62,789 nucleotides of DNA from Nitrospinaceae bacterium (GTDB taxonomy: Bacteria; Nitrospinota; Nitrospinia; Nitrospinales; Nitrospinaceae), in contig JAJDBJ010000061.1 of assembly GCA_029261395.1 (NCBI GenBank), positions 1-62,789 on the forward strand, given 5' to 3'. Positions 1 through 62,789 of the stretch are shown in pieces. The position numbers and the translations under genes are program-made. Under the pieces are notes generated by a model. It made no database searches and had not been told where the DNA came from. It saw only the letters and a program-made list of their open reading frames with translations. How positions within the stretch are numbered: position 1 is the stretch's first letter; each line of letters starts with the position of its first letter.

Positions 1-89
1 GAAAAAGCTTCCCTCACCATCCCCTTCCAAACAGAATAGAGTACGCTTAAACCGATGACGACAAATGCAAAGATATCGAAGGAAATCAT
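1..89 (-). CDS. cvpA: CvpA family membrane protein, N-terminal fragment
   Basis: Reading the minus strand from the ATG at 89 gives 29 residues that run off the left edge: MISFDIFAFVVIGLSVLYSV followed by WKGMVREAF. A short acidic/aromatic start, one hydrophobic helix and a WKGxVRE turn are what the first helix of CvpA (colicin V production) proteins looks like. The start lies one base beyond the lytic transglycosylase stop, and AGGAA about seven bases upstream serves as ribosome binding site, so the two are probably cotranscribed. Only the first helix is visible, so the family call is tentative. Confidence 0.6.
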   Translation of the reverse strand, partial: MISFDIFAFVVIGLSVLYSVWKGMVREAF

Positions 90-90
90 T

Positions 91-2511
91 TTAATTGTTC
101 CTGACGGTCAATATGCTCTGAAAATCATGAATCCCACCCTCGCCATACAGGGTTTTGTAAATCACATAATTTCTCAGTACTTTTTTAACGTAGTTTCGGG
201 TTTCCTTGTAAGGAATACTTTCCATGAATTCCAGTGGTTTTAAATGAGAACGAATCTCCATCCACTGTTTGACTTTACCCGGGCCGGCATTGTAAGAAGC
301 CAGTGCAAATATAATATTATCCTCAAAATCATTCAACAATCCACTCAGATATTTTACACCCAATTGAATGTTAACATCAGGTTTTTTCAGGTCATTTTGA
401 TCCGGAAGCTTTGTTCCCATGGAACGCGCAACCCGCGTGGCTGTGGTGGGGAGAAGTTGCATCAACCCGATGGCACGGGCAGAGGAAACCACTCTTTTAT
501 TGAATGCACTTTCCTGACGCATCAACCCCAGCACCAAATAGGGACTCAATTGGTATTGAGAGCTTTCCTGTATGGCTTTTTTAATATACGGCTTGGGGAA
601 AAGCATTTCCACGAGGGACGGAGAAATGGAATCATGGTGATTCTTTCTGGAAATTCCCCAGGACAAGCTGATGGCTCTCTGATATCCGCCGGCCTTTTTG
701 AACAATTGCGCCAGGTAATATGAAAACTCCTGATTCCCCTTCTTTTGGGAGATCAACGAGAGTTCCTTCATGCCCATTTCCAGAAACCCAATAGAGATCA
801 ATTTTTCCGCCCGGTTAATCCGCTTTCGGTTGACGTCTCCCAATCCCCATTTACGCGAAGAGGATTTCTGAATGGACCGGGGCTCCAGAAAATTCAGAGG
901 CTGCATGGACATTTCAATTCTTGCGACCATAGCATAAAAGTCCATGGGGAATTCTTCAACCAACCGTTTGAGCACTTCGACCCTCGATTCATGATGATCC
1001 AACTGGCGTTCCGTTTCCGCCAACCAGAACATCGCGGCCGGACGAAAGTCATCCGGTTCCTGAAACCCATTATCCAGATTCCTGAACTTTTTAGGATCGG
1101 CGTAATTCAATAAATCATTAAATCCCACTCGAGCTTCCTCCAACTGGCCATGTTGCCGGTGTAGCCAGGGAATTTTGAATTGGGCGGAAGGTGTGAAATA
1201 ACCCCAATTATATTTATCCAGAAGTTTCTCGTAATATTCGATGGCCTTCAGGTATCGTAGGTTGTCCTCTTCGATCCGTCCCATAAAATATAGAGCTTTA
1301 TGACAAGCCAGGGTTTCGGTGGGATGATTGTCGAGAATCTTTTGATAAACCAACTGGGCGGTCTCGGGAATTCCACTCTCCCATAGACGGCTGGCCAGTT
1401 TACTCAAATGACGAACAGGATATAGATTCACCAATCGGTCCATCCCCTCATTCCATTGCTCTCTCCGAACCTTTTTCAAAATCGAATTATTGATGTGATT
1501 AAAAACTCCCCTGATATTTTCATCTCCAGGAAATTCTTTCAGTACTTTTTCACCATGCTCCACAATTTTAGGGAAATCATCGCTATTCAAAGCACGATAC
1601 AGTTTGGCGAAGACAGCATCGTTAGGGTTGGGCCATTGCGGAGGTTTTCGCGCCACCGATTTCATCGGCTCATGATCTCCGTTGCCATTTAACAGTTGTA
1701 TCAGTTGACTGGCGCTATCATTGATTTCTCCCAAAGCTTCCATATTTTTATCAAGAAAATCACGGGCCGCTTTTCTGGTTATTCTTGAAGGATAATTATT
1801 CAAAATATAAATATGAATATCCGCCGCTTCGCTCAGATCTTCTCCAGCTTCATAAGTTTGGGCCAAGGCCGTATAAATTTTTGAATGCGCTTCCTTATGG
1901 TTCGGATATTCACGCATCAGAGCCTTGTTGTAACTATTCCAGGCGGCAGGATAATCCTCTTTTTTGAAATACACGTCTCCCAGTTGAGTTTCAATTTGCG
2001 CCAGGATCTGAGGAACATCTTCATGGAAGGGACTTGAGGGAAAGCTTTCAAACAGGATCGTTTGATTTTTAGTGGCTTCTTTCAGATATTCGATCGCCTG
2101 ATCAAAGTCCTTTTCCTGAACGCTCTCTTCCGCCAAAGCGCGCAATGCGACGGTTAGAAAATAAGTTCTGAAATCCTCTAAAATAAAATCCTCATTTTTT
2201 TCTACATTTAAAATCTCAAACGATTTTTTATAGTTTTCTTGAAGCAGATAAATATAGGAAATGCCCAGCTGGATTAGATTATTTTGGGTTGAGGATTCCG
2301 CTCGATCGCGGGCATCCATAAATTTTTGCAAAACAACTTCCATCTCGTCGGGGCTGAGGTTTTTTAGGCTGGGAACCTCTTCTTTAAACAAAAAGTCGGA
2401 GGGAAAGGTCTTTCCGGTTCCAAACGTATCCAAATGGTCGGCAAGAGCGGGTAAGGGACACATCCCGAAAAGCATCAACAGAATAAAAAACGCTCGTTTA
2501 ATAATTTTCAT
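91..2511 (-). CDS. slt: Soluble-type lytic murein transglycosylase with TPR-like helical repeats
   Basis: 806 residues. A signal peptide (about 1-24, ending PALA) directs it to the periplasm, where it should cleave peptidoglycan glycan strands to leave 1,6-anhydro ends. Residues about 40-620 are helical TPR-like repeats forming the superhelical part seen in Slt70-type enzymes. The catalytic SLT domain occupies about 642-780, with the catalytic Glu near 667 in RQESAFN, then AIGLMQLLPTTA and the ASYNAGPGKVKQW signature. All signature residues are present, so it should be active. The cvpA-like gene follows immediately on the same strand. Length is somewhat greater than E. coli Slt70 because the repeat region is longer. 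Confidence 0.93.
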   Translation of the reverse strand: MKIIKRAFFILLMLFGMCPLPALADHLDTFGTGKTFPSDFLFKEEVPSLKNLSPDEMEVVLQKFMDARDRAESSTQNNLIQLGISYIYLLQENYKKSFEILNVEKNEDFILEDFRTYFLTVALRALAEESVQEKDFDQAIEYLKEATKNQTILFESFPSSPFHEDVPQILAQIETQLGDVYFKKEDYPAAWNSYNKALMREYPNHKEAHSKIYTALAQTYEAGEDLSEAADIHIYILNNYPSRITRKAARDFLDKNMEALGEINDSASQLIQLLNGNGDHEPMKSVARKPPQWPNPNDAVFAKLYRALNSDDFPKIVEHGEKVLKEFPGDENIRGVFNHINNSILKKVRREQWNEGMDRLVNLYPVRHLSKLASRLWESGIPETAQLVYQKILDNHPTETLACHKALYFMGRIEEDNLRYLKAIEYYEKLLDKYNWGYFTPSAQFKIPWLHRQHGQLEEARVGFNDLLNYADPKKFRNLDNGFQEPDDFRPAAMFWLAETERQLDHHESRVEVLKRLVEEFPMDFYAMVARIEMSMQPLNFLEPRSIQKSSSRKWGLGDVNRKRINRAEKLISIGFLEMGMKELSLISQKKGNQEFSYYLAQLFKKAGGYQRAISLSWGISRKNHHDSISPSLVEMLFPKPYIKKAIQESSQYQLSPYLVLGLMRQESAFNKRVVSSARAIGLMQLLPTTATRVARSMGTKLPDQNDLKKPDVNIQLGVKYLSGLLNDFEDNIIFALASYNAGPGKVKQWMEIRSHLKPLEFMESIPYKETRNYVKKVLRNYVIYKTLYGEGGIHDFQSILTVRNN

Positions 2512-2673
2512 TAAGGTGTCTTGATACAGGACTATCGAGTGATAACTCCAACCGGTTGTGCTTACGACTCCAGCAAAGCTCGAAAAAAAGATTAAATAAG
2601 AGGGATTCTGGAAGCCATCTCCAGTTCATTAGTATCAGGCAATCGGACTCGATTCTCAAGTACTTTGGGAGGA

Positions 2674-3180
2674 TTAACCTATTGATTTTAAATAGCTAGC
2701 AAAAAATAGATGGAATGTGGAGGTGAATTGGCCGGGATTGTTGCGAACCGACTCTTTTAGAACGGATATCGGCCAAAACCGGCCCTCACTGATCTCAAGA
2801 AGGTTGATGGTGATTTTCTGGTCGGTCGTGCAGAAATAGGTTTCGACATGCTCCCAATGGGTTTCCCGACTAGCGGGGAACTTCATATAAAACTGCAATT
2901 CCCCGGAAATCCCTAGCTCTTCCAAGAGTTCCCTATGAGCGCTGGCCAGATACCCTTCGCCCGCGTTCAGATGCCCCGCCGCCGAGGAGTCCCAATAACC
3001 CGGATTATCATCCTTGGTCATGGCCCGTTTCTGAAGGAACAGCTCACCCCGGGAATTGAATACCCATATATGCACGGAACGGTGCAACAGACCCTTCGCA
3101 TGAACCTCGCCCCGAGTGGCCTGGCCAATGACCCGGTTCTCGGAATCCACCACATCAAACAATTCTGAGGAGTCGTCCAT
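2674..3180 (-). CDS. NUDIX hydrolase (Idi/YfcD-like)
   Basis: 168 residues with a perfect Nudix box at about 69-91 (G, five residues, E, seven residues, RELLEELGI). The N-terminal part (LFDVVDSENRVIGQATRGEVH, HRSVHIWVF, LFLQKRA) resembles the YfcD / isopentenyl-diphosphate isomerase branch, but isomerase activity cannot be concluded because the Idi catalytic Cys is not evident in the usual context. Expected role is hydrolysis of a nucleoside-diphosphate-linked substrate in the cytoplasm using Mg2+. It lies between slt and the HPr-domain gene on the same strand with short gaps, so a loose operon is possible. Confidence 0.85.
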   Translation of the reverse strand: MDDSSELFDVVDSENRVIGQATRGEVHAKGLLHRSVHIWVFNSRGELFLQKRAMTKDDNPGYWDSSAAGHLNAGEGYLASAHRELLEELGISGELQFYMKFPASRETHWEHVETYFCTTDQKITINLLEISEGRFWPISVLKESVRNNPGQFTSTFHLFFASYLKSIG

Positions 3181-3237
3181 ACACTAATACTCGAAAGGTA
3201 AATTAAAAGGCTGTGGGTATGAGGTGATAGAAACCCA

Positions 3238-4560
3238 TCAAGCGGTATCCCGCATCGATTTCAAGTAGCTGAGTTCACTGGGAATGTTTGTGTCTTCGCA
3301 ATAGTTGTGATCGGCCAGAATTTGCAGATCATCCAAAACGCGCTTGTCGCCTTCGAAGACTACCGTTTGATAACCCTTGTCCGCCACCGCACCGCCGGCC
3401 TGGAGCAGGCTCATTACCGACCGAGCATTGAATTTTTCATCATCCACAATAAGAAACGCGTCGACATCGTAGTTGCGCACAATCAGAGAAATGTAGGTCG
3501 AAGGACGGGCATGAAATCCCAACGGGGTGGGAATGGGTAATTCATAGCGGACGGTCTTGACAAAATTCTTCAACAATTCCTTGCCAAGACAGTTCCCTTC
3601 TCGAATATAAAAAATACAGCTTTTAAAGCAGAAATTCACTATTTGGCTCAACAACTCATCCTTGTTGACCAGCGTGGAAATAATACGCTTGCATTCTCCC
3701 TGACGGATCTCGTCCTCGTGCCGCTCATAAAAATGGGTCAGCCAGATGGTAGCTTCCAGCAAGTGAAGCGGCATGGCAATATATCCCCGAAATTTTTTGA
3801 GCTTCTCGTATCTTTCCTGAATGTAGGTTCCCTTGATATAGGTATCAAATTCGGACTGTACGCTATGCACCAAACTCATCACCATCCGGGCTTTCTTTTC
3901 ATCGATGATTTCGGGAACGATTCTTTTAAGGTCCCCTTTCTTCTGCTGAACCTGCGCATTCATCTCCTCCATCATGCCGGCCACATTACTCATTTTCTCA
4001 AACATATCAATGATACGTTCTTCATCTTCCTTGATCTGCTCGTCCTCGGCATTTTTGGGAAGTTGTTTATTCACTTCCACTTCTGAGAATTGGTTTGGAT
4101 CAACCGATTCCCTGGAATAATTCAGATTATTTTTTTCGCCGGCGCGAAGGCATTCTTGATACAAATTAAGAATAGACTGATTTAAGAAACCCAGCGCCAC
4201 TTGAGATTCTTTGTAGAATTTTTCTTTTTGCTCCTCTGAATCCCGCAGGTTATAAAAGGGATAACGGTCCACCAAATGCTTGAGAAAAAAACCTGCCTTG
4301 ACCAGGTTCCGTATCGAAGCCACGTATTCGGTAAAAAAAGACCAGGTCTTGTTTTGTCGGGCGCCGTGCTCATCGAGGAAGCTCTCCAGAAGATCCGCTT
4401 GCTGAATCAAATTGGAATAGCACTTACGGTTGACATCGCGCCTTTTATCGGGAAGTGATGCGAAACAATTGAAGGTTTTAAAAAATTGAGCTCCCGCCTC
4501 TTCCACCAAGGGAAGAAATTCTTCTTCGGAAATGATCTGGATGAGTGATTTAGGTTCCAA
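3238..4560 (-). CDS. Large protein with C-terminal HPr phosphocarrier domain
   Basis: 440 residues. Residues about 340-430 form an HPr fold: PLGFHARPS contains the phosphorylatable His (about residue 350), and ARSVMSL matches the region of the regulatory Ser46 of HPr. The preceding 340 residues are helical, charged and of no family I recognise, with a Glu/Lys-rich coiled-coil-like stretch near 165-215. HPr normally stands alone at about 88 residues or is fused to other PTS domains; no EI, EII or HPr kinase gene is present in this window. It is therefore more likely a regulatory protein using an HPr module than a sugar transporter component. The HPr call is firm, the overall function unknown. 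Confidence 0.8.
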   Translation of the reverse strand: MEPKSLIQIISEEEFLPLVEEAGAQFFKTFNCFASLPDKRRDVNRKCYSNLIQQADLLESFLDEHGARQNKTWSFFTEYVASIRNLVKAGFFLKHLVDRYPFYNLRDSEEQKEKFYKESQVALGFLNQSILNLYQECLRAGEKNNLNYSRESVDPNQFSEVEVNKQLPKNAEDEQIKEDEERIIDMFEKMSNVAGMMEEMNAQVQQKKGDLKRIVPEIIDEKKARMVMSLVHSVQSEFDTYIKGTYIQERYEKLKKFRGYIAMPLHLLEATIWLTHFYERHEDEIRQGECKRIISTLVNKDELLSQIVNFCFKSCIFYIREGNCLGKELLKNFVKTVRYELPIPTPLGFHARPSTYISLIVRNYDVDAFLIVDDEKFNARSVMSLLQAGGAVADKGYQTVVFEGDKRVLDDLQILADHNYCEDTNIPSELSYLKSMRDTA

Positions 4561-4607
4561 GGATGGCTTTCATTGATATCGGACCGATTCAGGCAGACCG
4601 AATAAGA

Positions 4608-5150
4608 TTAATTCATCGAAGTCCGGGCAACGAACGACTTGGGAAGATACTTCATCCAGCTTTCGACGTGTGAGGTAGGGCCTACGGGAACCACCAAACG
4701 GTGAAAACTAAAATTCGGCCGTTCCGGGTTTTTACTCAGTGGCATATTCGCCTCCCGGGCCGTCCGGCTACCCTTTTTCATATTACAAGGTTTGCAGGCC
4801 ACCACCACATTGGTCCAGCTGGTTTTCCCGCCACGGGATTTCGGAATGACGTGATCCACCGTCAGCGGATATTCCTGGTCCCCGCAATATTGGCAGGTAA
4901 AATTATCTCTTCTCAATATATTTTTCTTGCTGAAGGATACTCCCTTTCGTGCTTTGCGTTTAACCATATTGAGTACACGGATCACCGTAGGCACTTGTAA
5001 CGACATCGAGGGAGATCGTACCACATAGCCGTCGCACTCAATTTGTTCGGCGCGACCACTCAGTACCATCACAAGTCCCCGTTTGGCGCTACAAAACTGC
5101 AACGGCTCGTAGGAGTAATTGAGGATCAATATTTTTAAGGAATTCAACAT
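4608..5150 (-). CDS. HNH endonuclease family protein
   Basis: 180 residues. The HNH core is clear at about 83-130: CQYCG, then LTVDHVIPKSRGG and WTNVVVACKPCNMKKG, giving two CxxC zinc-binding pairs around the catalytic His of VDHVIP and the Asn of TNVV. The N-terminal segment (ILILNYSYEPLQFCSAKRG) is typical of the widespread chromosomal HNH family whose members sit outside phages and introns. Role is presumably DNA cleavage or repair, but no partner such as a methylase or restriction subunit is adjacent. It ends 47 bases before the next gene on the same strand. Confidence 0.85.
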   Translation of the reverse strand: MLNSLKILILNYSYEPLQFCSAKRGLVMVLSGRAEQIECDGYVVRSPSMSLQVPTVIRVLNMVKRKARKGVSFSKKNILRRDNFTCQYCGDQEYPLTVDHVIPKSRGGKTSWTNVVVACKPCNMKKGSRTAREANMPLSKNPERPNFSFHRLVVPVGPTSHVESWMKYLPKSFVARTSMN

Positions 5151-5286
5151 AGTCGCTTAATCCAAAAGGAAATTCGCATATCTATGAAAACCCAGGGTAA
5201 ATCTTGTTGATTCTACTCTTTAGCCACCTTACCGTCAATATCACGAGCTTCCCGGATATCCGCTCGATAAGGCATAAGCCTTTATT

Positions 5287-6714
5287 TTAAAAAAGGTTAC
5301 CTGCCCCAAGACGACACTGTGGATCCAGCTTTTTTTTGATTTCCCATAGTTCCTCAAGTGCTTGATTCCCGATCATTTTATGATAATATTCCTTTTTCAA
5401 CTTGCCGACGCCATGCTCGGCGGAAATCGTGCCCCCCCATTCTAAAATCTGATCCACCAAAGTGCTGTACGTTTCCCGCGCCAGGGACATTTGTTTCGCA
5501 TCCGGCAATAAATTGATGTGAAGATGGTTATCTCCAATGTGACCAAACATCACAAAGTCCAGACCGCTCCCCGTCAACTCATCCTGGTAGAACTGCATCA
5601 TCCGTCGGAAATGCCCATCGTCCACCGCCATATCCGTTCCCATCTTCACCCGTCCCAGCCGGGAGTTTTCTTCATTGATCATCAAAGGAAGCTGGTGACG
5701 GAAGTCTTGAAATTTTGCGATGTCCTTTGGGCCCTGCGCAAACCAGGAGTCTTCTAACAGAACTTTTTCTTTTTCCAAAAATTCATACCAGATTTCAAGG
5801 CAGAGATCATACTCCTGCTGACTGGCTACATCCTGCTCAAAGAAAAGAGCCACCTGAGCTTCCTCCGGAACGTTGCCAAATTTTTGCTTGAGACGCTGCA
5901 AAGATCTGCTGTCAAAATATTCTAGTGAGCACGGTGAAATTTCAGACGATTGGGATTTTCTTATTTTCTCCAGCAACTCCCAGCATGCTTCCTCTTGTTT
6001 CAAAAAAAGAATGCCGCTCAAAAAATCAAAAGGCGCTTGCAGGAGTTTCAGCGTGCACTCGGTAAAAACACACAAGGTTCCATCCGACCCGATAAACAGA
6101 TCCAGCCAGTCCATCCCCGGTCGAACAAAATAACCTGCGGCGTTTTTACACTCGGGGCTTTTAAAATTCACGGAAGGAAAATCGATGGCCGACCCATCAT
6201 CCAATTGCAAGGGCCGGTCTATTGTATTTCCCCGGCGGACTGAAGCGGTGCGTCCGTCCGACAACACAATATCCGCCTCAAGAACGAACTGGCGGGTGGT
6301 TCCGTATTTGTAACTGCGGGCACCGGAGGCATTGGTGGCCAGGGTGCCACCGATGGAAGCCAACCATTCGGTCGGATTGGGAGGATAAAACCAGCCGCTG
6401 TTTTTCAAATGGTCTTGCAGATCCTGTAAAGTCACCGCGGGGCCGACTCGAATGGTGCCATCTTTAACTGAGCCTAACGTTTTGAACCGTTCCATGGAAA
6501 CTATCACGCCACCTAAAGGAATGCGGGATGCGGTGAGCCCAGTACCGGCTCCCGCCAGTGTGACGGGAGTTTCATTTTCCTTCAAATAGGCGATCAACTC
6601 CTCGCGGGATTCAGGAATGATAACCTCGCTGGCCTGACCTTCGGAAAAGTTGGAGGCGTCCTTGAGATAAGGAGCAATCGTTTCAGGATCGGTTTTTTTA
6701 AACATGGATTTCAA
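5287..6714 (-). CDS. FAD-linked oxidase of the GlcD / D-lactate dehydrogenase family
   Basis: 475 residues. The N-terminal PCMH-type FAD-binding domain shows PVTLAGAGTGLTASRIPLGG, then GGTLATNASGARSYKYGTTR, which bind the FAD pyrophosphate. The C-terminal FAD-oxidase domain carries GHIGDNHLHINL and the hallmark AEHGVGKLKKEY. The protein should oxidise a 2-hydroxy acid such as glycolate, D-lactate or D-2-hydroxyglutarate; substrate cannot be read from sequence. The VOC-fold gene upstream ends nine bases before the start codon, so the two are probably co-translated. If that partner is a 2-oxoadipate-type dioxygenase producing D-2-hydroxyglutarate, this oxidase would be the logical next enzyme, which is an inference. 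Confidence 0.88.
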   Translation of the reverse strand: MKSMFKKTDPETIAPYLKDASNFSEGQASEVIIPESREELIAYLKENETPVTLAGAGTGLTASRIPLGGVIVSMERFKTLGSVKDGTIRVGPAVTLQDLQDHLKNSGWFYPPNPTEWLASIGGTLATNASGARSYKYGTTRQFVLEADIVLSDGRTASVRRGNTIDRPLQLDDGSAIDFPSVNFKSPECKNAAGYFVRPGMDWLDLFIGSDGTLCVFTECTLKLLQAPFDFLSGILFLKQEEACWELLEKIRKSQSSEISPCSLEYFDSRSLQRLKQKFGNVPEEAQVALFFEQDVASQQEYDLCLEIWYEFLEKEKVLLEDSWFAQGPKDIAKFQDFRHQLPLMINEENSRLGRVKMGTDMAVDDGHFRRMMQFYQDELTGSGLDFVMFGHIGDNHLHINLLPDAKQMSLARETYSTLVDQILEWGGTISAEHGVGKLKKEYYHKMIGNQALEELWEIKKKLDPQCRLGAGNLF

Positions 6715-6723
6715 TCCACTCTG

Positions 6724-7317
6724 TCATCGCCGGGTGGATTCCATTAAGCCATCGGCTTGTGGGGGAAGAAAACCCTCGTAGCCATGGTGACGTTCAATCA
6801 ACTCCAACACCGTGTAAACCTCACCAGCCTTCATTTCCGGCTCGGTAAACACCTGTCGCAAATCGGTACCCGGATCGCCGACCACCTGGCCCGCCACCTT
6901 AAACCCTCTTTTACCAACCGCCTCGATTGCCGCGTCGATCTCTTCAACGAGAATGGCGATATGATGGAAACATTGATCGCCATGAGCATTCACCCATTTG
7001 GGAATCAGGCTTTTACTGCCCCGCTCATCATCATACGCCTGGTCGATAAACAAGGCCGGGTATCCGGGTTTCCGGAATACTTTGGCCCACCAATGATCGA
7101 ATTCCAAAACTCCGATCTTTGCGTCGTACTGGAAACCGAGATCGATGAATTGCTTGGATCGGGCATCAACATTCAAGGTTCGAATCGTGCAGTGGTCGAC
7201 CAGAGGCATCCATCCTGCCCCACAGCGTGCCAGTTGACCTGCAAAATCGGCCGCCGCCCGGTTTCCTGCGAGAAATCTACCGAGATAGTCTTGCATCAAT
7301 CGGTCCAGAGCATCCAT
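6724..7317 (-). CDS. VOC superfamily metalloenzyme (DUF1338 / HglS-like)
   Basis: 197 residues. Possible metal ligands of a vicinal-oxygen-chelate fold are His in LVDHCTIRTLN, His in QCFHHIAILVEEID and Glu in VYTVLELIERH. The spacing of His, His and Glu and the DHCTIRT/FDHWWAKVF context recall the DUF1338 family, whose characterised member HglS converts 2-oxoadipate to D-2-hydroxyglutarate in lysine breakdown. It is shorter than HglS, so a different glyoxalase-like activity is possible. It is the middle gene of a tight three-gene operon (54-residue membrane protein, this gene, FAD oxidase). Its ribosome binding site overlaps the end of the upstream small gene. Confidence 0.7.
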   Translation of the reverse strand: MDALDRLMQDYLGRFLAGNRAAADFAGQLARCGAGWMPLVDHCTIRTLNVDARSKQFIDLGFQYDAKIGVLEFDHWWAKVFRKPGYPALFIDQAYDDERGSKSLIPKWVNAHGDQCFHHIAILVEEIDAAIEAVGKRGFKVAGQVVGDPGTDLRQVFTEPEMKAGEVYTVLELIERHHGYEGFLPPQADGLMESTRR

Positions 7318-7320
7318 AAC

Positions 7321-7485
7321 CTACTCACTGTCCTTGTTTGAAGGATTATCGGATTCATCCTTCCTCTCAGTCGTACCCGGTTTACCCGATGACGGCCCCC
7401 GATGAATAAACCCGGCATAACGAAACATCACAACCACCAGGCTGATCAAAGCCCCAATCACCACTACTATAATTATTAAGTCCAT
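7321..7485 (-). CDS. Small single-helix membrane protein
   Basis: 54 residues from the ATG at 7485, preceded by an AAGGATGG ribosome binding site. Residues 2-20 (DLIIIVVVIGALISLVVVM) form one transmembrane helix, followed by a hydrophilic tail rich in Gly, Ser, Asp and Lys. The stop is three bases from the VOC-gene start, so it heads that operon. No family is recognised. It might tether or simply accompany the downstream oxidoreductases; nothing in the sequence assigns a function. Confidence 0.7.
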   Translation of the reverse strand: MDLIIIVVVIGALISLVVVMFRYAGFIHRGPSSGKPGTTERKDESDNPSNKDSE

Positions 7486-7574
7486 AATCGTGCCATCCTT
7501 ATAATTTCAAGTGCCTTCAGTTTACCACTCACAACGAAAACCGCCAAGATATCTACATGACATAGCTTAATGTA

Positions 7575-7603
7575 TTGACAAAATGGATTTAAGGGCATAG
7601 ATT
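7575..7603 (+). promoter_or_regulatory. Sigma-70 promoter of the metal-efflux operon
   Basis: A consensus -35 (TTGACA, 7575-7580) is followed after 17 bases by TAGATT (7598-7603), a 4/6 match to the -10. It sits just upstream of the first gene of the efflux operon and in the divergent gap with the minus-strand operon. Confidence 0.65.
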
Positions 7604-7624
7604 TAGAGGGTGAGGTATTCCAAT

Positions 7625-7903
7625 ATGTCGAAAATGCTTTCGAGAAGATATAAGAGATTCGTTTGTGGCGTGGCATTCGTCCTGTTCTTTTGCCTGAGCC
7701 TGCAAGCCCCCCTTATGTCCTACGGTATGGACGGCATGAATTGCGCCACCAAGATCACTTGTGCCGCCTGCGGATGCGTCGTCAATTCTATTTCCTCCCC
7801 CTTATCGCTGTCTCCATTTTTTACCGAGCTGAATTCACAGGCGGAACTTCAGAGTCCCAAAGCTCTTCTCGTTCTGGAACCCCGGATCGAACCTCCCAGA
7901 TAG
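7625..7903 (+). CDS. Small Cys/Met-containing exported or membrane protein, first gene of the efflux operon
   Basis: 92 residues from the ATG at 7625, chosen over the GTG at 7610 because GAGGGTGAGG lies at the right distance. Residues about 12-35 form a hydrophobic signal or anchor helix (FVCGVAFVLFFCLSLQAPLM). Directly after it comes GMDGMNCATKITCAACGC, four Cys and two Met in a short span, which looks like a soft-metal site or disulfide-bonded loop. The rest is Ser/Pro-rich and unstructured. It may act as a periplasmic metal binder in the position that CusF holds in enterobacteria, but it has no CusF fold. No known family recognised. Confidence 0.65.
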   Translation: MSKMLSRRYKRFVCGVAFVLFFCLSLQAPLMSYGMDGMNCATKITCAACGCVVNSISSPLSLSPFFTELNSQAELQSPKALLVLEPRIEPPR

Positions 7904-7938
7904 TCTACACCCAGCCTTTGCAAGAAGCATAATCGCAT

Positions 7939-7954
7939 TAGCCTATTTAGGCTA
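7939..7954 (+). promoter_or_regulatory. Perfect palindrome / RNA hairpin ahead of the TolC-like gene
   Basis: TAGCCTATTTAGGCTA is a perfect 16-base inverted repeat in the 114-base gap between the small Cys-rich gene and the TolC-like gene. It could be an operator, an mRNA processing site or a weak attenuator; no T-run follows directly. Confidence 0.4.
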
Positions 7955-8017
7955 CTATTTATTCGCGTTCTCTTCCTGCACATCCCTGCATTTAATTTCA
8001 AGAAATTGGAGGCACCC

Positions 8018-9304
8018 ATGAAAAGAGTGGCCTTGATCACTTTAAGCCTATTACTGTTTACGCTTGAAGCCGGAGCAACCAACAAGCACGCCGGTCATTT
8101 CAAGCACACGTTGAACAAGTTTATCGAGACGGCAAAAAAGCAGAACCCAAACCTGCTCGAAGCCAAAAACCGCATCAACATCTACAAGCAGATCCCTGAC
8201 CAGAGAAGTTCATGGAAAGACCCCATGCTCACTCTCGGTCTGGCCAATCTTCCAGTGGACACGTTTTCTTTTCGGCAGGAGGCGATGACTCAAAAGCAGA
8301 TTCAAGTGACCCAGGAAATACCTTTTCCGGGTAAAACGTCTCTCAGAAAAGAAGCAGCGGATAAAGACGTCTCCATCGCAAAATGGAACCTCAAGGAATT
8401 AGAGTTGAATATCATTCGGCAGGTTAAAGAATCATTCTTTGAATTGTGCTTCATCAACTCATCCCTCGTGACAACGCAACAAAACAAAGTCCTTCTCAAG
8501 CAATTCGTCACCATTGCCGAATCCAAATACTCCGTCGGAAAGGGTATCCAGCAGGATGTATTGAAGGCCCAGGTCGAGTTGTCCAAAATCATGGACGAAT
8601 TGATCGAGCTGAGACAATTGCAGGCCAACGAAACGGCAAAACTGAACATCCTGATGAATCGCCTGCCGCAGGAGCCTCTCGAAATTCCACATGGACTGAC
8701 CCAAACCGATTTTAAATTTGGTATCAAAACGCTTCAGGATTTAGCGACAACGAACCGGCCTTTCCTACAGGGTATTCAGTCGGCGATTAATAAATTTACG
8801 ATCACCAAAGAACTTGCCGAGAAGGAATACTATCCCGACTTTCAGGTTGGAGTCCGGTACGGGCAACGCCAGGATTCTCCGATTCAGGATCACCCGGACT
8901 TTGTATCAGGATTTATCGGAGTCAACATTCCCATCTGGTTTGCCACTAAGCAAAGAAAAAAAGTGGCTGAGGAAAATTATCGAATTCTGACCGCCAAAGA
9001 TTCTTTTAATGCAGCGAAAAATGATATCTTTTTAAAAATCAAAATAATTATGGATAAAGAAATCAAAAGCCGGAAATTAATTGATTTAATCAAGACCGGT
9101 ATCATCCCGCAGGCCAGGCAATCTCTGGAGTCGGCTTTAGCCGGTTATAGCGTGGATAAAGTCGATTTCCTGACGCTCATCGATAATCAGGTCACCCTTT
9201 TGAAGTGGGAGATCAAATACCACCGTCAACTGACGGATTACGAACAGAATCTGGCGGCGTTGGAGCATGTGGTGGGACAACAACTGTTCGATTCCACCTC
9301 GTGA
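8018..9304 (+). CDS. cusC: TolC-family outer membrane efflux protein (CusC/CzcC-like)
   Basis: 428 residues from the ATG at 8018, which has GGAGG five bases upstream; a TTG at 8006 is less likely. A signal peptide (about 1-20, ending EAGA) is followed by two OEP repeats. The pattern KDPMLTLGLANLP, QIQVTQEIPFPGK, then FELCFINSSLVTTQQNKVLL and YPDFQVGVRYGQR is typical of TolC-type barrels with long periplasmic coiled coils. It should be the outer-membrane channel of the tripartite pump made by the next genes, ending ten bases before cusB. No lipobox Cys is seen, unlike E. coli CusC. Confidence 0.88.
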   Translation: MKRVALITLSLLLFTLEAGATNKHAGHFKHTLNKFIETAKKQNPNLLEAKNRINIYKQIPDQRSSWKDPMLTLGLANLPVDTFSFRQEAMTQKQIQVTQEIPFPGKTSLRKEAADKDVSIAKWNLKELELNIIRQVKESFFELCFINSSLVTTQQNKVLLKQFVTIAESKYSVGKGIQQDVLKAQVELSKIMDELIELRQLQANETAKLNILMNRLPQEPLEIPHGLTQTDFKFGIKTLQDLATTNRPFLQGIQSAINKFTITKELAEKEYYPDFQVGVRYGQRQDSPIQDHPDFVSGFIGVNIPIWFATKQRKKVAEENYRILTAKDSFNAAKNDIFLKIKIIMDKEIKSRKLIDLIKTGIIPQARQSLESALAGYSVDKVDFLTLIDNQVTLLKWEIKYHRQLTDYEQNLAALEHVVGQQLFDSTS

Positions 9305-9313
9305 GCATCAATT

Positions 9314-11011
9314 ATGAATGATAAAGACAATATAGAAAATAAAACGGATCCGGTCCCTCCCAGAGGACCTCTCGCGGAACATTCTGCAATACAACCAGCA
9401 GAGCAAACCGAGGAACAATCCGTAGAGCAGGAAGAGAAGATTATTTTCCCGAAAAATAACGAAGAAAAAGTTGATACTCCTCCGGCAAGAAAATCCGGCA
9501 TGAAGTTTTCTTATCCGAAATTTCTGGCGTTGATTCTGTTGATCATAGGAATTTACTTCGGTGGATTTTTTACCAGCTCGGAAAATCTCCAGGGAACAAT
9601 GGACCGAATTGATGGGTGGGTCCATATTTCCGAAGAAAAATTCGCTTCCTATAAAGAGCAACTGACTCAGGTCATTGAAACCAAGGTCAAGAATAAAGAG
9701 GCCGAACCTTTCTCTCCGGCGGTGACGGAAGGTGAGAAAACTCCTGGAAAAGAAAAAAGAAAAATCAAATACTGGAAGGCACCGATGACCCCCGGCTACA
9801 TTCGGGATAAACCCGGCAAAAGTCCCATGGGCATGGACCTGATTCCGGTTTATGAAGACGAATCAGAAGTCCCCGGGCAAATTAAAATCAACCCCACCAT
9901 GGTCCAGAATATCGGCGTAAAAACGGTAAAAGTCAAAAACCGCACGCTGACTCGTAAAATCCGAACTATCGGCCTCCTCACCTACGACGAAAGAATGGTG
10001 TACCACATTCATACCAAATATGACGGGTGGATCGAAAAGCTTCATGTTGATTTCACCGGGCAGGAAGTTGGCCAGAACGAATTGCTATTGGAAATTTATA
10101 GTCCGGAACTGGTATCAACTCAGGAGGAGTTTCTGCTGGCTTTAAAATACAAGGAGTCCCTGAAGCAAAGCCCGTTCACTGAGATCGGTGAAGCTGCAGA
10201 CACTTTACTGGCATCCACCCGCAAGCGGCTCCAATTGTTCGATGTCCCGGAACATCAAATCGAAGCTTTGATTCGCGACAAGGTAATCACAAAGACGATG
10301 CACATCCACTCGCCGGTCCGTGGGTTTGTTATCAAGAAAACGGCCTTGCAGGGAATGCGCGTCAAGCCGGGAATGAGCCTCTATATGATCGCCGACCTGT
10401 CGAATATCTGGGTAATGGCCGATGTTTATGAATATGAACTGCCCTGGGTTAAAGTCGGCCAAAAGGTAGAAATGAACCTTTCGTATTTCCCCGGAAAAAA
10501 ATTCTCCGGTAAGGTGACCTTTATCGATCCCTTTCTCGCCCCCAAGACCCGGACCCTCAAGGTGCGCATGGAGTTTGCCAACCCGAATTGGGAACTGAAA
10601 CCAGACATGTACGCCGACGTCAACATCAAATCCACCATCGCCAAAAGAGGAGGGGCGGTTCCCGCGGAAGCGGTGATCCACTCCGGCGAGAGAGATATCG
10701 TAATTGTCCAAGTCCCTTCCGGAGCATTTGAATCCCGGGAACTCACCCTGGGAACCCAGGCGGAGGGATACTTTCAGGTTCTCAAAGGGCTTCGCGCTGG
10801 AGAAACTGTAGTCACTTCTTCCAATTTCCTTATCGATTCCGAAAGCAATCTTCAAGAAGCCCTAAATAAATTGCAGACTGGGGAAAAAAGGGAAGAGCCC
10901 GAAAGACCGGACCGGAGCAAAGCAATGGATATGCCCAAAATGAACCATAAAAAAATGAAAAAAAAAGTTCCTGGTATTGTGGAAATATATCCTGACAAGC
11001 CAAAAAAATGA
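9314..11011 (+). CDS. cusB: RND efflux periplasmic adaptor (CusB-like) with heavy-metal-binding motif
   Basis: 565 residues. A long Glu/Gln-rich cytoplasmic N-terminus (about 1-60) precedes a single transmembrane helix (FLALILLIIGIYFGGFF, about 70-86). A heavy-metal-binding domain follows (YWKAPMTPGY with SPMGMDLIPVYE), then barrel-sandwich/lipoyl and beta-barrel domains of membrane fusion proteins (VHIHSPVRGFV-type turn, GMSLYMIADLSNIWVMADVYEYE). The C-terminus (MDMPKMNHKKMKKK) is Met/His-rich and could bind Cu(I) or Ag(I). It links CusA to the TolC-like channel. The unusually long N-terminal extension is absent in E. coli CusB. Confidence 0.9.
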   Translation: MNDKDNIENKTDPVPPRGPLAEHSAIQPAEQTEEQSVEQEEKIIFPKNNEEKVDTPPARKSGMKFSYPKFLALILLIIGIYFGGFFTSSENLQGTMDRIDGWVHISEEKFASYKEQLTQVIETKVKNKEAEPFSPAVTEGEKTPGKEKRKIKYWKAPMTPGYIRDKPGKSPMGMDLIPVYEDESEVPGQIKINPTMVQNIGVKTVKVKNRTLTRKIRTIGLLTYDERMVYHIHTKYDGWIEKLHVDFTGQEVGQNELLLEIYSPELVSTQEEFLLALKYKESLKQSPFTEIGEAADTLLASTRKRLQLFDVPEHQIEALIRDKVITKTMHIHSPVRGFVIKKTALQGMRVKPGMSLYMIADLSNIWVMADVYEYELPWVKVGQKVEMNLSYFPGKKFSGKVTFIDPFLAPKTRTLKVRMEFANPNWELKPDMYADVNIKSTIAKRGGAVPAEAVIHSGERDIVIVQVPSGAFESRELTLGTQAEGYFQVLKGLRAGETVVTSSNFLIDSESNLQEALNKLQTGEKREEPERPDRSKAMDMPKMNHKKMKKKVPGIVEIYPDKPKK

Positions 11012-11027
11012 ACGTGGAAACCATTAA

Positions 11028-11987
11028 ATGAATTTCCTATTAAAAGGCAGGTCGAAACTCTTTTGGAAAATTTACGGCATAGTTGCGGTCACACTCCTGG
11101 CAACGGCCAGCTTTTATTTCCAAAAAGGTTTTCTTGAAGGACATCATGCGGAGATTATGATGGTTTCACTATTACTGGTTGTTTTTCTATCTCTTCTTCT
11201 GTATTTCGATACCTTGAAAATAATGAAATCTCAACAAGAAACGATAGAAGGTTTGATGGGAATTAAGTTGTCTCTGGCCTCACTCATTGACCTGAAAGAT
11301 TCTTACACGGAAGGACATTCCAAGCATGTTCGTGATTTGGCAAGACAATTCGCTGACTATTTGAATTTGCCTTCAACAGAAATTGAGGAAATTACCACAG
11401 CGGCGGAACTGCACGATATCGGTAAAATCGGTGTCCCCGATTCTATTTTGAAAAAAAATGGAAAATTAAGCGACGATGAATTTTGTGAGATTAAAAAGCA
11501 CCCTCTGCTCGGAGCCAATTCGATCAAGTCCCTCAAAGGATTTGAAACTGCCGCCAAAATTATCCGCAACCATCATGAACGGTATGATGGTACCGGCTAT
11601 CCCGATGGCCTTTCTGCAGAACAGATTCCCTTAGGATCAAAGGTTCTAAGCATTGTAGACGCTTATGACGCGATGGCATTCGGCCGATCCTACCGCGCTG
11701 CGATGCAAAGAAATGATATTTTGAGCACCCTGCAACAAGGAATGGGCACCCAATTTGATCCCAATCTCACTTCCGCTTTTATAAAGTTTATTCAACAAAA
11801 GAGTAACCGCCATGACTACGATCCGGTGTGTGGAATGCCAATCGATCGGAGAAAGCCCTTATTTCAATTCACACATAAAAATCAAATGTATATTTTCTGC
11901 TCTGAAATTTGCCTTAAGGAATTCAAATGTTCCCCGGAAAAATACTCGAGGGAATCTCAGGAAAACAAACCATTATCGAAGTCATAA
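11028..11987 (+). CDS. Membrane HD-GYP phosphodiesterase fused to a C-terminal YHS metal-binding domain
   Basis: 319 residues. Two N-terminal transmembrane helices (about 12-31 and 43-61) lead to an HD-GYP domain (about 80-250). All expected residues are present: HSKHVRDLA, HDIGKIG (HD at 129-130), KKHPLLG, NHHERYDGTGYP and DAYDAM. The domain should hydrolyse cyclic di-GMP in the cytoplasm. Residues 264-305 form a YHS domain: DPVCGMPID (Cys268), then IFCSEICLKEF (Cys291, Cys295). The same domain occurs at the N-terminus of the CopA-like ATPase downstream. It lies between cusB and cusA, three bases before cusA. I infer that metal binding modulates the phosphodiesterase; this architecture is unusual. 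Confidence 0.88.
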   Translation: MNFLLKGRSKLFWKIYGIVAVTLLATASFYFQKGFLEGHHAEIMMVSLLLVVFLSLLLYFDTLKIMKSQQETIEGLMGIKLSLASLIDLKDSYTEGHSKHVRDLARQFADYLNLPSTEIEEITTAAELHDIGKIGVPDSILKKNGKLSDDEFCEIKKHPLLGANSIKSLKGFETAAKIIRNHHERYDGTGYPDGLSAEQIPLGSKVLSIVDAYDAMAFGRSYRAAMQRNDILSTLQQGMGTQFDPNLTSAFIKFIQQKSNRHDYDPVCGMPIDRRKPLFQFTHKNQMYIFCSEICLKEFKCSPEKYSRESQENKPLSKS

Positions 11988-11990
11988 CAG

Positions 11991-14900
11991 ATGCTTAAAA
12001 AAATTATAGCGCTCTCTTTGAAGAATCGATTCCTGGTTATTCTGGGTACCCTTTTTATCATCGCCTGGGGGCTTTACTCCATGCAACGTACTCCTTTGGA
12101 CGCCATACCGGATTTGAGTGACGTTCAAGTCATTATCTTCACCGAGTTTCCTGGCCAGGCGCCGCAAATTGTCGAAGACCAGATCACCTATCCCCTCACC
12201 ACCACCATGCTCTCGGTTCCCTTTGCCAAGATAGTTCGCGGTTATTCCTTTTTCGGGTTTTCGTTTGTTTACATTATTTTTGAAGATGGCACTGACTTGT
12301 ATTGGGCGCGAAGCAGGGTTCTTGAGCAACTGAATTTTGTGGCGGGACGATTGCCCCAGGGGATTACTCCCTCCCTGGGACCCGATGCCACCGGTGTCGG
12401 CTGGGTTTATGAATATGCTTTGGTTGACACAACCGGGAATAATGACTTGTCCAAATTACGTTCTATTCAGGACTGGTACCTGCGTTACGAACTGCAGACC
12501 GTGCCCGGCGTTTCCGAAGTGGCGAGCATCGGCGGATATGTCAAACAGTACCAGGTGGAAGTCGACCCCAATAAACTTCTCGCTTATAATCTTCCCTTAC
12601 CCACAATCATAAAGGCTATCAAACGCAGTAATAATGATGTAGGCGGAAGACTCCTGGAAATGTCGGAAACGGAATTTATGGTGCGGGGGTTGGGGTACAT
12701 TCAAAATATACAGGACATTAAAGAAATTGCCGTCGGAGTGGATGCCAAAGGGACACCTATACTAATGCAGGATGTGGCCAATATATCACTGGGTCCCGAA
12801 TTGAGGCGCGGTTTGGCAGAACTCAACGGGGAAGGAGAGGTGGCCGCCGGCGTGGTTGTGATGCGCTATGGGGAAAATGCCCTGGACGTTATTAACGGTG
12901 TCAAACGTAAACTGGAGGATTTAAAAAGCGGCTTGCCCGATGGTGTGGAGATAGTCCCGGTGTATGACCGCTCATCGTTGATCCTTCGGGCCATCGACAA
13001 CCTCAAGGAGAAGTTGCTTGAAGAAATCTTCGTCGTTTCCATCATCTGCATCATTTTCCTTCTGCATTTGCGGTCTGCCCTGGTGGCCATCCTGACCCTG
13101 CCGGTCGGCATTCTGATGGCCTTCATCGTCATGCAGAATCAGGGGTTGAGTGCAAATATCATGTCGCTGGGAGGTATCGCCATTGCCATCGGTGCCATGA
13201 TCGACGGTCCCATCGTTATGATTGAAAATGCTCATAAACATTTGGAACGCGATCAAGGTCAAAAAAATCATTGGCAAATTATTTATGAAGCCGCCGCAGA
13301 GGTAGGGCCCGCCCTGTTCTTCAGTCTTTTGATCATCACCGTATCATTCCTTCCGGTATTCACCCTGCAAGCCCAGGAAGGAAGAATGTTTTCGCCACTG
13401 GCTTTCACCAAAACCTATTCCATGGCCGCGGCAGCTATTCTTGCCGTTACCCTGGTCCCGGTCATGATGGGGTATTTTGTTCGCGGGCGGATTCTTCCGG
13501 AAAAAAGAAACCCGCTCAACTGGTTGCTCATCAGTATTTACAAGCCCATCATCTGGATGGTTCTTCACGCTAAAGTCCTGGTCATTGTCATCGCCCTGTT
13601 TATTCTTACGATCACGATCATCCCGCTCAAACAGCTCGGTTCCGAATTCATGCCGCCTTTGAACGAAGGCGACCTTTTATACATGCCCACTACCCTGCCC
13701 GGCATATCGATCACCAAAGCCAAGGAACTGCTTCAGCAGACCGACAAGATCATCAAACAGTTTCCGGAAGTGCATCATGTCTTCGGCAAAATTGGACGCG
13801 CGGAAACGGCCACAGACCCCGCGCCGCTCAGTATGATGGAAACCACGATCATGCTCAAGCCGGAAGATCAATGGCGACCCGGGATGACGATCAAGAAACT
13901 CGTCGATGAGATGGATGCGGCCATCCAATTCCCGGGCGTGACCAACGCCTGGACCATGCCGATCAAGACCCGGATTGATATGCTCTCCACCGGGATAAAG
14001 ACCCCCGTCGGAATTAAAATCGCCGGGGCTGATTTGAACATTCTTCAGAAACTGGGTGAACAGGTGGAATCGGCCGTCAGCAAAATACCGGGCACTCTCA
14101 GCGTTTATTCTGAACGCGTGGTGGGGGGGAACTATTTTGACTTCGAGATCGACCGGAAACAAGCCGCCCGCTATGGCTTAACTATTGGAGATATTCAAGA
14201 TGTTATTCAATCCGCCGTCGGGGGGATGAACATCACCACCACCATTGAAGGTCTCGAACGTTATCCCGTCAACCTGCGTTACAGCCGGGATCTGCGTGAT
14301 GATATTAATAAATTGAAACGAGTTCTGATCCCGACACCCTTGGGGCAACATGTCCCGATTACTCAGGTTGCAAAAATTGTTATAAAAAAAGGTCCACCAG
14401 CGATAAAAAGTGAAAACGCCCGACTCAACGCCTGGATTTATATCGACCTAAAGGGAATCGACGTCGGCACCTATGTGGAGCAGGCCAAAAAAATCATACA
14501 GGAAAAAATTTCACTGCCGCAAGGATACAGTCTGATCTGGAGCGGCCAGTATGAATATATGGAACGGGCCAAGGAACGTCTGAAACTCGTCGTGCCCTTC
14601 ACCCTCCTCATCATATTCCTGCTCTTGTATTTCAATTTTAATAATATTACTGAGAGTTTGGTCGTTATGCTTTCCCTTCCCTTAGCCCTTGTGGGAGGAA
14701 TTTGGTATATTTACTATCTGGATTACGATTTGAGCGTGGCGGTGGTGGTGGGTTTCATCGCTGTGGCCGGCCTCGCTTCGGAAATCGGCGTACTGGTTCT
14801 CGTCTATATTGACCACGCCTACCATAAAAAAATGGAGACTGAAGGAATTAACAGTAAAGCAGATTTGATTGAAGTCATCATTCAGGGCACCTCGGAACGA

Positions 14901-15116
14901 GTTCGGCCGATTATGATGACCGTAACTTCCACCGTTGGCGGCCTGCTCCCGATTATGTGGGGCAGTGGAACCGGGTCCGAGACCATGCAACGCATCGCCG
15001 CGCCGATGGTCGGCGGCATGGTGTCCGCCACTTTATTAACCCTGATCGTGATCCCCGCCATATATACTTTGATCTTGGAGCATCGTCTCAAGAAATCCGG
15101 TCAATTCACTGATTAG
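11991..15116 (+). CDS. cusA: Heavy-metal RND pump (CusA-type, Cu/Ag)
   Basis: 1041 residues, normal for heavy-metal RND pumps. Twelve transmembrane helices and two large periplasmic loops are evident. TM4 reads GGIAIAIGAMIDGPIVMIENAHKHL, which matches CusA and lacks the extra acidic residues of Zn/Co-type CzcA. RIDMLSTGIKTPVGIKI and SAVGGMNI carry Met residues at places used for the Cu/Ag relay in CusA. It exports monovalent soft metal from periplasm and cytoplasm using proton motive force together with the CusB and TolC-like subunits. It starts three bases after the HD-GYP-YHS gene with no clear ribosome binding site, suggesting coupling. Substrate is inferred from motifs. Confidence 0.93.
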   Translation: MLKKIIALSLKNRFLVILGTLFIIAWGLYSMQRTPLDAIPDLSDVQVIIFTEFPGQAPQIVEDQITYPLTTTMLSVPFAKIVRGYSFFGFSFVYIIFEDGTDLYWARSRVLEQLNFVAGRLPQGITPSLGPDATGVGWVYEYALVDTTGNNDLSKLRSIQDWYLRYELQTVPGVSEVASIGGYVKQYQVEVDPNKLLAYNLPLPTIIKAIKRSNNDVGGRLLEMSETEFMVRGLGYIQNIQDIKEIAVGVDAKGTPILMQDVANISLGPELRRGLAELNGEGEVAAGVVVMRYGENALDVINGVKRKLEDLKSGLPDGVEIVPVYDRSSLILRAIDNLKEKLLEEIFVVSIICIIFLLHLRSALVAILTLPVGILMAFIVMQNQGLSANIMSLGGIAIAIGAMIDGPIVMIENAHKHLERDQGQKNHWQIIYEAAAEVGPALFFSLLIITVSFLPVFTLQAQEGRMFSPLAFTKTYSMAAAAILAVTLVPVMMGYFVRGRILPEKRNPLNWLLISIYKPIIWMVLHAKVLVIVIALFILTITIIPLKQLGSEFMPPLNEGDLLYMPTTLPGISITKAKELLQQTDKIIKQFPEVHHVFGKIGRAETATDPAPLSMMETTIMLKPEDQWRPGMTIKKLVDEMDAAIQFPGVTNAWTMPIKTRIDMLSTGIKTPVGIKIAGADLNILQKLGEQVESAVSKIPGTLSVYSERVVGGNYFDFEIDRKQAARYGLTIGDIQDVIQSAVGGMNITTTIEGLERYPVNLRYSRDLRDDINKLKRVLIPTPLGQHVPITQVAKIVIKKGPPAIKSENARLNAWIYIDLKGIDVGTYVEQAKKIIQEKISLPQGYSLIWSGQYEYMERAKERLKLVVPFTLLIIFLLLYFNFNNITESLVVMLSLPLALVGGIWYIYYLDYDLSVAVVVGFIAVAGLASEIGVLVLVYIDHAYHKKMETEGINSKADLIEVIIQGTSERVRPIMMTVTSTVGGLLPIMWGSGTGSETMQRIAAPMVGGMVSATLLTLIVIPAIYTLILEHRLKKSGQFTD

Positions 15117-15145
15117 TCACGCTATGAAAAAGCGGAGGATTTAAA

Positions 15146-17506
15146 ATGCTCGATCAAGAACTGGAAAATTCCAACGAAGCGCACTTTGTAAAAGATCCAG
15201 TATGCGGGATGGATGTTGATCCCAATGATTCCGAATTTTCATTTAGCCTGCACAATACGACCTACCATTTCTGCAGTGAGAGTTGTCGGGAAAAATTTAT
15301 CAAAACTCCAGAAAAGTTTATTGATCCTCAGCCAAATTTTCCTGAAAGAACTCACGATAAAAGTCATGAGGAAAATGCCGGTCCAGATGCCAGTGAATAT
15401 ACCTGCCCCATGCACCCGGAAGTAGTTCAACAAGGTCCTGGAAATTGCCCCATCTGTGGCATGGCATTGGAAAAACGGCAAGTTAGTATGGAGGAAGAGA
15501 CGAATCATGAATTGATTGACATGACCCGGCGGTTTTGGGTCAGTCTTATTCTTACAGTACCTATCTTTCTTATAGCAATGTCAGAAATATTGCCCGGCAA
15601 ACCACTACAAGATACCTTGCCGATAAGTGTCTTAACCTGGATCCAGTTAATTCTAGCTACTCCTGTTGTGCTTTGGGGAGGTTTCCCATTTTTTCAACGT
15701 GGATGGGTGTCTATTTTGACGCGTCACCTGAATATGTTCACATTAATTGCTCTGGGAACCGGAGCCGCCTACTTCTATAGTTTTGCGGCAACCGTTGTCC
15801 CGGCAATATTCCCTTCATCCTTTAGAGGTGAGTCTGGAGAAGTCGCGGTTTATTTTGAAGCCGCTGCAGTTATTGTGACTCTGGTACTTCTAGGACAAGT
15901 TTTGGAGTTGAAAGCACGGCACCAAACAGGAGCGGCCATCAAAGCCCTTCTGGGTCTTGCGCCAAAATCCGCACGCAGAATTCGCAAAGACGATTCCGAG
16001 GAGGACGTTTCTCTCGATCAGGTTCACCCTGGGGACAAGTTGCGCGTACGCCCGGGAGAAAAAGTGCCCGTTGATGGCACTGTCATTGAAGGAAACAGTA
16101 CCGTAGACGAGTCGATGGTGACTGGAGAGCCCATTCCAGTCGAAAAGCAGCCTGGAGAACGTGTTATAGGAGCGACCATTAACGGTACCGGATCTTTGGT
16201 CATGCAAGCTCAGCGAGTTGGAGCAGATACTTTACTTGCCCAAATCGTGCAAATGGTGTCGGAAGCACAGCGTAGCCGCGCCCCTATCCAGAGGTTGGCA
16301 GATACGGTAGCGGGTTATTTTGTTCCAATAGTCGTTTTGATTGCAATCATCACATTCATAGTCTGGGGGATTATAGGGCCTGAACCCAGAATGGCTCATG
16401 CGCTCATAAATGCGGTAGCTGTGCTCATCATTGCTTGTCCTTGCGCATTGGGACTTGCAACCCCAATGTCCATCATGGTAGCGACAGGAACCGGTGCGAA
16501 CATGGGGGTTTTGTTCAAAAACGCTGAAGCTATTGAAGAAATGCGAAAGATCGATACCCTAGTGGTAGACAAAACCGGAACACTTACAGAAGGGAAGCCA
16601 AAACTGGTTACCGTAGTGCCTGAAAAAGAGTTTGATGAGAACCGTCTGCTTCGCCTGGTCGCCAGCCTTGAACGTGGAAGTGAGCATCCTTTGGCAGCTG
16701 CGATCGTCGCTGGCGCACAAAATCGTGGTATCGAGCTAACGGGCACAGAATCCTTTCAGTCCAAGACAGGCAAGGGGGTTACTGGGCGTGTGGATGGACA
16801 TTTCATTGCACTCGGGAATGATAGACTTATGGAGGAAATCGGAGCCGATATTGTAGAGTTCTTATCAGTGACTGAAAAATACCGTAGCGAAGGACAAACA
16901 GTAATGTATGTGGCGGTGGATGGTCGGATCGCCGGACTCATCGGGGTTGCCGATCCAATTAAAAAAACCACACAAGAAGCTATCAATCAGCTCCACCATG
17001 AGGGCATCCGAGTAGTCATGGTGACGGGGGATAACAGGATCACGGCCGAGGCCGTTGGCAAAAAACTTGGAATCGATGATGTGATTGCTGATGTTCTCCC
17101 GGATAAAAAAGCGGAAATTGTCAAACGATTACAAGCCGATGGGAAGATTGTTGCAATGGCAGGCGATGGAATCAACGACGCCCCAGGGCTGGCACAAGCT
17201 CAAGTTGGAATAGCGATGGGAACTGGTACAGACGTGGCTATGGAAAGCGCTGGAGTCACCCTGGTGAAAGGTGATTTACGAGGAATCGTGCGAGCACTTC
17301 GTTTGAGTCGGGCCACCATGCGCAACATCAAACAGAATTTATTCTTTGCGTTTATCTATAATGGATTGGGGGTCCCCATCGCCGCCGGCGTCCTTTACCC
17401 GGTATTGGGTATTCTTCTTAGTCCGATGATCGCAGCCGCGGCTATGAGTATTAGTTCAGTTTCCATAATAGGAAATGCGTTGCGACTTAAACATACAGAA
17501 TTTTGA
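15146..17506 (+). CDS. copA: Copper-type P1B ATPase with N-terminal YHS and heavy-metal-binding domains
   Basis: 786 residues. Residues 16-60 are a YHS domain ([19 protein letters not shown]), and 85-110 a heavy-metal-binding domain ([19 protein letters not shown]). These replace the usual HMA domains. Eight membrane helices follow, with the transport motif [10 protein letters not shown] in TM6, phosphorylation motif [11 protein letters not shown], actuator motif TGEP, GSEHPLA for nucleotide binding and [11 protein letters not shown]. It should export Cu(I) or Ag(I) from the cytoplasm at the expense of ATP. GGAGG is present seven bases before the ATG. It is preceded by cusA with a 29-base gap, so the pump and ATPase form one detoxification operon. 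Confidence 0.93.
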
Positions 17507-17614
17507 TTGATACATTGTAAAATAATCTGGGTGAACACAACCATGATTATTAATTTTAATTAAACTAATGAACCTTATTGCAAATATTTTTTTAAATATG
17601 GGGGCTTTGTATTA

Positions 17615-18199
17615 GTGAAAACAATAAATATACTTTTCTTATTATTCTCTATTGTTCTGACCAGCCTGACCGCGGCACCTGCCTACAGCCATGTGATACC
17701 GGAGGACCAGCTGCGCAATCAGGTTTACCTGAGCACCCGCCAAGCGCTACAAAAGGTTTTTGCAGGTGTTCACAAAATCAAAAAGGAAAGCCGAAAATTG
17801 TCTGCGTCCCAACAATTGCAAATTGAAAAACTCCTGCAACGCAAAATTGAAGATCGGCGCATTGAGTTTTTTACCGCCCGCAAAGATGACCTCACATTAT
17901 ACGCCACCGTCGGTAAAATCTATGTCAATTCGCATCCCGTCACCAAAGCCAGGTTCATTGTCTTGATGGACTCTAAGGGACAGCTTGAGGAGTGCCGTAT
18001 CATGGAGTACCAGGGCCCACAACGTGCAGAGATTATTTCCCGTACTTTTCTGGATCAATTTCTGGGCAAATCCGCCGAATCCGATTTCAGCACGGTGACC
18101 AGCAACCAGGGCTCCACTCCACCGGTTAAGGCCCTGATCCAGGAGGTGCAAAAAACACTGGCTTTATACAAAGTACTCTATATGGATTCCAGTAATTGA
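17615..18199 (+). CDS. Exported FMN_bind-like protein
   Basis: 194 residues from the GTG at 17615. A signal peptide (about 1-25, ending AYS) indicates export. The segment GKIYVNSHPVTKARFIVLMD and the end (VTSNQGSTPPVKALIQEVQK) resemble the FMN_bind domain of RnfG/NosR-type proteins. However, the SGAT-type Thr used for covalent flavin attachment is not clearly preserved. It lies after the CopA gene with a 108-base A/T-rich gap and has no close partner. It may be a periplasmic redox or accessory protein; low certainty on function, good certainty on being a real exported protein. Confidence 0.6.
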   Translation: MKTINILFLLFSIVLTSLTAAPAYSHVIPEDQLRNQVYLSTRQALQKVFAGVHKIKKESRKLSASQQLQIEKLLQRKIEDRRIEFFTARKDDLTLYATVGKIYVNSHPVTKARFIVLMDSKGQLEECRIMEYQGPQRAEIISRTFLDQFLGKSAESDFSTVTSNQGSTPPVKALIQEVQKTLALYKVLYMDSSN

Positions 18200-18223
18200 C
18201 GCTGACATCTTAACCCTTCTTCC

Positions 18224-18252
18224 TTGACTCCCTTTTAGGCCTTCCGTATGCT
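18224..18252 (+). promoter_or_regulatory. Promoter of the MoxR/TraB-like gene pair
   Basis: TTGACT (18224-18229), a 17-base spacer and TATGCT (18247-18252) lie 37 bases before the ATPase start, which has AAGGAG as ribosome binding site. This sets the two downstream genes apart as a transcription unit. Confidence 0.6.
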
Positions 18253-18288
18253 GAGGAAAACATGAAGGAAATATAAGGAGCAGTGTGC

Positions 18289-19260
18289 ATGAAAGACGAC
18301 GTTAGAGGGAGTGAGATCCACAATCAGAAGGTGACCATCGGCGGCGTGCAATTGACGCTCAGCCAGGCGGACACCAGTGAAGTCACCTGGATTGGCCAGA
18401 GTGAGATCCTCAAGCAGGTTCTGGCCTGCTGGTTGGTGGTGGGAGAAAAGGATCTGCCGTTGGCTCCCCGGATTGTCGGTATGCCCGGCATCGGCAAAAC
18501 CACGCTGGCCATGGTCGGCGCACGGACCCGCAAACAGCCGCTGTATATTTTCCAATGCACGGCTGACACGCGGCCGGAGGATTTACTGATCACCCCGGTG
18601 CTTTCCGAAGCGGGAAAAATTTCCTATCATGCGTCTCCTTTGGTGACCGCCATGGTCCAGGGTGGCATCTGCATCCTGGATGAAGGCAACCGGATGAACG
18701 AGAAGAGCTGGGCTTCGCTCGCGCCTCTGCTCGATCACCGCCGCTATGTCGAATCCATCATAGCCGGCATACAGATTCATGCCCATCAGGAATTCCGCGC
18801 CGCCGTCACCATGAACAGTGACGAATCCACTTTCGAAATACCGGACTACATTCTGTCGCGCCTGCAACCCACGCTTCAATTGAAAATGCCCTCGCATCAG
18901 GACGAACTCTCCATTTTGAAATACCATTTACCCTTCGCCGAAGAAGACTTGTTGAACATGACGGTCGGGTTCCTGCAACGCGCGCATCAACTCGATCTCG
19001 ACTTTTCGCCACGCGACGGTCTTCATATCCTGCAATACGCTCTCAAGCGGATGAGTCAGGATAATGAGCATCCTCTCTCAAAAGATGCTATCTGGTTGGA
19101 GTCTGTCGAAATGGTACTGGGCAAAGAGGCCTTGAATCTGGACGAACTGGCCGAAAAGAAACAACGGGCGCTGGGTTCAGAAAATCTGCCGATGGGATTG
19201 GGTGACTTTTTCTTTGATGAAGACAGCCCCCTGCACCCGGATTCCGATCCCGAGCGCTAA
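18289..19260 (+). CDS. MoxR-type AAA+ ATPase
   Basis: 323 residues from the ATG at 18289; AAGGAG eight bases upstream favours it over the GTG at 18283. Walker A is GMPGIGKTT (about 64-72), Walker [10 protein letters not shown] (about 127-135), sensor-1 Asn lies in VTMNSDES and an arginine-finger candidate in LSRLQPT. The C-terminal lid has [16 protein letters not shown]. MoxR ATPases usually remodel or load partners that contain vWA domains; none is present here. Instead the next gene, 21 bases on, encodes the TraB/DUF5682-like protein. No HTH or protease domain is seen. Role as a chaperone or conformational switch for that neighbour is inferred. Confidence 0.85.
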
Positions 19261-19281
19261 GCCCCTCTTCCGGAGTTTTAA

Positions 19282-21108
19282 ATGGCACACATTTTTGAAC
19301 TCAGCGAGAAAGTTCAACTGCTTCCCGTGATACACGGAAGCGGCAACTTCAGCCGTGAAGTCCGCCAGAGGATTTTATCCTCCGGGTGCGATTGCCTCGC
19401 CGTCTGCCTGCCGCCGGAATTTCAAACCACCGTCGAGCAGGGTCTCCGAAAACTTCCCTACATTTCCATCAGTGCTCTGGAAGAATCAGAAGGAACCTTG
19501 AGTTACGTTCCCATTGATCCTGTGCAACCTGTCATCATGGCGCTCCGCATCGCACAACAGGAAGGCATTGCCCGGAAGTTCATCGACCTCAGCGTTCCTC
19601 AATATGAAACGCGCCATATGGATTTCCCTGACTCGTTTGCATTGCAAGGCCTCTCACTGGAAAAATTTGCCGTCGCCTTACTCCCGTTCATCGAACGTCC
19701 CCCGGCCAACAGCCAGCACGATCAAAGGGCGCGGTGGATGGCGTACCAACTGCATCAGCTGGAGATGGATTACTCGAAGGTCGTCCTGGTCTGTTCGGTA
19801 TTGGACTGGCCGTGGATCAAACAGGCGTATGACGAACGTTCCGAGTATCCCAAGCCCAGTGTACCGGACGGACATCCGGTTTTATATGGGTTGGAACCCA
19901 ATACCCTGTTCTTCGCGTTGAGCGAGTTCCCCTACATCACCTACCTGTACGAAAAGAACCGGCAGGAGTTGAAATCGGATCGGAGCGTGGCGATCGACGG
20001 CGTGAAGGAAATCATGCTGAAGGCACGCGAGAACTTTCTCGCCAAACATAAAGTGCGTTACCACAACCTGACATCGCAAACCTTTCAGGTTTACCTGCAA
20101 TACGTGCGCAACCTCACGCTCATGGAGAACCGACTCACACCCGATCTTTACACACTGGTGGTGTCCGCCAAGCAGGTCGGTGGCGATGCCTATGCCATTG
20201 CCCTGATGGAGGCCGCCCGCGATTATCCGTTTCAGAAAGAAGAGGCCGGACTCGACACGCTGGCAATGGGTATCGACCAGGCGGTACTGGACGAGGACCA
20301 CGTCATCAATATGAGAAACCGTCTATCGGAAACTCAGTTCGAATGGCGGAGTCTGGATCTAAAACCCAATCCCGAACAGTTCAAACAGGAACAGTGGAAA
20401 TACACCTGGAATCCGTACGGGCAATGCTCCTGGCCGCCGGAGGATGAAAAGATCGAGAGCCTCAACACACATGTCCGCGAACAGACCAAACTTCTGCTGT
20501 CCAACGACCTGGCACGTACCGAAAAATTCACCTCATCGGTCAAGGACGGGATTGATATACGCGACACGCTTCGCAACTGGCACACGGGCGATATCTACGT
20601 CAAAGAGATTCCACCTTCACGAGGCACCATCGAGGTGGTGGTCATGCTGTTTGAAATGGAACCTCAGCCGGATCAATACAACTGGCGGCAAACCTGGTTC
20701 GCGGAGCACAAGGAAGAATCGACGTTATGCTTTTTCGCCACGAACTATATGGATAACATGATCGGCCCCGGCATCGGCCAGGCCACCTACGGTGGGTGCA
20801 TGATGATTTTTCCACCACGTCCGATCATCAATATCTGGGAGGATCCCCGACTGCTCATGAGTGAAACACTGGAAGAAAAACTTCTGGAGGCGGCGTTTTT
20901 TCATTCCAAAGAAAAACACATCACCGTCGTCTCCCCCGGACCGCCCAAGGCCAGCTGGCGGCGCATGGCCCGTCAATACAAAAAGCGGATCATCCATATT
21001 CCCCTCAAACGATTTTCCGTCCAGACCATCGAAAAAGTCCGCCAGTTTCACGTGCTCAACGGCAAACACATCCGCTCCTTCGCCACCCGCTTCATTCAGG
21101 ATATCTGA
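19282..21108 (+). CDS. Uncharacterised 608-residue protein, N-terminus TraB/DUF5682-like
   Basis: 608 residues, no signal peptide, no transmembrane helix. The first 260 residues follow the layout of the TraB/Erm-esterase-like fold as in DUF5682 proteins: LLPVIHGSGNFSREV, then CDCLAVCLPPEF, VPIDPVQPV, RWMAYQLHQL and VVLVCSVLDWPW. Parts of the active-site pattern differ (HGSG in place of HHGPGS). Residues about 380-608 contain WNPYGQCSWPPEDE, RNWHTGDIYVKEIPP, GPGIGQATYGGCMM and a basic end, for which I recognise no family. It is the partner of the MoxR ATPase by spacing. Similar MoxR clusters usually add a vWA protein. Function unknown. Confidence 0.6.
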   Translation: MAHIFELSEKVQLLPVIHGSGNFSREVRQRILSSGCDCLAVCLPPEFQTTVEQGLRKLPYISISALEESEGTLSYVPIDPVQPVIMALRIAQQEGIARKFIDLSVPQYETRHMDFPDSFALQGLSLEKFAVALLPFIERPPANSQHDQRARWMAYQLHQLEMDYSKVVLVCSVLDWPWIKQAYDERSEYPKPSVPDGHPVLYGLEPNTLFFALSEFPYITYLYEKNRQELKSDRSVAIDGVKEIMLKARENFLAKHKVRYHNLTSQTFQVYLQYVRNLTLMENRLTPDLYTLVVSAKQVGGDAYAIALMEAARDYPFQKEEAGLDTLAMGIDQAVLDEDHVINMRNRLSETQFEWRSLDLKPNPEQFKQEQWKYTWNPYGQCSWPPEDEKIESLNTHVREQTKLLLSNDLARTEKFTSSVKDGIDIRDTLRNWHTGDIYVKEIPPSRGTIEVVVMLFEMEPQPDQYNWRQTWFAEHKEESTLCFFATNYMDNMIGPGIGQATYGGCMMIFPPRPIINIWEDPRLLMSETLEEKLLEAAFFHSKEKHITVVSPGPPKASWRRMARQYKKRIIHIPLKRFSVQTIEKVRQFHVLNGKHIRSFATRFIQDI

Positions 21109-21260
21109 CCTTGAGGTGGGACTCCGGGTTTTAATTTGCTATACTTTATTCTTCAGGTTTTTAATTCAAGGAATCCCCTATGACCTGTTGAGTACATGTT
21201 CTAACCGGCGCACCTTTCTTACCCGACACCAACCCGACCTCAGGATTCATTTCTTCACAC

Positions 21261-22832
21261 ATGGAAAACAACAAAAAGGTAAGCAGAGCGGCAGGCACAG
21301 TGGGTTCGATGACCTTGATCTCCCGGCTATTCGGTTTTGTCCGCGATCTGGTGATAGCAACAACCTTCGGCGCTTCCGCGTCCGCCGATGCCTTTTTCGT
21401 TGCGTTTCGTATACCCAACATCCAACGCCGCATTCTGGGAGAAGGCGCAGTCAGTGCCGCCATGATCCCGGTGTATGGCGAGTACCTGAACACCCAAAAC
21501 GAAGAGGAAACCAAAACATTCGCGTCCAACCTGTTCAATATCCAATTTACCGTTTTAGTCATCACTTCATTCGCGATAGTCACATTGGCTCCTTTCCTCA
21601 TCATGGCGTTCGCGCCGGGCTTTATAGATGAACCGGGCAAGTTTGAATTGACGGTCACGCTAACGCGATGGATGGGGCCTTATTTGATTTTGGTGGGAAT
21701 GAGCGCGTTCTGCATGGGCATTCTAAACACCCATGGTATATTTAAACCCTCTGCCGCGGCGCCAATTCTGGTCAACGTTTGCATGATCCTGGGCTCACTG
21801 ATCCTGTCGCCCTATCTGGATCAACCCATCATGGGGTTGGCCATTGGTGTCCTTGTGGGGGGACTTCTACAACTTCTGGTCCAATTTCCAATCACCTTGC
21901 GCAACGGTTTGAAACTGTCGTCTCACTTCAACTGGAAGCACCCCGGCATCATCAAAGTCGCAAAATTATTAGGTCCAGCCATCCTGGGTTTCGGCGTTTA
22001 TGAAATTAACCTGCTGGTGGATACACTGTTGGCTTCCCTGCTGGCGGGCGGGTCTGTTTCCTATTTGTATTATGCCAACCGGATGGTGCAGTTGCCGCTC
22101 GGCGTTTTCGGCGTAGCGTTGGGGATCGCTATTTTGCCGATGTTGACCGGACAGGCGGCTCGAAAGGAAATCGAAGAGTTCCGTGACACATTGGCGTTCG
22201 GCATCCGGTTGATTCTGTTTATCACCGTACCCGCTACGGTGGGATTGATTATCTTAAGTTTTCCGATCATCAATACATTGTGGGAGCGCGGTGAGTTTGT
22301 TCGGTCCACGACCGAGGGTACCAGCCTGGCTTTGATTTATTATTCGATCGGGTTATGCGCATTTGCCGGAACCAAAGTATTGGTTTCGGCCTTCTATTCC
22401 TTTCAGGACACCAAGACTCCGATGAAAATCGGAATCTATTCCATGTTACTCAATGTGGTTCTCGCCATTATCCTGATGGGCCCGCTCAAACACGGAGGCA
22501 TCGCGCTGGCCACCTCTCTTTCATCCATATTCAACGCGGCGGCGCTGGTATTTCTCATGAAGAAAAAATTGGGACGCATGGGGGGACGCAAAATTATAAG
22601 CTCTCTCACCCAATTGGCAATCGCCGTCACCCTGATGGGATTGGGCGTCTACTTTGCCAACGCCTGGTTGTTCGATCCGCAGGCATCCCTGGTTGAGCGC
22701 ATAGGGATTCTGTTTGGAGAGATAACGCTGGGTCTGGTTATTTTTACCTGCGCTTCCTGGCTAATGAAAAACGAAGAGCTGAAATTTATCCACCAGTTGA
22801 TACGCGAAAAAAAGGGCACCCGCCCCGCCTGA
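21261..22832 (+). CDS. murJ: Lipid II flippase MurJ (MviN)
   Basis: 523 residues and about fourteen transmembrane helices. The N-terminus (TLISRLFGFVRDLVIATTFG, FFVAFRIPN, EGAVSAAMIPVY) is the MurJ signature, with Arg residues of the central cavity (RDL, RIPN) preserved. It moves undecaprenyl-linked lipid II across the inner membrane for peptidoglycan synthesis. An extended -10 (GCTATACT, TATACT at 21140-21145) lies 115 bases upstream, though without an evident -35. The start at 21261 has no strong ribosome binding site. Its position after the ATPase pair seems incidental. Confidence 0.93.
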   Translation: MENNKKVSRAAGTVGSMTLISRLFGFVRDLVIATTFGASASADAFFVAFRIPNIQRRILGEGAVSAAMIPVYGEYLNTQNEEETKTFASNLFNIQFTVLVITSFAIVTLAPFLIMAFAPGFIDEPGKFELTVTLTRWMGPYLILVGMSAFCMGILNTHGIFKPSAAAPILVNVCMILGSLILSPYLDQPIMGLAIGVLVGGLLQLLVQFPITLRNGLKLSSHFNWKHPGIIKVAKLLGPAILGFGVYEINLLVDTLLASLLAGGSVSYLYYANRMVQLPLGVFGVALGIAILPMLTGQAARKEIEEFRDTLAFGIRLILFITVPATVGLIILSFPIINTLWERGEFVRSTTEGTSLALIYYSIGLCAFAGTKVLVSAFYSFQDTKTPMKIGIYSMLLNVVLAIILMGPLKHGGIALATSLSSIFNAAALVFLMKKKLGRMGGRKIISSLTQLAIAVTLMGLGVYFANAWLFDPQASLVERIGILFGEITLGLVIFTCASWLMKNEELKFIHQLIREKKGTRPA

Positions 22833-22851
22833 TTTTTTTGACGAAACGCCC

Positions 22852-22879
22852 TTGTGTTCTCTCCCCTGTTCCCTATAAT
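22852..22879 (+). promoter_or_regulatory. Promoter of thrH
   Basis: TTGTGT (22852-22857), a 16-base spacer and a perfect TATAAT (22874-22879) lie 41 bases before the thrH start. Confidence 0.6.
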
Positions 22880-22920
22880 GAACTTTCCCGAAAATAATAA
22901 CCTGAACCAAGGAATAAAAA

Positions 22921-23532
22921 ATGCTGGCCTGTTTGGATTTGGAAGGAGTGCTGATTCCCGAAATCTGGATCGCGTTTGCGGAGAAAACCGGAATTGAAAA
23001 ACTTCGCCTGACCACCCGCGATATCCCGGATTATGACGAACTGATGCGCGGTCGGCTCAAGATACTGGATGAAAATAATTTGAGACTGGCAGATATTCAG
23101 AAGGTCATCCGCGAAATCAAACCGCTGGAGGGAGCCTACGATTTTTTGAACTGGCTGAAATCGGAGCTTCAAGTGATCATTCTTTCCGACACCTTCTACC
23201 AATTCGCAGGACCTCTCATGGCACAATTGGACTATCCCACTTTGTTTTGCAATGAATTGGATGTTGGGGAGAACGGTCGAATCGCCGACTACCGGCTGAG
23301 ACAGCCCGATGGCAAAACCAAGGCTGTAGAGGCGTTCCAGGGTCTGAACTTCAAGGTGGTGGCGGTGGGAGATTCCTATAACGATACCGGAATGTTAATG
23401 AAAGCGGATGCGGGAATATTTTTTCGGCCGCCGGAGGGTATCCTGAGGGAATTTGCACAATTTCCCGTGACTCATCAATATGAAGAATTGAAACAGGAAT
23501 TTCGAAAAGCAATGGTACTGCTGGCCCAATAA
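22921..23532 (+). CDS. thrH: ThrH-type phosphoserine phosphatase / homoserine phosphotransferase
   Basis: 203 residues, HAD superfamily. Motif I is the ThrH variant DLEGVLIPEIW (about 6-16), motif II is the Ser of ILSDTFYQF, motif III the Lys of GKTKAVE, and motif IV GDSYNDTGML. ThrH dephosphorylates phosphoserine and can transfer the phosphate to homoserine, so it belongs to serine/threonine synthesis. It has its own promoter and an AAGGAA ribosome binding site. It ends 18 bases from the convergent SH3-domain gene. Confidence 0.88.
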   Translation: MLACLDLEGVLIPEIWIAFAEKTGIEKLRLTTRDIPDYDELMRGRLKILDENNLRLADIQKVIREIKPLEGAYDFLNWLKSELQVIILSDTFYQFAGPLMAQLDYPTLFCNELDVGENGRIADYRLRQPDGKTKAVEAFQGLNFKVVAVGDSYNDTGMLMKADAGIFFRPPEGILREFAQFPVTHQYEELKQEFRKAMVLLAQ

Positions 23533-23550
23533 AACAATTCGCCCGCCGGA

Positions 23551-24051
23551 TCATTCAATAGAAGTGGAAAGCAGACGGGTAGCGACCCAACCTTTTTTAC
23601 CGCCCATATCCACCTGGGTCCAGTCGTCCTTTTTCTCAAGAATAACCAGATGCTCTCCCTTACCGGCGCCACCGATAATCTTAGCCTTTTTGCTCGGCTC
23701 TTCCCGGATATTGGCAAACGACACATTGACGTAGTGGATCAGCTGGTAGTCCTCATCCTTCGGGATTTCCTGCGCCTTCTCCTCCACCGGGGCCTCGATC
23801 ACGCTACTCAAAAAAACCTCGTAATCCCAGCCCACCTTGTAGGCCACCAGCACCGCGAAGACCAGAGTGAGCAGGGAGATTTTCGTCATAGCCTGCCAGA
23901 ATGTCGTTCCCGATCTGGAAGTATCCTCAGGCCGTATCGGCGGACCGCAATACTCACAAAAGACCGCACCTGACGGCAGAGGCTTGTTGCAGGAAATGCA
24001 ATAATCCTTGATCAAGGCATCTTGTGTTTTGGTAATCTCATCTAAATTCAT
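23551..24051 (-). CDS. Zinc-ribbon, single-pass membrane protein with extracytoplasmic SH3b domain
   Basis: 166 residues. A zinc ribbon near the N-terminus (CISCNKPLP, CEYCGPPI, about 19-39) would be cytoplasmic, followed by one membrane helix (ISLLTLVFAVLVAYKVGW, about 59-76). The C-terminal half is a bacterial SH3 domain (VNVSFANIREEPSKKAKIIG, VILEKKDDWTQVDM, GWVATRLL), often used to bind cell-wall peptides. The start is seven bases after the stop of the M32 carboxypeptidase gene, so both are probably cotranscribed. Possible role in sensing or anchoring to the wall; not further assignable. Confidence 0.75.
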   Translation of the reverse strand: MNLDEITKTQDALIKDYCISCNKPLPSGAVFCEYCGPPIRPEDTSRSGTTFWQAMTKISLLTLVFAVLVAYKVGWDYEVFLSSVIEAPVEEKAQEIPKDEDYQLIHYVNVSFANIREEPSKKAKIIGGAGKGEHLVILEKKDDWTQVDMGGKKGWVATRLLSTSIE

Positions 24052-24058
24052 AATTCAC

Positions 24059-25573
24059 TCACGCTGAAGAACTCAATCGGTAAATCACATCATATTTGTT
24101 TTTCAAGTAGGTGATGAAGTGCGTGGGGTTCAAGGCTTCACCGGTCACCTCTTTCAACAACGCATCGGTGGAGAGCAATTTCCCCTTAACGTGAATCTTC
24201 TGGCTCAACCATTGTTTGATGGATTGGAACTTGCCTTCACGAATCCAGTTTTCCAGATCAGGAGTCTCCTGCTTCATCGCGTTATAAAACTGACAGGCGT
24301 ACATGGCTCCAAACGTGTAGGACGGGAAATATCCAAAAGCGCCTCCACTCCAATGCACGTCCTGTAAAATGCCTTCGACATCCGTCGCAGGACGGATTCC
24401 CAGATACTCCTCCATTTTATTATTCCACACCTCGGGCAATTCCGAAACCGTATAGGTGCCGTCGAAGATCCCTTTTTCAATCTCGTACCGCAGGATGATG
24501 TGCATGGGATACGTCACTTCATCCGATTCCACACGAATGAAGGTAGGCCGACAAATATTAATGGCTTCGTAGAAGGCCTGCGAATCCACTCCCTTTAGAT
24601 TATCAGGAAAAGTCTCGGCGAACAATTCCATATAATGATCAGTAAATGCCTTCTGCTTACTGATCATACGCTCCCAGAACAGGGATTGGGATTCATGAAT
24701 GCCGGTGGTCAACGCTTCGGAAACCGGCAAAGCGCGGTCGCGGTCCATCCGTCCCTGCTCGTACATGGCATGGCCAGTTTCATGGATGACAGCAAACAGG
24801 GATTCCATAAAGTTGTCGGACCCGTAGCGGGTGGTGATCCTCACATCGGTGGGATCTGCCCCGCCGCAAAAGGGATGCACGGAAACATCCATTCGGCCCT
24901 TTTCGAAGTCGAATCCGAGGGCTTCACTGATCGTGCGTCCCAAGGCCTCCTGCTTGTCGACTGAAAATTCGCCCTGCAGAAAGGAGGTATCCGGTTGATA
25001 AGCACTCTCCTGAATGGCACGAATCAAAGGAACCAGTTCCACCTTGAGACGCTCGAAAATAGGATCGACCCGCTCCATCGTCAAATCACGTTCATAGATG
25101 TCCATCAGCACATCGTACGGTGGCTTGTTCGGTTCGATATGATGCGCCCACTGCTTTTGGAGTTCAATCAGTCGCTCCAACACCGGAGCGAAATCCGAAT
25201 ATTTATTTTCCGCACGCGCCTGGGCCCAGACGTGATGGCCCTTGGACCCCAACTCCGCCATCTCCTGCACCAGTTTCATCGGCACCTTGGTTTCCCGGTC
25301 ATACGCCCGGCGGGTTTCCCGGATATTGCACAATTCGTAGGGATCTAAATCCTTCGAAGAGGCGGACTCCAATAGATCCAACAATTCTCCAATTTTGGAA
25401 TCCGTCAGCTTTTCATGAGCCACCCCGGCCAATGAAGCAATTTGCCCGGCCCGCGCCTGAGTCGCACCACGCGGCATGATCACTTCCTGATCCCAATGCA
25501 ATATGCCCATGATCTGTTCCAGCTGACCCAATTCCTCAAGTTTCCTGGCTAGTCTCTGATACGTATCCTGCAT
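24059..25573 (-). CDS. M32 family metallocarboxypeptidase (Taq type)
   Basis: 504 residues, normal for the family. The zinc motif HETGH is at 264-268, within AVIHETGHAMYEQG; the conserved DPTDVRITTRY lies just before it, and the third ligand region (ESQSLFWE) after it. It removes C-terminal residues from peptides in the cytoplasm with a divalent metal. Other family marks are VIMPRGATQARAGQI near the N-terminus and IRPATDVEGILQDVHWSGGAFGYFPSY near the C-terminus. It is followed by the SH3-domain gene with a seven-base gap. Confidence 0.93.
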   Translation of the reverse strand: MQDTYQRLARKLEELGQLEQIMGILHWDQEVIMPRGATQARAGQIASLAGVAHEKLTDSKIGELLDLLESASSKDLDPYELCNIRETRRAYDRETKVPMKLVQEMAELGSKGHHVWAQARAENKYSDFAPVLERLIELQKQWAHHIEPNKPPYDVLMDIYERDLTMERVDPIFERLKVELVPLIRAIQESAYQPDTSFLQGEFSVDKQEALGRTISEALGFDFEKGRMDVSVHPFCGGADPTDVRITTRYGSDNFMESLFAVIHETGHAMYEQGRMDRDRALPVSEALTTGIHESQSLFWERMISKQKAFTDHYMELFAETFPDNLKGVDSQAFYEAINICRPTFIRVESDEVTYPMHIILRYEIEKGIFDGTYTVSELPEVWNNKMEEYLGIRPATDVEGILQDVHWSGGAFGYFPSYTFGAMYACQFYNAMKQETPDLENWIREGKFQSIKQWLSQKIHVKGKLLSTDALLKEVTGEALNPTHFITYLKNKYDVIYRLSSSA

Positions 25574-25647
25574 TATGTAATTAGAACCTCCTATGAACCC
25601 GGATGATGGACCTCAATAAATGAAAATCAATTTAAAGGGTTTTATTA

Positions 25648-25653
25648 TATAAT
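25648..25653 (+). promoter_or_regulatory. -10 element of the half-ferritin gene
   Basis: A perfect TATAAT lies 54 bases before the ATG, without a convincing -35, so an activator or extended context may be needed. Confidence 0.4.
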
Positions 25654-25707
25654 TCCTACACACTAACTCGAATTTATTATCCTGAATATGTGAATGAGGA
25701 GATCAAG

Positions 25708-25953
25708 ATGAACAAGGGAGAAGAAAACAAAACCACCATACAGGCCCGGCTCAAGATATTGAACAAATCCCTCGTCAGCGAGGAAAACTCAGTACAATAC
25801 TATCAAACCCTCTTGGAAAATACCGCCCCAGATTCCGATGAGAAAACCGGGGAACGCCGGATGTATGAAGACCTCCAGGCAGAAGAAAGAAAACACGTGG
25901 AGGCTCTCCAGGCGATGATCCAACATTGGGAAAACGAACTCAATAAACTATAA
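25708..25953 (+). CDS. Two-helix ferritin-like protein (half-ferritin)
   Basis: 81 residues from the ATG at 25708, which has GAGGAG six bases upstream; the GTG at 25690 is the alternative. Helix 1 has LVSEENSVQYYQTLLENT and helix 2 YEDLQAEERKHVEALQAMIQ, with E, EE and EERKH placed as in a rubrerythrin/encapsulated-ferritin half site. Such proteins dimerise to build a di-iron four-helix bundle, and the EERKH core is a metal-ligand pattern. No encapsulin gene is seen. It directly precedes the Fur-regulated iron permease operon, which fits an iron-storage or iron-oxidation role, an inference. Confidence 0.65.
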   Translation: MNKGEENKTTIQARLKILNKSLVSEENSVQYYQTLLENTAPDSDEKTGERRMYEDLQAEERKHVEALQAMIQHWENELNKL

Positions 25954-26076
25954 AAAACATTAATTTAAACAATTAAATAGCTATATATTATTAACTTTTA
26001 ACATCAACTAATTCCATCGCCGCTTGCCCACCTTTCTTTGCCTTGCTCCCTCTATTTTCCCTTTAAAAGTAAACAT

Positions 26077-26105
26077 TTGACAACTTATCACCGTTAATAT
26101 ACATT
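26077..26105 (+). promoter_or_regulatory. Promoter of the FTR1 operon
   Basis: TTGACA (26077-26082), 17 bases, then TACATT (26100-26105), a 4/6 -10. The Fur box starts directly after the -10, so it would cover the transcription start. Confidence 0.6.
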
Positions 26106-26124
26106 GATAATCATTATCATTATT
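26106..26124 (+). promoter_or_regulatory. Fur box overlapping the FTR1 promoter
   Basis: GATAATCATTATC (26106-26118) is a perfect 6-1-6 inverted repeat of the Fur hexamer GATAAT, and ATTATT (26119-26124) supplies a third half site. Fur-Fe2+ bound here would block the start of transcription. A fur gene lies at 51434 in the same window. The leader up to the ATG at 26194 is about 75 bases. Confidence 0.85.
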
Positions 26125-26193
26125 AAAATAATAAGAATAAGATCCATTTTACAAAGTCTATTAAAGAGACTGTTAATAAAACCAAAGGATAAA

Positions 26194-28329
26194 ATGTTCC
26201 TCAAAAATAAACCGCTGAACACAACAGGACTCTTCGCCTCCCTAATGGGATTCCTTTTATTGGCCCTGCAATTCCCAACCTTCGCAGTGGCTCAACCTGC
26301 GAAATTGGAATCCAACGTCAAAAAGATTGTGATGATGATGAATATCGTCAAAAAAGAGTACCACGCAGGAATTGCGGAGGGGAAAATCATCAACGCGGCG
26401 GAGTACGAAGAGAGTCAGGTATTCCTGGAACAGGCGCTTGATCGCTATCAAAAACTGGTTAATGGAGCAAACCCACAAGGACAAAAGGACGACCTAGCCA
26501 ATCGATTTTCTTCGCTGGGTATCAAGATAAAGGCAAAAGAAGACCCCAGTGTAATCCAATCTGAAGTTAACGCCATCAATTCCGGAATCCTTAAAAAATT
26601 CAATATCCAGCTCAGCCAAACGCCCTCTGAACCTGTATCATTAGAGAATGGTCGCATCTTATATATGAATAATTGCAAGGTATGTCATGGAGTTGAAGGT
26701 AAAGGAGATGGCCCCATAGCGCTACAATTGGATCCCAGGCCAGCGGTATTGTCCAATCCTCAGTTCACCGGCGACAAATTTTCAAAACCTTTTGACAACT
26801 TCCAAATCATCAACGTGGGCATTGCTAATACGGCGATGGTGGGCTGGGCCGATCAGTTTTCTGAGAAGGAGCTTTGGGATGTCACTTATTTCATCCGCAC
26901 GTTTTCGAATGAAAACGTAAAAATTCCACTATTGGCTTCCCAGGTCTCATCCACAGACCAGAAAAAAATAACCAATAAAACCTTCGACCAGGTTTTTTCT
27001 TTACTCAAGCAGAGCATGGAACTTTATCGGCAAGGCCTAGGCCCGGAGGCGACGGAGTCTATTGTTGACACCTACCTGGTTTATGAAAAAGTAGAGACCG
27101 TTTTAATCACTAAACAAAAAGAACTGGCACTTAAGCTGGAATCTTCCTTTGGGAGATTGCAGGCGGAGATTAAGAGAAAAGCATCTATCGAGTTAGTAGA
27201 AAAAGTTGGCCAGGGAATTTTCGATGATCTAAAAGAGGCGCAACAGGTTCTGACTCAGGAGATCGGGTTTACCGGTTTGTTCATCCAATCCCTCTCAATC
27301 ATTGTACGGGAAGGGTTTGAAGCGATTTTGATCATCGCGGCGCTGATCACGTTCCTCGTCAAATCCCGCAATAGAGACAAGTTGAAAGCCATTTACATGG
27401 GTGTGTTGATCGGGATCATTGGTAGTTTTATCACCGCCTATATCCTGCAGGAAATTCTGGATATCAGTATGGCCAGCCAGGAAATGATGGAGGGAGTCAT
27501 CATGCTGGTGGCGGTCGTTGTTCTATTTTATGTCAGCTACTGGCTGGTCTCAAAAATCGAGGCGACCAAATGGCAAAGTTACATTACCGGCAAAATGCAG
27601 AAAGCGGTTTCCACAGGCAGTGCGTTTACCCTGAGTATGGTTGCTTTCCTCTCAGTTTATCGGGAAGGATTTGAGACGGTTCTGTTTTACAAGGCTCTGT
27701 ATCTTTATGCTGGAGATACCACTGCCGGGATCATCCCGGGATTCGTTGCAGGATGTGCCGTTTTAGCCGTGGTCTATTTTCTGATCAACCAATTGGGGAT
27801 GCGCATCCCGGTTAAATGGTTCTTCGTGGTCACCAGTTTTTTCCTTTATTACATGGCATTCATGTTCATGGGGAAGGGACTTCACCAATTACAAATGGGT
27901 GGCGCCCTGGGTATAACCGGCGCTGACTTTGTTCCGGAAATTCCCTGGCTCGGTATATACCCGACCTGGGAAACGTTCATCGGCCAAATGATACTCGTGG
28001 TGGCCTATGCCGGAGCTTTGATTTATACCTTCGGCATCAAGCATGAACGAGCAACTCATGAACTTAAATCGGAGGCCACCCAGCTCCAGCAGAATATTGC
28101 CGTGGTGCACGATCTAGTCGAGCATATTTCGCATCACGCCAAACGCTGTGAAATCTTCCTCAAGGATACCGGCGACCAGGATCTTAAGGAACTGTCCGAG
28201 CATTTGAAGGAAATCGACTCCAAAGTCCATGAACTGTTCGATCAAGTGAACTATTTTGAAAATAGCCTGACGGATGAGTACGATCGCTTGACGCAACCTA
28301 TTGGCGCCAAGGAAAAGGATTTGCATTGA
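26194..28329 (+). CDS. FTR1-family iron permease fused to a cytochrome c domain
   Basis: 711 residues from the ATG at 26194 (AAAGGA just upstream); an earlier in-frame TTG at 26104 lies within the Fur box and would give a spurious lead. A signal peptide (1-34, ending AVA) leads to a periplasmic region with the haem motif CKVCH (161-165) and [10 protein letters not shown], that is a class I cytochrome c domain. After it come about seven membrane helices with two REGFE motifs ([11 protein letters not shown] and [11 protein letters not shown]), the iron-translocating REXXE of FTR1. The C-terminal 90 residues form a coiled coil ([14 protein letters not shown]). It imports Fe, probably with oxidation coupled to the cytochrome. 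Next gene overlaps by four bases. Confidence 0.92.
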
Positions 28330-29885
28330 GATTCCGGTTTTTTAAAACCTCTCGTGATTTTCACAAATGGACCGGGTTTGTCTGCGCAATTTTCATCCTG
28401 ATACTTTCCGTGAGCGGTATCCTGCTCATGCACCGGGACTCCCTGGAGCTGGGGCAGATAGAAGTTTCCGCTCAATACCTGCCCGATAAATATTTCCATC
28501 TGGTTAAAGACAAACTCAAAATCCAAACCGTTGCGGTGAATCCTCAAAACGAAAAAGTTATTTTCGTGGGCACCGGTAGCGGATTGTTCCGCTCCCAAGA
28601 CGGAGGAGACACCTGGCAGTCTCTTCATGAAGGATTGCGTGATGAAAATATCCGTGCGTTGGCTTTATCCCCTTCCACACCCAACATGATTTATGCCGGC
28701 ACTTCTAAAGGAATTTTCTTATCCGAAGATGGCGGGGATCATTGGACCGACTGGTTTGAGGAATCTTCCGGCTTGTCGAGCATGGATATCCAAGACCTGG
28801 TCATTCATCCCGAAAAACCGGAACTCCTGTTTGCCGCCACCTCCGGCGGTTTGTTTGTTTCGCAAGATGAAGGCGACACCTGGGAGTTCGCCTTTGAAGG
28901 AAGCCTGGCCAAGGGAAGCCGGGATGTGCGTTTTATCCGTTTTTCCTCAAAGGCTCGCTCTTTGTATATAGGAACGGCCGGCGGAGTTTTCAAAAGCGCC
29001 GATGGCGGTAAGCAGTGGGACAAAAAATGGGAGGACGCCCTACCCTCGCCTCTGTCACTGGTATCCTTGGACACCGACCCTGAATTTATTTATGCCGGCG
29101 CGCCGGACGGGCTTTACAAATCTTACAACAAAGGGATCACCTGGATTCACGACACGACACAGGACAAATCCGTGAGCCAATTACTGGTGGACCCCGGAAA
29201 CACGACCCATATTTACATGGCGACGACCCATCGTGTTTTCGTTTCCCCCGATGGCGGAGACACCTGGAATCCCCTGGGTTTTGAAAAAGCGAAGGGAATG
29301 ACGCTGGACAACCTGACTCTGATTCGTTCCGCCCCGCAATCCTCCCCTACCCTGATCGCTGGTACTTCAAGCGGTCTTTTTATTTCCAAAAATGGGGGAC
29401 GCACATGGGAGGAAACTTCACTCGCGGCAACCATACAACAAAAATCCGGCGGCCATCTCAAAATGGACCTCGTCAAACTGATGACGGAAATCCACACCGG
29501 ACGCTTTTTTGGTGATTACGTGTATCTACTGGTGGACATCGCCACCGTCGGACTGATGGCGCTGGTATTCTCCGGATTCGGCTTGGCATTCTACCGAAAG
29601 CGGATTGCCAAATCCAAACAGGTCAAAAAACAAATTACAGAAGAAGAAGCGGTGGATAATATTCTCGATATTCAGGAAACCGCAGACGATTTATCGCAGG
29701 AGAGCGCCGAAATCCATGACATGATCGAGCATATCAACACCCACCTGGCCAAGTGCCGATCAGCCTATATCTCAAAGGAAAAAAAGGAAGTCGATAAAAT
29801 AGGGCGGCACATCACAGAGTTAGACAGGAGAATGCATCATTTGATGGGGAAAATCGAGGAGTTCAACAAACTCACAGAGGATTGA
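28326..29885 (+). CDS. PepSY-TM/Asp-box (BNR) repeat protein with coiled-coil tail
   Basis: 519 residues from TTG at 28326, which overlaps the FTR1 stop (TTGA) and has AAGGAT at the right distance, so translation is coupled. An N-terminal PepSY-type helix ([20 protein letters not shown], about 12-31) precedes a periplasmic beta-propeller with at least seven Asp-boxes, for example [22 protein letters not shown] and [12 protein letters not shown] second helix ([20 protein letters not shown]) leads to a cytoplasmic coiled coil with [14 protein letters not shown], close to the FTR1 tail. Propellers of this sort bind partners rather than hydrolyse sugars. It is probably a subunit of the iron permease. 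Confidence 0.8.
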
Positions 29886-29924
29886 AAAACAAGAGAGTGG
29901 ATCCATCAAAACTCTCATGAATGA

Positions 29925-30194
29925 TTAATGCAGTAAGTTTTTTTCTTTTGAGCTGGAGCCGCTGGACGGACCCAAATCGCGGTTGAAGTCCATTTTTTTG
30001 AATTCCTCCCACGAGTCACGGCAAAGATTGAAGCCGACGAAATCGATGGCCTGCATCAGCTCAAGGTCGGATATTTTATTGTCACCCGCCTCTTCTCGCG
30101 CTTCGTGGATCACTTCTTCAAGGTTTTCACAGAGTCGGGCAAAGCGTTCTTCATCTTCCCAATGCAGGATGTTTTTCATAAAATCGAAACTCAT
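29925..30194 (-). CDS. Small acidic protein of unknown function
   Basis: 89 residues from the ATG at 30194 (start MSFDFMKN, preceded by AAGGGG at eight bases). It is helical and acidic, with two or three helices: WEDEERFARLCENLEEVIHE, then KISDLELMQAIDFVGFNLCR. The tail is Ser/Gly-rich. It precedes nothing on its strand and lies 43 bases downstream of the KDPG aldolase gene, so it may be the last gene of that operon. Not recognised. Confidence 0.55.
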   Translation of the reverse strand: MSFDFMKNILHWEDEERFARLCENLEEVIHEAREEAGDNKISDLELMQAIDFVGFNLCRDSWEEFKKMDFNRDLGPSSGSSSKEKNLLH

Positions 30195-30237
30195 ATCGCT
30201 TCCCCTTTTATAGAACTTCAAAAAATTGAAACTGACT

Positions 30238-30888
30238 TCATTCCATTGTATTCAAATTTTTTCTCACTGCAAATAAAATTTCCTGCAGGTCATCGTGTAT
30301 CTTTGAATACTCCCCGTTTAGCATTCGTGACAGCGAAAACACCGATCCCCCCACTGCCACGGCAGATGCGCCGAACGAAAAGTATGCGGGAATATTGTCG
30401 GGTGTTACTCCACCGACCGCCATCAGCGGGATATCTTCAAATGGCCCTTTGATCTCACGAAAATATTTCGGCCCCCACAGGGAAGCGGGAAACACCTTGA
30501 CCATAGTGGCTCCGCCGGTTTGCCATGCCTTTTCGATCTCGCTTGGGGTCAAGGCACCGGGGAAATAAGGGAATGCCTTGTTTCGGCAGTAGGACGCCAC
30601 CTCTTCATTCAATGCGGGGCTGACTAGAAACTGAGCACCGGAAGCGACGGCCTGTTCTGCCTGCTCCAAAGTGCGCACGGTACCGGCTCCAATGCACAGG
30701 GAGCCTTCATACTTTTTGACGGCGGATTCGATCAACTGGAGCGCTTGGTCTGTATTCAGCGTGATTTCAAGAAACTTGAGCCCGGCATCCCGTGCAGAGT
30801 CCAAAACTCCCTCGAGACTGGTTTTCGACACGCCACGTACAATCCCCAATACGGGCTCACGTTTGAAAAACTCGGAGTCAAATTTCAA
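30238..30888 (-). CDS. eda: KDPG/KHG-type aldolase
   Basis: 216 residues, class I aldolase TIM barrel. FLEITLNTDQAL carries the catalytic Glu, CIGAGTVRT a phosphate-loop, VSPALNEEV the usual 'SP' turn and MVKVFPASLWG the Schiff-base Lys; AVGGVTPDN completes the phosphate site. It splits 2-keto-3-deoxy-6-phosphogluconate (or 4-hydroxy-2-oxoglutarate) into pyruvate and an aldehyde. No Entner-Doudoroff dehydratase (edd) is nearby; the adjacent gene is another aldolase, so the true substrate is uncertain. Confidence 0.88.
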   Translation of the reverse strand: MKFDSEFFKREPVLGIVRGVSKTSLEGVLDSARDAGLKFLEITLNTDQALQLIESAVKKYEGSLCIGAGTVRTLEQAEQAVASGAQFLVSPALNEEVASYCRNKAFPYFPGALTPSEIEKAWQTGGATMVKVFPASLWGPKYFREIKGPFEDIPLMAVGGVTPDNIPAYFSFGASAVAVGGSVFSLSRMLNGEYSKIHDDLQEILFAVRKNLNTME

Positions 30889-30905
30889 GCCGCTTGTTTC
30901 CCGGG

Positions 30906-31856
30906 TCAGACGTTGGCTTCATTGATGACTTTTTCGTAGAACTCGAGGAATCCATCTTTATTTTCGGTTTTCATCAATGCCATACCCGCTCGCGGATGCA
31001 AATCCAGCGTTCCTGTAATCATATAGGGAATGACGTAGCCCCATTCAATTTCCTCGCGAATTTTGAGAAAATCAGTCCCGATAATTTTCAGGATAGGGCG
31101 AATATCGTATTTGGGATTTTTAAGAAAACCCAAGAGCAGTTCCAACGGACAATTACCCGCGGCCCGGCCTATCCCGTAGATGGTCCCATCCAGATAGTTG
31201 ATGTTGTTGATGATGGATTCAATGGTATTGGCAAAAGCCAACTGCTGATTATTATGAGCATGAATTCCGAGCTCCTTACTGGGCATCAGTTCTTTATACT
31301 TTTTAGCCAGATAAGCAATCTGTTCGGAATAAAGCGCTCCAAAACTATCCACCAAATAAATCACATCCGCGGCGCTTTCTTTTTCGACCTGCACCAGCGC
31401 TTCATCCAGTTCCCGCTCACGCGCGTGGGATACGGCCATGATATTGATGGTCGTTTCGTATCCTTTACCGTTCAACTTGTTCACCAAGTCGATAGCCTTA
31501 TCAATGTCTTTGATGTACGAAGCCACCCGGTACATATCGATATGACTTTCGCCACAGGGAATGACGCTGTCTGGATCGAATCGTCCGATATCGGCCATGA
31601 CGGACATCTTGACTTTCTTTTCAATTCCGTCGACAACCTTCTCAATATCCTTCTCGCTACAGAACTTCATCGGACCGAATTCAGACCGGGAGAACTGGGA
31701 TTCGTCCGCCTTATAACCCAACTCAATATAATCAATATGCGCATCATTGGCAGATTGATATACTTTGCGCACCAATTCGTCGGAGAACAAATGGTTATTC
31801 ATCAATCCGCCATCGCGAATGGTGCAATCCAAAACTTTAATTTCCTGGCGATACAT
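30906..31856 (-). CDS. HMGL-like aldolase (DRE-TIM family)
   Basis: 316 residues. VLDCTIRDGGLMNNH is the metal- and substrate-binding motif of HMG-CoA lyase/4-hydroxy-2-oxovalerate aldolase barrels; HAHNNQQLAFANT has the second set of metal ligands, and GTIYGIGRAAGNCPLELLLG the conserved glycine loop. It likely catalyses an aldol cleavage or condensation of a 2-oxo acid with a divalent metal. The downstream KDPG aldolase starts 17 bases beyond its stop. An inverted repeat lies 23 bases upstream. No acetaldehyde dehydrogenase partner is present, so a BphI-type pathway is not supported. Confidence 0.82.
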   Translation of the reverse strand: MYRQEIKVLDCTIRDGGLMNNHLFSDELVRKVYQSANDAHIDYIELGYKADESQFSRSEFGPMKFCSEKDIEKVVDGIEKKVKMSVMADIGRFDPDSVIPCGESHIDMYRVASYIKDIDKAIDLVNKLNGKGYETTINIMAVSHARERELDEALVQVEKESAADVIYLVDSFGALYSEQIAYLAKKYKELMPSKELGIHAHNNQQLAFANTIESIINNINYLDGTIYGIGRAAGNCPLELLLGFLKNPKYDIRPILKIIGTDFLKIREEIEWGYVIPYMITGTLDLHPRAGMALMKTENKDGFLEFYEKVINEANV

Positions 31857-31879
31857 ATGTCACAAGCTCCAAAGGCAAA

Positions 31880-31899
31880 TCTACCTCAAGTTAGGTAGA
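31880..31899 (-). promoter_or_regulatory. Inverted repeat upstream of the aldolase pair
   Basis: TCTACCT and AGGTAGA form a perfect seven-base inverted repeat with a six-base centre, 24 bases ahead of the HMGL-like start. It could be an operator or a leader hairpin. Confidence 0.45.
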
Positions 31900-32100
31900 G
31901 ATCATAAAAACTAATTAAACTAATTGAATTTGCTGATTATATTTAGGTCGGACGTTTCAGTCAATTAGATAATCCCAAATCCAGACTTTATTCAAATTTT
32001 ATGTTAAAATCTTAAAACTTTGTATTATAAAGAGTTGCTCTGATTTCTTTAATATTTATCTTAAAAGTATAGCTTCAACCTGTTGGAAAGGAAATAGAAT

Positions 32101-32514
32101 ATGCAGTTCTGGCTGGTTAAACAGGAGCCTTCGAAATACAGTTGGGAAGAATTTTTGAAAGACAAGAAAACCTATTGGGACGGGGTCCGCAATTATCAGG
32201 CGCGGAATAACCTACAGGCGATGAAAAAAGGCGATCGGGTTTTCTTTTATCACAGCGTGGTGGGAAAGCAGATTATGGGTATCGCAGAGGTGACTCGTGA
32301 GTCCTACCCGGACCCGACCACTGACGATCCGGCTTGGGTGGTGGTCGATTTGAAACCGATCAAATCTTTAACCGTTCCAGTCACTTTGGCTCAGGTTAAA
32401 TCTCATCCGAAATTAAAAGAAATCCCACTGGTCAAACAATCCCGCCTATCGGTTACACCTTTAACTCAATCCGAATATAAAATTATTTTGGAGTTGGGAA
32501 AAACCAAGGCCTGA
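32101..32514 (+). CDS. EVE domain protein
   Basis: 137 residues, the whole protein being one EVE/PUA-like fold: FWLVKQEPSKYSWEEF, then YWDGVRNYQARNNL, MKKGDRVFFYHS, GIAEVTRESYPDPT and the C-terminal RLSVTPLTQSEY. EVE proteins bind modified bases in DNA or RNA; stand-alone EVE proteins are common in proteobacteria, sometimes near genes for RNA or base-modification metabolism. No such neighbour here. A ribosome binding site (AAAGGA) lies nine bases upstream. Confidence 0.93.
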   Translation: MQFWLVKQEPSKYSWEEFLKDKKTYWDGVRNYQARNNLQAMKKGDRVFFYHSVVGKQIMGIAEVTRESYPDPTTDDPAWVVVDLKPIKSLTVPVTLAQVKSHPKLKEIPLVKQSRLSVTPLTQSEYKIILELGKTKA

Positions 32515-32551
32515 TAAACGTATTCTGATTTTTGGACAGGCAAAAAGGGCA

Positions 32552-32580
32552 TTGACTTAAAATATAAGGGCGTTTAAATT
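32552..32580 (+). promoter_or_regulatory. Promoter of the secreted protein at 32663
   Basis: TTGACT (32552-32557), 17 bases, TAAATT (32575-32580). A second TTGACA starts at 32579 but has no good -10. Confidence 0.5.
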
Positions 32581-32662
32581 GACAGAGAGTGGGGTGTTCA
32601 TTCCATTTACCCAAGTCATTAGAAAGTTTGGCCGTCTTTCTCCTTCAAAATAAAAACCACCC

Positions 32663-33334
32663 ATGCGAAACAGGTCCGCTTTAATTTTTTTATTTTTTGT
32701 TTGCCTGCTTACGACTTTTATCGAAACAGCATGGAGCCAGACACAAACCCAAAAATGTGATGGCAAATTAACTCCTTTGGAAAAAACCAAAAGCGCGATC
32801 ATTGGAGAGGGTGGCATGTGGGCTGTTTTCGAACGTTATAAATTATTCCATAAGGATTCCGGCAAAGCCGTACAGTTGGACTCCAAAGTCCAACAATTGG
32901 TCTGGCTGTTGGACTATCTATGCGAAACCGTTGATGGGGTTCCGTACAATGAGCTGGCGAACTATCTGAGTGAAAACCTGAAAGAAAAAAGCAAGCCGCA
33001 GTTCAAACAGGAATTAATCATCCTGGGAAAAACGGAAACTGAGATTGATATCTGGTTCGCTTTTTCGGATATCTCCCTTAAAAATAAAACCAGGAAGTTA
33101 AACGCAGAAACTATTTACAAGGCCATCCAAAAAGCGTCTCCGTTAATACAACAATACAAACGATTGATTGAAGATATTGGCCAATCTCAAAATACAGAAC
33201 AAATTAAAAGGGTGGACAATCTTTATCGAGAAATTGAACAGCTGAAGTCTTCGGACTCCTATTTAGCGCAGGCCTTGCTGGAAACATCGCAGGTACCGCA
33301 TTGGGATATCGACGAAAGCACCGGTGGTTCCTAA
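32663..33334 (+). CDS. Exported protein of unknown function
   Basis: 223 residues. A signal peptide (about 1-25, ending AWS) is followed by a Lys/Gln-rich helical protein with a Cys in KCDGKLTP and one in DYLCETVDG. The C-terminal region (QQYKRLIEDIGQSQ, KRVDNLYREIEQL) is a probable coiled coil. No domain recognised. The next gene starts 52 bases later, on the same strand, but nothing links them functionally. Confidence 0.6.
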   Translation: MRNRSALIFLFFVCLLTTFIETAWSQTQTQKCDGKLTPLEKTKSAIIGEGGMWAVFERYKLFHKDSGKAVQLDSKVQQLVWLLDYLCETVDGVPYNELANYLSENLKEKSKPQFKQELIILGKTETEIDIWFAFSDISLKNKTRKLNAETIYKAIQKASPLIQQYKRLIEDIGQSQNTEQIKRVDNLYREIEQLKSSDSYLAQALLETSQVPHWDIDESTGGS

Positions 33335-33386
33335 GCTGAATCAACAAATAACGTGTGACACTACACATTCAAACAGGGAGACAGAC

Positions 33387-34187
33387 ATGGCAAACTTTCT
33401 AGTGATTGGCGGATCCGGGGTTATGGGCACTGCCGCTATACAGGCAGTGCGGAAAACCTTTGGCAAGGAAGCCAACATCGTTGCCAACTGGTATGGCAAG
33501 GAAGACACCGGCCTGAAAATTGAAAACGCCGACCACACCCTGTTCGGGGATGTGTCCGATCCCAAATGTCTGGAAGATATTAAATCCATAGCCACCGCTT
33601 ACGATTATTTGTTTTACGCCACGGCCCTGGGAGATGTCGGTATTCCTATTAAAAGCGCAACTCAGGAACAAATCGACCGCTCCAACCGGCTTTCTTTTGA
33701 CCCCATCCCGATGCTGGAAGACGCTCTGGATGTCGGAGTGATCGTTGCCTATTCGACGTTTTACGTGACACGCCATCAATTGGGAAGTTATGGCGCTATG
33801 GGTTATTCCAAAGAGGCGATTGAGAAATGGACTCTGGAAAGCGGGAAATCCGGGCATGCCTGCATTCGGGCCGGTTTGTTTGAATCGCAATCTTCCCGTG
33901 GCATTAAGCTTCTACTGAGGAAAAGCGCCAAGCACCCCGAAAATTTAGAAGACCCTTTGATTCGATCCTACTTTGAAAATGTAAGCACCAAAGAGGGTGT
34001 AGACCGTTATCTTGAGGGCATCATTAATGAGGAAAAGGAGTTGTTTGGAGACAGCCCCACAACGGCAGAAGACCTCTATAAAGCCCACTTAGAGCTCTTC
34101 AAGACGGATGACCCGAAATTCGTCAACGTCTGTGGCAAGAAAACCTGGTTGTCCGAGGACCCGCAACTGATCAAAGATCATATTTAA
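33387..34187 (+). CDS. FabI-like short-chain reductase (candidate enoyl-ACP reductase)
   Basis: 266 residues from the ATG at 33387 (AGGGAG six bases upstream). The Rossmann start is FLVIGGSGVMG, the middle has FYATALGDVGIP and FYVTRHQLGSYGAMGYSKEA. The Tyr-six residues-Lys spacing in YGAMGYSK is that of FabI (Tyr-x6-Lys), rather than the Tyr-x3-Lys of ordinary SDRs. The length matches FabI and its metagenomic FabMG-type relatives. It would reduce enoyl-ACP with NAD(P)H. The fatty acid cluster at 40842-46936 has no enoyl reductase, which adds some support. Function is inferred. Confidence 0.65.
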   Translation: MANFLVIGGSGVMGTAAIQAVRKTFGKEANIVANWYGKEDTGLKIENADHTLFGDVSDPKCLEDIKSIATAYDYLFYATALGDVGIPIKSATQEQIDRSNRLSFDPIPMLEDALDVGVIVAYSTFYVTRHQLGSYGAMGYSKEAIEKWTLESGKSGHACIRAGLFESQSSRGIKLLLRKSAKHPENLEDPLIRSYFENVSTKEGVDRYLEGIINEEKELFGDSPTTAEDLYKAHLELFKTDDPKFVNVCGKKTWLSEDPQLIKDHI

Positions 34188-34190
34188 AGC

Positions 34191-34237
34191 GACTCATTCC
34201 GGAGGAAAGTCTCTTTATCCGGTTGAAAGAATGAGTC
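34191..34237 (+). other. Two-tier RNA hairpin after the FabI-like gene
   Basis: GACTCATTC (34191-34199) pairs perfectly with GAATGAGTC (34229-34237). Inside it CGGA pairs with TCCG and GGAAAG with CTTT across a short loop, so a long two-part stem forms directly after the stop codon. No T-run follows, so it may be a stabilising or Rho-assisted end rather than a standard terminator. Confidence 0.5.
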
Positions 34238-34271
34238 CTAATTAATTGCGACTATTGCTTTTATCAGGTGT

Positions 34272-34300
34272 TTGACAGATAATGGACTATCTGTTCTATT
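34272..34300 (+). promoter_or_regulatory. Promoter with operator palindrome ahead of the GAF/HD-GYP gene
   Basis: TTGACA (34272-34277), 17 bases and TCTATT (34295-34300) form a fair sigma-70 promoter. Within it ACAGATA and TATCTGT (34275-34281 and 34288-34294) make a perfect seven-base inverted repeat with a six-base centre, occupying the -35/-10 spacer: the expected place for a repressor or a MerR-type activator. Confidence 0.6.
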
Positions 34301-34333
34301 CCCATCAAGTTTGGGTTAACCGTTAAGATCCTC

Positions 34334-36028
34334 ATGGCACAGTCGCAATCAGGAAAGACCTCACCCGCCGCAACAGAAAAGGATTCCGTTTATGCTTTTC
34401 TGACTTCTTCTAAAAATGCGGATAACCCTTATGTTGAGCATCTGATTCAACAGATCAACCGACTGGCGGAAATTGGTCGGGCCCTTTCCGGCGAGCACGA
34501 CCTCAATACCCTCTTGGAAAAAATTTGCGATGAAGTCTGCAAATTCACTTATGCAGATGCCTGCACCCTTTATATCGCCAAAGAAAACCAGCTTCATATA
34601 AGAATATTTCAAAACAAATCCATGGGAATTCGGATGGGAGGCAAAACTGGAGAGACCCTTAACATGTCTCCTGTGGATCTGATCGAATCTAATGTATCCG
34701 CTTATGTTGCCCTTAAGGGAGTTTCAGTCAACATACCGGATGTCTATGATACGGACTTATTCGATTTCACAGGCCCGAAGGAGTTCGATCAGGAAACGGG
34801 TTACCATTCCACTTCCATGCTGGTCTGCCCCATGCGCAACCATGAGAACGACATCATCGGGGTTCTGCAATTGGTCAACGCGATTAATCCGGACACTCGT
34901 GAGATCATCCCCTTTTTACCCGATTACGTCAGTCTCACCGAATCTCTGGCCTCGCAAGCAGCCGTATCCATTACCAATGCCCGCTTGATTAACGATATGG
35001 AGCATCTCTTTGAGTCTTTCGTAGAGGTCATGGCGACCGCGATCGATGAAAAATCCCCGATCACAGGAGGGCACATTCGTCGAGTGGCCAACCTGACAAT
35101 GGTCATGGCCGAAGAACTGCACAAAAACACCAAGCCCCCGTTCCAGAATGTCCATTTCACTCCGGAAAAATTTCATGAACTACGGGTGGCCTCCTGGATG
35201 CACGATATCGGCAAGGTCACAACTCCCGTGGAAATCATAGAAAAAAGCAAAAAGCTGGAAACCATTTTTGACCGGGTTCAGTTTGTGGACCTGAGAATGC
35301 AATTCATCATACAGAGTATCCAGTTGGAAGCGGCCCAAACTCTATTAAAATTGACCCGTGATGGAGACGCTCCTGAAAAAATTAAAAACCTTGAAGGGAG
35401 CACTAAAAAAACTATTCAAGAACTAAAGGAAGTCAGGGAATTCATCCTGAAGTGCAATGAGCCTTCTGAGTTTTTGGAGGATGAATGCATTGAGCGCCTC
35501 CAGGCTATTGCCCAAAGGACTTACAAGGACGAGGATGGGAATCAGCAACCCTTTTTAACTTCAGATGAGCTCAAGAATTTGTCTATCCGCAAAGGAAGCA
35601 TTAACGACCAAGAGCGCCAAATAATGAAAAATCACGCTCAAATCACCTTGGACATGCTCGATAAAATTCCTTTCACTAAAAAACTTAAAAATATTCCTAA
35701 TTTTGCGGGGGCGCATCACGAATGTATCAATGGATTGGGATATCCTCTGGGGCTCCAGGGCGAAGAAATTCCATTTGAAGGGAAATTGATGGCGGTCACA
35801 GATATCGCAGAAGCGTTAACCGCCAAGGACCGGCCGTATAAAAAAGCGATGCCTCTGGAGCAAGTCTACAAAATTTTAAGAAAGATGGTGAACGACAATG
35901 AGCTCGACCGAGATCTGGTAGATTTTTTTATCAACGAAAAAGTGTACGAAACCTATCAGGCAATATATGAAATACCCGACTCACCCCAGTCATTAAAAGA
36001 ATCACCCAAAAACAAAAAAGACCCCTAA
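34334..36028 (+). CDS. GAF domain HD-GYP phosphodiesterase
   Basis: 564 residues. A GAF domain (about 45-220: INRLAEIGRALSGEHDLNTL, DACTLYIAKENQLHI) is followed by an HD-GYP domain. Its residues are HIRRVANLT, WMHDIGKVTTP, then a long insertion of about 110-130 residues (coiled-coil-like, EAAQTLLKL to AIAQRTYKD), and finally MKNHAQITLDML, AHHECINGLGYPLGLQ and VTDIAEALTAKDRPYK. The residues for metal and cyclic di-GMP are all present. The protein is soluble; the GAF domain probably senses a small ligand. The insertion is unusual. The ATG follows a promoter with an operator-like palindrome. Confidence 0.88.
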   Translation: MAQSQSGKTSPAATEKDSVYAFLTSSKNADNPYVEHLIQQINRLAEIGRALSGEHDLNTLLEKICDEVCKFTYADACTLYIAKENQLHIRIFQNKSMGIRMGGKTGETLNMSPVDLIESNVSAYVALKGVSVNIPDVYDTDLFDFTGPKEFDQETGYHSTSMLVCPMRNHENDIIGVLQLVNAINPDTREIIPFLPDYVSLTESLASQAAVSITNARLINDMEHLFESFVEVMATAIDEKSPITGGHIRRVANLTMVMAEELHKNTKPPFQNVHFTPEKFHELRVASWMHDIGKVTTPVEIIEKSKKLETIFDRVQFVDLRMQFIIQSIQLEAAQTLLKLTRDGDAPEKIKNLEGSTKKTIQELKEVREFILKCNEPSEFLEDECIERLQAIAQRTYKDEDGNQQPFLTSDELKNLSIRKGSINDQERQIMKNHAQITLDMLDKIPFTKKLKNIPNFAGAHHECINGLGYPLGLQGEEIPFEGKLMAVTDIAEALTAKDRPYKKAMPLEQVYKILRKMVNDNELDRDLVDFFINEKVYETYQAIYEIPDSPQSLKESPKNKKDP

Positions 36029-36034
36029 GGGTCT
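36012..36034 (-). terminator. Rho-independent terminator of the minus-strand small gene
   Basis: On the minus strand AGACCC (36034-36029), loop TTAG, GGGTCT, then TTTTTTGTTTTT: a stem with a T-rich run. It lies 50 bases beyond the stop of the small minus-strand gene and overlaps the 3' end of the GAF/HD-GYP gene. Confidence 0.65.
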
Positions 36035-36083
36035 CCTCTGCTACTGCCGCAATATATGTATAGCTGTTAAGCTTTTTTAAAGA

Positions 36084-36338
36084 TTATTTTTTCTTGGGAA
36101 CGTACCATCCCGTACGCATATAAGAATCATTCATTTTGACATGCTCATCGATGCTGATGCTAACATCGTCGTTGATTTTGGCATCAGGCTCATGATCATC
36201 ATCAAATTTCTTTAATACTTTTTTCGTGGTTTTGTCGGACATCATAGTAGCCCGCGTTTTGCGGTTCCGGTTCGGCCTCCTGTTTTGGTTCTCACGGAGT
36301 TGTTTTATTTCGTTGCTGGACAATCCATCAATAACCAT
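36084..36338 (-). CDS. Small basic protein of unknown function
   Basis: 84 residues with an Arg/Asn/Lys-rich first half (RENQNRRPNRNRKTRATM) and an acidic middle (KKFDDDHEPDAKINDD). The end is MRTGWYVPKKK. The pattern recalls nucleic-acid-binding or PilZ-accessory tails but no domain is recognised. It is divergent from mgtE and has its own terminator, which supports it as a real gene. Confidence 0.5.
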   Translation of the reverse strand: MVIDGLSSNEIKQLRENQNRRPNRNRKTRATMMSDKTTKKVLKKFDDDHEPDAKINDDVSISIDEHVKMNDSYMRTGWYVPKKK

Positions 36339-36407
36339 AAAAGCCTCATTTTCTTACTTTTAGTTTTATAATCCCAAAATAAAGTTAGCGCTTTAAATTG
36401 ATGTATT

Positions 36408-36413
36408 TATAAT
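36408..36413 (+). promoter_or_regulatory. -10 element placed at the mgtE start codon
   Basis: TATAAT ends ten bases before the mgtE ATG. A start point about seven bases downstream would leave a leader of only two to four bases and there is no ribosome binding site, so the mRNA may be leaderless. The -35 is poor. Confidence 0.5.
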
Positions 36414-36422
36414 ACCAAAATC

Positions 36423-37775
36423 ATGACCATCGACCAATTAAAATCCCTATTCTCAGAAACCGGCATTCCAGAAAGCCAGGCACGGGAAATGATCAATTCC
36501 ATGGATCATTTCGACATCGCCCGACTCCTTCATCAACTCAGCACAGATGAAAAAGTCCATATTTTCCAATATATTGAGGATGATGTCAAACGCCAGGAAT
36601 TGCTCTATGAAACCGATCAGGAAAGTCGCAGGGAAATCAGCGATGCCCTGGGCCTGGATTTTATGGCGCCTTTTCTCGAAGGCATGCCCAAGGACGAAGC
36701 GGCCGATATACTTCAGGAGCACGAACCCGAAGACCAGGAAAAAATCCTGGGACAAATGGTACCTGATGAAGCTCGGGCTCTCAAAAACCTGATTCGCTAC
36801 GAGGAACAAACGGCCGGCGGAATGATGACCCCGCATTATTACCGGGTGGCCCCGGATGAATTGGCGAGCGAAATTCTAACCAAAATGATTCGAAATCCTT
36901 CCAAAGATTCGGTGACCGATTTCTTCGTGGTCGGAGCGGACAACAAACTGATAGGTTCTTTTACCTTGAGGGACTTGCTGAATGTCCTGCCCAATGCCAA
37001 AGCCCTAGAAATTATCCGGGAGGAAACATCGACAGTCCTTCTTGATGAGTCCTGTGAAAAAATTGCAACCCTGATGGACCGCGAACATCTAAGCACCATA
37101 CCCGTGGTCGACGAACAAAACATCATCCACGGAATCGTCACCTTTGACGACGTATTTAGAGGCCTCCGGCAAACGACCGACGAAGAAATTTATACGATGG
37201 TCGGCGCAACGGAAACCGATCCCTTTGCCAAAAAAACCTCACGAAAAATTGCCGCACGGGCACCGTGGCTCTTCACTACTTTTATCGGCGGAATGATCAG
37301 CGCCTTTATATTGCAATCGTTTCAAATCACTATAAACGAATTCACCGCTGTAATCTTCTTCATTCCATTTGTACTTGGCCTCGCCGGAAACGTAGGGATT
37401 CAAGGAGCTACCGTCATTGTACGAGGCCTGGCCACGGGAGATATCCAAAGCGATAATTTGAACAGAGTACTCAGAAGTGAAATAAAAGTGGGGCTTTCCA
37501 ACGGCATTATTTTTGGAACGATTTGCGGAGTGTCCATCATATTTCTCGCAGAGCCGCTGTTAAACACCTCTCCTGCATTGGGCGTCACAGTCGGTTTGGG
37601 AATCATATTAGCAGTGGCCACAGCAACATTGATCGGCTCGTTCACTCCATTACTTTTCATAAAATTAAAAATTGATCCAGCGATCAGCACAGGCCCCATG
37701 GTTACGGTGATTAATGACATCATCGGATTAGCCATTTATTTATTTACTGCAACAAAGGTATTTTCAATACTATAG
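36423..37775 (+). CDS. mgtE: MgtE-family magnesium transporter
   Basis: 450 residues in the MgtE order: helical N-domain (about 1-130: MDHFDIARLLHQLS, EEQTAGGMMTPHYYRV), two CBS domains (about 135-260: VDEQNIIHGIVTFDDVFRGL), and five membrane helices (about 285-450) with PFVLGLAGNVGIQGATVIVRGLATG, the conserved pore motif with its GN and Q. It imports Mg2+ and closes when Mg2+ binds the cytoplasmic domain. No M-box or other riboswitch precedes it, since the leader is very short. Confidence 0.93.
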   Translation: MTIDQLKSLFSETGIPESQAREMINSMDHFDIARLLHQLSTDEKVHIFQYIEDDVKRQELLYETDQESRREISDALGLDFMAPFLEGMPKDEAADILQEHEPEDQEKILGQMVPDEARALKNLIRYEEQTAGGMMTPHYYRVAPDELASEILTKMIRNPSKDSVTDFFVVGADNKLIGSFTLRDLLNVLPNAKALEIIREETSTVLLDESCEKIATLMDREHLSTIPVVDEQNIIHGIVTFDDVFRGLRQTTDEEIYTMVGATETDPFAKKTSRKIAARAPWLFTTFIGGMISAFILQSFQITINEFTAVIFFIPFVLGLAGNVGIQGATVIVRGLATGDIQSDNLNRVLRSEIKVGLSNGIIFGTICGVSIIFLAEPLLNTSPALGVTVGLGIILAVATATLIGSFTPLLFIKLKIDPAISTGPMVTVINDIIGLAIYLFTATKVFSIL

Positions 37776-37835
37776 AAATACGCCTGCCTCACTACCTGCC
37801 ATACGGCTAAAAACCTTCTTGCATACACTATAAAA

Positions 37836-37885
37836 ACTTTATAAAGTAGTTCGTGAAGGTTCCTTAAATAACCTTAAAACCTTCA
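37836..37885 (+). promoter_or_regulatory. Palindrome and inverted repeat upstream of the TPR gene
   Basis: A 12-base palindrome ACTTTATAAAGT (37836-37847) lies next to TGAAGGTT and AACCTTCA (37854-37861 and 37878-37885), a perfect eight-base inverted repeat. Both fall within 105 bases of the TPR-gene start. They may be operators or an mRNA leader structure; no regulator is linked. Confidence 0.45.
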
Positions 37886-37938
37886 TAGCATCACACTGTT
37901 TTTGAGCCTCTCCTTTTAATCTGACTTGGTTTTATGCC

Positions 37939-38823
37939 ATGAAGTCGTCTATCAGGTTTCTCATCGCTTGTATCCTTGCCTTGGGCTTATCAGGGTGGCT
38001 TTCTATAGTCTCCGCCTCCGCTCCCGGAAAGCTTCAATCAAATACCTCTTCCGGGATTACGGAATATTCCTCTCAGTCTTTAGGGTCTTTTATTCCTCTC
38101 AAATGGCCGCGGGGAAGCCTGATCTTCCCGGAAAGCAATGACCCAAACAAGGCCGATGAAGTGTTCCTTTTAAATGAAGTCTTCACTTCCCAGGCTGACC
38201 GCCAAGCACTCCATCAACATTTAGGAGTACAACTTTTCTCACACAAGAAATACAACCAGGCTAAAGCCCAATACCTGAAAGCCCTCAAATTCAAGCCTGA
38301 TATTCCTGTTATCCATAAGAATCTGGGTTTAATTTACTTTAATTCCAAAAACTACAAACGCGCGGAGAGAGCTTACCGTAAAGCATTACAACTCAATCCT
38401 GGATACACTCCCGCCCTCGCCAAACTTGCGCTCTCCCTGGCGGCTCAAAGAAAATATATCTCGGCAGAAAGGAAATTCAAGCAGGCGATTCGGGCAGAAC
38501 CTTCCAAAGCAGAACACTACCTCAACCTGGGGCACTTTTATTACTACTTGAAGAAGGATTACAGGGGAGCTAAAAACTCTTACAAAAAGGCCTTGAAGTT
38601 GAATTCCGGGCTGATAAAAGCCAAAAACAACTTAAGAGATATTGACCGGAAATTCAGAAAATGGAAGGACCAGGAAAGCACCTTTGAGAGTTCCTGGGGA
38701 AGTGATTTTGACTACGACAGTTTAAAAAGTACGGAGAACCTGGAACTCGCACCCAGTTATCCTGAAGAAGCGGATATTGCCGGTGCCTTGGACGAGGAAA
38801 GCATACAGCCCCCGCTTTTTTAA
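37939..38823 (+). CDS. Exported TPR-repeat protein
   Basis: 294 residues. A signal peptide (about 1-28, ending SASA) precedes a region with at least four tetratricopeptide repeats from about residue 93 to 230: HLGVQLFSHKKYNQAKAQYL, IPVIHKNLGLIYFNSKNYKR, AKLALSLAAQRKYISAERKF and HYLNLGHFYYYLKKDYRGAK. The tail is acidic. Such proteins scaffold other envelope proteins. The nearby minus-strand lipoyl-like gene converges on it with only 28 bases between. Confidence 0.82.
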   Translation: MKSSIRFLIACILALGLSGWLSIVSASAPGKLQSNTSSGITEYSSQSLGSFIPLKWPRGSLIFPESNDPNKADEVFLLNEVFTSQADRQALHQHLGVQLFSHKKYNQAKAQYLKALKFKPDIPVIHKNLGLIYFNSKNYKRAERAYRKALQLNPGYTPALAKLALSLAAQRKYISAERKFKQAIRAEPSKAEHYLNLGHFYYYLKKDYRGAKNSYKKALKLNSGLIKAKNNLRDIDRKFRKWKDQESTFESSWGSDFDYDSLKSTENLELAPSYPEEADIAGALDEESIQPPLF

Positions 38824-38851
38824 AAGCCTACCAAAGAACTCACCAGCCTTA

Positions 38852-39091
38852 CTATTCCTTTACTTCTTCTATTTCGATTATGGGACTATCGGTCTCGATA
38901 TATTCCCCCTCATTTGCATAAATTTCTTTCACCACACCCTCGTACTCAGAAACAAGAGTGTAATAACCCTCCGCTACAATTTCCGCCACCGGCATTCCCA
39001 CTTTAACCGTATCTCCGATACTGACGAGAAATTCGTCTACTTTACCGGACGTCATCGTCGGGTACATCGGTGCCATGGTAATATAGGCCAT
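38852..39091 (-). CDS. Stand-alone biotinyl/lipoyl-like domain lacking the acceptor lysine
   Basis: 79 residues forming one lipoyl-type beta sandwich: MAPMYPTMTSGKVDEFLVS, IGDTVKVGMPVAEI, then EYEGVVKEIYANEGEYI. In lipoyl domains the hairpin after AEI reads ETDKA; here it is VAEGYYTLVSE, with no Lys in the turn. It therefore cannot be lipoylated or biotinylated there. Fold call is good, role unknown: a structural homolog, or a carrier that uses another residue. Confidence 0.72.
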   Translation of the reverse strand: MAYITMAPMYPTMTSGKVDEFLVSIGDTVKVGMPVAEIVAEGYYTLVSEYEGVVKEIYANEGEYIETDSPIIEIEEVKE

Positions 39092-39154
39092 ATTCCTCCA
39101 GAATTAAATTGTGGGCACTCGCCCATACTTAATCAAAAAGTTCATGTTTGATCT

Positions 39155-39191
39155 TATAATGCAATCGCTGTGATAGTATAAGAATCTATCA
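39155..39191 (+). promoter_or_regulatory. -10 element and downstream operator-like repeat
   Basis: TATAAT (39155-39160) is followed by TGATAG and CTATCA (39171-39176, 39186-39191), an inverted repeat just after the expected start, 20 bases before the ATG at 39211. The -35 is weak. Confidence 0.45.
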
Positions 39192-39210
39192 TAATCCACG
39201 GAGCTTAATC

Positions 39211-39444
39211 ATGAAAATCAAAGTCGGGGATTGTCTGTACGAGCCTCTCTCCCAGAACAATGGAGAAGTCACCCAAATCATCAGCCATCCCAACGGAAAA
39301 CTCGTGACCGTACGCTGGAGAGTGGAAGACCATCTTCCCCATGACACGGAACATTTTTATTCCAAGTTGATGAAGACCATCAAAAAAGGGGAAATCGAAT
39401 ACACTGCCGGCCCGGAACACGAGGCGGAAGAAAACCCTTCTTGA
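39211..39444 (+). CDS. Small SH3-like protein of unknown function
   Basis: 77 residues, GGAG ribosome binding site ahead of the ATG. Probable beta barrel: MKIKVGDCLYEPLSQNNGEV, TQIISHPNGKLVTVRWRVED, ending in a Glu-rich tail. Not recognised as a named family. Convergent with the ABM-domain gene. Confidence 0.55.
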   Translation: MKIKVGDCLYEPLSQNNGEVTQIISHPNGKLVTVRWRVEDHLPHDTEHFYSKLMKTIKKGEIEYTAGPEHEAEENPS

Positions 39445-39502
39445 TTTCTGTCCAAGATCCTCATCAAAGGTTTCAACCCGCCTCATGAGCCTCAACTTTT
39501 GG

Positions 39503-39787
39503 TTATTTCCGGTACATGGTGTGACTGGGTCGCCCTGCCAGAATGTTTTCCTTGCCCCAGTCTACGACTCCCGCAAATTTTTCTGAATTGATAAAAGCTT
39601 TGTAAGCTTCTTCAGAGTTCCAGTCGGAAACGATCAGATAGGAGTGAGAATCATTCACATCCTTATATAAGTTGGACTGCGTGTGCCCTTCCATTTCATT
39701 CATTACTTTGATGACGCTTTTGAACGCATTTTCAAAAACTTCTTCTTTTCCGGGAATAACCTTATAATTCATACCAATCGTTACCAT
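39503..39787 (-). CDS. ABM-domain (antibiotic biosynthesis monooxygenase-like) protein
   Basis: 94 residues, dimeric alpha-beta barrel fold. Motifs: MNYKVIPGKEEVFENAFKSV, MEGHTQSNLYKDVND, HSYLIVSDWNSEEAY and FINSEKFAGVVDWGKE. It resembles the haem-degrading IsdG layout (Asn near the N-terminus, Trp in SDW), but the His after SEKF is absent, so haem oxygenase activity is not supported. Adjacent to the radical SAM gene on the same strand with a 36-base gap. Role unknown. Confidence 0.75.
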   Translation of the reverse strand: MVTIGMNYKVIPGKEEVFENAFKSVIKVMNEMEGHTQSNLYKDVNDSHSYLIVSDWNSEEAYKAFINSEKFAGVVDWGKENILAGRPSHTMYRK

Positions 39788-39823
39788 TTTATTATCCTCT
39801 TTCTCATAAATTTACGAAGGGGT

Positions 39824-40837
39824 TCAAGCTATCAGCTCTGGAGCGATGAGGTCAGGAGTCTGCATAAAGATCACTTCTTTAACAGCAAACTTTTCCTTCA
39901 GCATCAAAATATTCTCTTTGCGGTGCCCAGTATAATTAGAAACTTTTCCCAAGGGAACTTTAAAAGTCACCCGATCCGGTAAAACTGCCTCCCGGGACAG
40001 GAGATCGGACAGGATATCGAAGCCGATTCGTGATTCCACGAGGGATCGCAGGGCAGGATGATGAGGTCCGTCCACTATATTGGCCAGTAATGAAGGCTCC
40101 GGATGAAGTCCCAACCGGATTACGGATATCCCCGCATCCTCAAATCGCTTGACCGCCTTCTGGAGAGCGTTGACCGTGCGGTCCAGACTCCAGGGGATAT
40201 ACTCCCCTTTTTTATACATTTCATGGAGGGCGGTCCCACGCACCACGAGAGCCGGATAAATCCGCACAAAATCCGGTTTGAAGCGAAGCGTATCTGTAAC
40301 CGATTGCTGAAATATTTCCTCAGAGTCTCCGGGAAGCCCCAACATCAACTGCAAACCCAATTGGTAACCCTGGCCTCGGATTAAATGAATCGACCGCTCC
40401 AAGGATTCAGGAGTATCGCCCCTGCCCGATTGTCTGAGAACTTCCGGATCGGTGGACTGAACACCCAATTCGATGACTTTCACCGCATACTTATCCAGAA
40501 GCGCCAACGCCTCGGCATCCACCGCACCCGGATGGGTGGATAGACGCAGACTTTGGATATATCCCTGGTCAACCCAGGCCTGAACTGAAGTCAAAAAAAA
40601 CTCCTGCCGCTGTACGGGCAAGGCGGTGAAGGTTCCTCCATAAAAGGCCGCTTCACGGATAGCAGGGAGCTCCCTCAGGGGACGCGAATTGAGATAGGTA
40701 TTGAACGCACTGTCCAACCGATCCTGGTCCTCTTCCCTCTCAGCCCCGGAAATCTCATTCTGGTTGCAGAAAACACAACGGTAGGGGCATCCCTGATGAG
40801 GAATAAAGATGGGAACGATCATACGTTGGCGAGGCAT
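39824..40837 (-). CDS. Radical SAM protein (Elp3/YhcC-like)
   Basis: 337 residues. CPYRCVFC (Cys17, Cys21, Cys24) binds the [4Fe-4S] cluster; the Elp3-type sequence continues with AAFYGGTFTALPVQRQEFFL, SLRLSTHPGAVD and VIELGVQSTDPEVL. The C-terminal part resembles YhcC-like proteins, not the acetyltransferase of true Elp3. Substrate unknown, probably RNA or a protein. The gene begins four bases after the end of rnc, so the two are cotranscribed, which could point to tRNA or rRNA modification. Confidence 0.85.
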   Translation of the reverse strand: MPRQRMIVPIFIPHQGCPYRCVFCNQNEISGAEREEDQDRLDSAFNTYLNSRPLRELPAIREAAFYGGTFTALPVQRQEFFLTSVQAWVDQGYIQSLRLSTHPGAVDAEALALLDKYAVKVIELGVQSTDPEVLRQSGRGDTPESLERSIHLIRGQGYQLGLQLMLGLPGDSEEIFQQSVTDTLRFKPDFVRIYPALVVRGTALHEMYKKGEYIPWSLDRTVNALQKAVKRFEDAGISVIRLGLHPEPSLLANIVDGPHHPALRSLVESRIGFDILSDLLSREAVLPDRVTFKVPLGKVSNYTGHRKENILMLKEKFAVKEVIFMQTPDLIAPELIA

Positions 40838-40841
40838 GGTA

Positions 40842-41558
40842 TCAATCGATGGGAGTTAAATTAAAACTGTCCAAGGCGGTTTTGGCGGCACCCTGCTCGG
40901 CTTCTTTTTTACTTTTTCCGCTTCCCTGTCCGCGGGCACTATCCTGAACCAGAACGGCCACTTCAAACTCCTTGGAGTGGGCAGGGCCCTTCTCATTTAC
41001 AATCCGGTAATGGGGAATGCAATTGAAATGTGTTTGCGTGTATTCCTGAAGCTCGCTTTTGTAATCCCGAAAACGAGACGTATCGGCATACTTGGCAATT
41101 TCCTTGCCAAGAACGGGGAGATAGAGTTCCAACGCCGTTTCCAGATTGCTATCAAAGTAAACGGCTCCGGCCAGAGCTTCATAGGCATTGGCTAAAAGAG
41201 AATTCTTTTCTCTACCGCCCGAGGACGCCTCCCCTTTCCCCAAAAGCAGATATTTTCCCAAGTCCATTTGGCGGGCCAAATCAGCAAAACACGATTCATT
41301 GACCACAGCCGCACGTATTTTTGAAAGCGTTCCCTCCGCAAAGTCAGGGAAGGTTTTGATCATATAGCCACTGACGATCAAATCCAGAACCGAGTCGCCC
41401 AAAAACTCAAAGCGCTCATTGTCTTTCATTGATTCCGAATTTTCGTTAACGTAGGATTTATGGGTCAGGGCTTTGTTGAGGAGTAAGATATCCCGGAAGG
41501 TGTATCCCATTTGCTTTTGAAGAGAGGTTAATTCCTGAATACGTTCAGTAGGGAGCAT
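40842..41558 (-). CDS. rnc: Ribonuclease III
   Basis: 238 residues. ERFEFLGDSVLDLIVSGY is the RNase III signature with the catalytic Glu/Asp, and the second set (ALAGAVYFDSN) carries the other metal ligands. A double-stranded-RNA-binding domain fills about 155-232 (DYKSELQEYTQTHF, GSGKSKKEAEQGAAKTAL). It cleaves dsRNA in rRNA processing. It follows fabF by 13 bases at the end of the fatty acid operon, the classic order. Confidence 0.95.
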   Translation of the reverse strand: MLPTERIQELTSLQKQMGYTFRDILLLNKALTHKSYVNENSESMKDNERFEFLGDSVLDLIVSGYMIKTFPDFAEGTLSKIRAAVVNESCFADLARQMDLGKYLLLGKGEASSGGREKNSLLANAYEALAGAVYFDSNLETALELYLPVLGKEIAKYADTSRFRDYKSELQEYTQTHFNCIPHYRIVNEKGPAHSKEFEVAVLVQDSARGQGSGKSKKEAEQGAAKTALDSFNLTPID

Positions 41559-41571
41559 TGAAGCCTGGCGG

Positions 41572-42813
41572 TTAACTCACCATTTCCTTGAAAATGATGA
41601 CTCCGTTGGTACCTCCAAATCCAAACGAGTTGGACAAGGCGGTGGTTATTTTTTTCTTGCGGGCTTCATTGGGAACATAATCCAGATCGCAAGCAGGATC
41701 CGGCGTGGTGTAGTTGATGGTCGGGGGAATAATGCCATGATGAATGGCCAAAATTGAATAAATCGCCTCCACCCCGCCAGCCGCTCCCAACAGGTGTCCG
41801 GTCATGGACTTGGTCGAACTGACAGCCAGTTTGTAGGCATGGTCGCCAAAGACTTTTTTAATGGCGGCCGTCTCAGTGGCATCCGCCCCTGTAGAGGTGC
41901 CATGGGCGTTGACATAGTCGATATCCTCTTTATTTAACTTGGAGCTTTCCAGAGCCAACTGCAGGCACTTCACGGCCCCTTTTCCTTCAGGAGCCGGCGC
42001 AGTGATGTGATACGCATCTCCATTCAACGCATACCCGGCGACCTCGGCATAGATCTTGGCTCCCCGCTTTTTAGCACTTTCCATTTCTTCCAGGATCACC
42101 ACACCACAACCCTCTCCCATCACAAAACCGTCCCGGTCTTTATCAAAAGGCCGACTGGCCCCTTGCGGATCGTCGTTGCGAGTAGACAGTGCTTTAGCGG
42201 CGGCAAACCCACCGATGGCAAGAGGCGTGATGACCGACTCGGTACCTCCGGCAATCATCACATCAGCCACCCCGTCACGGACCATTTGATACGCATCCCC
42301 GATGGCATGCGTTCCCGTGGCACAGGCGGTCACAACGCAGGTATTGGGACCTTTTGCTCCCAAATCAATAGACACCTGCCCGGAAGCCAGGTTGGGGATG
42401 AGCATGGGGATAAAGAAAGGCGTGATTTTTTTTACACCTTTATCCAGATAAATCTGGTGGTACTTCTCAATGGCTGGCAAACCGCCCAATCCAACGCCCA
42501 CCAGGACGCCGACTCTCTCCGCATTTTCATCGGTGATCTTAAAGCCGGAGTCTTCCATGGCCATTTGACTGCAGGCCACGGAATAATGGATAAAGGTATC
42601 CATTTTCTTGATTTCTTTATGATCGATGTAGTCCTCAGGCTTGAACCCTTCAACTTCCCCGGCAATCTTCACTGGGAAATCCTCAGGGACATCAAATCTC
42701 GAAATATGCCCAATGCCGGACTTTCCTTCACAGACCCCATCCCAGTTCGCCTTCACACCAATACCCAAGGGCGAAAGCATACCTAATCCTGTAACGACCA
42801 CACGTCTTGACAT
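41572..42813 (-). CDS. fabF: Beta-ketoacyl-ACP synthase II
   Basis: 413 residues. Condensing-enzyme triad: Cys in VTACATGTHAIG, His in NAHGTSTGAD and His in SMTGHLLGAAGGVE. It elongates acyl-ACP with malonyl-ACP. N-terminal VVVTGLGMLSPLGIG and C-terminal NSFGFGGTNG are typical. Preceded by acpP with a 26-base gap. Confidence 0.96.
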   Translation of the reverse strand: MSRRVVVTGLGMLSPLGIGVKANWDGVCEGKSGIGHISRFDVPEDFPVKIAGEVEGFKPEDYIDHKEIKKMDTFIHYSVACSQMAMEDSGFKITDENAERVGVLVGVGLGGLPAIEKYHQIYLDKGVKKITPFFIPMLIPNLASGQVSIDLGAKGPNTCVVTACATGTHAIGDAYQMVRDGVADVMIAGGTESVITPLAIGGFAAAKALSTRNDDPQGASRPFDKDRDGFVMGEGCGVVILEEMESAKKRGAKIYAEVAGYALNGDAYHITAPAPEGKGAVKCLQLALESSKLNKEDIDYVNAHGTSTGADATETAAIKKVFGDHAYKLAVSSTKSMTGHLLGAAGGVEAIYSILAIHHGIIPPTINYTTPDPACDLDYVPNEARKKKITTALSNSFGFGGTNGVIIFKEMVS

Positions 42814-42839
42814 AATTATTCCCGAATGGATTACAAAGT

Positions 42840-43073
42840 TTAGTTGGTGTGCTTGTTGATATAATCAATCGCGTGCGCTACGGTAGCAATCTTTTCGGCA
42901 TCTTCATCTGGGATTTCGATTTCAAAAGCTTCTTCCAAAGCCATAACCAACTCCACGATATCCAGAGAATCAGCACCCAGGTCATCGATAAATGCCGCAG
43001 GACCTGTTACTTGTTTTTCATCTACACCCAACTGATCTACAATGATTTCTTTTACTTTATCTTCCACTGACAT
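42840..43073 (-). CDS. acpP: Acyl carrier protein
   Basis: 77 residues, acidic. The phosphopantetheine site is the Ser in [16 protein letters not shown] (about residue 37). ACP carries fatty acid intermediates. Located between fabG and fabF as in most fab clusters. Confidence 0.97.
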
Positions 43074-43095
43074 AGTTTACACGCTCCTCAATAGG

Positions 43096-43836
43096 TCACA
43101 TTAACATCCCACCATTGATACTAATAACCTGGCCCGTTATATAATTGGCCCGGTCTGAAACAAGAAATGAAATACAATTGGCAATATCTTCGGGTAGACC
43201 CAACCGAGCCAGCGGGATTTGCTCGATGAGCCGTTCTCGAACTTTTTCATCCAAAACCTGGGTCATGGCAGTATCGATAAAACCCGGCGCAATTGCATTG
43301 ACCCGGATTCCTCGTGAAGCCACCTCCCTGGCAGTGGTCTTGGTCAGCCCAATTAATCCCGCTTTGGAAGCCGAGTAGTTGGCCTGCCCTGCATTACCCA
43401 TCAAACCGACAATCGAAGCAACGTTCACGATGGAACCGCTCTTTTGCTTCATCATCTGTTTGACCGCCTGCTGACTGCATAGAAAGGAACCTTTGAGATT
43501 GATGGAAAGCACCAAATCCCAATCGGCTTCTTTCATCCGCATCAGCAATCCGTCTCGGGTTATCCCGGCGTTGTTCACCAGGATATCAACCAGTTTAAAT
43601 TCTTTGGAGACAGAATCAAAACATTTTTGTACCGCACTGGCATCTGTCACGTTCAATTCAACAGCGGAAGCGGAACCTCCATTGCTTTTGATTTCATCTG
43701 CCGATTTTTTAGCGCCTTCCAGATTAACATCACCTAGAATTACATGGGCACCTTGACGCGCCAATTCCTCGCCTACAATCTTTCCAATTCCCTGCGCTCC
43801 ACCTGTTACCAGGGCAACCCTGTCTTTGAGCTCCAT
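43096..43836 (-). CDS. fabG: Beta-ketoacyl-ACP reductase
   Basis: 246 residues, SDR fold: VTGGAQGIGKIVGE for NADPH, NNAGIT, Ser in NVASIVGLMG, YSASKAGLIG with the catalytic Tyr/Lys, and CISFLVSDRANYITGQVI. It reduces 3-oxoacyl-ACP. Starts 20 bases after fabD. Confidence 0.95.
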   Translation of the reverse strand: MELKDRVALVTGGAQGIGKIVGEELARQGAHVILGDVNLEGAKKSADEIKSNGGSASAVELNVTDASAVQKCFDSVSKEFKLVDILVNNAGITRDGLLMRMKEADWDLVLSINLKGSFLCSQQAVKQMMKQKSGSIVNVASIVGLMGNAGQANYSASKAGLIGLTKTTAREVASRGIRVNAIAPGFIDTAMTQVLDEKVRERLIEQIPLARLGLPEDIANCISFLVSDRANYITGQVISINGGMLM

Positions 43837-43856
43837 CGATCACCTTAATTGATAGA

Positions 43857-44795
43857 TTATCTTTTTAATGCCGCGACTGTTTTTTCCAGGGACTCCTGAT
43901 CTCCCACCTGGTAACAATCCACGTTTTTATCAAACCGCCTCATTAAACCCGACAATACTTTTCCAGAACCAATTTCCACGACCGCCTCAATTCCCTGGTC
44001 GACCATATATCGCATCGTTTCCAACCAGCGCACCGGAGAGCAGACTTGACGAACCAGCGCTTGCTGAGCATCGACTCCTCTGGAAACAGGTTTGGCCTCC
44101 ACATTGGAAATGACGGGAACATTCAAGTCCTGAAATTCAGTTCGTTCCAATTCACCCTGAAGTTTGATTTCTGCAGGTTTCATCAAAGAACAGTGAAAGG
44201 GAGCGCTGACCGGCAACAGAACGGCTTTTTTGGCACCCGCCTGCTTCGCACTTTCGGAAACGCGTTCCACTAATTCTTTGTGGCCGGCGATGACTATTTG
44301 TTCTGGACTGTTCAGATTGGCCGGTTGAACAACTTTTCCGTTCGTAGAGATCTCGTTGCAGAGTTCCTGGATTTTCTCCAAGGGTAAACCGATGATAGCC
44401 GCCATGCCGCCGACCCCAACCGGTACGGCTTCCTGCATAAAACGACCCCGTTGACGAACCAGATGAACGGCATCCTTAAACTTGAGAGCACCCGCCGCAA
44501 CCAGTGCAGAAAACTCACCCAAGCTATGGCCTGCCGCCATTACAAAATCTATATCATGCTCTTTTAATCTCTTCAAGGCAATACTACTGTGGATCAACAG
44601 TGCCGGTTGCGTGTTCTCCGTTAATTTTAAATCCTCTTCCGGACCATTAAAACAAATATCTCTGATGTCGTTCCCAAGAACATCGCAGGCTTCATCAAAC
44701 ATAGCCCGGCACTCGGCATCCGAATCATAAAAATCTTTTCCCATTCCTATAAACTGGGATCCTTGACCGGGAAATAAAAAAGCTGTCTTTACCAT
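43857..44795 (-). CDS. fabD: Malonyl-CoA:ACP transacylase
   Basis: 312 residues from the ATG at 44795 (MVKTAFLFPGQGSQ). Upstream TTG at 44816 would add seven poorly conserved residues. Catalytic Ser is in AAGHSLGEFSALV, the Arg in LVRQRGRFMQEA, and His in SAPFHCSLM. It loads malonyl onto ACP. The start overlaps the fabH stop by seven bases, so translation is coupled. Confidence 0.95.
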   Translation of the reverse strand: MVKTAFLFPGQGSQFIGMGKDFYDSDAECRAMFDEACDVLGNDIRDICFNGPEEDLKLTENTQPALLIHSSIALKRLKEHDIDFVMAAGHSLGEFSALVAAGALKFKDAVHLVRQRGRFMQEAVPVGVGGMAAIIGLPLEKIQELCNEISTNGKVVQPANLNSPEQIVIAGHKELVERVSESAKQAGAKKAVLLPVSAPFHCSLMKPAEIKLQGELERTEFQDLNVPVISNVEAKPVSRGVDAQQALVRQVCSPVRWLETMRYMVDQGIEAVVEIGSGKVLSGLMRRFDKNVDCYQVGDQESLEKTVAALKR

Positions 44796-45790
44796 CGAAT
44801 CGCCGCCGCTCCCCAAGTTATGCCTGCACCTAAAACGGTGAGCAGACTTAAAGTTCCTGACTGAAGTCTTCCGGCTTCGCGTGCTTCATGAAGAGCAATC
44901 GGAATGGAAGCCGCACTGGTGTTTCCATATTTATCAATATTGATAACAAACTTGTCGATATTCATATTGAGCTTTTCAGAAACGGTTTCAATAATTCTGC
45001 GATTGGCTTGATGAGGAATCACCACATCGACATCGTCGGTGGACAGCCCGTTGAATTCCAGACATTCCCTGGAAGCTTCGCACATACGCTTCACTGCCAT
45101 TTTAAAAGTCGACTGACCCGCCATTTTCAAACAATACATTTTGTTGTCTACCGCTTCGTGATTCACGGGTTCTCTTCCTATACCTCCGGGTACGATCAAC
45201 ATATCAGAATGATTGCCATCGGAATAAATATGAGATGAGAGAACGCCTATCGGTTCTTCCTTTTCGACACGCTTCAAAATGACCGCGCCTGCACCATCCC
45301 CGAACAAGATACAAGTCTTCCGGTCGGTCCAATCCATGATCCGGGAATTCACTTCGGCACCGATCACCATAACGTTCTCATACCGACCGCTTTTAATGTA
45401 TTGCTCGGCAATCGACAACCCAAACACAAACCCGGAACACACGGCGGAAATATCATAGGCCGCGGCTTTGGAAGCGCTAATATTCTTTTGCACAAAACAG
45501 GCCGTCGAGGGATAAAGCACATCCGGGGTGGAAGTGCAGACAATAATCATGTCCAACTCATCCGGAGCCATCCCTGCCGACTTCAAAGCATTTTCTGCCG
45601 CGTGCGATCCCAGGGTGGAGGAAGATTCATCCTTTCGGGCAATCCTTCTCTCCAGAATACCGGTCCGGGTTCGGATCCACTCATCCGAAGTATCCAAGGT
45701 TTTTTCCAGCTCCGCATTGGTCAGAATTTTTTCAGGAAGGTAACACCCTGTTCCGACGATTTCAGCCTGGTATAGTGATTTTTTTTTCAT
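44789..45790 (-). CDS. fabH: Beta-ketoacyl-ACP synthase III
   Basis: 333 residues from the ATG at 45790 (MKKKSLYQAEIVGTGCYLPE). An in-frame TTG at 45832 directly follows the plsX stop and might be used; neither has a strong ribosome binding site. Triad: Cys in DISAVCSGFVFGL, His in VVIPHQANRRI and Asn in DKYGNTSAASIP. It starts each fatty acid from acetyl-CoA (or another acyl-CoA) and malonyl-ACP. Confidence 0.94.
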   Translation of the reverse strand: MKKKSLYQAEIVGTGCYLPEKILTNAELEKTLDTSDEWIRTRTGILERRIARKDESSSTLGSHAAENALKSAGMAPDELDMIIVCTSTPDVLYPSTACFVQKNISASKAAAYDISAVCSGFVFGLSIAEQYIKSGRYENVMVIGAEVNSRIMDWTDRKTCILFGDGAGAVILKRVEKEEPIGVLSSHIYSDGNHSDMLIVPGGIGREPVNHEAVDNKMYCLKMAGQSTFKMAVKRMCEASRECLEFNGLSTDDVDVVIPHQANRRIIETVSEKLNMNIDKFVINIDKYGNTSAASIPIALHEAREAGRLQSGTLSLLTVLGAGITWGAAAIRW

Positions 45791-45832
45791 GCGCAGATTG
45801 AGTTGGGCCGTTGGACCCAAAAGAATTGACAA

Positions 45833-46936
45833 TTAATTTTTTGATGGATCCGATGTTTCCCCAGAAGTTTCGGAATCCTTGGGGTCATCCTCCGAACCGG
45901 TGACAATCTCCTTGATATGTTGCCAGAGCGATCCGCCGCCATCCAGATTGTATTCAATGTCTTCACAAATATGATCGTTGATTTTCTTTTCGACAAACAG
46001 ATGCGCCTGATAAATGGCATTTTTGATGGCTTTGGGACTGGAACTGCCGTGGGCGATAATACACACTCCATTGATTCCCAGAAGCGGCGCGCCACCTTTT
46101 TCGGAATAGTCGACCTTCTTCTTCAATTCAGCCAAATGAGGTTTTAACAGCATGTAACTCAGCTTGGTGGTCATCCCCTTTTTAAAGAGATTTTTCAAAC
46201 TACCACCGATCATCTCGGCCAGGCTTTCACTGATTTTGAGTGCCACATTCCCAGTAAAGCCGTCGCATACAATAACGTCGGCGTTGCCCCGGTAGACTTC
46301 CTTGCCTTCAATATTGCCAATAAAGTTGATATGGCTTTTCTTGAGAAGCTTGAAGGCCTCTTTGGTGGTCTCGTTACCCTTGCCATCCTCCTCGCCGATA
46401 CTCAGCAACCCGACTCCGGGATTGTCCTTTTCCAGAATATATTTGGCATAGGCATGCCCCATGATTCCAAATTGAAACAGCTGGTTAGTTTTGCAATCTA
46501 CATTGGCGCCGGCATCCAGAAGGATCGAAGTGCCCTTGGCTGTTGGCAGAAGAATCGCAATGGCGGGCCGGTCCACACCCTTCAAAGGACGTAAAATGAT
46601 AGTAGAATAGGCAAGCACAGCACCGGTGTTGCCGGCGCTTACGAAAGCAGAAGCCGCACCGCTCTTGACCAGATCAATTCCAATCTTCATGGAAGATTTT
46701 CTTTTAGATCGAATCACCTTGCTCGGGGTGTCATGCATCTCGACAATTTCATCCGCATGCTCTACTTCGATGCCCAGCTGTTTCCAGTCCTCATATTTTT
46801 CCAGCTCCTGATGCACCCGATGCGAAATACCCGTGAGGATAATGGGAATCCCAAATTCCCGCGCCGCCAACACAGAGCCTTCAACAATGGCCTCTGGAGC
46901 GTGGTCTCCCCCCATTGCGTCAACAGCAATTTTCAT
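45833..46936 (-). CDS. plsX: Phosphate acyltransferase PlsX
   Basis: 367 residues. MKIAVDAMGGDHAPEAIVEG starts the family, followed by GIDLVKSGAASAFVSAGNTG, TSILLDAGANVDC, VVCDGFTGNVALK and ISEGGAPLLGINGVCIIAHG-like sequence. It makes acyl-phosphate from acyl-ACP for phospholipid synthesis. A hydrophilic 40-residue C-terminal tail is longer than usual. The 181-base gap to rpmF upstream holds only an eight-base palindrome (GACCGGTC near 47090). Confidence 0.95.
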   Translation of the reverse strand: MKIAVDAMGGDHAPEAIVEGSVLAAREFGIPIILTGISHRVHQELEKYEDWKQLGIEVEHADEIVEMHDTPSKVIRSKRKSSMKIGIDLVKSGAASAFVSAGNTGAVLAYSTIILRPLKGVDRPAIAILLPTAKGTSILLDAGANVDCKTNQLFQFGIMGHAYAKYILEKDNPGVGLLSIGEEDGKGNETTKEAFKLLKKSHINFIGNIEGKEVYRGNADVIVCDGFTGNVALKISESLAEMIGGSLKNLFKKGMTTKLSYMLLKPHLAELKKKVDYSEKGGAPLLGINGVCIIAHGSSSPKAIKNAIYQAHLFVEKKINDHICEDIEYNLDGGGSLWQHIKEIVTGSEDDPKDSETSGETSDPSKN

Positions 46937-47117
46937 TTTTGATTTTCTTCCTCTGGAAGGTTCAAGGGGGATTCGCCAATTACCTCTTCAGGATAAAACT
47001 AGAGGATACGAGGTTAACAAAAACATGACCTGTAAGCTTATTCGGGATAAGGCGATACCCCTTTCAATGGTTGAAATTCAAATAAACCGACCGGTCTGGA
47101 CTGGAATCAATAAATCT

Positions 47118-47300
47118 CTAGACGGCTTCAACCTCTATGACTTCTTTATCCTTGTAATATCCGCAGTGAGGACAAACATGGTGAGGTCGTTTAATCTCAT
47201 GGCATTGAGAACATTCACTGTAAGCAGGAGCACTTAAATGATCGTGAGAGCGTCTCATTCCTTTTTTTGACTGGGATGTTCTTTTCTTCGGTACTGGCAT
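47118..47300 (-). CDS. rpmF: Ribosomal protein bL32
   Basis: 60 residues. [20 protein letters not shown] is the L32 start, and two CxxC pairs ([18 protein letters not shown]) make a zinc ribbon of the C+ type. It follows the YceD-like gene by 18 bases, the usual order. Confidence 0.96.
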
Positions 47301-47318
47301 GCTGATTTCCTTTAAAAG

Positions 47319-47858
47319 CTATTCAAGTTTATCTTTTAATGTTTTTAATACGGCCAATCGCGGGTCGACCGAATCCCCATCCGAACACTGACAATTTTTT
47401 TTATTTCGATTGATCCCGCACTGGGAACAGATCCCCTGGCAATCTTCCTTGCATAACCGGGACAGAGGTAAACTCAACATCATCTGGTCATACACGGCTT
47501 GGGTCAAATCAATCCGTTCACCAGTGTAGTACTCCACTTCAATGTCCGAAGCTTGGAGTTCAACATCCAAATCCAAGCTATCGGCCTCTTGACCGGGAAC
47601 GTAACGAGATAAAACCTTGGACCGAACCTTATAACGCAAAGGCTCCAAGCACCGGGAACAAGTCATTTCCATTTCCGTAGAAATGCTTCCCTTAAGGAGG
47701 ACTTCCCTCCCCACCTTCGAAAGACTTCCTTCTACATGAAGGTCTTCCTTTAATACACCTTCTTCCGGGTCAACCTTGAAATGACCCTGTTTTTCAACAA
47801 GATCAAAAACGTATTCCCCGTCATCTGGAATATCATCAATATTTATAACCAAGCTCAT
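47319..47858 (-). CDS. yceD: YceD / DUF177 family protein
   Basis: 179 residues. MTCSRCLEPL and CKEDCQGICSQCG are the family's Cys pattern, with a late CQC pair. It is linked with rpmF and is thought to aid 23S rRNA or 50S accumulation. It heads the fatty acid cluster. An inverted repeat overlapping its ribosome binding site lies in the leader. Confidence 0.9.
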   Translation of the reverse strand: MSLVINIDDIPDDGEYVFDLVEKQGHFKVDPEEGVLKEDLHVEGSLSKVGREVLLKGSISTEMEMTCSRCLEPLRYKVRSKVLSRYVPGQEADSLDLDVELQASDIEVEYYTGERIDLTQAVYDQMMLSLPLSRLCKEDCQGICSQCGINRNKKNCQCSDGDSVDPRLAVLKTLKDKLE

Positions 47859-47862
47859 GGTC

Positions 47863-47922
47863 TACCCGCTGATTCAAAAGGCATCATGAAAACTCTAAAT
47901 GTGTCACGCGTAAAAGCGGGTA
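47863..47922 (-). promoter_or_regulatory. Long-range inverted repeat in the yceD-rpmF leader
   Basis: TACCCGCT (47863-47870) and AGCGGGTA (47915-47922) are a perfect eight-base pair across 44 bases. In mRNA of the minus strand the proximal arm is directly ahead of the yceD ATG and would cover the GGGTAG ribosome binding site. Could be a control for the ribosomal/lipid operon. Confidence 0.45.
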
Positions 47923-47988
47923 AGATACTAAAAATACTAGCTTTAATAAGGTAAAGAGTCAAGGGAAAATTAACTCTTCAATCCCCAT

Positions 47989-48867
47989 TCAGGACCGAGG
48001 ATGACACTTGTCAAAAACTTCCCTGATTCTCTTTTGTACCACATGCGTATAGATTTGGGTGGTGGAAATGTCCGAATGACCCAACATTTGCTGAACCGAC
48101 CGCAAATCGGCTCCTCTCTCGAGAAGATGGGTCGCAAAAGCGTGCCGCAGGGTATGGGGGGAGACCTCCGCCGAAATATGAGCCTTAAGCGCGTATTGCT
48201 TCAGGGTTTTCCAGAAAGCCTGGCGGGTCATCGGCATTTTTCGCCGGGAAATGAAAACCGCGGAGCAATTTTGATTTTTGACCAGTTGGGGGCGGCTTAG
48301 CTCCAGATACGCCTTTAAATAGGATTGAGCCACCTCTCCCATCGGAATCACTCGTTCCTTGCCCCCCTTGCCGTAGGAGCGAATAAACCCCACCTCAAGG
48401 TTCAGGTCGTTCAACTCTAACGATATCAACTCACTGACCCGCACCCCAGTGGCATACAGAACCTCCAGCATGGCCTTGTCTCTGATCCCCAAGGGTGTCT
48501 TTATATCCGGCTGATTTAAAAGAGACTCCACATCATTGAGGGAAATAGTATGGGGTAGCTTGCGCCAGATTTTGGGAGTCTCCAGAGTCTCCACCGGGTT
48601 CTCGCTGATCAGGCTTTCCCCCACCAGGTATTTGAAAAACGATTTCAAGGAAGATAGCGAACGGGCGATGGATCGCGATGAGAGACCTTGATTGTGGAGA
48701 CTTAATAGAAACTCTCGAATATCCGATGGGGTGATGGACTTTAACGATGCCTTGGGCTGGAAAGAAACAAACCGGGAAATATCTCGCCGATAGCCATCCA
48801 CCGTATGGGGTGAGTGTCTCTTCTCGACAAACAAATGCTCGGTAAATTCGCGGACCAACTCTTCCAT
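47989..48867 (-). CDS. xerD: Tyrosine recombinase XerC/XerD type
   Basis: 292 residues. A core-binding SAM-like domain (about 1-85) precedes the catalytic domain with Arg in YATGVRVSELISL, Lys in GKGGKERVIPM, HTLRHAFATHLLERG, GHSDISTTQIYTHV with the Tyr nucleophile. It resolves chromosome dimers at dif. Length and absence of mobile genes indicate a housekeeping Xer. Whether C or D type cannot be settled here. Confidence 0.9.
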   Translation of the reverse strand: MEELVREFTEHLFVEKRHSPHTVDGYRRDISRFVSFQPKASLKSITPSDIREFLLSLHNQGLSSRSIARSLSSLKSFFKYLVGESLISENPVETLETPKIWRKLPHTISLNDVESLLNQPDIKTPLGIRDKAMLEVLYATGVRVSELISLELNDLNLEVGFIRSYGKGGKERVIPMGEVAQSYLKAYLELSRPQLVKNQNCSAVFISRRKMPMTRQAFWKTLKQYALKAHISAEVSPHTLRHAFATHLLERGADLRSVQQMLGHSDISTTQIYTHVVQKRIREVFDKCHPRS

Positions 48868-49051
48868 TTCAAAAACCAGATAAAGGTTTATTTATCAATA
48901 ATTTATGATAAAGTCGCTGAATAATCAATGAAATTATCGGCTTCCAGGAAAATTTGCCGAAAATATTTAAATCAGTTAGAATTGCGCAAACCTGTCAGCT
49001 GAATTATTCATCTTCAAAATCAACCACCCATAAGAAAGACCAATACCCATT

Positions 49052-50044
49052 ATGGAACGAATCACGCTTATTCAACACCTGCGGCGACGCCAGAATATGG
49101 CTGAGGGAGCAACCGGGGAATTTACCAGCCTGATGATGGAAATTCTGGTGGCTGCCAAATTTGTGTCCCTCCAAGTCAACAACGCGGGTTTGGGAGAAAA
49201 TATCCTGGGTTTGACGGGCCGGGTCAACATTCAGGGCGAAGAAGTCCAAAAACTGGATGAATACGCCAATGAAATTTTCACCAAGTTACTGGGAAATTCC
49301 GGTCTCCTTTGCGCTATTACTTCGGAAGAGTACGACGAACCGGTGATCATTCCTCAAGATCACGCGGGCAAATATATCTTCACAATGGACCCGCTGGACG
49401 GTTCTTCCAACATCGACGTCAACGTCAGCATCGGCACCATTTTCTCCATCTATCGCAAACAAAGCCCCGGCAAGGAAGTGACTGACGACGATTTACTCCA
49501 AAAAGGATCGCAACAGGTTGCGTCCGGTTACATCGTCTACGGTTCCAGCACGATGTTCGTTTACACTTCCGGCCAAGGCGTTCATGGGTTCACACTCGAC
49601 CCCTCACTCGGGGAGTTTTTCCTGTCGCACCACGATATCAAGATTCCGGAGTCCGGCACCACTTACAGCATCAACGAGGGCAACATTGAAAGATGGGAAG
49701 AACCTCAGAAAAGCCTGGTCGACTACATGAAGGAAAAAGACAAGGCCACGCAGAGACCTTACACATTGAGATACATCGGCTCTCTCGTTTCGGATTTTCA
49801 TCGAACACTCCTCAAGGGTGGAATTTTCATGTACCCCGGCGACCAGAAAAACCCTGACGGAAAATTACGCTACGCTTTCGAGGCGGCACCTTTGGCATTT
49901 ATCGTGGAACATGCCGGAGGCAAAGCCACTGATGGGAAAACTCGCATTCTGGATATCAAGCCCACCGAAATCCATCAGAGAACTCCCCTTTTCATCGGAA
50001 GCATCCGCGAAGTGGACCTTGTTGCCCGGTTCCTCAAAATATAA
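49052..50044 (+). CDS. fbp: Fructose-1,6-bisphosphatase class I
   Basis: 330 residues. FTMDPLDGSSNIDVNVSIGT is the metal-binding motif; FYxG-type STMFVYTSGQGVHGF and SDFHRTLLKGGIFMYPGD complete the sugar site. It dephosphorylates fructose-1,6-bisphosphate in gluconeogenesis and in the reductive carbon pathways of autotrophs. Paired with hisS 31 bases downstream. Confidence 0.95.
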   Translation: MERITLIQHLRRRQNMAEGATGEFTSLMMEILVAAKFVSLQVNNAGLGENILGLTGRVNIQGEEVQKLDEYANEIFTKLLGNSGLLCAITSEEYDEPVIIPQDHAGKYIFTMDPLDGSSNIDVNVSIGTIFSIYRKQSPGKEVTDDDLLQKGSQQVASGYIVYGSSTMFVYTSGQGVHGFTLDPSLGEFFLSHHDIKIPESGTTYSINEGNIERWEEPQKSLVDYMKEKDKATQRPYTLRYIGSLVSDFHRTLLKGGIFMYPGDQKNPDGKLRYAFEAAPLAFIVEHAGGKATDGKTRILDIKPTEIHQRTPLFIGSIREVDLVARFLKI

Positions 50045-50075
50045 TCTCCAACTCAAAATTAAATCCGACTGATTT

Positions 50076-51347
50076 ATGAAAATCAAAAGCATCAAAGGCG
50101 TCAAAGACATCCTGCCCGGAGAAATTGAAAAGTGGCAATGGGTGGAGTCCGTAGCTCACATGATATTTTCCCGATACGGCTTCAAAGAAATCCGGCTCCC
50201 CATTTTTGAATACACCCACTTGTTCAAAAGAAGTATCGGCGATACCACGGACATCGTGGAAAAGGAAATGTACACCTTCACGGATAAAGGCGGTGAGGAA
50301 ATCACTCTCCGGCCGGAAGGCACCGCTTCAGTCGTCCGATCCTACATCGAACACAAAATGCACGGCCAGAATCCCTTGACCAAGCTGTATTACTTCGGCC
50401 CCATGTTCCGCTATGAACGGCCGCAGGCAGGACGGTTTCGCCAGTTCTACCAGATCGGAGTGGAAGCGATGGGATCACCCAGTCCGGCAATCGATGCCGA
50501 AGTGATGACCCTGCTCATTGAGTTTTTCAAGGAACTGGGACTGAACGATCTCGAACTCCAGATCAACTCACTCGGATGTAAAGAGTGCCGACCACAATAC
50601 CGCGAAATCCTCAAGTCCGCCATCCAATCGCACTTGGGTGAGTTGTGCTCCAACTGCAACCAACGCTACGAACGGAATCCTTTAAGAGTCCTCGACTGCA
50701 AGGTGCCGCGCGATGGTGAAATCGCCAAAGACCTTCCCAAGATAAAAGATCACCTCTGCTCTCAATGCGATCAGGATTTTGCGCAAGTCCAAAAGTTTCT
50801 GGATTCGATCAACACCCCTTATACAATTAACGAACTAATCGTGCGCGGCCTCGATTATTACAACAAGACCACGTTTGAAGTGATCGCAAAAACTGGACTG
50901 GGATCACAGAACGCTGTCTGCGGCGGTGGCCGTTACGATTCGCTGGTGGAAGATTTCGATGGTCCCCCTACCCCCTGTTTCGGATTTGCACTGGGCATGG
51001 AACGCTTGATCTCGATTTTGCCCGAAGAAAAACTTCAAGGCTTGGAACAACGACCCGACGTCTATCTGGTTTGTCTGGGTGACGAAGCGCTAAAACTGGC
51101 TTTCCCCATCACGCATCAACTACGGGGTGTGGGTCTGTATGTCGAGCGTGAGGTCGAGGGCGGAAGCATGAAAAGTCAGATGCGCAAAGCTAACAAACTG
51201 GCCAGCCGGTTTACGTTGATCATCGGGGAGAACGAAATCAAAAACAAGCAATACGTATTGAAAAATATGGATGACGGCGAGCAATGGGAAGTCGCCGCAG
51301 ATACTTTGGCGGAAGCAATACAATCCCGGATTAAGTCACTTGAATAA
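50076..51347 (+). CDS. hisS: Histidyl-tRNA synthetase
   Basis: 423 residues, class II aminoacyl-tRNA synthetase. KGVKDILPGE, then TLRPEGTASVVRSYIE (motif 2-like), YRYERPQAGRFRQFYQIGVE, the histidine loops LIVRGLDYYNKTTFEV and GGGRYDSLVEDF, and FGFALGMERLI (motif 3). C-terminal anticodon domain is intact. Follows fbp without a clear ribosome binding site. Confidence 0.96.
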   Translation: MKIKSIKGVKDILPGEIEKWQWVESVAHMIFSRYGFKEIRLPIFEYTHLFKRSIGDTTDIVEKEMYTFTDKGGEEITLRPEGTASVVRSYIEHKMHGQNPLTKLYYFGPMFRYERPQAGRFRQFYQIGVEAMGSPSPAIDAEVMTLLIEFFKELGLNDLELQINSLGCKECRPQYREILKSAIQSHLGELCSNCNQRYERNPLRVLDCKVPRDGEIAKDLPKIKDHLCSQCDQDFAQVQKFLDSINTPYTINELIVRGLDYYNKTTFEVIAKTGLGSQNAVCGGGRYDSLVEDFDGPPTPCFGFALGMERLISILPEEKLQGLEQRPDVYLVCLGDEALKLAFPITHQLRGVGLYVEREVEGGSMKSQMRKANKLASRFTLIIGENEIKNKQYVLKNMDDGEQWEVAADTLAEAIQSRIKSLE

Positions 51348-51433
51348 AAGCTTGCAAGGAAACTGCGGACTAAAATGATGGATTGACTCGCGTGGAATCT
51401 CCGTGATAAGTTTTAGATCCAAGGGAGGTTTTT

Positions 51434-51862
51434 ATGGCGATTGATGAGCACGAAGTTCTTGAAAACTACATCACCCAGCACAACCTGAAAATCACCAAAC
51501 AAAGACGCGCCGTACTGGAAGCGTTTTTGGCCAGTGAAGAACATCTCAGCGCTGAGGAGCTTTATAAAATAGTTTCGAGCAAAGAACCGAAGATCGGCCT
51601 GGCCACGGTGTACCGCACCCTCGCCTTGCTGACCGAAAGCGGACTCGCCGCCGAACTCGATTTTGGCGACGGTCAAAAACGCTACGAACACAATTACGAG
51701 CACGCCCACCACGATCACATGATCTGTACGCAATGCGGCAAGATCATCGAATTCCACAATCTCCTGATCGAAAAATTGCAGCAGGACGTGGCCAAAGAGC
51801 ATGGCTTCGAAATGACCACCCACAAACTCGACATGTTCGGCATCTGCAAAGACTGCCGGTAG
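51434..51862 (+). CDS. fur: Ferric uptake regulator Fur
   Basis: 142 residues. Winged-helix DNA-binding part (NLKITKQRRAVLEAF, LSAEELYKIVSSKEP, ATVYRTLALLTESGL) is followed by the dimer domain with HAHHDHMICTQCGKIIEFHN and CKDC, metal and zinc ligands of Fur. Strong AGGGAGG ribosome binding site. Its probable box lies at 26106 ahead of FTR1. Zur and PerR are alternatives, but HHDH and the perfect Fur box favour Fur. Confidence 0.9.
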   Translation: MAIDEHEVLENYITQHNLKITKQRRAVLEAFLASEEHLSAEELYKIVSSKEPKIGLATVYRTLALLTESGLAAELDFGDGQKRYEHNYEHAHHDHMICTQCGKIIEFHNLLIEKLQQDVAKEHGFEMTTHKLDMFGICKDCR

Positions 51863-51927
51863 CTCGACTGCCGCTCATACTCGTTTAACAATCGGACCCA
51901 GTGAGATTTCGCAAGAGGTTGTTTCGG

Positions 51928-52875
51928 TTATCCATCAGTCGGTTTTTCTTTTGTCGGTGCTGGGGCGGGGATTGATGTTTCGGCAGGTGGGGCGGTTATG
52001 GATTTGGCGCAACGAAAGCCGATGAAGTTGTACTTTTCGTCGACACTGCCGCCATAGCTGGCTACTTTCGAGAAGACCCGGTTTTGGGGATTCAGCCAGG
52101 TACGATTGGTGATTCTGAGAGCCCCGGCGGATGAGTTGAACGACCCGCCGCGAATGATTTTATTCTCGCCTTCTTTTGGTCCGGTAGGATTGGTCTCTTT
52201 GTTGCCAACATAGTACGGGCTGTACCAGTCCTCCGTCCATTCCCAGACGTTCCCCATCATGTCGTACAAGCCAAACTGATTGGCTTTTTTCTGGCCGACT
52301 GGGTGGGTGGTTCCATCGGAGTTGTCCTCGAACCAGGCATAGGCGCCGTCCATGACGTTGCCCCAAAAATATCGGGTGTCAGCGTGTCCCCGTGCGGCGT
52401 ATTCCCATTCCGCTTCCGTCGGCAAACGGCAGGCACCGCCGGACTTCTCTATAAACTGCTGGATGTCCTGATAATTGACCTGCTCGACCGGATGATCCTC
52501 TTTAACATTCTTGGAAGGATTGAAATCCATGACTTTTTCCCAACGGGCCTGGGTCACTTCGTACCGGTCCATATAAAAATCGTCGAGGCACACTTCGTGC
52601 TCATATTTCTCATCCGCCTGGGCATTGTCGTTGCCCATCGTGAAGCATCCGCCTTTGATAAACACCATGCCTTCGGGAGCCTGCTCGGCTTTGATCTTGT
52701 CCTCTTCCGTCAACTCGAGAGGAGCGTTAACTTTGGAAGACGAATCCTTATCTCCCCCGACTCCCTCTATCTCAGAGATGGAAGGTGCCTGCTCCTCTTT
52801 CCCGGTATTACACTGAGAGCACCCCATGGGCAACGCCAGCAGTAGTAGAATCCCGACTATCCTGAAAACGCTCAT
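51928..52875 (-). CDS. SUMF1/FGE-fold lipoprotein
   Basis: 315 residues. A lipobox (LPMGC, Cys19) shows export and lipidation, then a linker and the sulfatase-modifying-factor fold: EGMVFIKGGCFTMGNDNA, EVTQARWEKVM, CRLPTEAEWEYAARG, DMMGNVWEWTEDWY, IIRGGSFNSS and FIGFRCAKS. The Cys pair of true formylglycine-generating enzymes in the RGGS region is absent (Ser, Gly, Leu there), so it is probably a binding protein rather than an enzyme. Confidence 0.88.
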   Translation of the reverse strand: MSVFRIVGILLLLALPMGCSQCNTGKEEQAPSISEIEGVGGDKDSSSKVNAPLELTEEDKIKAEQAPEGMVFIKGGCFTMGNDNAQADEKYEHEVCLDDFYMDRYEVTQARWEKVMDFNPSKNVKEDHPVEQVNYQDIQQFIEKSGGACRLPTEAEWEYAARGHADTRYFWGNVMDGAYAWFEDNSDGTTHPVGQKKANQFGLYDMMGNVWEWTEDWYSPYYVGNKETNPTGPKEGENKIIRGGSFNSSAGALRITNRTWLNPQNRVFSKVASYGGSVDEKYNFIGFRCAKSITAPPAETSIPAPAPTKEKPTDG

Positions 52876-53062
52876 TGGTCTTTAATTTCACCTTAAAATG
52901 GAAAAGAAGGCATCATACCCATAAATATTGAATATTACTATTTCTTTCAGAATCCTGGAAAAATAAAATTAAACCGGATTCCACCCCCATATCGGCTAAA
53001 ATATTTGAAAATTATGCCGATACGAAGATATGACTCGAAAACCCTGCTCCCCTTCTTTAAGA

Positions 53063-55525
53063 ATGCTGACATTGTATCAAAAACCCGTGGCATATAGCGT
53101 CCTAATACTGCTCCTGATAACCGGATGGGGTTGCCAAAATACGTCCACAACTCCCGGCAAGCGCAAGGCGACGATCGCCCAGCGCTTCGAAAAGTCCAAG
53201 GTCACAGACGAGCAACCATCCAAAGCCACCACTCCGGCTAAAACCGAGGCGGTCAAAGACGAGCAACCGGCCAGGAAAACAACTCTTTTCAATCGTCGCA
53301 ACGGCAAATCCCAGCAACAGTCGATGAATGCTGTCATCACTTCTGCTCCGGAAATCAGCACCCCAAAATCCCAATTGGATCTCGAATTCGCCATCGAACA
53401 ATTCAAAGCCAATCAGTTTGAGGTGGCGGAGCACTACCTTAAAAAGTCATTGATCACATCACCGGATAATCCCAAAACCATCCGATTTCTACCCTGGGCC
53501 TATTTTTTTCAAAAACGATACGACAAAGCCCTCATCGCTTTCGAAAGCGCTCATACCCATTTCCCCAAAGACGCGGAACCCTTGATCGGGATGGGATGGT
53601 CCTACGTCGCGATGAAATTTTATGAGCGGGCTCTGGAGAAATTCAAGCAGGCGGAATCCCTGTCACCCGATTCTCATGAAGCCCATAAGGGGCTCGGCTT
53701 TTGCAACCTCTTCCTCGCCAGGGAGAAAGCCGCGCAATTTCATTTCAAGAAAATCTATCTGTTTGGAGAACGCGACGATCTCGAAGACCAATGGGACCAA
53801 TGGCGACAAGGCCTACCCGGCAAACCGGTGGAAGTAGCGCCTTCCCACATTCGAGTCGCGTCCCTGTTCACCCTTGGGATCGATGCGCCCCGTTACCGCA
53901 GTATGTTGTCGGTGTATCCGGATTATCGACCGGGGCATTACCCGGCACTGGAAGATGCCTGGCGCCTGTACCGCAAAAAACTTTTCAAAAGAGCTTTAGT
54001 CGCTTTTCAAAGTCTGCCTCAGGAAATCGCGCACAGCCTGGACGCACGTAACGGATTGGCCTGGAGTCTCCTGAAAACCGACAACCTGATCGGAGCGGAA
54101 ACAATATTCAATGAGACCTGGAAACAACGCGGCCGGTTCATCGGAACCGAACTGGGGATTCTCGAAGTCAAAAAAAGCCTTCAAGCCAAAGCCTCGGTGG
54201 CCAAACATTATTTTGATATCCATAAATACCGTATCGCAGAGAAAAAATTTACACAACTGAACCAAAGTTATCCCGACTGGTCCTATCCGCACAGCGCATT
54301 GGGCTGGATCGCCCTCAAACGCAATCACGAGGATGAGGCTCTGAAGCGATTCGAAACCGCACTCGACAAGGACCCCAAGGAACCCACAGCTCTGGAAGGC
54401 ATGCGTCATTTAAGCGGAACGCTGGTTTCCAAGTTGTATCAGGCCGACCAGAAAATGAGAAAGGGGGACTACAAAAACGCCTCCTATCTGTACTTCGACT
54501 ATATTGAAGAAAACCAGTCCGGTCCCTCCATGACGTTTGCACTGGCAAAGGCCTACAGCGGCCTGGGATTCAGCCAGATCGGCAAAAAGCAATACCAACT
54601 GGCCATCCAGAATTTCGAAAAGATACGGGTGCGGCAGGAATACGAATCGCATTGGACCAAGGGATTGGGAATGGCGTATTACCACCTCGGCCAATATGAG
54701 GAGGCGGCTAAAAATTTAATTGTCGCCGACACCCTCATACCCGATCAGAAGACAATCGTTTACAAACTGGACTGGAGTATTTTGAGAAGTTGGGACACGG
54801 AAATCGCCAAGGAATACTTCCTGGCCAAAGTTCGACGCAAACCCCTGAGAGCTTCCGCCTACATGGCGATCGGTTGGATCGAATATCAACACGGCGATCC
54901 CGACCTGGGAGTCGAGTATTTCTTGAAGGCGATCTCGCTCGATCCCGAAATTGCGGCGTCGGACGATTTCAAAAGTATTCTGGATAAGGAACGGTTCGGC
55001 TGGCAGGTCTACAACCACATCGGCTGGGCGTATTACCATCGCAACAAGTCCGAAGACTCCATCAAAATGTTCAACACCGCACTGGCATCCCAGTCGCGAT
55101 CCTCGGAAGCCCTGAAAGGTCTGGGATACAACTTTCACAAGATGAAACAATGGGAAGAAGCGGAGGCTCACCTCAAACGAAGCCTCAAGAGAAATCCCAA
55201 CACCCACCCCGTCACTGAAAAAAACCGAGGCAGTGAACCCGGCCTAAAAATCGACATCGTGACCAGCGCCCGCACCAAACTGGCGCGCACGTTACTCCAG
55301 CAGAAAAAGTACAAGGAAGCCCTGGAACATTGGCTGACGGCATTGAACCAGCATCGGGACTGGCCGGAGGTGTACGACGGACTGGGATGGACTTATCTAA
55401 ACCTCAACCGGCTGGCGGAGTCCCGGGAAGCCTTCAATCGGGCGATCCAGCATCAGCCCCTCAATCCGCTGAGCCACAAAGGACTGAATGAGGTCAAATA
55501 CCGCCTCGCTCTGAAAAGCATGTAA
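53063..55525 (+). CDS. Large TPR-repeat lipoprotein
   Basis: 820 residues from the ATG at 53063; the ATG at 53030 would add 11 residues and cannot be excluded. Lipobox ITGWGC. A Lys/Thr-rich linker of about 75 residues is followed by at least twelve TPR units, such as AEHYLKKSLITSPDNPKTIR, GMGWSYVAMKFYERALEKF, GLGFSQIGKKQYQLAIQNFE and IGWAYYHRNKSEDSIKMFN. It lies divergent to the SUMF1-fold lipoprotein. Likely a membrane-anchored scaffold of an outer-envelope complex. Confidence 0.85.
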   Translation: MLTLYQKPVAYSVLILLLITGWGCQNTSTTPGKRKATIAQRFEKSKVTDEQPSKATTPAKTEAVKDEQPARKTTLFNRRNGKSQQQSMNAVITSAPEISTPKSQLDLEFAIEQFKANQFEVAEHYLKKSLITSPDNPKTIRFLPWAYFFQKRYDKALIAFESAHTHFPKDAEPLIGMGWSYVAMKFYERALEKFKQAESLSPDSHEAHKGLGFCNLFLAREKAAQFHFKKIYLFGERDDLEDQWDQWRQGLPGKPVEVAPSHIRVASLFTLGIDAPRYRSMLSVYPDYRPGHYPALEDAWRLYRKKLFKRALVAFQSLPQEIAHSLDARNGLAWSLLKTDNLIGAETIFNETWKQRGRFIGTELGILEVKKSLQAKASVAKHYFDIHKYRIAEKKFTQLNQSYPDWSYPHSALGWIALKRNHEDEALKRFETALDKDPKEPTALEGMRHLSGTLVSKLYQADQKMRKGDYKNASYLYFDYIEENQSGPSMTFALAKAYSGLGFSQIGKKQYQLAIQNFEKIRVRQEYESHWTKGLGMAYYHLGQYEEAAKNLIVADTLIPDQKTIVYKLDWSILRSWDTEIAKEYFLAKVRRKPLRASAYMAIGWIEYQHGDPDLGVEYFLKAISLDPEIAASDDFKSILDKERFGWQVYNHIGWAYYHRNKSEDSIKMFNTALASQSRSSEALKGLGYNFHKMKQWEEAEAHLKRSLKRNPNTHPVTEKNRGSEPGLKIDIVTSARTKLARTLLQQKKYKEALEHWLTALNQHRDWPEVYDGLGWTYLNLNRLAESREAFNRAIQHQPLNPLSHKGLNEVKYRLALKSM

Positions 55526-55625
55526 AAATAGTAGGATTCGGTAGGGAACTGTGAATAGATTGTGAGTTAAATGTGGATAAAACCCGGAGAAAAGCTCTAA
55601 GTCTCAATAATTCAGAAGAATTCCG

Positions 55626-55654
55626 TTGACAACCCAGAGCAATTGAAATAAAGT
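55626..55654 (+). promoter_or_regulatory. Orphan promoter in the 278-base gap before acs
   Basis: TTGACA, 17 bases, TAAAGT. No plus-strand gene follows before acs ends on the other strand; it might drive a small RNA antisense to the acs 3' end. Nothing else is evident in this gap. Confidence 0.3.
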
Positions 55655-55803
55655 AATTTCTTCCAATAAACAAGCGTTCAATACATTTGGGGGAGGAAGG
55701 GGGATGTTTCCTTTTCCATCAGCCCGCGAAGAATCCTGGATAGAGACTACTTGATCCACGATTCCTTATAGGTCCCTGCGCTAAATCCTGCCTTCGTTTT
55801 TTT

Positions 55804-57771
55804 CTAAACTCCCCGGTACGTTGATTTCAACTGCTCCACCACCGATGGGTCCGCCAGCGTCGAAATATCACCCAATTGATCCGCTTCATTCGCGGCAATC
55901 TTTCGCAAGATGCGCCGCATGATTTTACCCGACCGGGTTTTGGGGAGTCCCGGTGCCCAATGAATGACATCCGGCGCGGCAATGGGACCGATTTCTTTCC
56001 GGACAAACACGATGAGTTCTTTTTTCAACTCGTCCGTATACTCGACCCCGTCCATCAGGGTCGTATAGGCATAGATGCCCTGCCCTTTGATATCATGCGG
56101 GAATCCAACCACTGCCGCTTCCGCCACTTTTTCGTGAAGCACCAGAGCCGACTCCACTTCCGCCGTGCCCATGCGGTGACCCGAAACGTTGATGACGTCG
56201 TCCACCCGTCCGGTCACCCAATAATAGCCGTCCTCATCCCGGGTACTGCCATCGCCGGTAAAATAATAACCGGGGTACATCTTGAAATAGGTTTCCTCGA
56301 ACCGATCATGATCGCCATACAAAGTGCGCATTTGTCCCGGCCAGGGTTCCTTGAGTGCCAGCACACCGGAAACACCGTTGCCTTCCACCACCTTGCCGGT
56401 TTCAGGCTCGATGATCACGGGCTTCACTCCAAAAAATGGAAACGTCGCGGAGCCGGGTTTGGCCGGCGTACAGCCCGGTAGCGGAGTGATCAGGATACCG
56501 CCCGTCTCCGTCTGCCACCAGGTATCGACAATGGGGCATCGGCCCCGGCCAATATGTTTGTAGTACCACCGCCAAGCTTCGGGATTGATCGGTTCGCCGA
56601 CCGATCCCAGAACTTTCAGCGTGGTCAGATTGTATTTGGAAGGAATTTCATCACCATGTGACATCAAAGCCCGGATCGCCGTTGGCGCCGTATAGAACTG
56701 CGTCACCTTGTGGCGGTCCACCACATCCCAGAACCGTCCGGCATCCGGATACGTGGGGATGCCTTCGAACATGAGAGTCGTGGCACCGTTCGCCAGGGGA
56801 CCGTAAATAATATACGAGTGGCCCGTCACCCAACCGATATCAGCCGTACACCACCAGATGTCGCCATCGTGATAATCGAAAATATATTTGTGGGTGAGTG
56901 CGACAAAAATCATGTAGCCGCCGATATTGTGCTGGACGCCTTTCGGTTTGCCCGTCGACCCTGAGGTGTACAGGATAAAAAGCGGGTCCTCGGCATCCAT
57001 GACTTCGGGTTCGCAATCGTTGTCTACGATTGCCATCTCGTCTTCCCACCAGGTGTCCCGCCCGGCTGTCATAGAGGTTTCGATCTTATCGCCAACGTGT
57101 TTGGCTACGATGCAGGATTGTACCGTCACCCCTCCATTTTTGGCGAGTTCGATAGCCTTATCGACATTGGTTTTCAGAGCGACCGACTTGCTTCCGCGAT
57201 AGGAGCCGTCAGCGGTCACCACTACGGTACAGGTCGAATCGACAATGCGGTCGGCCAGCGCCGTCGGTGAAAATCCTCCGAAGACGATGGAATGAATCGC
57301 TCCGATGCGGGCACAGGCCAGCATGGCCACCGCCAGCTCTGGAACCATCGGCATATAAATGGAAACCCGGTCGCCCTTCTTGACGCCATGTTTTTTAAGA
57401 ACATTGGCGAACCGGCACACCTGGTCCAACAATTCCTTATAGGTCAGGCTCCGGGTTTCTCCCGGCTCGTTGCCTTCCCAGAGTATGGCTGTCTGATCGC
57501 CTCGGGTTTCGATATGGCGGTCCAGGCAATTGACCGTGATGTTGGTCTTGGCGCCCTGAAACCATTCGATGAAGATATTTCCTTTTCTAACGTCGTAATT
57601 AAAATCCCGAACCTTGTCCCATTTTTTAAACCAGATAAACTGCTCCGCCTGCTCCGCCCAGAATCCTTCCGGGTCCTTTATAGATCGCTCGTACATCTCC
57701 CGATACTGATCCATGTTCTGAATCCAGGCGGTTTCCGAAACGGTTGAAGGCGGGTTGTATATATCGCTCAT
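55804..57771 (-). CDS. acs: Acetyl-CoA synthetase
   Basis: 655 residues. [17 protein letters not shown] is the phosphate loop (ATP-binding); [13 protein letters not shown] the A5 motif; [20 protein letters not shown] the hinge; and [17 protein letters not shown] has the catalytic and acetyl-regulated Lys. Activates acetate to acetyl-CoA. GAGGAG before the start overlaps the end of the DUF1566 gene, 14 bases upstream, so the two are cotranscribed. Confidence 0.96.
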
Positions 57772-57785
57772 GAAGAAAACTCCTC

Positions 57786-58211
57786 TTATTTATGTATACG
57801 TACGGCCCGGGTGGCTTCGGCCAAAGTCCATAACCCGTCGGGATGCTCAAGCTCCTTGTCCCGTAATTTCAAAACCCAGGTGCGCATGCGTCCATCCACC
57901 TGTTTTGCGATCATCGAAAAGCCACAACCGCTGGCGAATTTATCGCTGATGTGTATGGTCTTGCCGAACTTGTCAGTTTGTGAAAAGGATTCATCATACA
58001 AAGACAACATTTCCTCTTTGGAGGGCAAACGCCAATCGTCATATCCCGCAAACTTGTTCTCTCTAAGTTCGCGAGCGTAATCCACGGCCTCCTGATAATT
58101 AACCCATTTTTTCAGATCAATCATGGAGTCTGTTTTCTTCCACATCAATCCCGTTTCATGGTCGGTAACCGTTTCATCACCATTATCGACAAATCGTTCC
58201 TGTTCGGTCAT
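57786..58211 (-). CDS. DUF1566 (Lcl C-terminal domain-like) protein
   Basis: 141 residues from the ATG at 58211 ([11 protein letters not shown]). The family's core pattern is present: [53 protein letters not shown] and [20 protein letters not shown]1566 proteins are usually secreted adhesive or surface proteins, but here there is no signal peptide. It lies directly before acs in the same operon, an unexplained pairing. Confidence 0.82.
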
Positions 58212-58333
58212 AAAGTCACACCTGATTCCTGTAAAGCTTTTGGGTTTAAAATCACGGTAGAGAATATCATTATAAAAACGCCAATTCAAAAGTTCTTCCC
58301 CTTTTCGGACATTTATGAAATAAAATCGATTTC

Positions 58334-58744
58334 ATGACTGCAAACCCGGAGGAACTGCCTCCCTTAAAAATTCTATTGAACCAACTGGACTGGAACCTGC
58401 AATGGCTCCAGCAGATGAAGAAGAACGAACTGACGGATTATTACCGGGATGCCGCGCTTCAGCGTTTTAAGTTCACTTTCAGTACAGCAGTGAAATGTAT
58501 CCGGGCTGGTGCCCTGAAGCAGAATATAACCTGTGAGTCACCGGAGGAATGCTTTGCGCTGGCGGAGCGCGTGGGGTGGTTGCCGGAGGGTACGGCATGG
58601 CAAAGCATGATAGAGGACCACGAAAAGATGAAGCCGGAGTCGGCCTCTCAAAATGCCAATGCTATTTTCGCCAACCTCGAACAATACCGCGAACAACTCA
58701 AAACATTGTTCGACCGGCTTTCGGAACTGGAACAAAACTCATAA
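58334..58744 (+). CDS. HEPN-like nucleotidyltransferase substrate-binding protein (degenerate)
   Basis: 136 residues, all helical: QRFKFTFSTAVKCIRAGALK, SPEECFALAERVGWLPEGT, WQSMIEDHEKMKPESASQNA, FANLEQYREQLKTLFDRLSE. This is the HI0074 layout (LQRFxFTFxxAWK, MLEDRNxxxHxY), but the Arg-x4-6-His catalytic motif of HEPN RNases is DHEKMKPES here, with no Arg and no final His. No MNT partner is adjacent. It ends six bases into rdgB's stop on the opposite strand. Confidence 0.68.
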   Translation: MTANPEELPPLKILLNQLDWNLQWLQQMKKNELTDYYRDAALQRFKFTFSTAVKCIRAGALKQNITCESPEECFALAERVGWLPEGTAWQSMIEDHEKMKPESASQNANAIFANLEQYREQLKTLFDRLSELEQNS

Positions 58745-59296
58745 CTGGCTTTTGAGTGATTCAAACGCCTGCCGGCGATGGGACCGCGCATTTTTTTCTG
58801 TGGCGCTCATTTCGGCATAGGTCCGGGTTTCTCCATCGGGGACAAAAATCACATCCCAGCCGAACCCCTGGCTTCCCCGAATATCGGGAGCAATCGTTCC
58901 GGACACCCTGCCCTCTCCGATGACCATCGTTGTGCCGTCGTACACGGCGGCCAGACAAACTGCCTCAGCCTGACGGTTTTCGAACGATTCCAGCATTTTC
59001 AGCATGCCCTGACACCCGACACTCTTTTCGAACCATTTGACCAGAGCGCCCGGTAGACCGTTCCAAGCGGTAAAGATCAGCCCCGAATCCTCCACCAGGA
59101 CCGGACATTTGAATTCGCGCCAGGCTTCCATCACCTTGTGCTCGACCAGTTGGCGGATATCGTTGGTTTGAATTTCGTGCAGGTGGTCGGCTGTCCCCTG
59201 CTCCATACTGATTCCAAGAATTTCCTCGGCTTCGCGGAGTTTGTTGGGATTGCCGGTGACAAACTTCAATTGCTTCCAGATGGCATGATGCTTCAT
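58739..59296 (-). CDS. rdgB: Non-canonical purine NTP pyrophosphatase (RdgB/HAM1)
   Basis: 185 residues. FVTGNPNKLREAEEILG is the NTP-binding start, VLVEDSGLIFTAWNGLPGA the substrate site, and QGFGWDVIFVPDGETRTYAE the metal-binding part; SHRRQAF ends the family. Removes dITP/XTP to prevent mis-incorporation. It converges with the HEPN-like gene, the stop codons overlapping by six bases. Confidence 0.9.
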   Translation of the reverse strand: MKHHAIWKQLKFVTGNPNKLREAEEILGISMEQGTADHLHEIQTNDIRQLVEHKVMEAWREFKCPVLVEDSGLIFTAWNGLPGALVKWFEKSVGCQGMLKMLESFENRQAEAVCLAAVYDGTTMVIGEGRVSGTIAPDIRGSQGFGWDVIFVPDGETRTYAEMSATEKNARSHRRQAFESLKSQL

Positions 59297-59401
59297 AATG
59301 CTCGACTCATCCCGAATCCGGTTGACTGGCGATCGTCTTGCCGTAACCCGGTTCGTGTGATATAAATTTGGCCTTTAATTTCCTACGAATCCAATACCGA
59401 A

Positions 59402-60214
59402 ATGAATCCAATTCTACAACGATCGTGGCTCTGGCTAGTTATCATAGTCCTTTGCGCCGGCGGATGCACCCGCATCTTCGAAAATGACCATGACGCCCAG
59501 GCCCGGAAGGCATTGCAGGATCTGATAGTCATCCAGGATCAATTCCATAAAGAGAACAACCGCTACGCCAAAAACCTGACGGAAATCCAAAAGTACAATT
59601 TAAAATATCACAACGGAATCGTTTATCTCGAAATCGAATCGGCCGGTAAAGACAAATACCGGGCCATCTCCCTGCCCGCAGAATCCATCACCGCGCGCGT
59701 GTTCGCTTACGACACCAGCCACGGTGGATATTACGAGATGGACGAGGAAGAGGTGGCGCAATACGTCCTGGGCGCTTTGAACCATATCCGCCAGGAAAAA
59801 AGAGAGAAAAAAGCGGCCGATTATTTGTCAATAGGAATGGTGGTTTGCCTTTTTTGGTTTGGCATGCGCATGCTCATCCGTTACAAAGACTCCAGAACGG
59901 GCTGGGTGTGGTGGCCTTATTTCTTATGTCTGGCACCCCTCGCCCTGGCCATGGTCACGCTCAATCACATGGGCATCACTGTCGCCCTCTCCACCGAATT
60001 GGCCATTGTTATGAGTACGGGGTTGGGAGTCTCCGTACTGTGCCTCATTCTGGCTGGTATTGGGTTAACCAAAATCCCTGCCAAAGGCGAACACCAAATA
60101 CTCCAGGCCATCGCCATCTGCACCATTCTCATCTCCCTGTTTAGCGGGGCGGTTGTGACCAAATCCTACTTTCTCTACTCTAAACCCAAAGTGAATACAC
60201 TGTATTTCAAATAA
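59402..60214 (+). CDS. Lipoprotein with pilin-like domain and four membrane helices
   Basis: 270 residues. Signal with lipobox (LCAGGC) then a small periplasmic region (ARKALQDLIVIQDQFHKENN, then YHNGIVYLEIESAGKDKY) with the helical and beta layout of the globular part of a type IV pilin, then four membrane helices (YLSIGMVVCLFWFGMRMLI, WPYFLCLAPLALAMVTL, STGLGVSVLCLILAGIGL, AIAICTILISLFSGAVVT). Not recognised as a named family. A combination of a lipid anchor and polytopic helices is odd, so the Cys may be coincidental. Confidence 0.6.
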   Translation: MNPILQRSWLWLVIIVLCAGGCTRIFENDHDAQARKALQDLIVIQDQFHKENNRYAKNLTEIQKYNLKYHNGIVYLEIESAGKDKYRAISLPAESITARVFAYDTSHGGYYEMDEEEVAQYVLGALNHIRQEKREKKAADYLSIGMVVCLFWFGMRMLIRYKDSRTGWVWWPYFLCLAPLALAMVTLNHMGITVALSTELAIVMSTGLGVSVLCLILAGIGLTKIPAKGEHQILQAIAICTILISLFSGAVVTKSYFLYSKPKVNTLYFK

Positions 60215-60458
60215 GGTCGACGACGAGGCGGCATGTGAGTAGACCCGATAGGAAAACTGATGGGCTCTGGGCCCACTGCTCCAGCGTTTGATAGGCGCGT
60301 GAGATTTCCTTGAACTTTTCTTCGGAAATCCGGTTCCCGGCGTTGCGGTCTGGCCGGAAAAAATACACAGGTGCCCCGGAAACGACGGCAAACAAATCCT
60401 CACTTGTTTTGGAACGGGAATCGAATGATAATACCCCCACAAGGAGTGATTCACCCAT
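60207..60458 (-). pseudogene. J-domain (DnaJ-like) remnant between two plus-strand genes
   Basis: An 83-codon frame whose middle (60273-60362) reads FRPDRNAGNRISEEKFKEIS then RAYQTLE, very like the J-domain HPDRN...EEKFKEI.EAYEVL, but with HPD changed to RPD. The first helices do not match and there is no ribosome binding site; the frame starts over the rlmN ATG and ends over the upstream gene's stop. Probably a decayed or chance J-like fragment. Confidence 0.4.
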
Positions 60459-61500
60459 GATTAATTTGATAGGTTATCCGGAAGAAAAGTTAAATCAGTT
60501 GTTTGCCGAATGGGGAGTACCCGCCTACCGGGTTCAGCAGGTGTTCAGCTGGATTTACCTCCACCGGGTTCAGCAGTTTTCGGAAATGACCAATCTTTCC
60601 AAGGATTTGAGAGCCCGCCTGGCGGAGCATTTTGTCATCGCACTGCCCAAAATTGCGGCCAAAACCCATTCGCAGGATGGCTCCATCAAATATCTGTTTG
60701 AGATGGATAACGGGGCCCAGGTCGAGAGCGTCTGGATGCCGGACGACACGCGTAAAACCCTGTGTATCTCCAGCCAGGTCGGTTGTCGGCTGGCTTGCTC
60801 GTTTTGCCTCACCGCCACCATGGGATTGAAAAGCAACCTGACGGCAGGGGAAATCATCGGGCAATGCCTGGCCGTGAACAATGACCAGCCGGAAGAGGGC
60901 CAAGTCACCAACATCGTGATGATGGGGATGGGCGAACCTCTCGACAACTATGAAGAAGTATGCGCCGCCCTGCGGTTGATGGCCTCCCCGCACGCGATGC
61001 GTATCTCCAACCGCAAGATCACTTTATCCACCTCCGGACTGGTCGACCGTATTCGGCAGTTTGCGCAGGAAAATATTCACGTCAACCTGGCCATCTCACT
61101 CAATGCCACGGAAAACGCGACGCGTAACCAGATCATGCCCATCAATAAAAAATATCCGATTGAGGCCCTGATGGATTGCCTGAAAAAATATCCATTAAAA
61201 CCCACTCGGCGGATTACTTTTGAGTATGTACTTTTGAAAGGCATTAACGATTCAGATGAAGATGCGGTGCGCCTGGGCAAACTGTTGAGTCAGGTCCGAT
61301 GCAAAATCAACCTCATCCCATTCAATGGTTACGAGGGCTCGCCCTACCAGCCGCCGTCGGAGGAACGCATCAAATCTTTCCAGAACTACTTGATCCAAAA
61401 GAAATTCTCCGCCTTTATCCGCAACAACCGAGGAACGGATATTTTAGGGGCCTGCGGCCAACTGGCGGCCCAGGCGATGACCGGCTCTCCGGCTCAGTGA
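60457..61500 (+). CDS. rlmN: 23S rRNA / tRNA adenine-C2 methyltransferase RlmN
   Basis: 347 residues from the ATG at 60457 (AAGGAG upstream); an ATG at 60310 would add 49 poorly conserved residues. The radical SAM cluster motif is CRLACSFC; N-terminal YPEEKLNQLFAEWGVPAYR and C-terminal NRGTDILGACGQLA (with the conserved Cys) are typical. It methylates A2503 of 23S rRNA and A37 of tRNAs. Confidence 0.94.
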   Translation: MINLIGYPEEKLNQLFAEWGVPAYRVQQVFSWIYLHRVQQFSEMTNLSKDLRARLAEHFVIALPKIAAKTHSQDGSIKYLFEMDNGAQVESVWMPDDTRKTLCISSQVGCRLACSFCLTATMGLKSNLTAGEIIGQCLAVNNDQPEEGQVTNIVMMGMGEPLDNYEEVCAALRLMASPHAMRISNRKITLSTSGLVDRIRQFAQENIHVNLAISLNATENATRNQIMPINKKYPIEALMDCLKKYPLKPTRRITFEYVLLKGINDSDEDAVRLGKLLSQVRCKINLIPFNGYEGSPYQPPSEERIKSFQNYLIQKKFSAFIRNNRGTDILGACGQLAAQAMTGSPAQ

Positions 61501-61618
61501 TTCATTTCACTCCACATTTTTAAAATAAAACACCCTCTTTTTTTCATCACAAAATACTCTTTTTTTGAAAGTTTGAAAGACACGTTAACCCACGTATTTT
61601 CCAGTATTTATAATTCAC

Positions 61619-61647
61619 TTGACTTTAAAAAACCGCTATGATATTTC
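61619..61647 (+). promoter_or_regulatory. Possible promoter of the bd-like oxidase gene
   Basis: TTGACT (61619-61624), 17 bases, TATTTC. The 269-base leader is A/T-rich and contains four CTCTTTTT repeats (61534-61680) and a CAGCCAGGCTG palindrome near 61690. Weak -10, so uncertain. Confidence 0.35.
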
Positions 61648-61769
61648 TCTACTCTTTTTGCAAGAGATGTTCTCTTTTTCTCCTGGTACAGCCAGGCTGA
61701 TTTATCAAAAGAATTAAACGCTTTTCAATTTAATTTATTCTCTGACCCTTTAACCCCAGGAACTCTGCG

Positions 61770-62789
61770 ATGCCCTCAAGCAACGTCTCAGAGCAAAAAC
61801 CCCTTTCATTCAAACTCATCCTTCTGGCACTGGTTGTGTACGGTTTGGCTCACCTGAGTCCTGCCCTGCCTTGGATGTCCTCTTCCTCGATTTTTAACAG
61901 CTTCGGACCGCAAACCGTCCTGGCTCAGGAAGATGAAGACGAAGAAGATGATGAGGACGAAGAAGAAGGTGAAGAGGAAGGCGATGGAGAAACTGCTGAA
62001 GGGGAAGAAGGAGCTGAAGGGGAAGAGCCTGTTGAGGATGAAAATGCGTATCTGTACGATATAGGCCCTGCGGCGGATATTAAGCCCACAAAAGAAATTA
62101 AGGATGGCGGCGGATACACATTCCCCGGCCTGGGTAACCGAAAAGCGACCTGGGGAGCGGCACAACTGCACATCCTGTTTGCTTCCTTTATTCTCGGTTG
62201 TCCCATGTTCGTGGTCATCATGGAAGTGATGGGCGCGCGCCGGACTCAGGGAGTCCGAAAAGCGATCATCCTCGCCAATGTGTTCATGGCAGTACTGACC
62301 GGTGTGATCATCGGTATCATTGGTGAGATCATTATCGATATCCATCACGGCGTGCTGTACGGGATGTGGGCCTGCGCTTTTGCCGCCCTCATCGTCAGCT
62401 TTCTGAATTATTTCCACGTCTGCATGAACAGCAAGGTATCCGCTGCTGTGGGCGCGGTGGTTGGAACAATTTTTGCCTACATTCTGGTACCGGTAGACCA
62501 CACCACGGGTCCCGCTATCGCCCTGGCATTATTGAATGGTGCGGTGGGTGGTTTCCTCTCCACCTCTATCATGTTTGCCCAGGCGGATTACAAGTTTGAG
62601 CGCCTGGCGCATGAGATCACCAAGGTCATCGGTTTCTGTTACAGCTTCACCGCGTTGACTGGCGGGCTGTTCCTGTTCATCATGATGGTGGCGTACAAGG
62701 ATTTCATCTCCTATCTGGTGACTTCGTTCCCAATCCTGTTCATGATCGGGTACCCCACCCTGTTCATCCTGGAAACCATTGTCCTGTAT
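61770..62789 (+). CDS. Cytochrome bd-like oxidase subunit I, N-terminal part
   Basis: 340 residues from the ATG at 61770 to the window edge with no stop. A hydrophobic leader (LILLALVVYGLAHLSPALPW) and an AQ cleavage-like site precede a very acidic segment of about 45 residues (runs of Glu and Asp). Then come at least six membrane helices. The first of these has QLHILFASFILGCPMFVV, which matches the first helix of cytochrome bd subunit I, whose His binds haem. Others include HHGVLYGMWACAFAALIV and LNYFHVCMNSK. Such diverged bd-like oxidases are known from nitrite oxidisers; family call is by pattern and needs the rest of the gene. Confidence 0.62.
   Translation, partial: MPSSNVSEQKPLSFKLILLALVVYGLAHLSPALPWMSSSSIFNSFGPQTVLAQEDEDEEDDEDEEEGEEEGDGETAEGEEGAEGEEPVEDENAYLYDIGPAADIKPTKEIKDGGGYTFPGLGNRKATWGAAQLHILFASFILGCPMFVVIMEVMGARRTQGVRKAIILANVFMAVLTGVIIGIIGEIIIDIHHGVLYGMWACAFAALIVSFLNYFHVCMNSKVSAAVGAVVGTIFAYILVPVDHTTGPAIALALLNGAVGGFLSTSIMFAQADYKFERLAHEITKVIGFCYSFTALTGGLFLFIMMVAYKDFISYLVTSFPILFMIGYPTLFILETIVLY

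Follow-up and report, generated by a model that had tools for sequence, protein, structure and literature searches.

Metal stress is known to alter c-di-GMP levels. Neither YHS nor copper appears in the 2022 census of c-di-GMP sensory inputs, which, heme aside, gives mechanistic insight among metal ions only for zinc on DgcZ; some c-di-GMP enzymes are inhibited by metal or heme, DgcZ by Zn and CdpA by heme. For YHS domains, the main precedent is the M. phlei AC (MpAC), whose C-terminal YHS domain is needed for activation by Cu at 1-10 μM, an effect that is copper-specific among the tested metals; D178, C181, C204 and C208 are its proposed ligands and copper is the probable ligand bound. Copper binding by a YHS domain is known just indirectly and for this enzyme alone (PMC4626032). 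The YHS domain of toluene 4-hydroxylase had no metal bound in the crystal. A second precedent is Mrp/Urf2, an EAL phosphodiesterase (PDE) of the Tn501/Tn21 mer operons that is metal-induced together with its operon in Cupriavidus, where c-di-GMP drops under cadmium (PMC6629876). Our literature search, which reached few subscription papers, returned no paper in which a YHS domain is brought together with HD-GYP or cyclic di-GMP.

Here we describe a gene that joins the two. It lies in the window, by which we mean the whole 62,789-nucleotide stretch of DNA from a Nitrospinaceae bacterium that was analysed, and has the following features:

11028 to 11987, forward strand: HD-GYP-YHS gene (two transmembrane (TM) helices, HD-GYP, YHS), an intact 319-residue frame
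11034 to 11210, forward strand: two TM helices, about residues 3-30 and residues 41-61 (hydropathy; AlphaFold model)
11274 to 11801, forward strand: HD-GYP domain, residues 83-258 (PF13487, 4.3e-37; PDB matches PmGH, PA4781 and V-cGAP3)
11412 to 11417, forward strand: HD motif H129-D130 (family-wide invariance)
11571 to 11603, forward strand: HHExxDGxGYP motif, residues 182-192 (sequence; alignment)
11820 to 11945, forward strand: YHS domain, residues 265-306, with predicted metal ligands D265, C268, C291 and C295 (PF04945, 4.7e-9)

The Pfam matches are an HD_5 domain at residues 83-247 (E=4.3e-37) and a YHS domain at residues 265-306 (PF04945, E=4.7e-9, 36.5 bits against a gathering cut-off of 30.3), each scoring higher than its Pfam cut-off. 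The first-pass annotation had claimed that the protein ends in a YHS module of the same type as that of the neighbouring CopA, and PF04945 is indeed found in both (E=1.2e-11 for the CopA copy). In the AlphaFold model (mean pLDDT 84, mostly 85-98 in the HD-GYP domain) the leading helices span residues 3-30 and 36-90, the second TM helix (residues 41-61) running unbroken to residue 90 and into the HD-GYP domain, while the YHS domain, modelled with a hairpin over residues 279-290 and then a helix at 293-301, follows shortly after the last HD-GYP helix (245-258). Foldseek against the PDB recovers the HD-GYP fold (4mcw, 3e-12; 4r8z, 3.7e-12), with PmGH, PA4781 and c-di-GMP-bound DvhD as the nearest solved folds; by sequence, the nearest PDB entry is V-cGAP3 (phmmer). 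Given the basic residues ahead of the first TM helix, the positive-inside rule would place both soluble domains in the cytoplasm, on the same side as the YHS domain of CopA.

The catalytic signature is complete, with HHERYDGTGYP at residues 182-192 and I200 completing HHExxDGxGYPxxxxxxxI, and the HD motif at H129-D130; D187 of this signature is replaced by N in one family member. The seven metal ligands that the two HD-GYP subfamilies share are present, namely H97 (H189 in PmGH), H129/D130 (H221/D222), H158 (H250), H182/H183 (H276/H277) and D211 (D305). Other residues with PmGH equivalents are D91 (D183), K133 (K225), D214 (D308), R220 (R314), R223 (K317) and I200 (I294), and all mapped positions save that of E185 are invariant in a six-member alignment. 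The eighth ligand (E/D) of the trinuclear E/D-T-G subfamily is absent: Tyr93 stands at the position of PmGH E185 in all members, and because of this we assign the protein to the Y/F subfamily, making it probably binuclear. The PmGH authors predicted the Y/F subfamily to be binuclear, and their E185A mutant was weaker yet still active (PMC4159591). An earlier statement that all HD-GYP residues are present thus needs qualifying: the HD...HHExxDGxGYP signature stands, with seven of the eight PmGH metal ligands and Tyr93 in place of E185.

HD-GYP substrates vary, some enzymes favouring 3'3'-cGAMP or pGpG and some proteins merely binding nucleotide, so c-di-GMP is the expected substrate here, though others are possible. 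A receptor-only role like that of DvhD is unlikely, since this protein keeps both its HD and its HH residues, whereas DvhD has lost its HD motif. The window's genome holds 11 GGDEF matches, 5 PilZ matches and at least 6 further HD-GYP-like proteins, so the protein has a c-di-GMP network on which to act. These observations bear on a reading in which the YHS domain is a metal store or chaperone, buffering copper at the membrane near CusA/CopA or supplying or protecting the HD-GYP metal site, and the HD-GYP domain serves 3'3'-cGAMP, pGpG or a receptor function only. The same YHS family in the neighbouring CopA, the diversity of HD-GYP substrates and V-cGAP3 being the best phmmer match in the PDB would all suit it, but the catalytic set is intact, unlike that of DvhD, and GGDEF and PilZ proteins are encoded in the genome; we consider it very improbable.

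Elsewhere in the window, a GAF and HD-GYP-type protein (34334-36028, forward strand) has an HD domain that is apparently split, with HD at residues 245-307 and HD_5 resuming at residue 411, leaving an insert of about 100 residues within the catalytic domain. A protein combining an FTR1 iron-permease domain with a cytochrome c domain (26104-28329, forward strand) is directly followed by a PepSY_TM protein in which BNR/sortilin-like repeats are apparently inserted between membrane segments (28326-29885, forward strand).

The fusion recurs. Full-length copies were found in 6 of 77 genomes of the window's phylum: G000, G014 (86%), G026 and G027 (67-68%), G008 (48%) and G063 (47%), the start of the gene in G063 coinciding with the contig end. 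A seventh carrier, G324 (62%), is a Nitrospirota genome sampled from the phylum of a Nitrospiraceae record, and its copy begins at the counterpart of M77, hence without the membrane part. The frame is identical across the seven genomes, which rules out a frameshift or mis-assembly fusing two genes. The putative metal site Asp/Cys-x-x-Cys ... Cys-x3-Cys, here D265, C268, C291 and C295, is kept in all seven members (the CopA YHS fragment misaligned when added and was left out of the family alignment used for folding). Between the closer pairs, dN/dS was about 0.10-0.21 in HD-GYP and 0.13-0.40 in YHS, values well below 1 that point to purifying selection on both domains, less tight on YHS. The YHS domain is also the less conserved one in identity (52% against 73% for HD-GYP between G000 and G027). 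Because seven genomes carry the fusion and dN/dS is well below 1 in both domains, sequence comparison identifies HD-GYP-YHS as a real, selected unit rather than a chance joining.

The pattern of conservation matters for another explanation, namely that the PDE is active whatever the metal and is coupled to copper only by being made when the operon is induced, the YHS domain being structural or a contact for a dimer or a partner, perhaps CopA or the pump. Mrp/Urf2 offers a model for this, being induced with the mer operon and having no known metal-sensing domain (PMC6629876), as does the metal-free YHS crystal of toluene 4-hydroxylase. However, none of the four predicted metal residues varies even as the remainder of the YHS domain diverges, and MpAC requires its YHS domain for Cu activation (PMC4626032). 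We regard coupling through expression alone as unlikely.

Outside the phylum, the fusion is scarce at the depth of our search. No full-length fusion was found at E<=1e-31 in sampled genomes of the Pseudomonadota phylum (398), the Desulfobacteraceae phylum (395) or the phyla of the Acidobacteria (297) and Planctomycetota (294) representatives, and 1 of 396 sampled Nitrospirota genomes carried one; the best 9-13 candidates were scored for most genomes, and divergent fusions may drop below the threshold. Of 80 loci from genome contigs, one was a fusion, namely the 86% relative, and a common architecture is rejected within this scope. No fusion was seen on plasmids, where the two long-coverage matches that we opened (Treponema and Burkholderia glumae) were plain HD-GYPs. 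The first-pass annotation had called for a database search for this architecture; the fusion turned up in seven genomes and, within the searched scope, not as a well-known one with another role.

In the window, the gene sits among genes for copper efflux:

7610 to 7903, forward strand: possible small secreted Cys-rich ORF (CATKITCAACGC), ahead of the efflux operon
8018 to 9304, forward strand: TolC-type outer-membrane efflux gene (PF02321, 5.2e-39), ATG with a Shine-Dalgarno-like GGAGG
9314 to 11011, forward strand: CusB-like periplasmic adaptor with a heavy-metal-binding domain (PF16576, PF19335; TIGR01730 above cut-off)
11991 to 15116, forward strand: CusA/CzcA-family RND heavy-metal pump (TIGR00914, 1261 bits, above cut-off)
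15146 to 17506, forward strand: CopA-like Cu-type P1B-ATPase with N-terminal YHS and HMBD (TIGR01511, 625 bits against a cut-off of 397)

The order is TolC-CusB-[HD-GYP-YHS]-CusA-CopA, with intergenic gaps of 9, 16, 3 and 29 bp that suggest a single operon (the TolC-like gene is taken to start at ATG 8018; the ORF program begins at TTG 8006). The claim that the gene lies within a copper efflux operon is thus borne out, as it comes third in a row of closely spaced genes. The metal is likely copper or silver, because of the TIGR01511 match, the CusB-like features of the adaptor (which matches the specific CusB model below that model's cut-off) and, in two relatives, the neighbouring multicopper oxidases. 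Upstream, the small ORF (7610-7903) begins with a signal-like segment, contains the cysteine cluster CAACGC and may be a copper-related leader or secreted protein; it is preceded by a sigma-70-like site (10/12, at 7575-7603), of a kind regionally no commoner than in shuffles. Downstream, 17615-18199 (forward strand) encodes a 194-residue predicted exported protein without a Pfam match, whose relatives lie directly 3' of cusA in G019 (55%) and in G004, G007, G008 and G041 (about 30-34%); by this synteny it is a conserved unknown of the phylum's cusA operons.

Comparison of neighbourhoods provides a further view of the gene. The order cusB-PDE-cusA, co-directional, is found in five genomes of three families (G000, G014, G026, G027 and G008). 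In G063 a multicopper oxidase cluster lies downstream of the fusion gene and resembles the cluster after cusA in G027, and in G324 MerF, a MerA-like reductase and a MerR-family regulator come before the fusion gene, with TolC-CusB-CusA following closely downstream of it. All readable flanks are therefore copper, or mercury plus copper, resistance clusters. In the G324 locus (L158, 2603-10060) the mer genes, with the MerA-like reductase spread over two ORFs, adjoin the soluble HD-GYP-YHS and the Cus-type efflux genes. Most cus operons of the relatives lack the fusion gene, cusA following cusB immediately in about 20 of the phylum's other operons, and the gene is thus not a core operon component. 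Strict vertical inheritance with cusA is rejected on two grounds: the distribution of carriers on the CusA tree implies no fewer than 4 gains or losses, and the G324 PDE shares 76% identity with those of G026/G027, against 59% between the G324 CusA and the window CusA. The gene behaves as a mobile accessory of metal-resistance clusters, judging from these comparisons, and because it moves yet ends up beside copper or mercury resistance genes, there is good evidence that the role of its product is tied to metal.

Taken together, we think it somewhat probable that HD-GYP-YHS is a metal-gated, probably copper-gated, membrane-anchored cyclic-dinucleotide PDE co-expressed with Cus/CopA efflux, activation being the sense suggested by analogy. 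We infer catalysis, substrate, metal identity, operon induction, sign of control and output, and the mechanism would run as follows. A rise in copper would induce the operon, so that the efflux machinery and the PDE are made together. Cytoplasmic soft metal, most likely copper, would bind the YHS domain through D265, C268, C291 and C295, and the loaded domain, packed immediately behind the final helix of HD-GYP, would alter the state of the enzyme. If it activates the PDE, as in MpAC, c-di-GMP would fall and the cell would leave or avoid the attached state while pumping copper out. Activation and a fall in c-di-GMP are favoured because of the MpAC and mer-operon PDE precedents, the sign being set solely by analogy. 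Metal on the YHS domain could conversely inhibit the PDE, so that copper raises c-di-GMP and favours a protective biofilm: Zn inhibits DgcZ, heme inhibits CdpA, and the sign of control is not fixed by sequence. Against this, the biochemically tested enzyme-linked YHS domain, that of MpAC, activates (PMC4626032), and Cupriavidus c-di-GMP is lowered under metal stress (PMC6629876), so we find inhibition quite improbable.

The first-pass interpretation, that metal load is linked to c-di-GMP breakdown, is supported in part. The domain architecture, the catalytic signature and the setting within a copper operon are all confirmed and are conserved. The link itself is the most economical reading, and each half of it has a published precedent, a Cu-activated YHS cyclase (PMC4626032) and a metal-induced mer PDE (PMC6629876). 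The component domains are all of known kinds; their combination, HD-GYP with YHS, is a new element within the literature and genomes searched. We see the chances as evenly balanced that the gene encodes a copper-gated c-di-GMP PDE, which would be the first enzyme of c-di-GMP turnover to carry a copper sensor of the YHS (TRASH-like) type, and that it is a movable Cus accessory gene whose product reports cytoplasmic copper to the attachment network. If so, excess copper may directly switch the settle-or-swim signal. With just two domains in a compact pair, HD-GYP-YHS is a clean system in which to ask how copper gates an HD-GYP enzyme and whether efflux is wired to lifestyle, and the membrane-free Nitrospirota copy (G324) is a natural construct for purification.

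Among known systems, PmGH of Persephonella marina (PDB 4MCW) shares the fold, seven of eight metal ligands, substrate-contact residues and a long lead-in helix, but it has a GAF input and a trinuclear centre (Glu185, here Tyr93) and lacks YHS and TM parts (PMC4159591). DgcZ likewise shows direct metal-ion control of a c-di-GMP enzyme, but it is a diguanylate cyclase that responds to zinc through an unrelated helical CZB domain (PMC8846402). Mrp/Urf2 is, like this gene, a c-di-GMP PDE encoded inside a metal-resistance operon, whereas its fold is EAL with DUF3330, without YHS or HD-GYP, and its sensing is, as far as known, transcriptional only (PMC6629876). MpAC resembles the protein in being a second-messenger enzyme with a C-terminal YHS domain behind an 8-residue linker, and its D178/C181/C204/C208 correspond to D265/C268/C291/C295 in equal order and spacing (D-x2-C, C-x3-C). 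It differs in being a class IIIc cyclase that makes cAMP, whereas HD-GYP-YHS is predicted to destroy a cyclic dinucleotide, and no TM part is described for it, nor, in the text consulted, a copper-efflux operon context (PMC4626032). Exchanging the cyclase of MpAC for an HD-GYP domain would yield a copper-controlled PDE.
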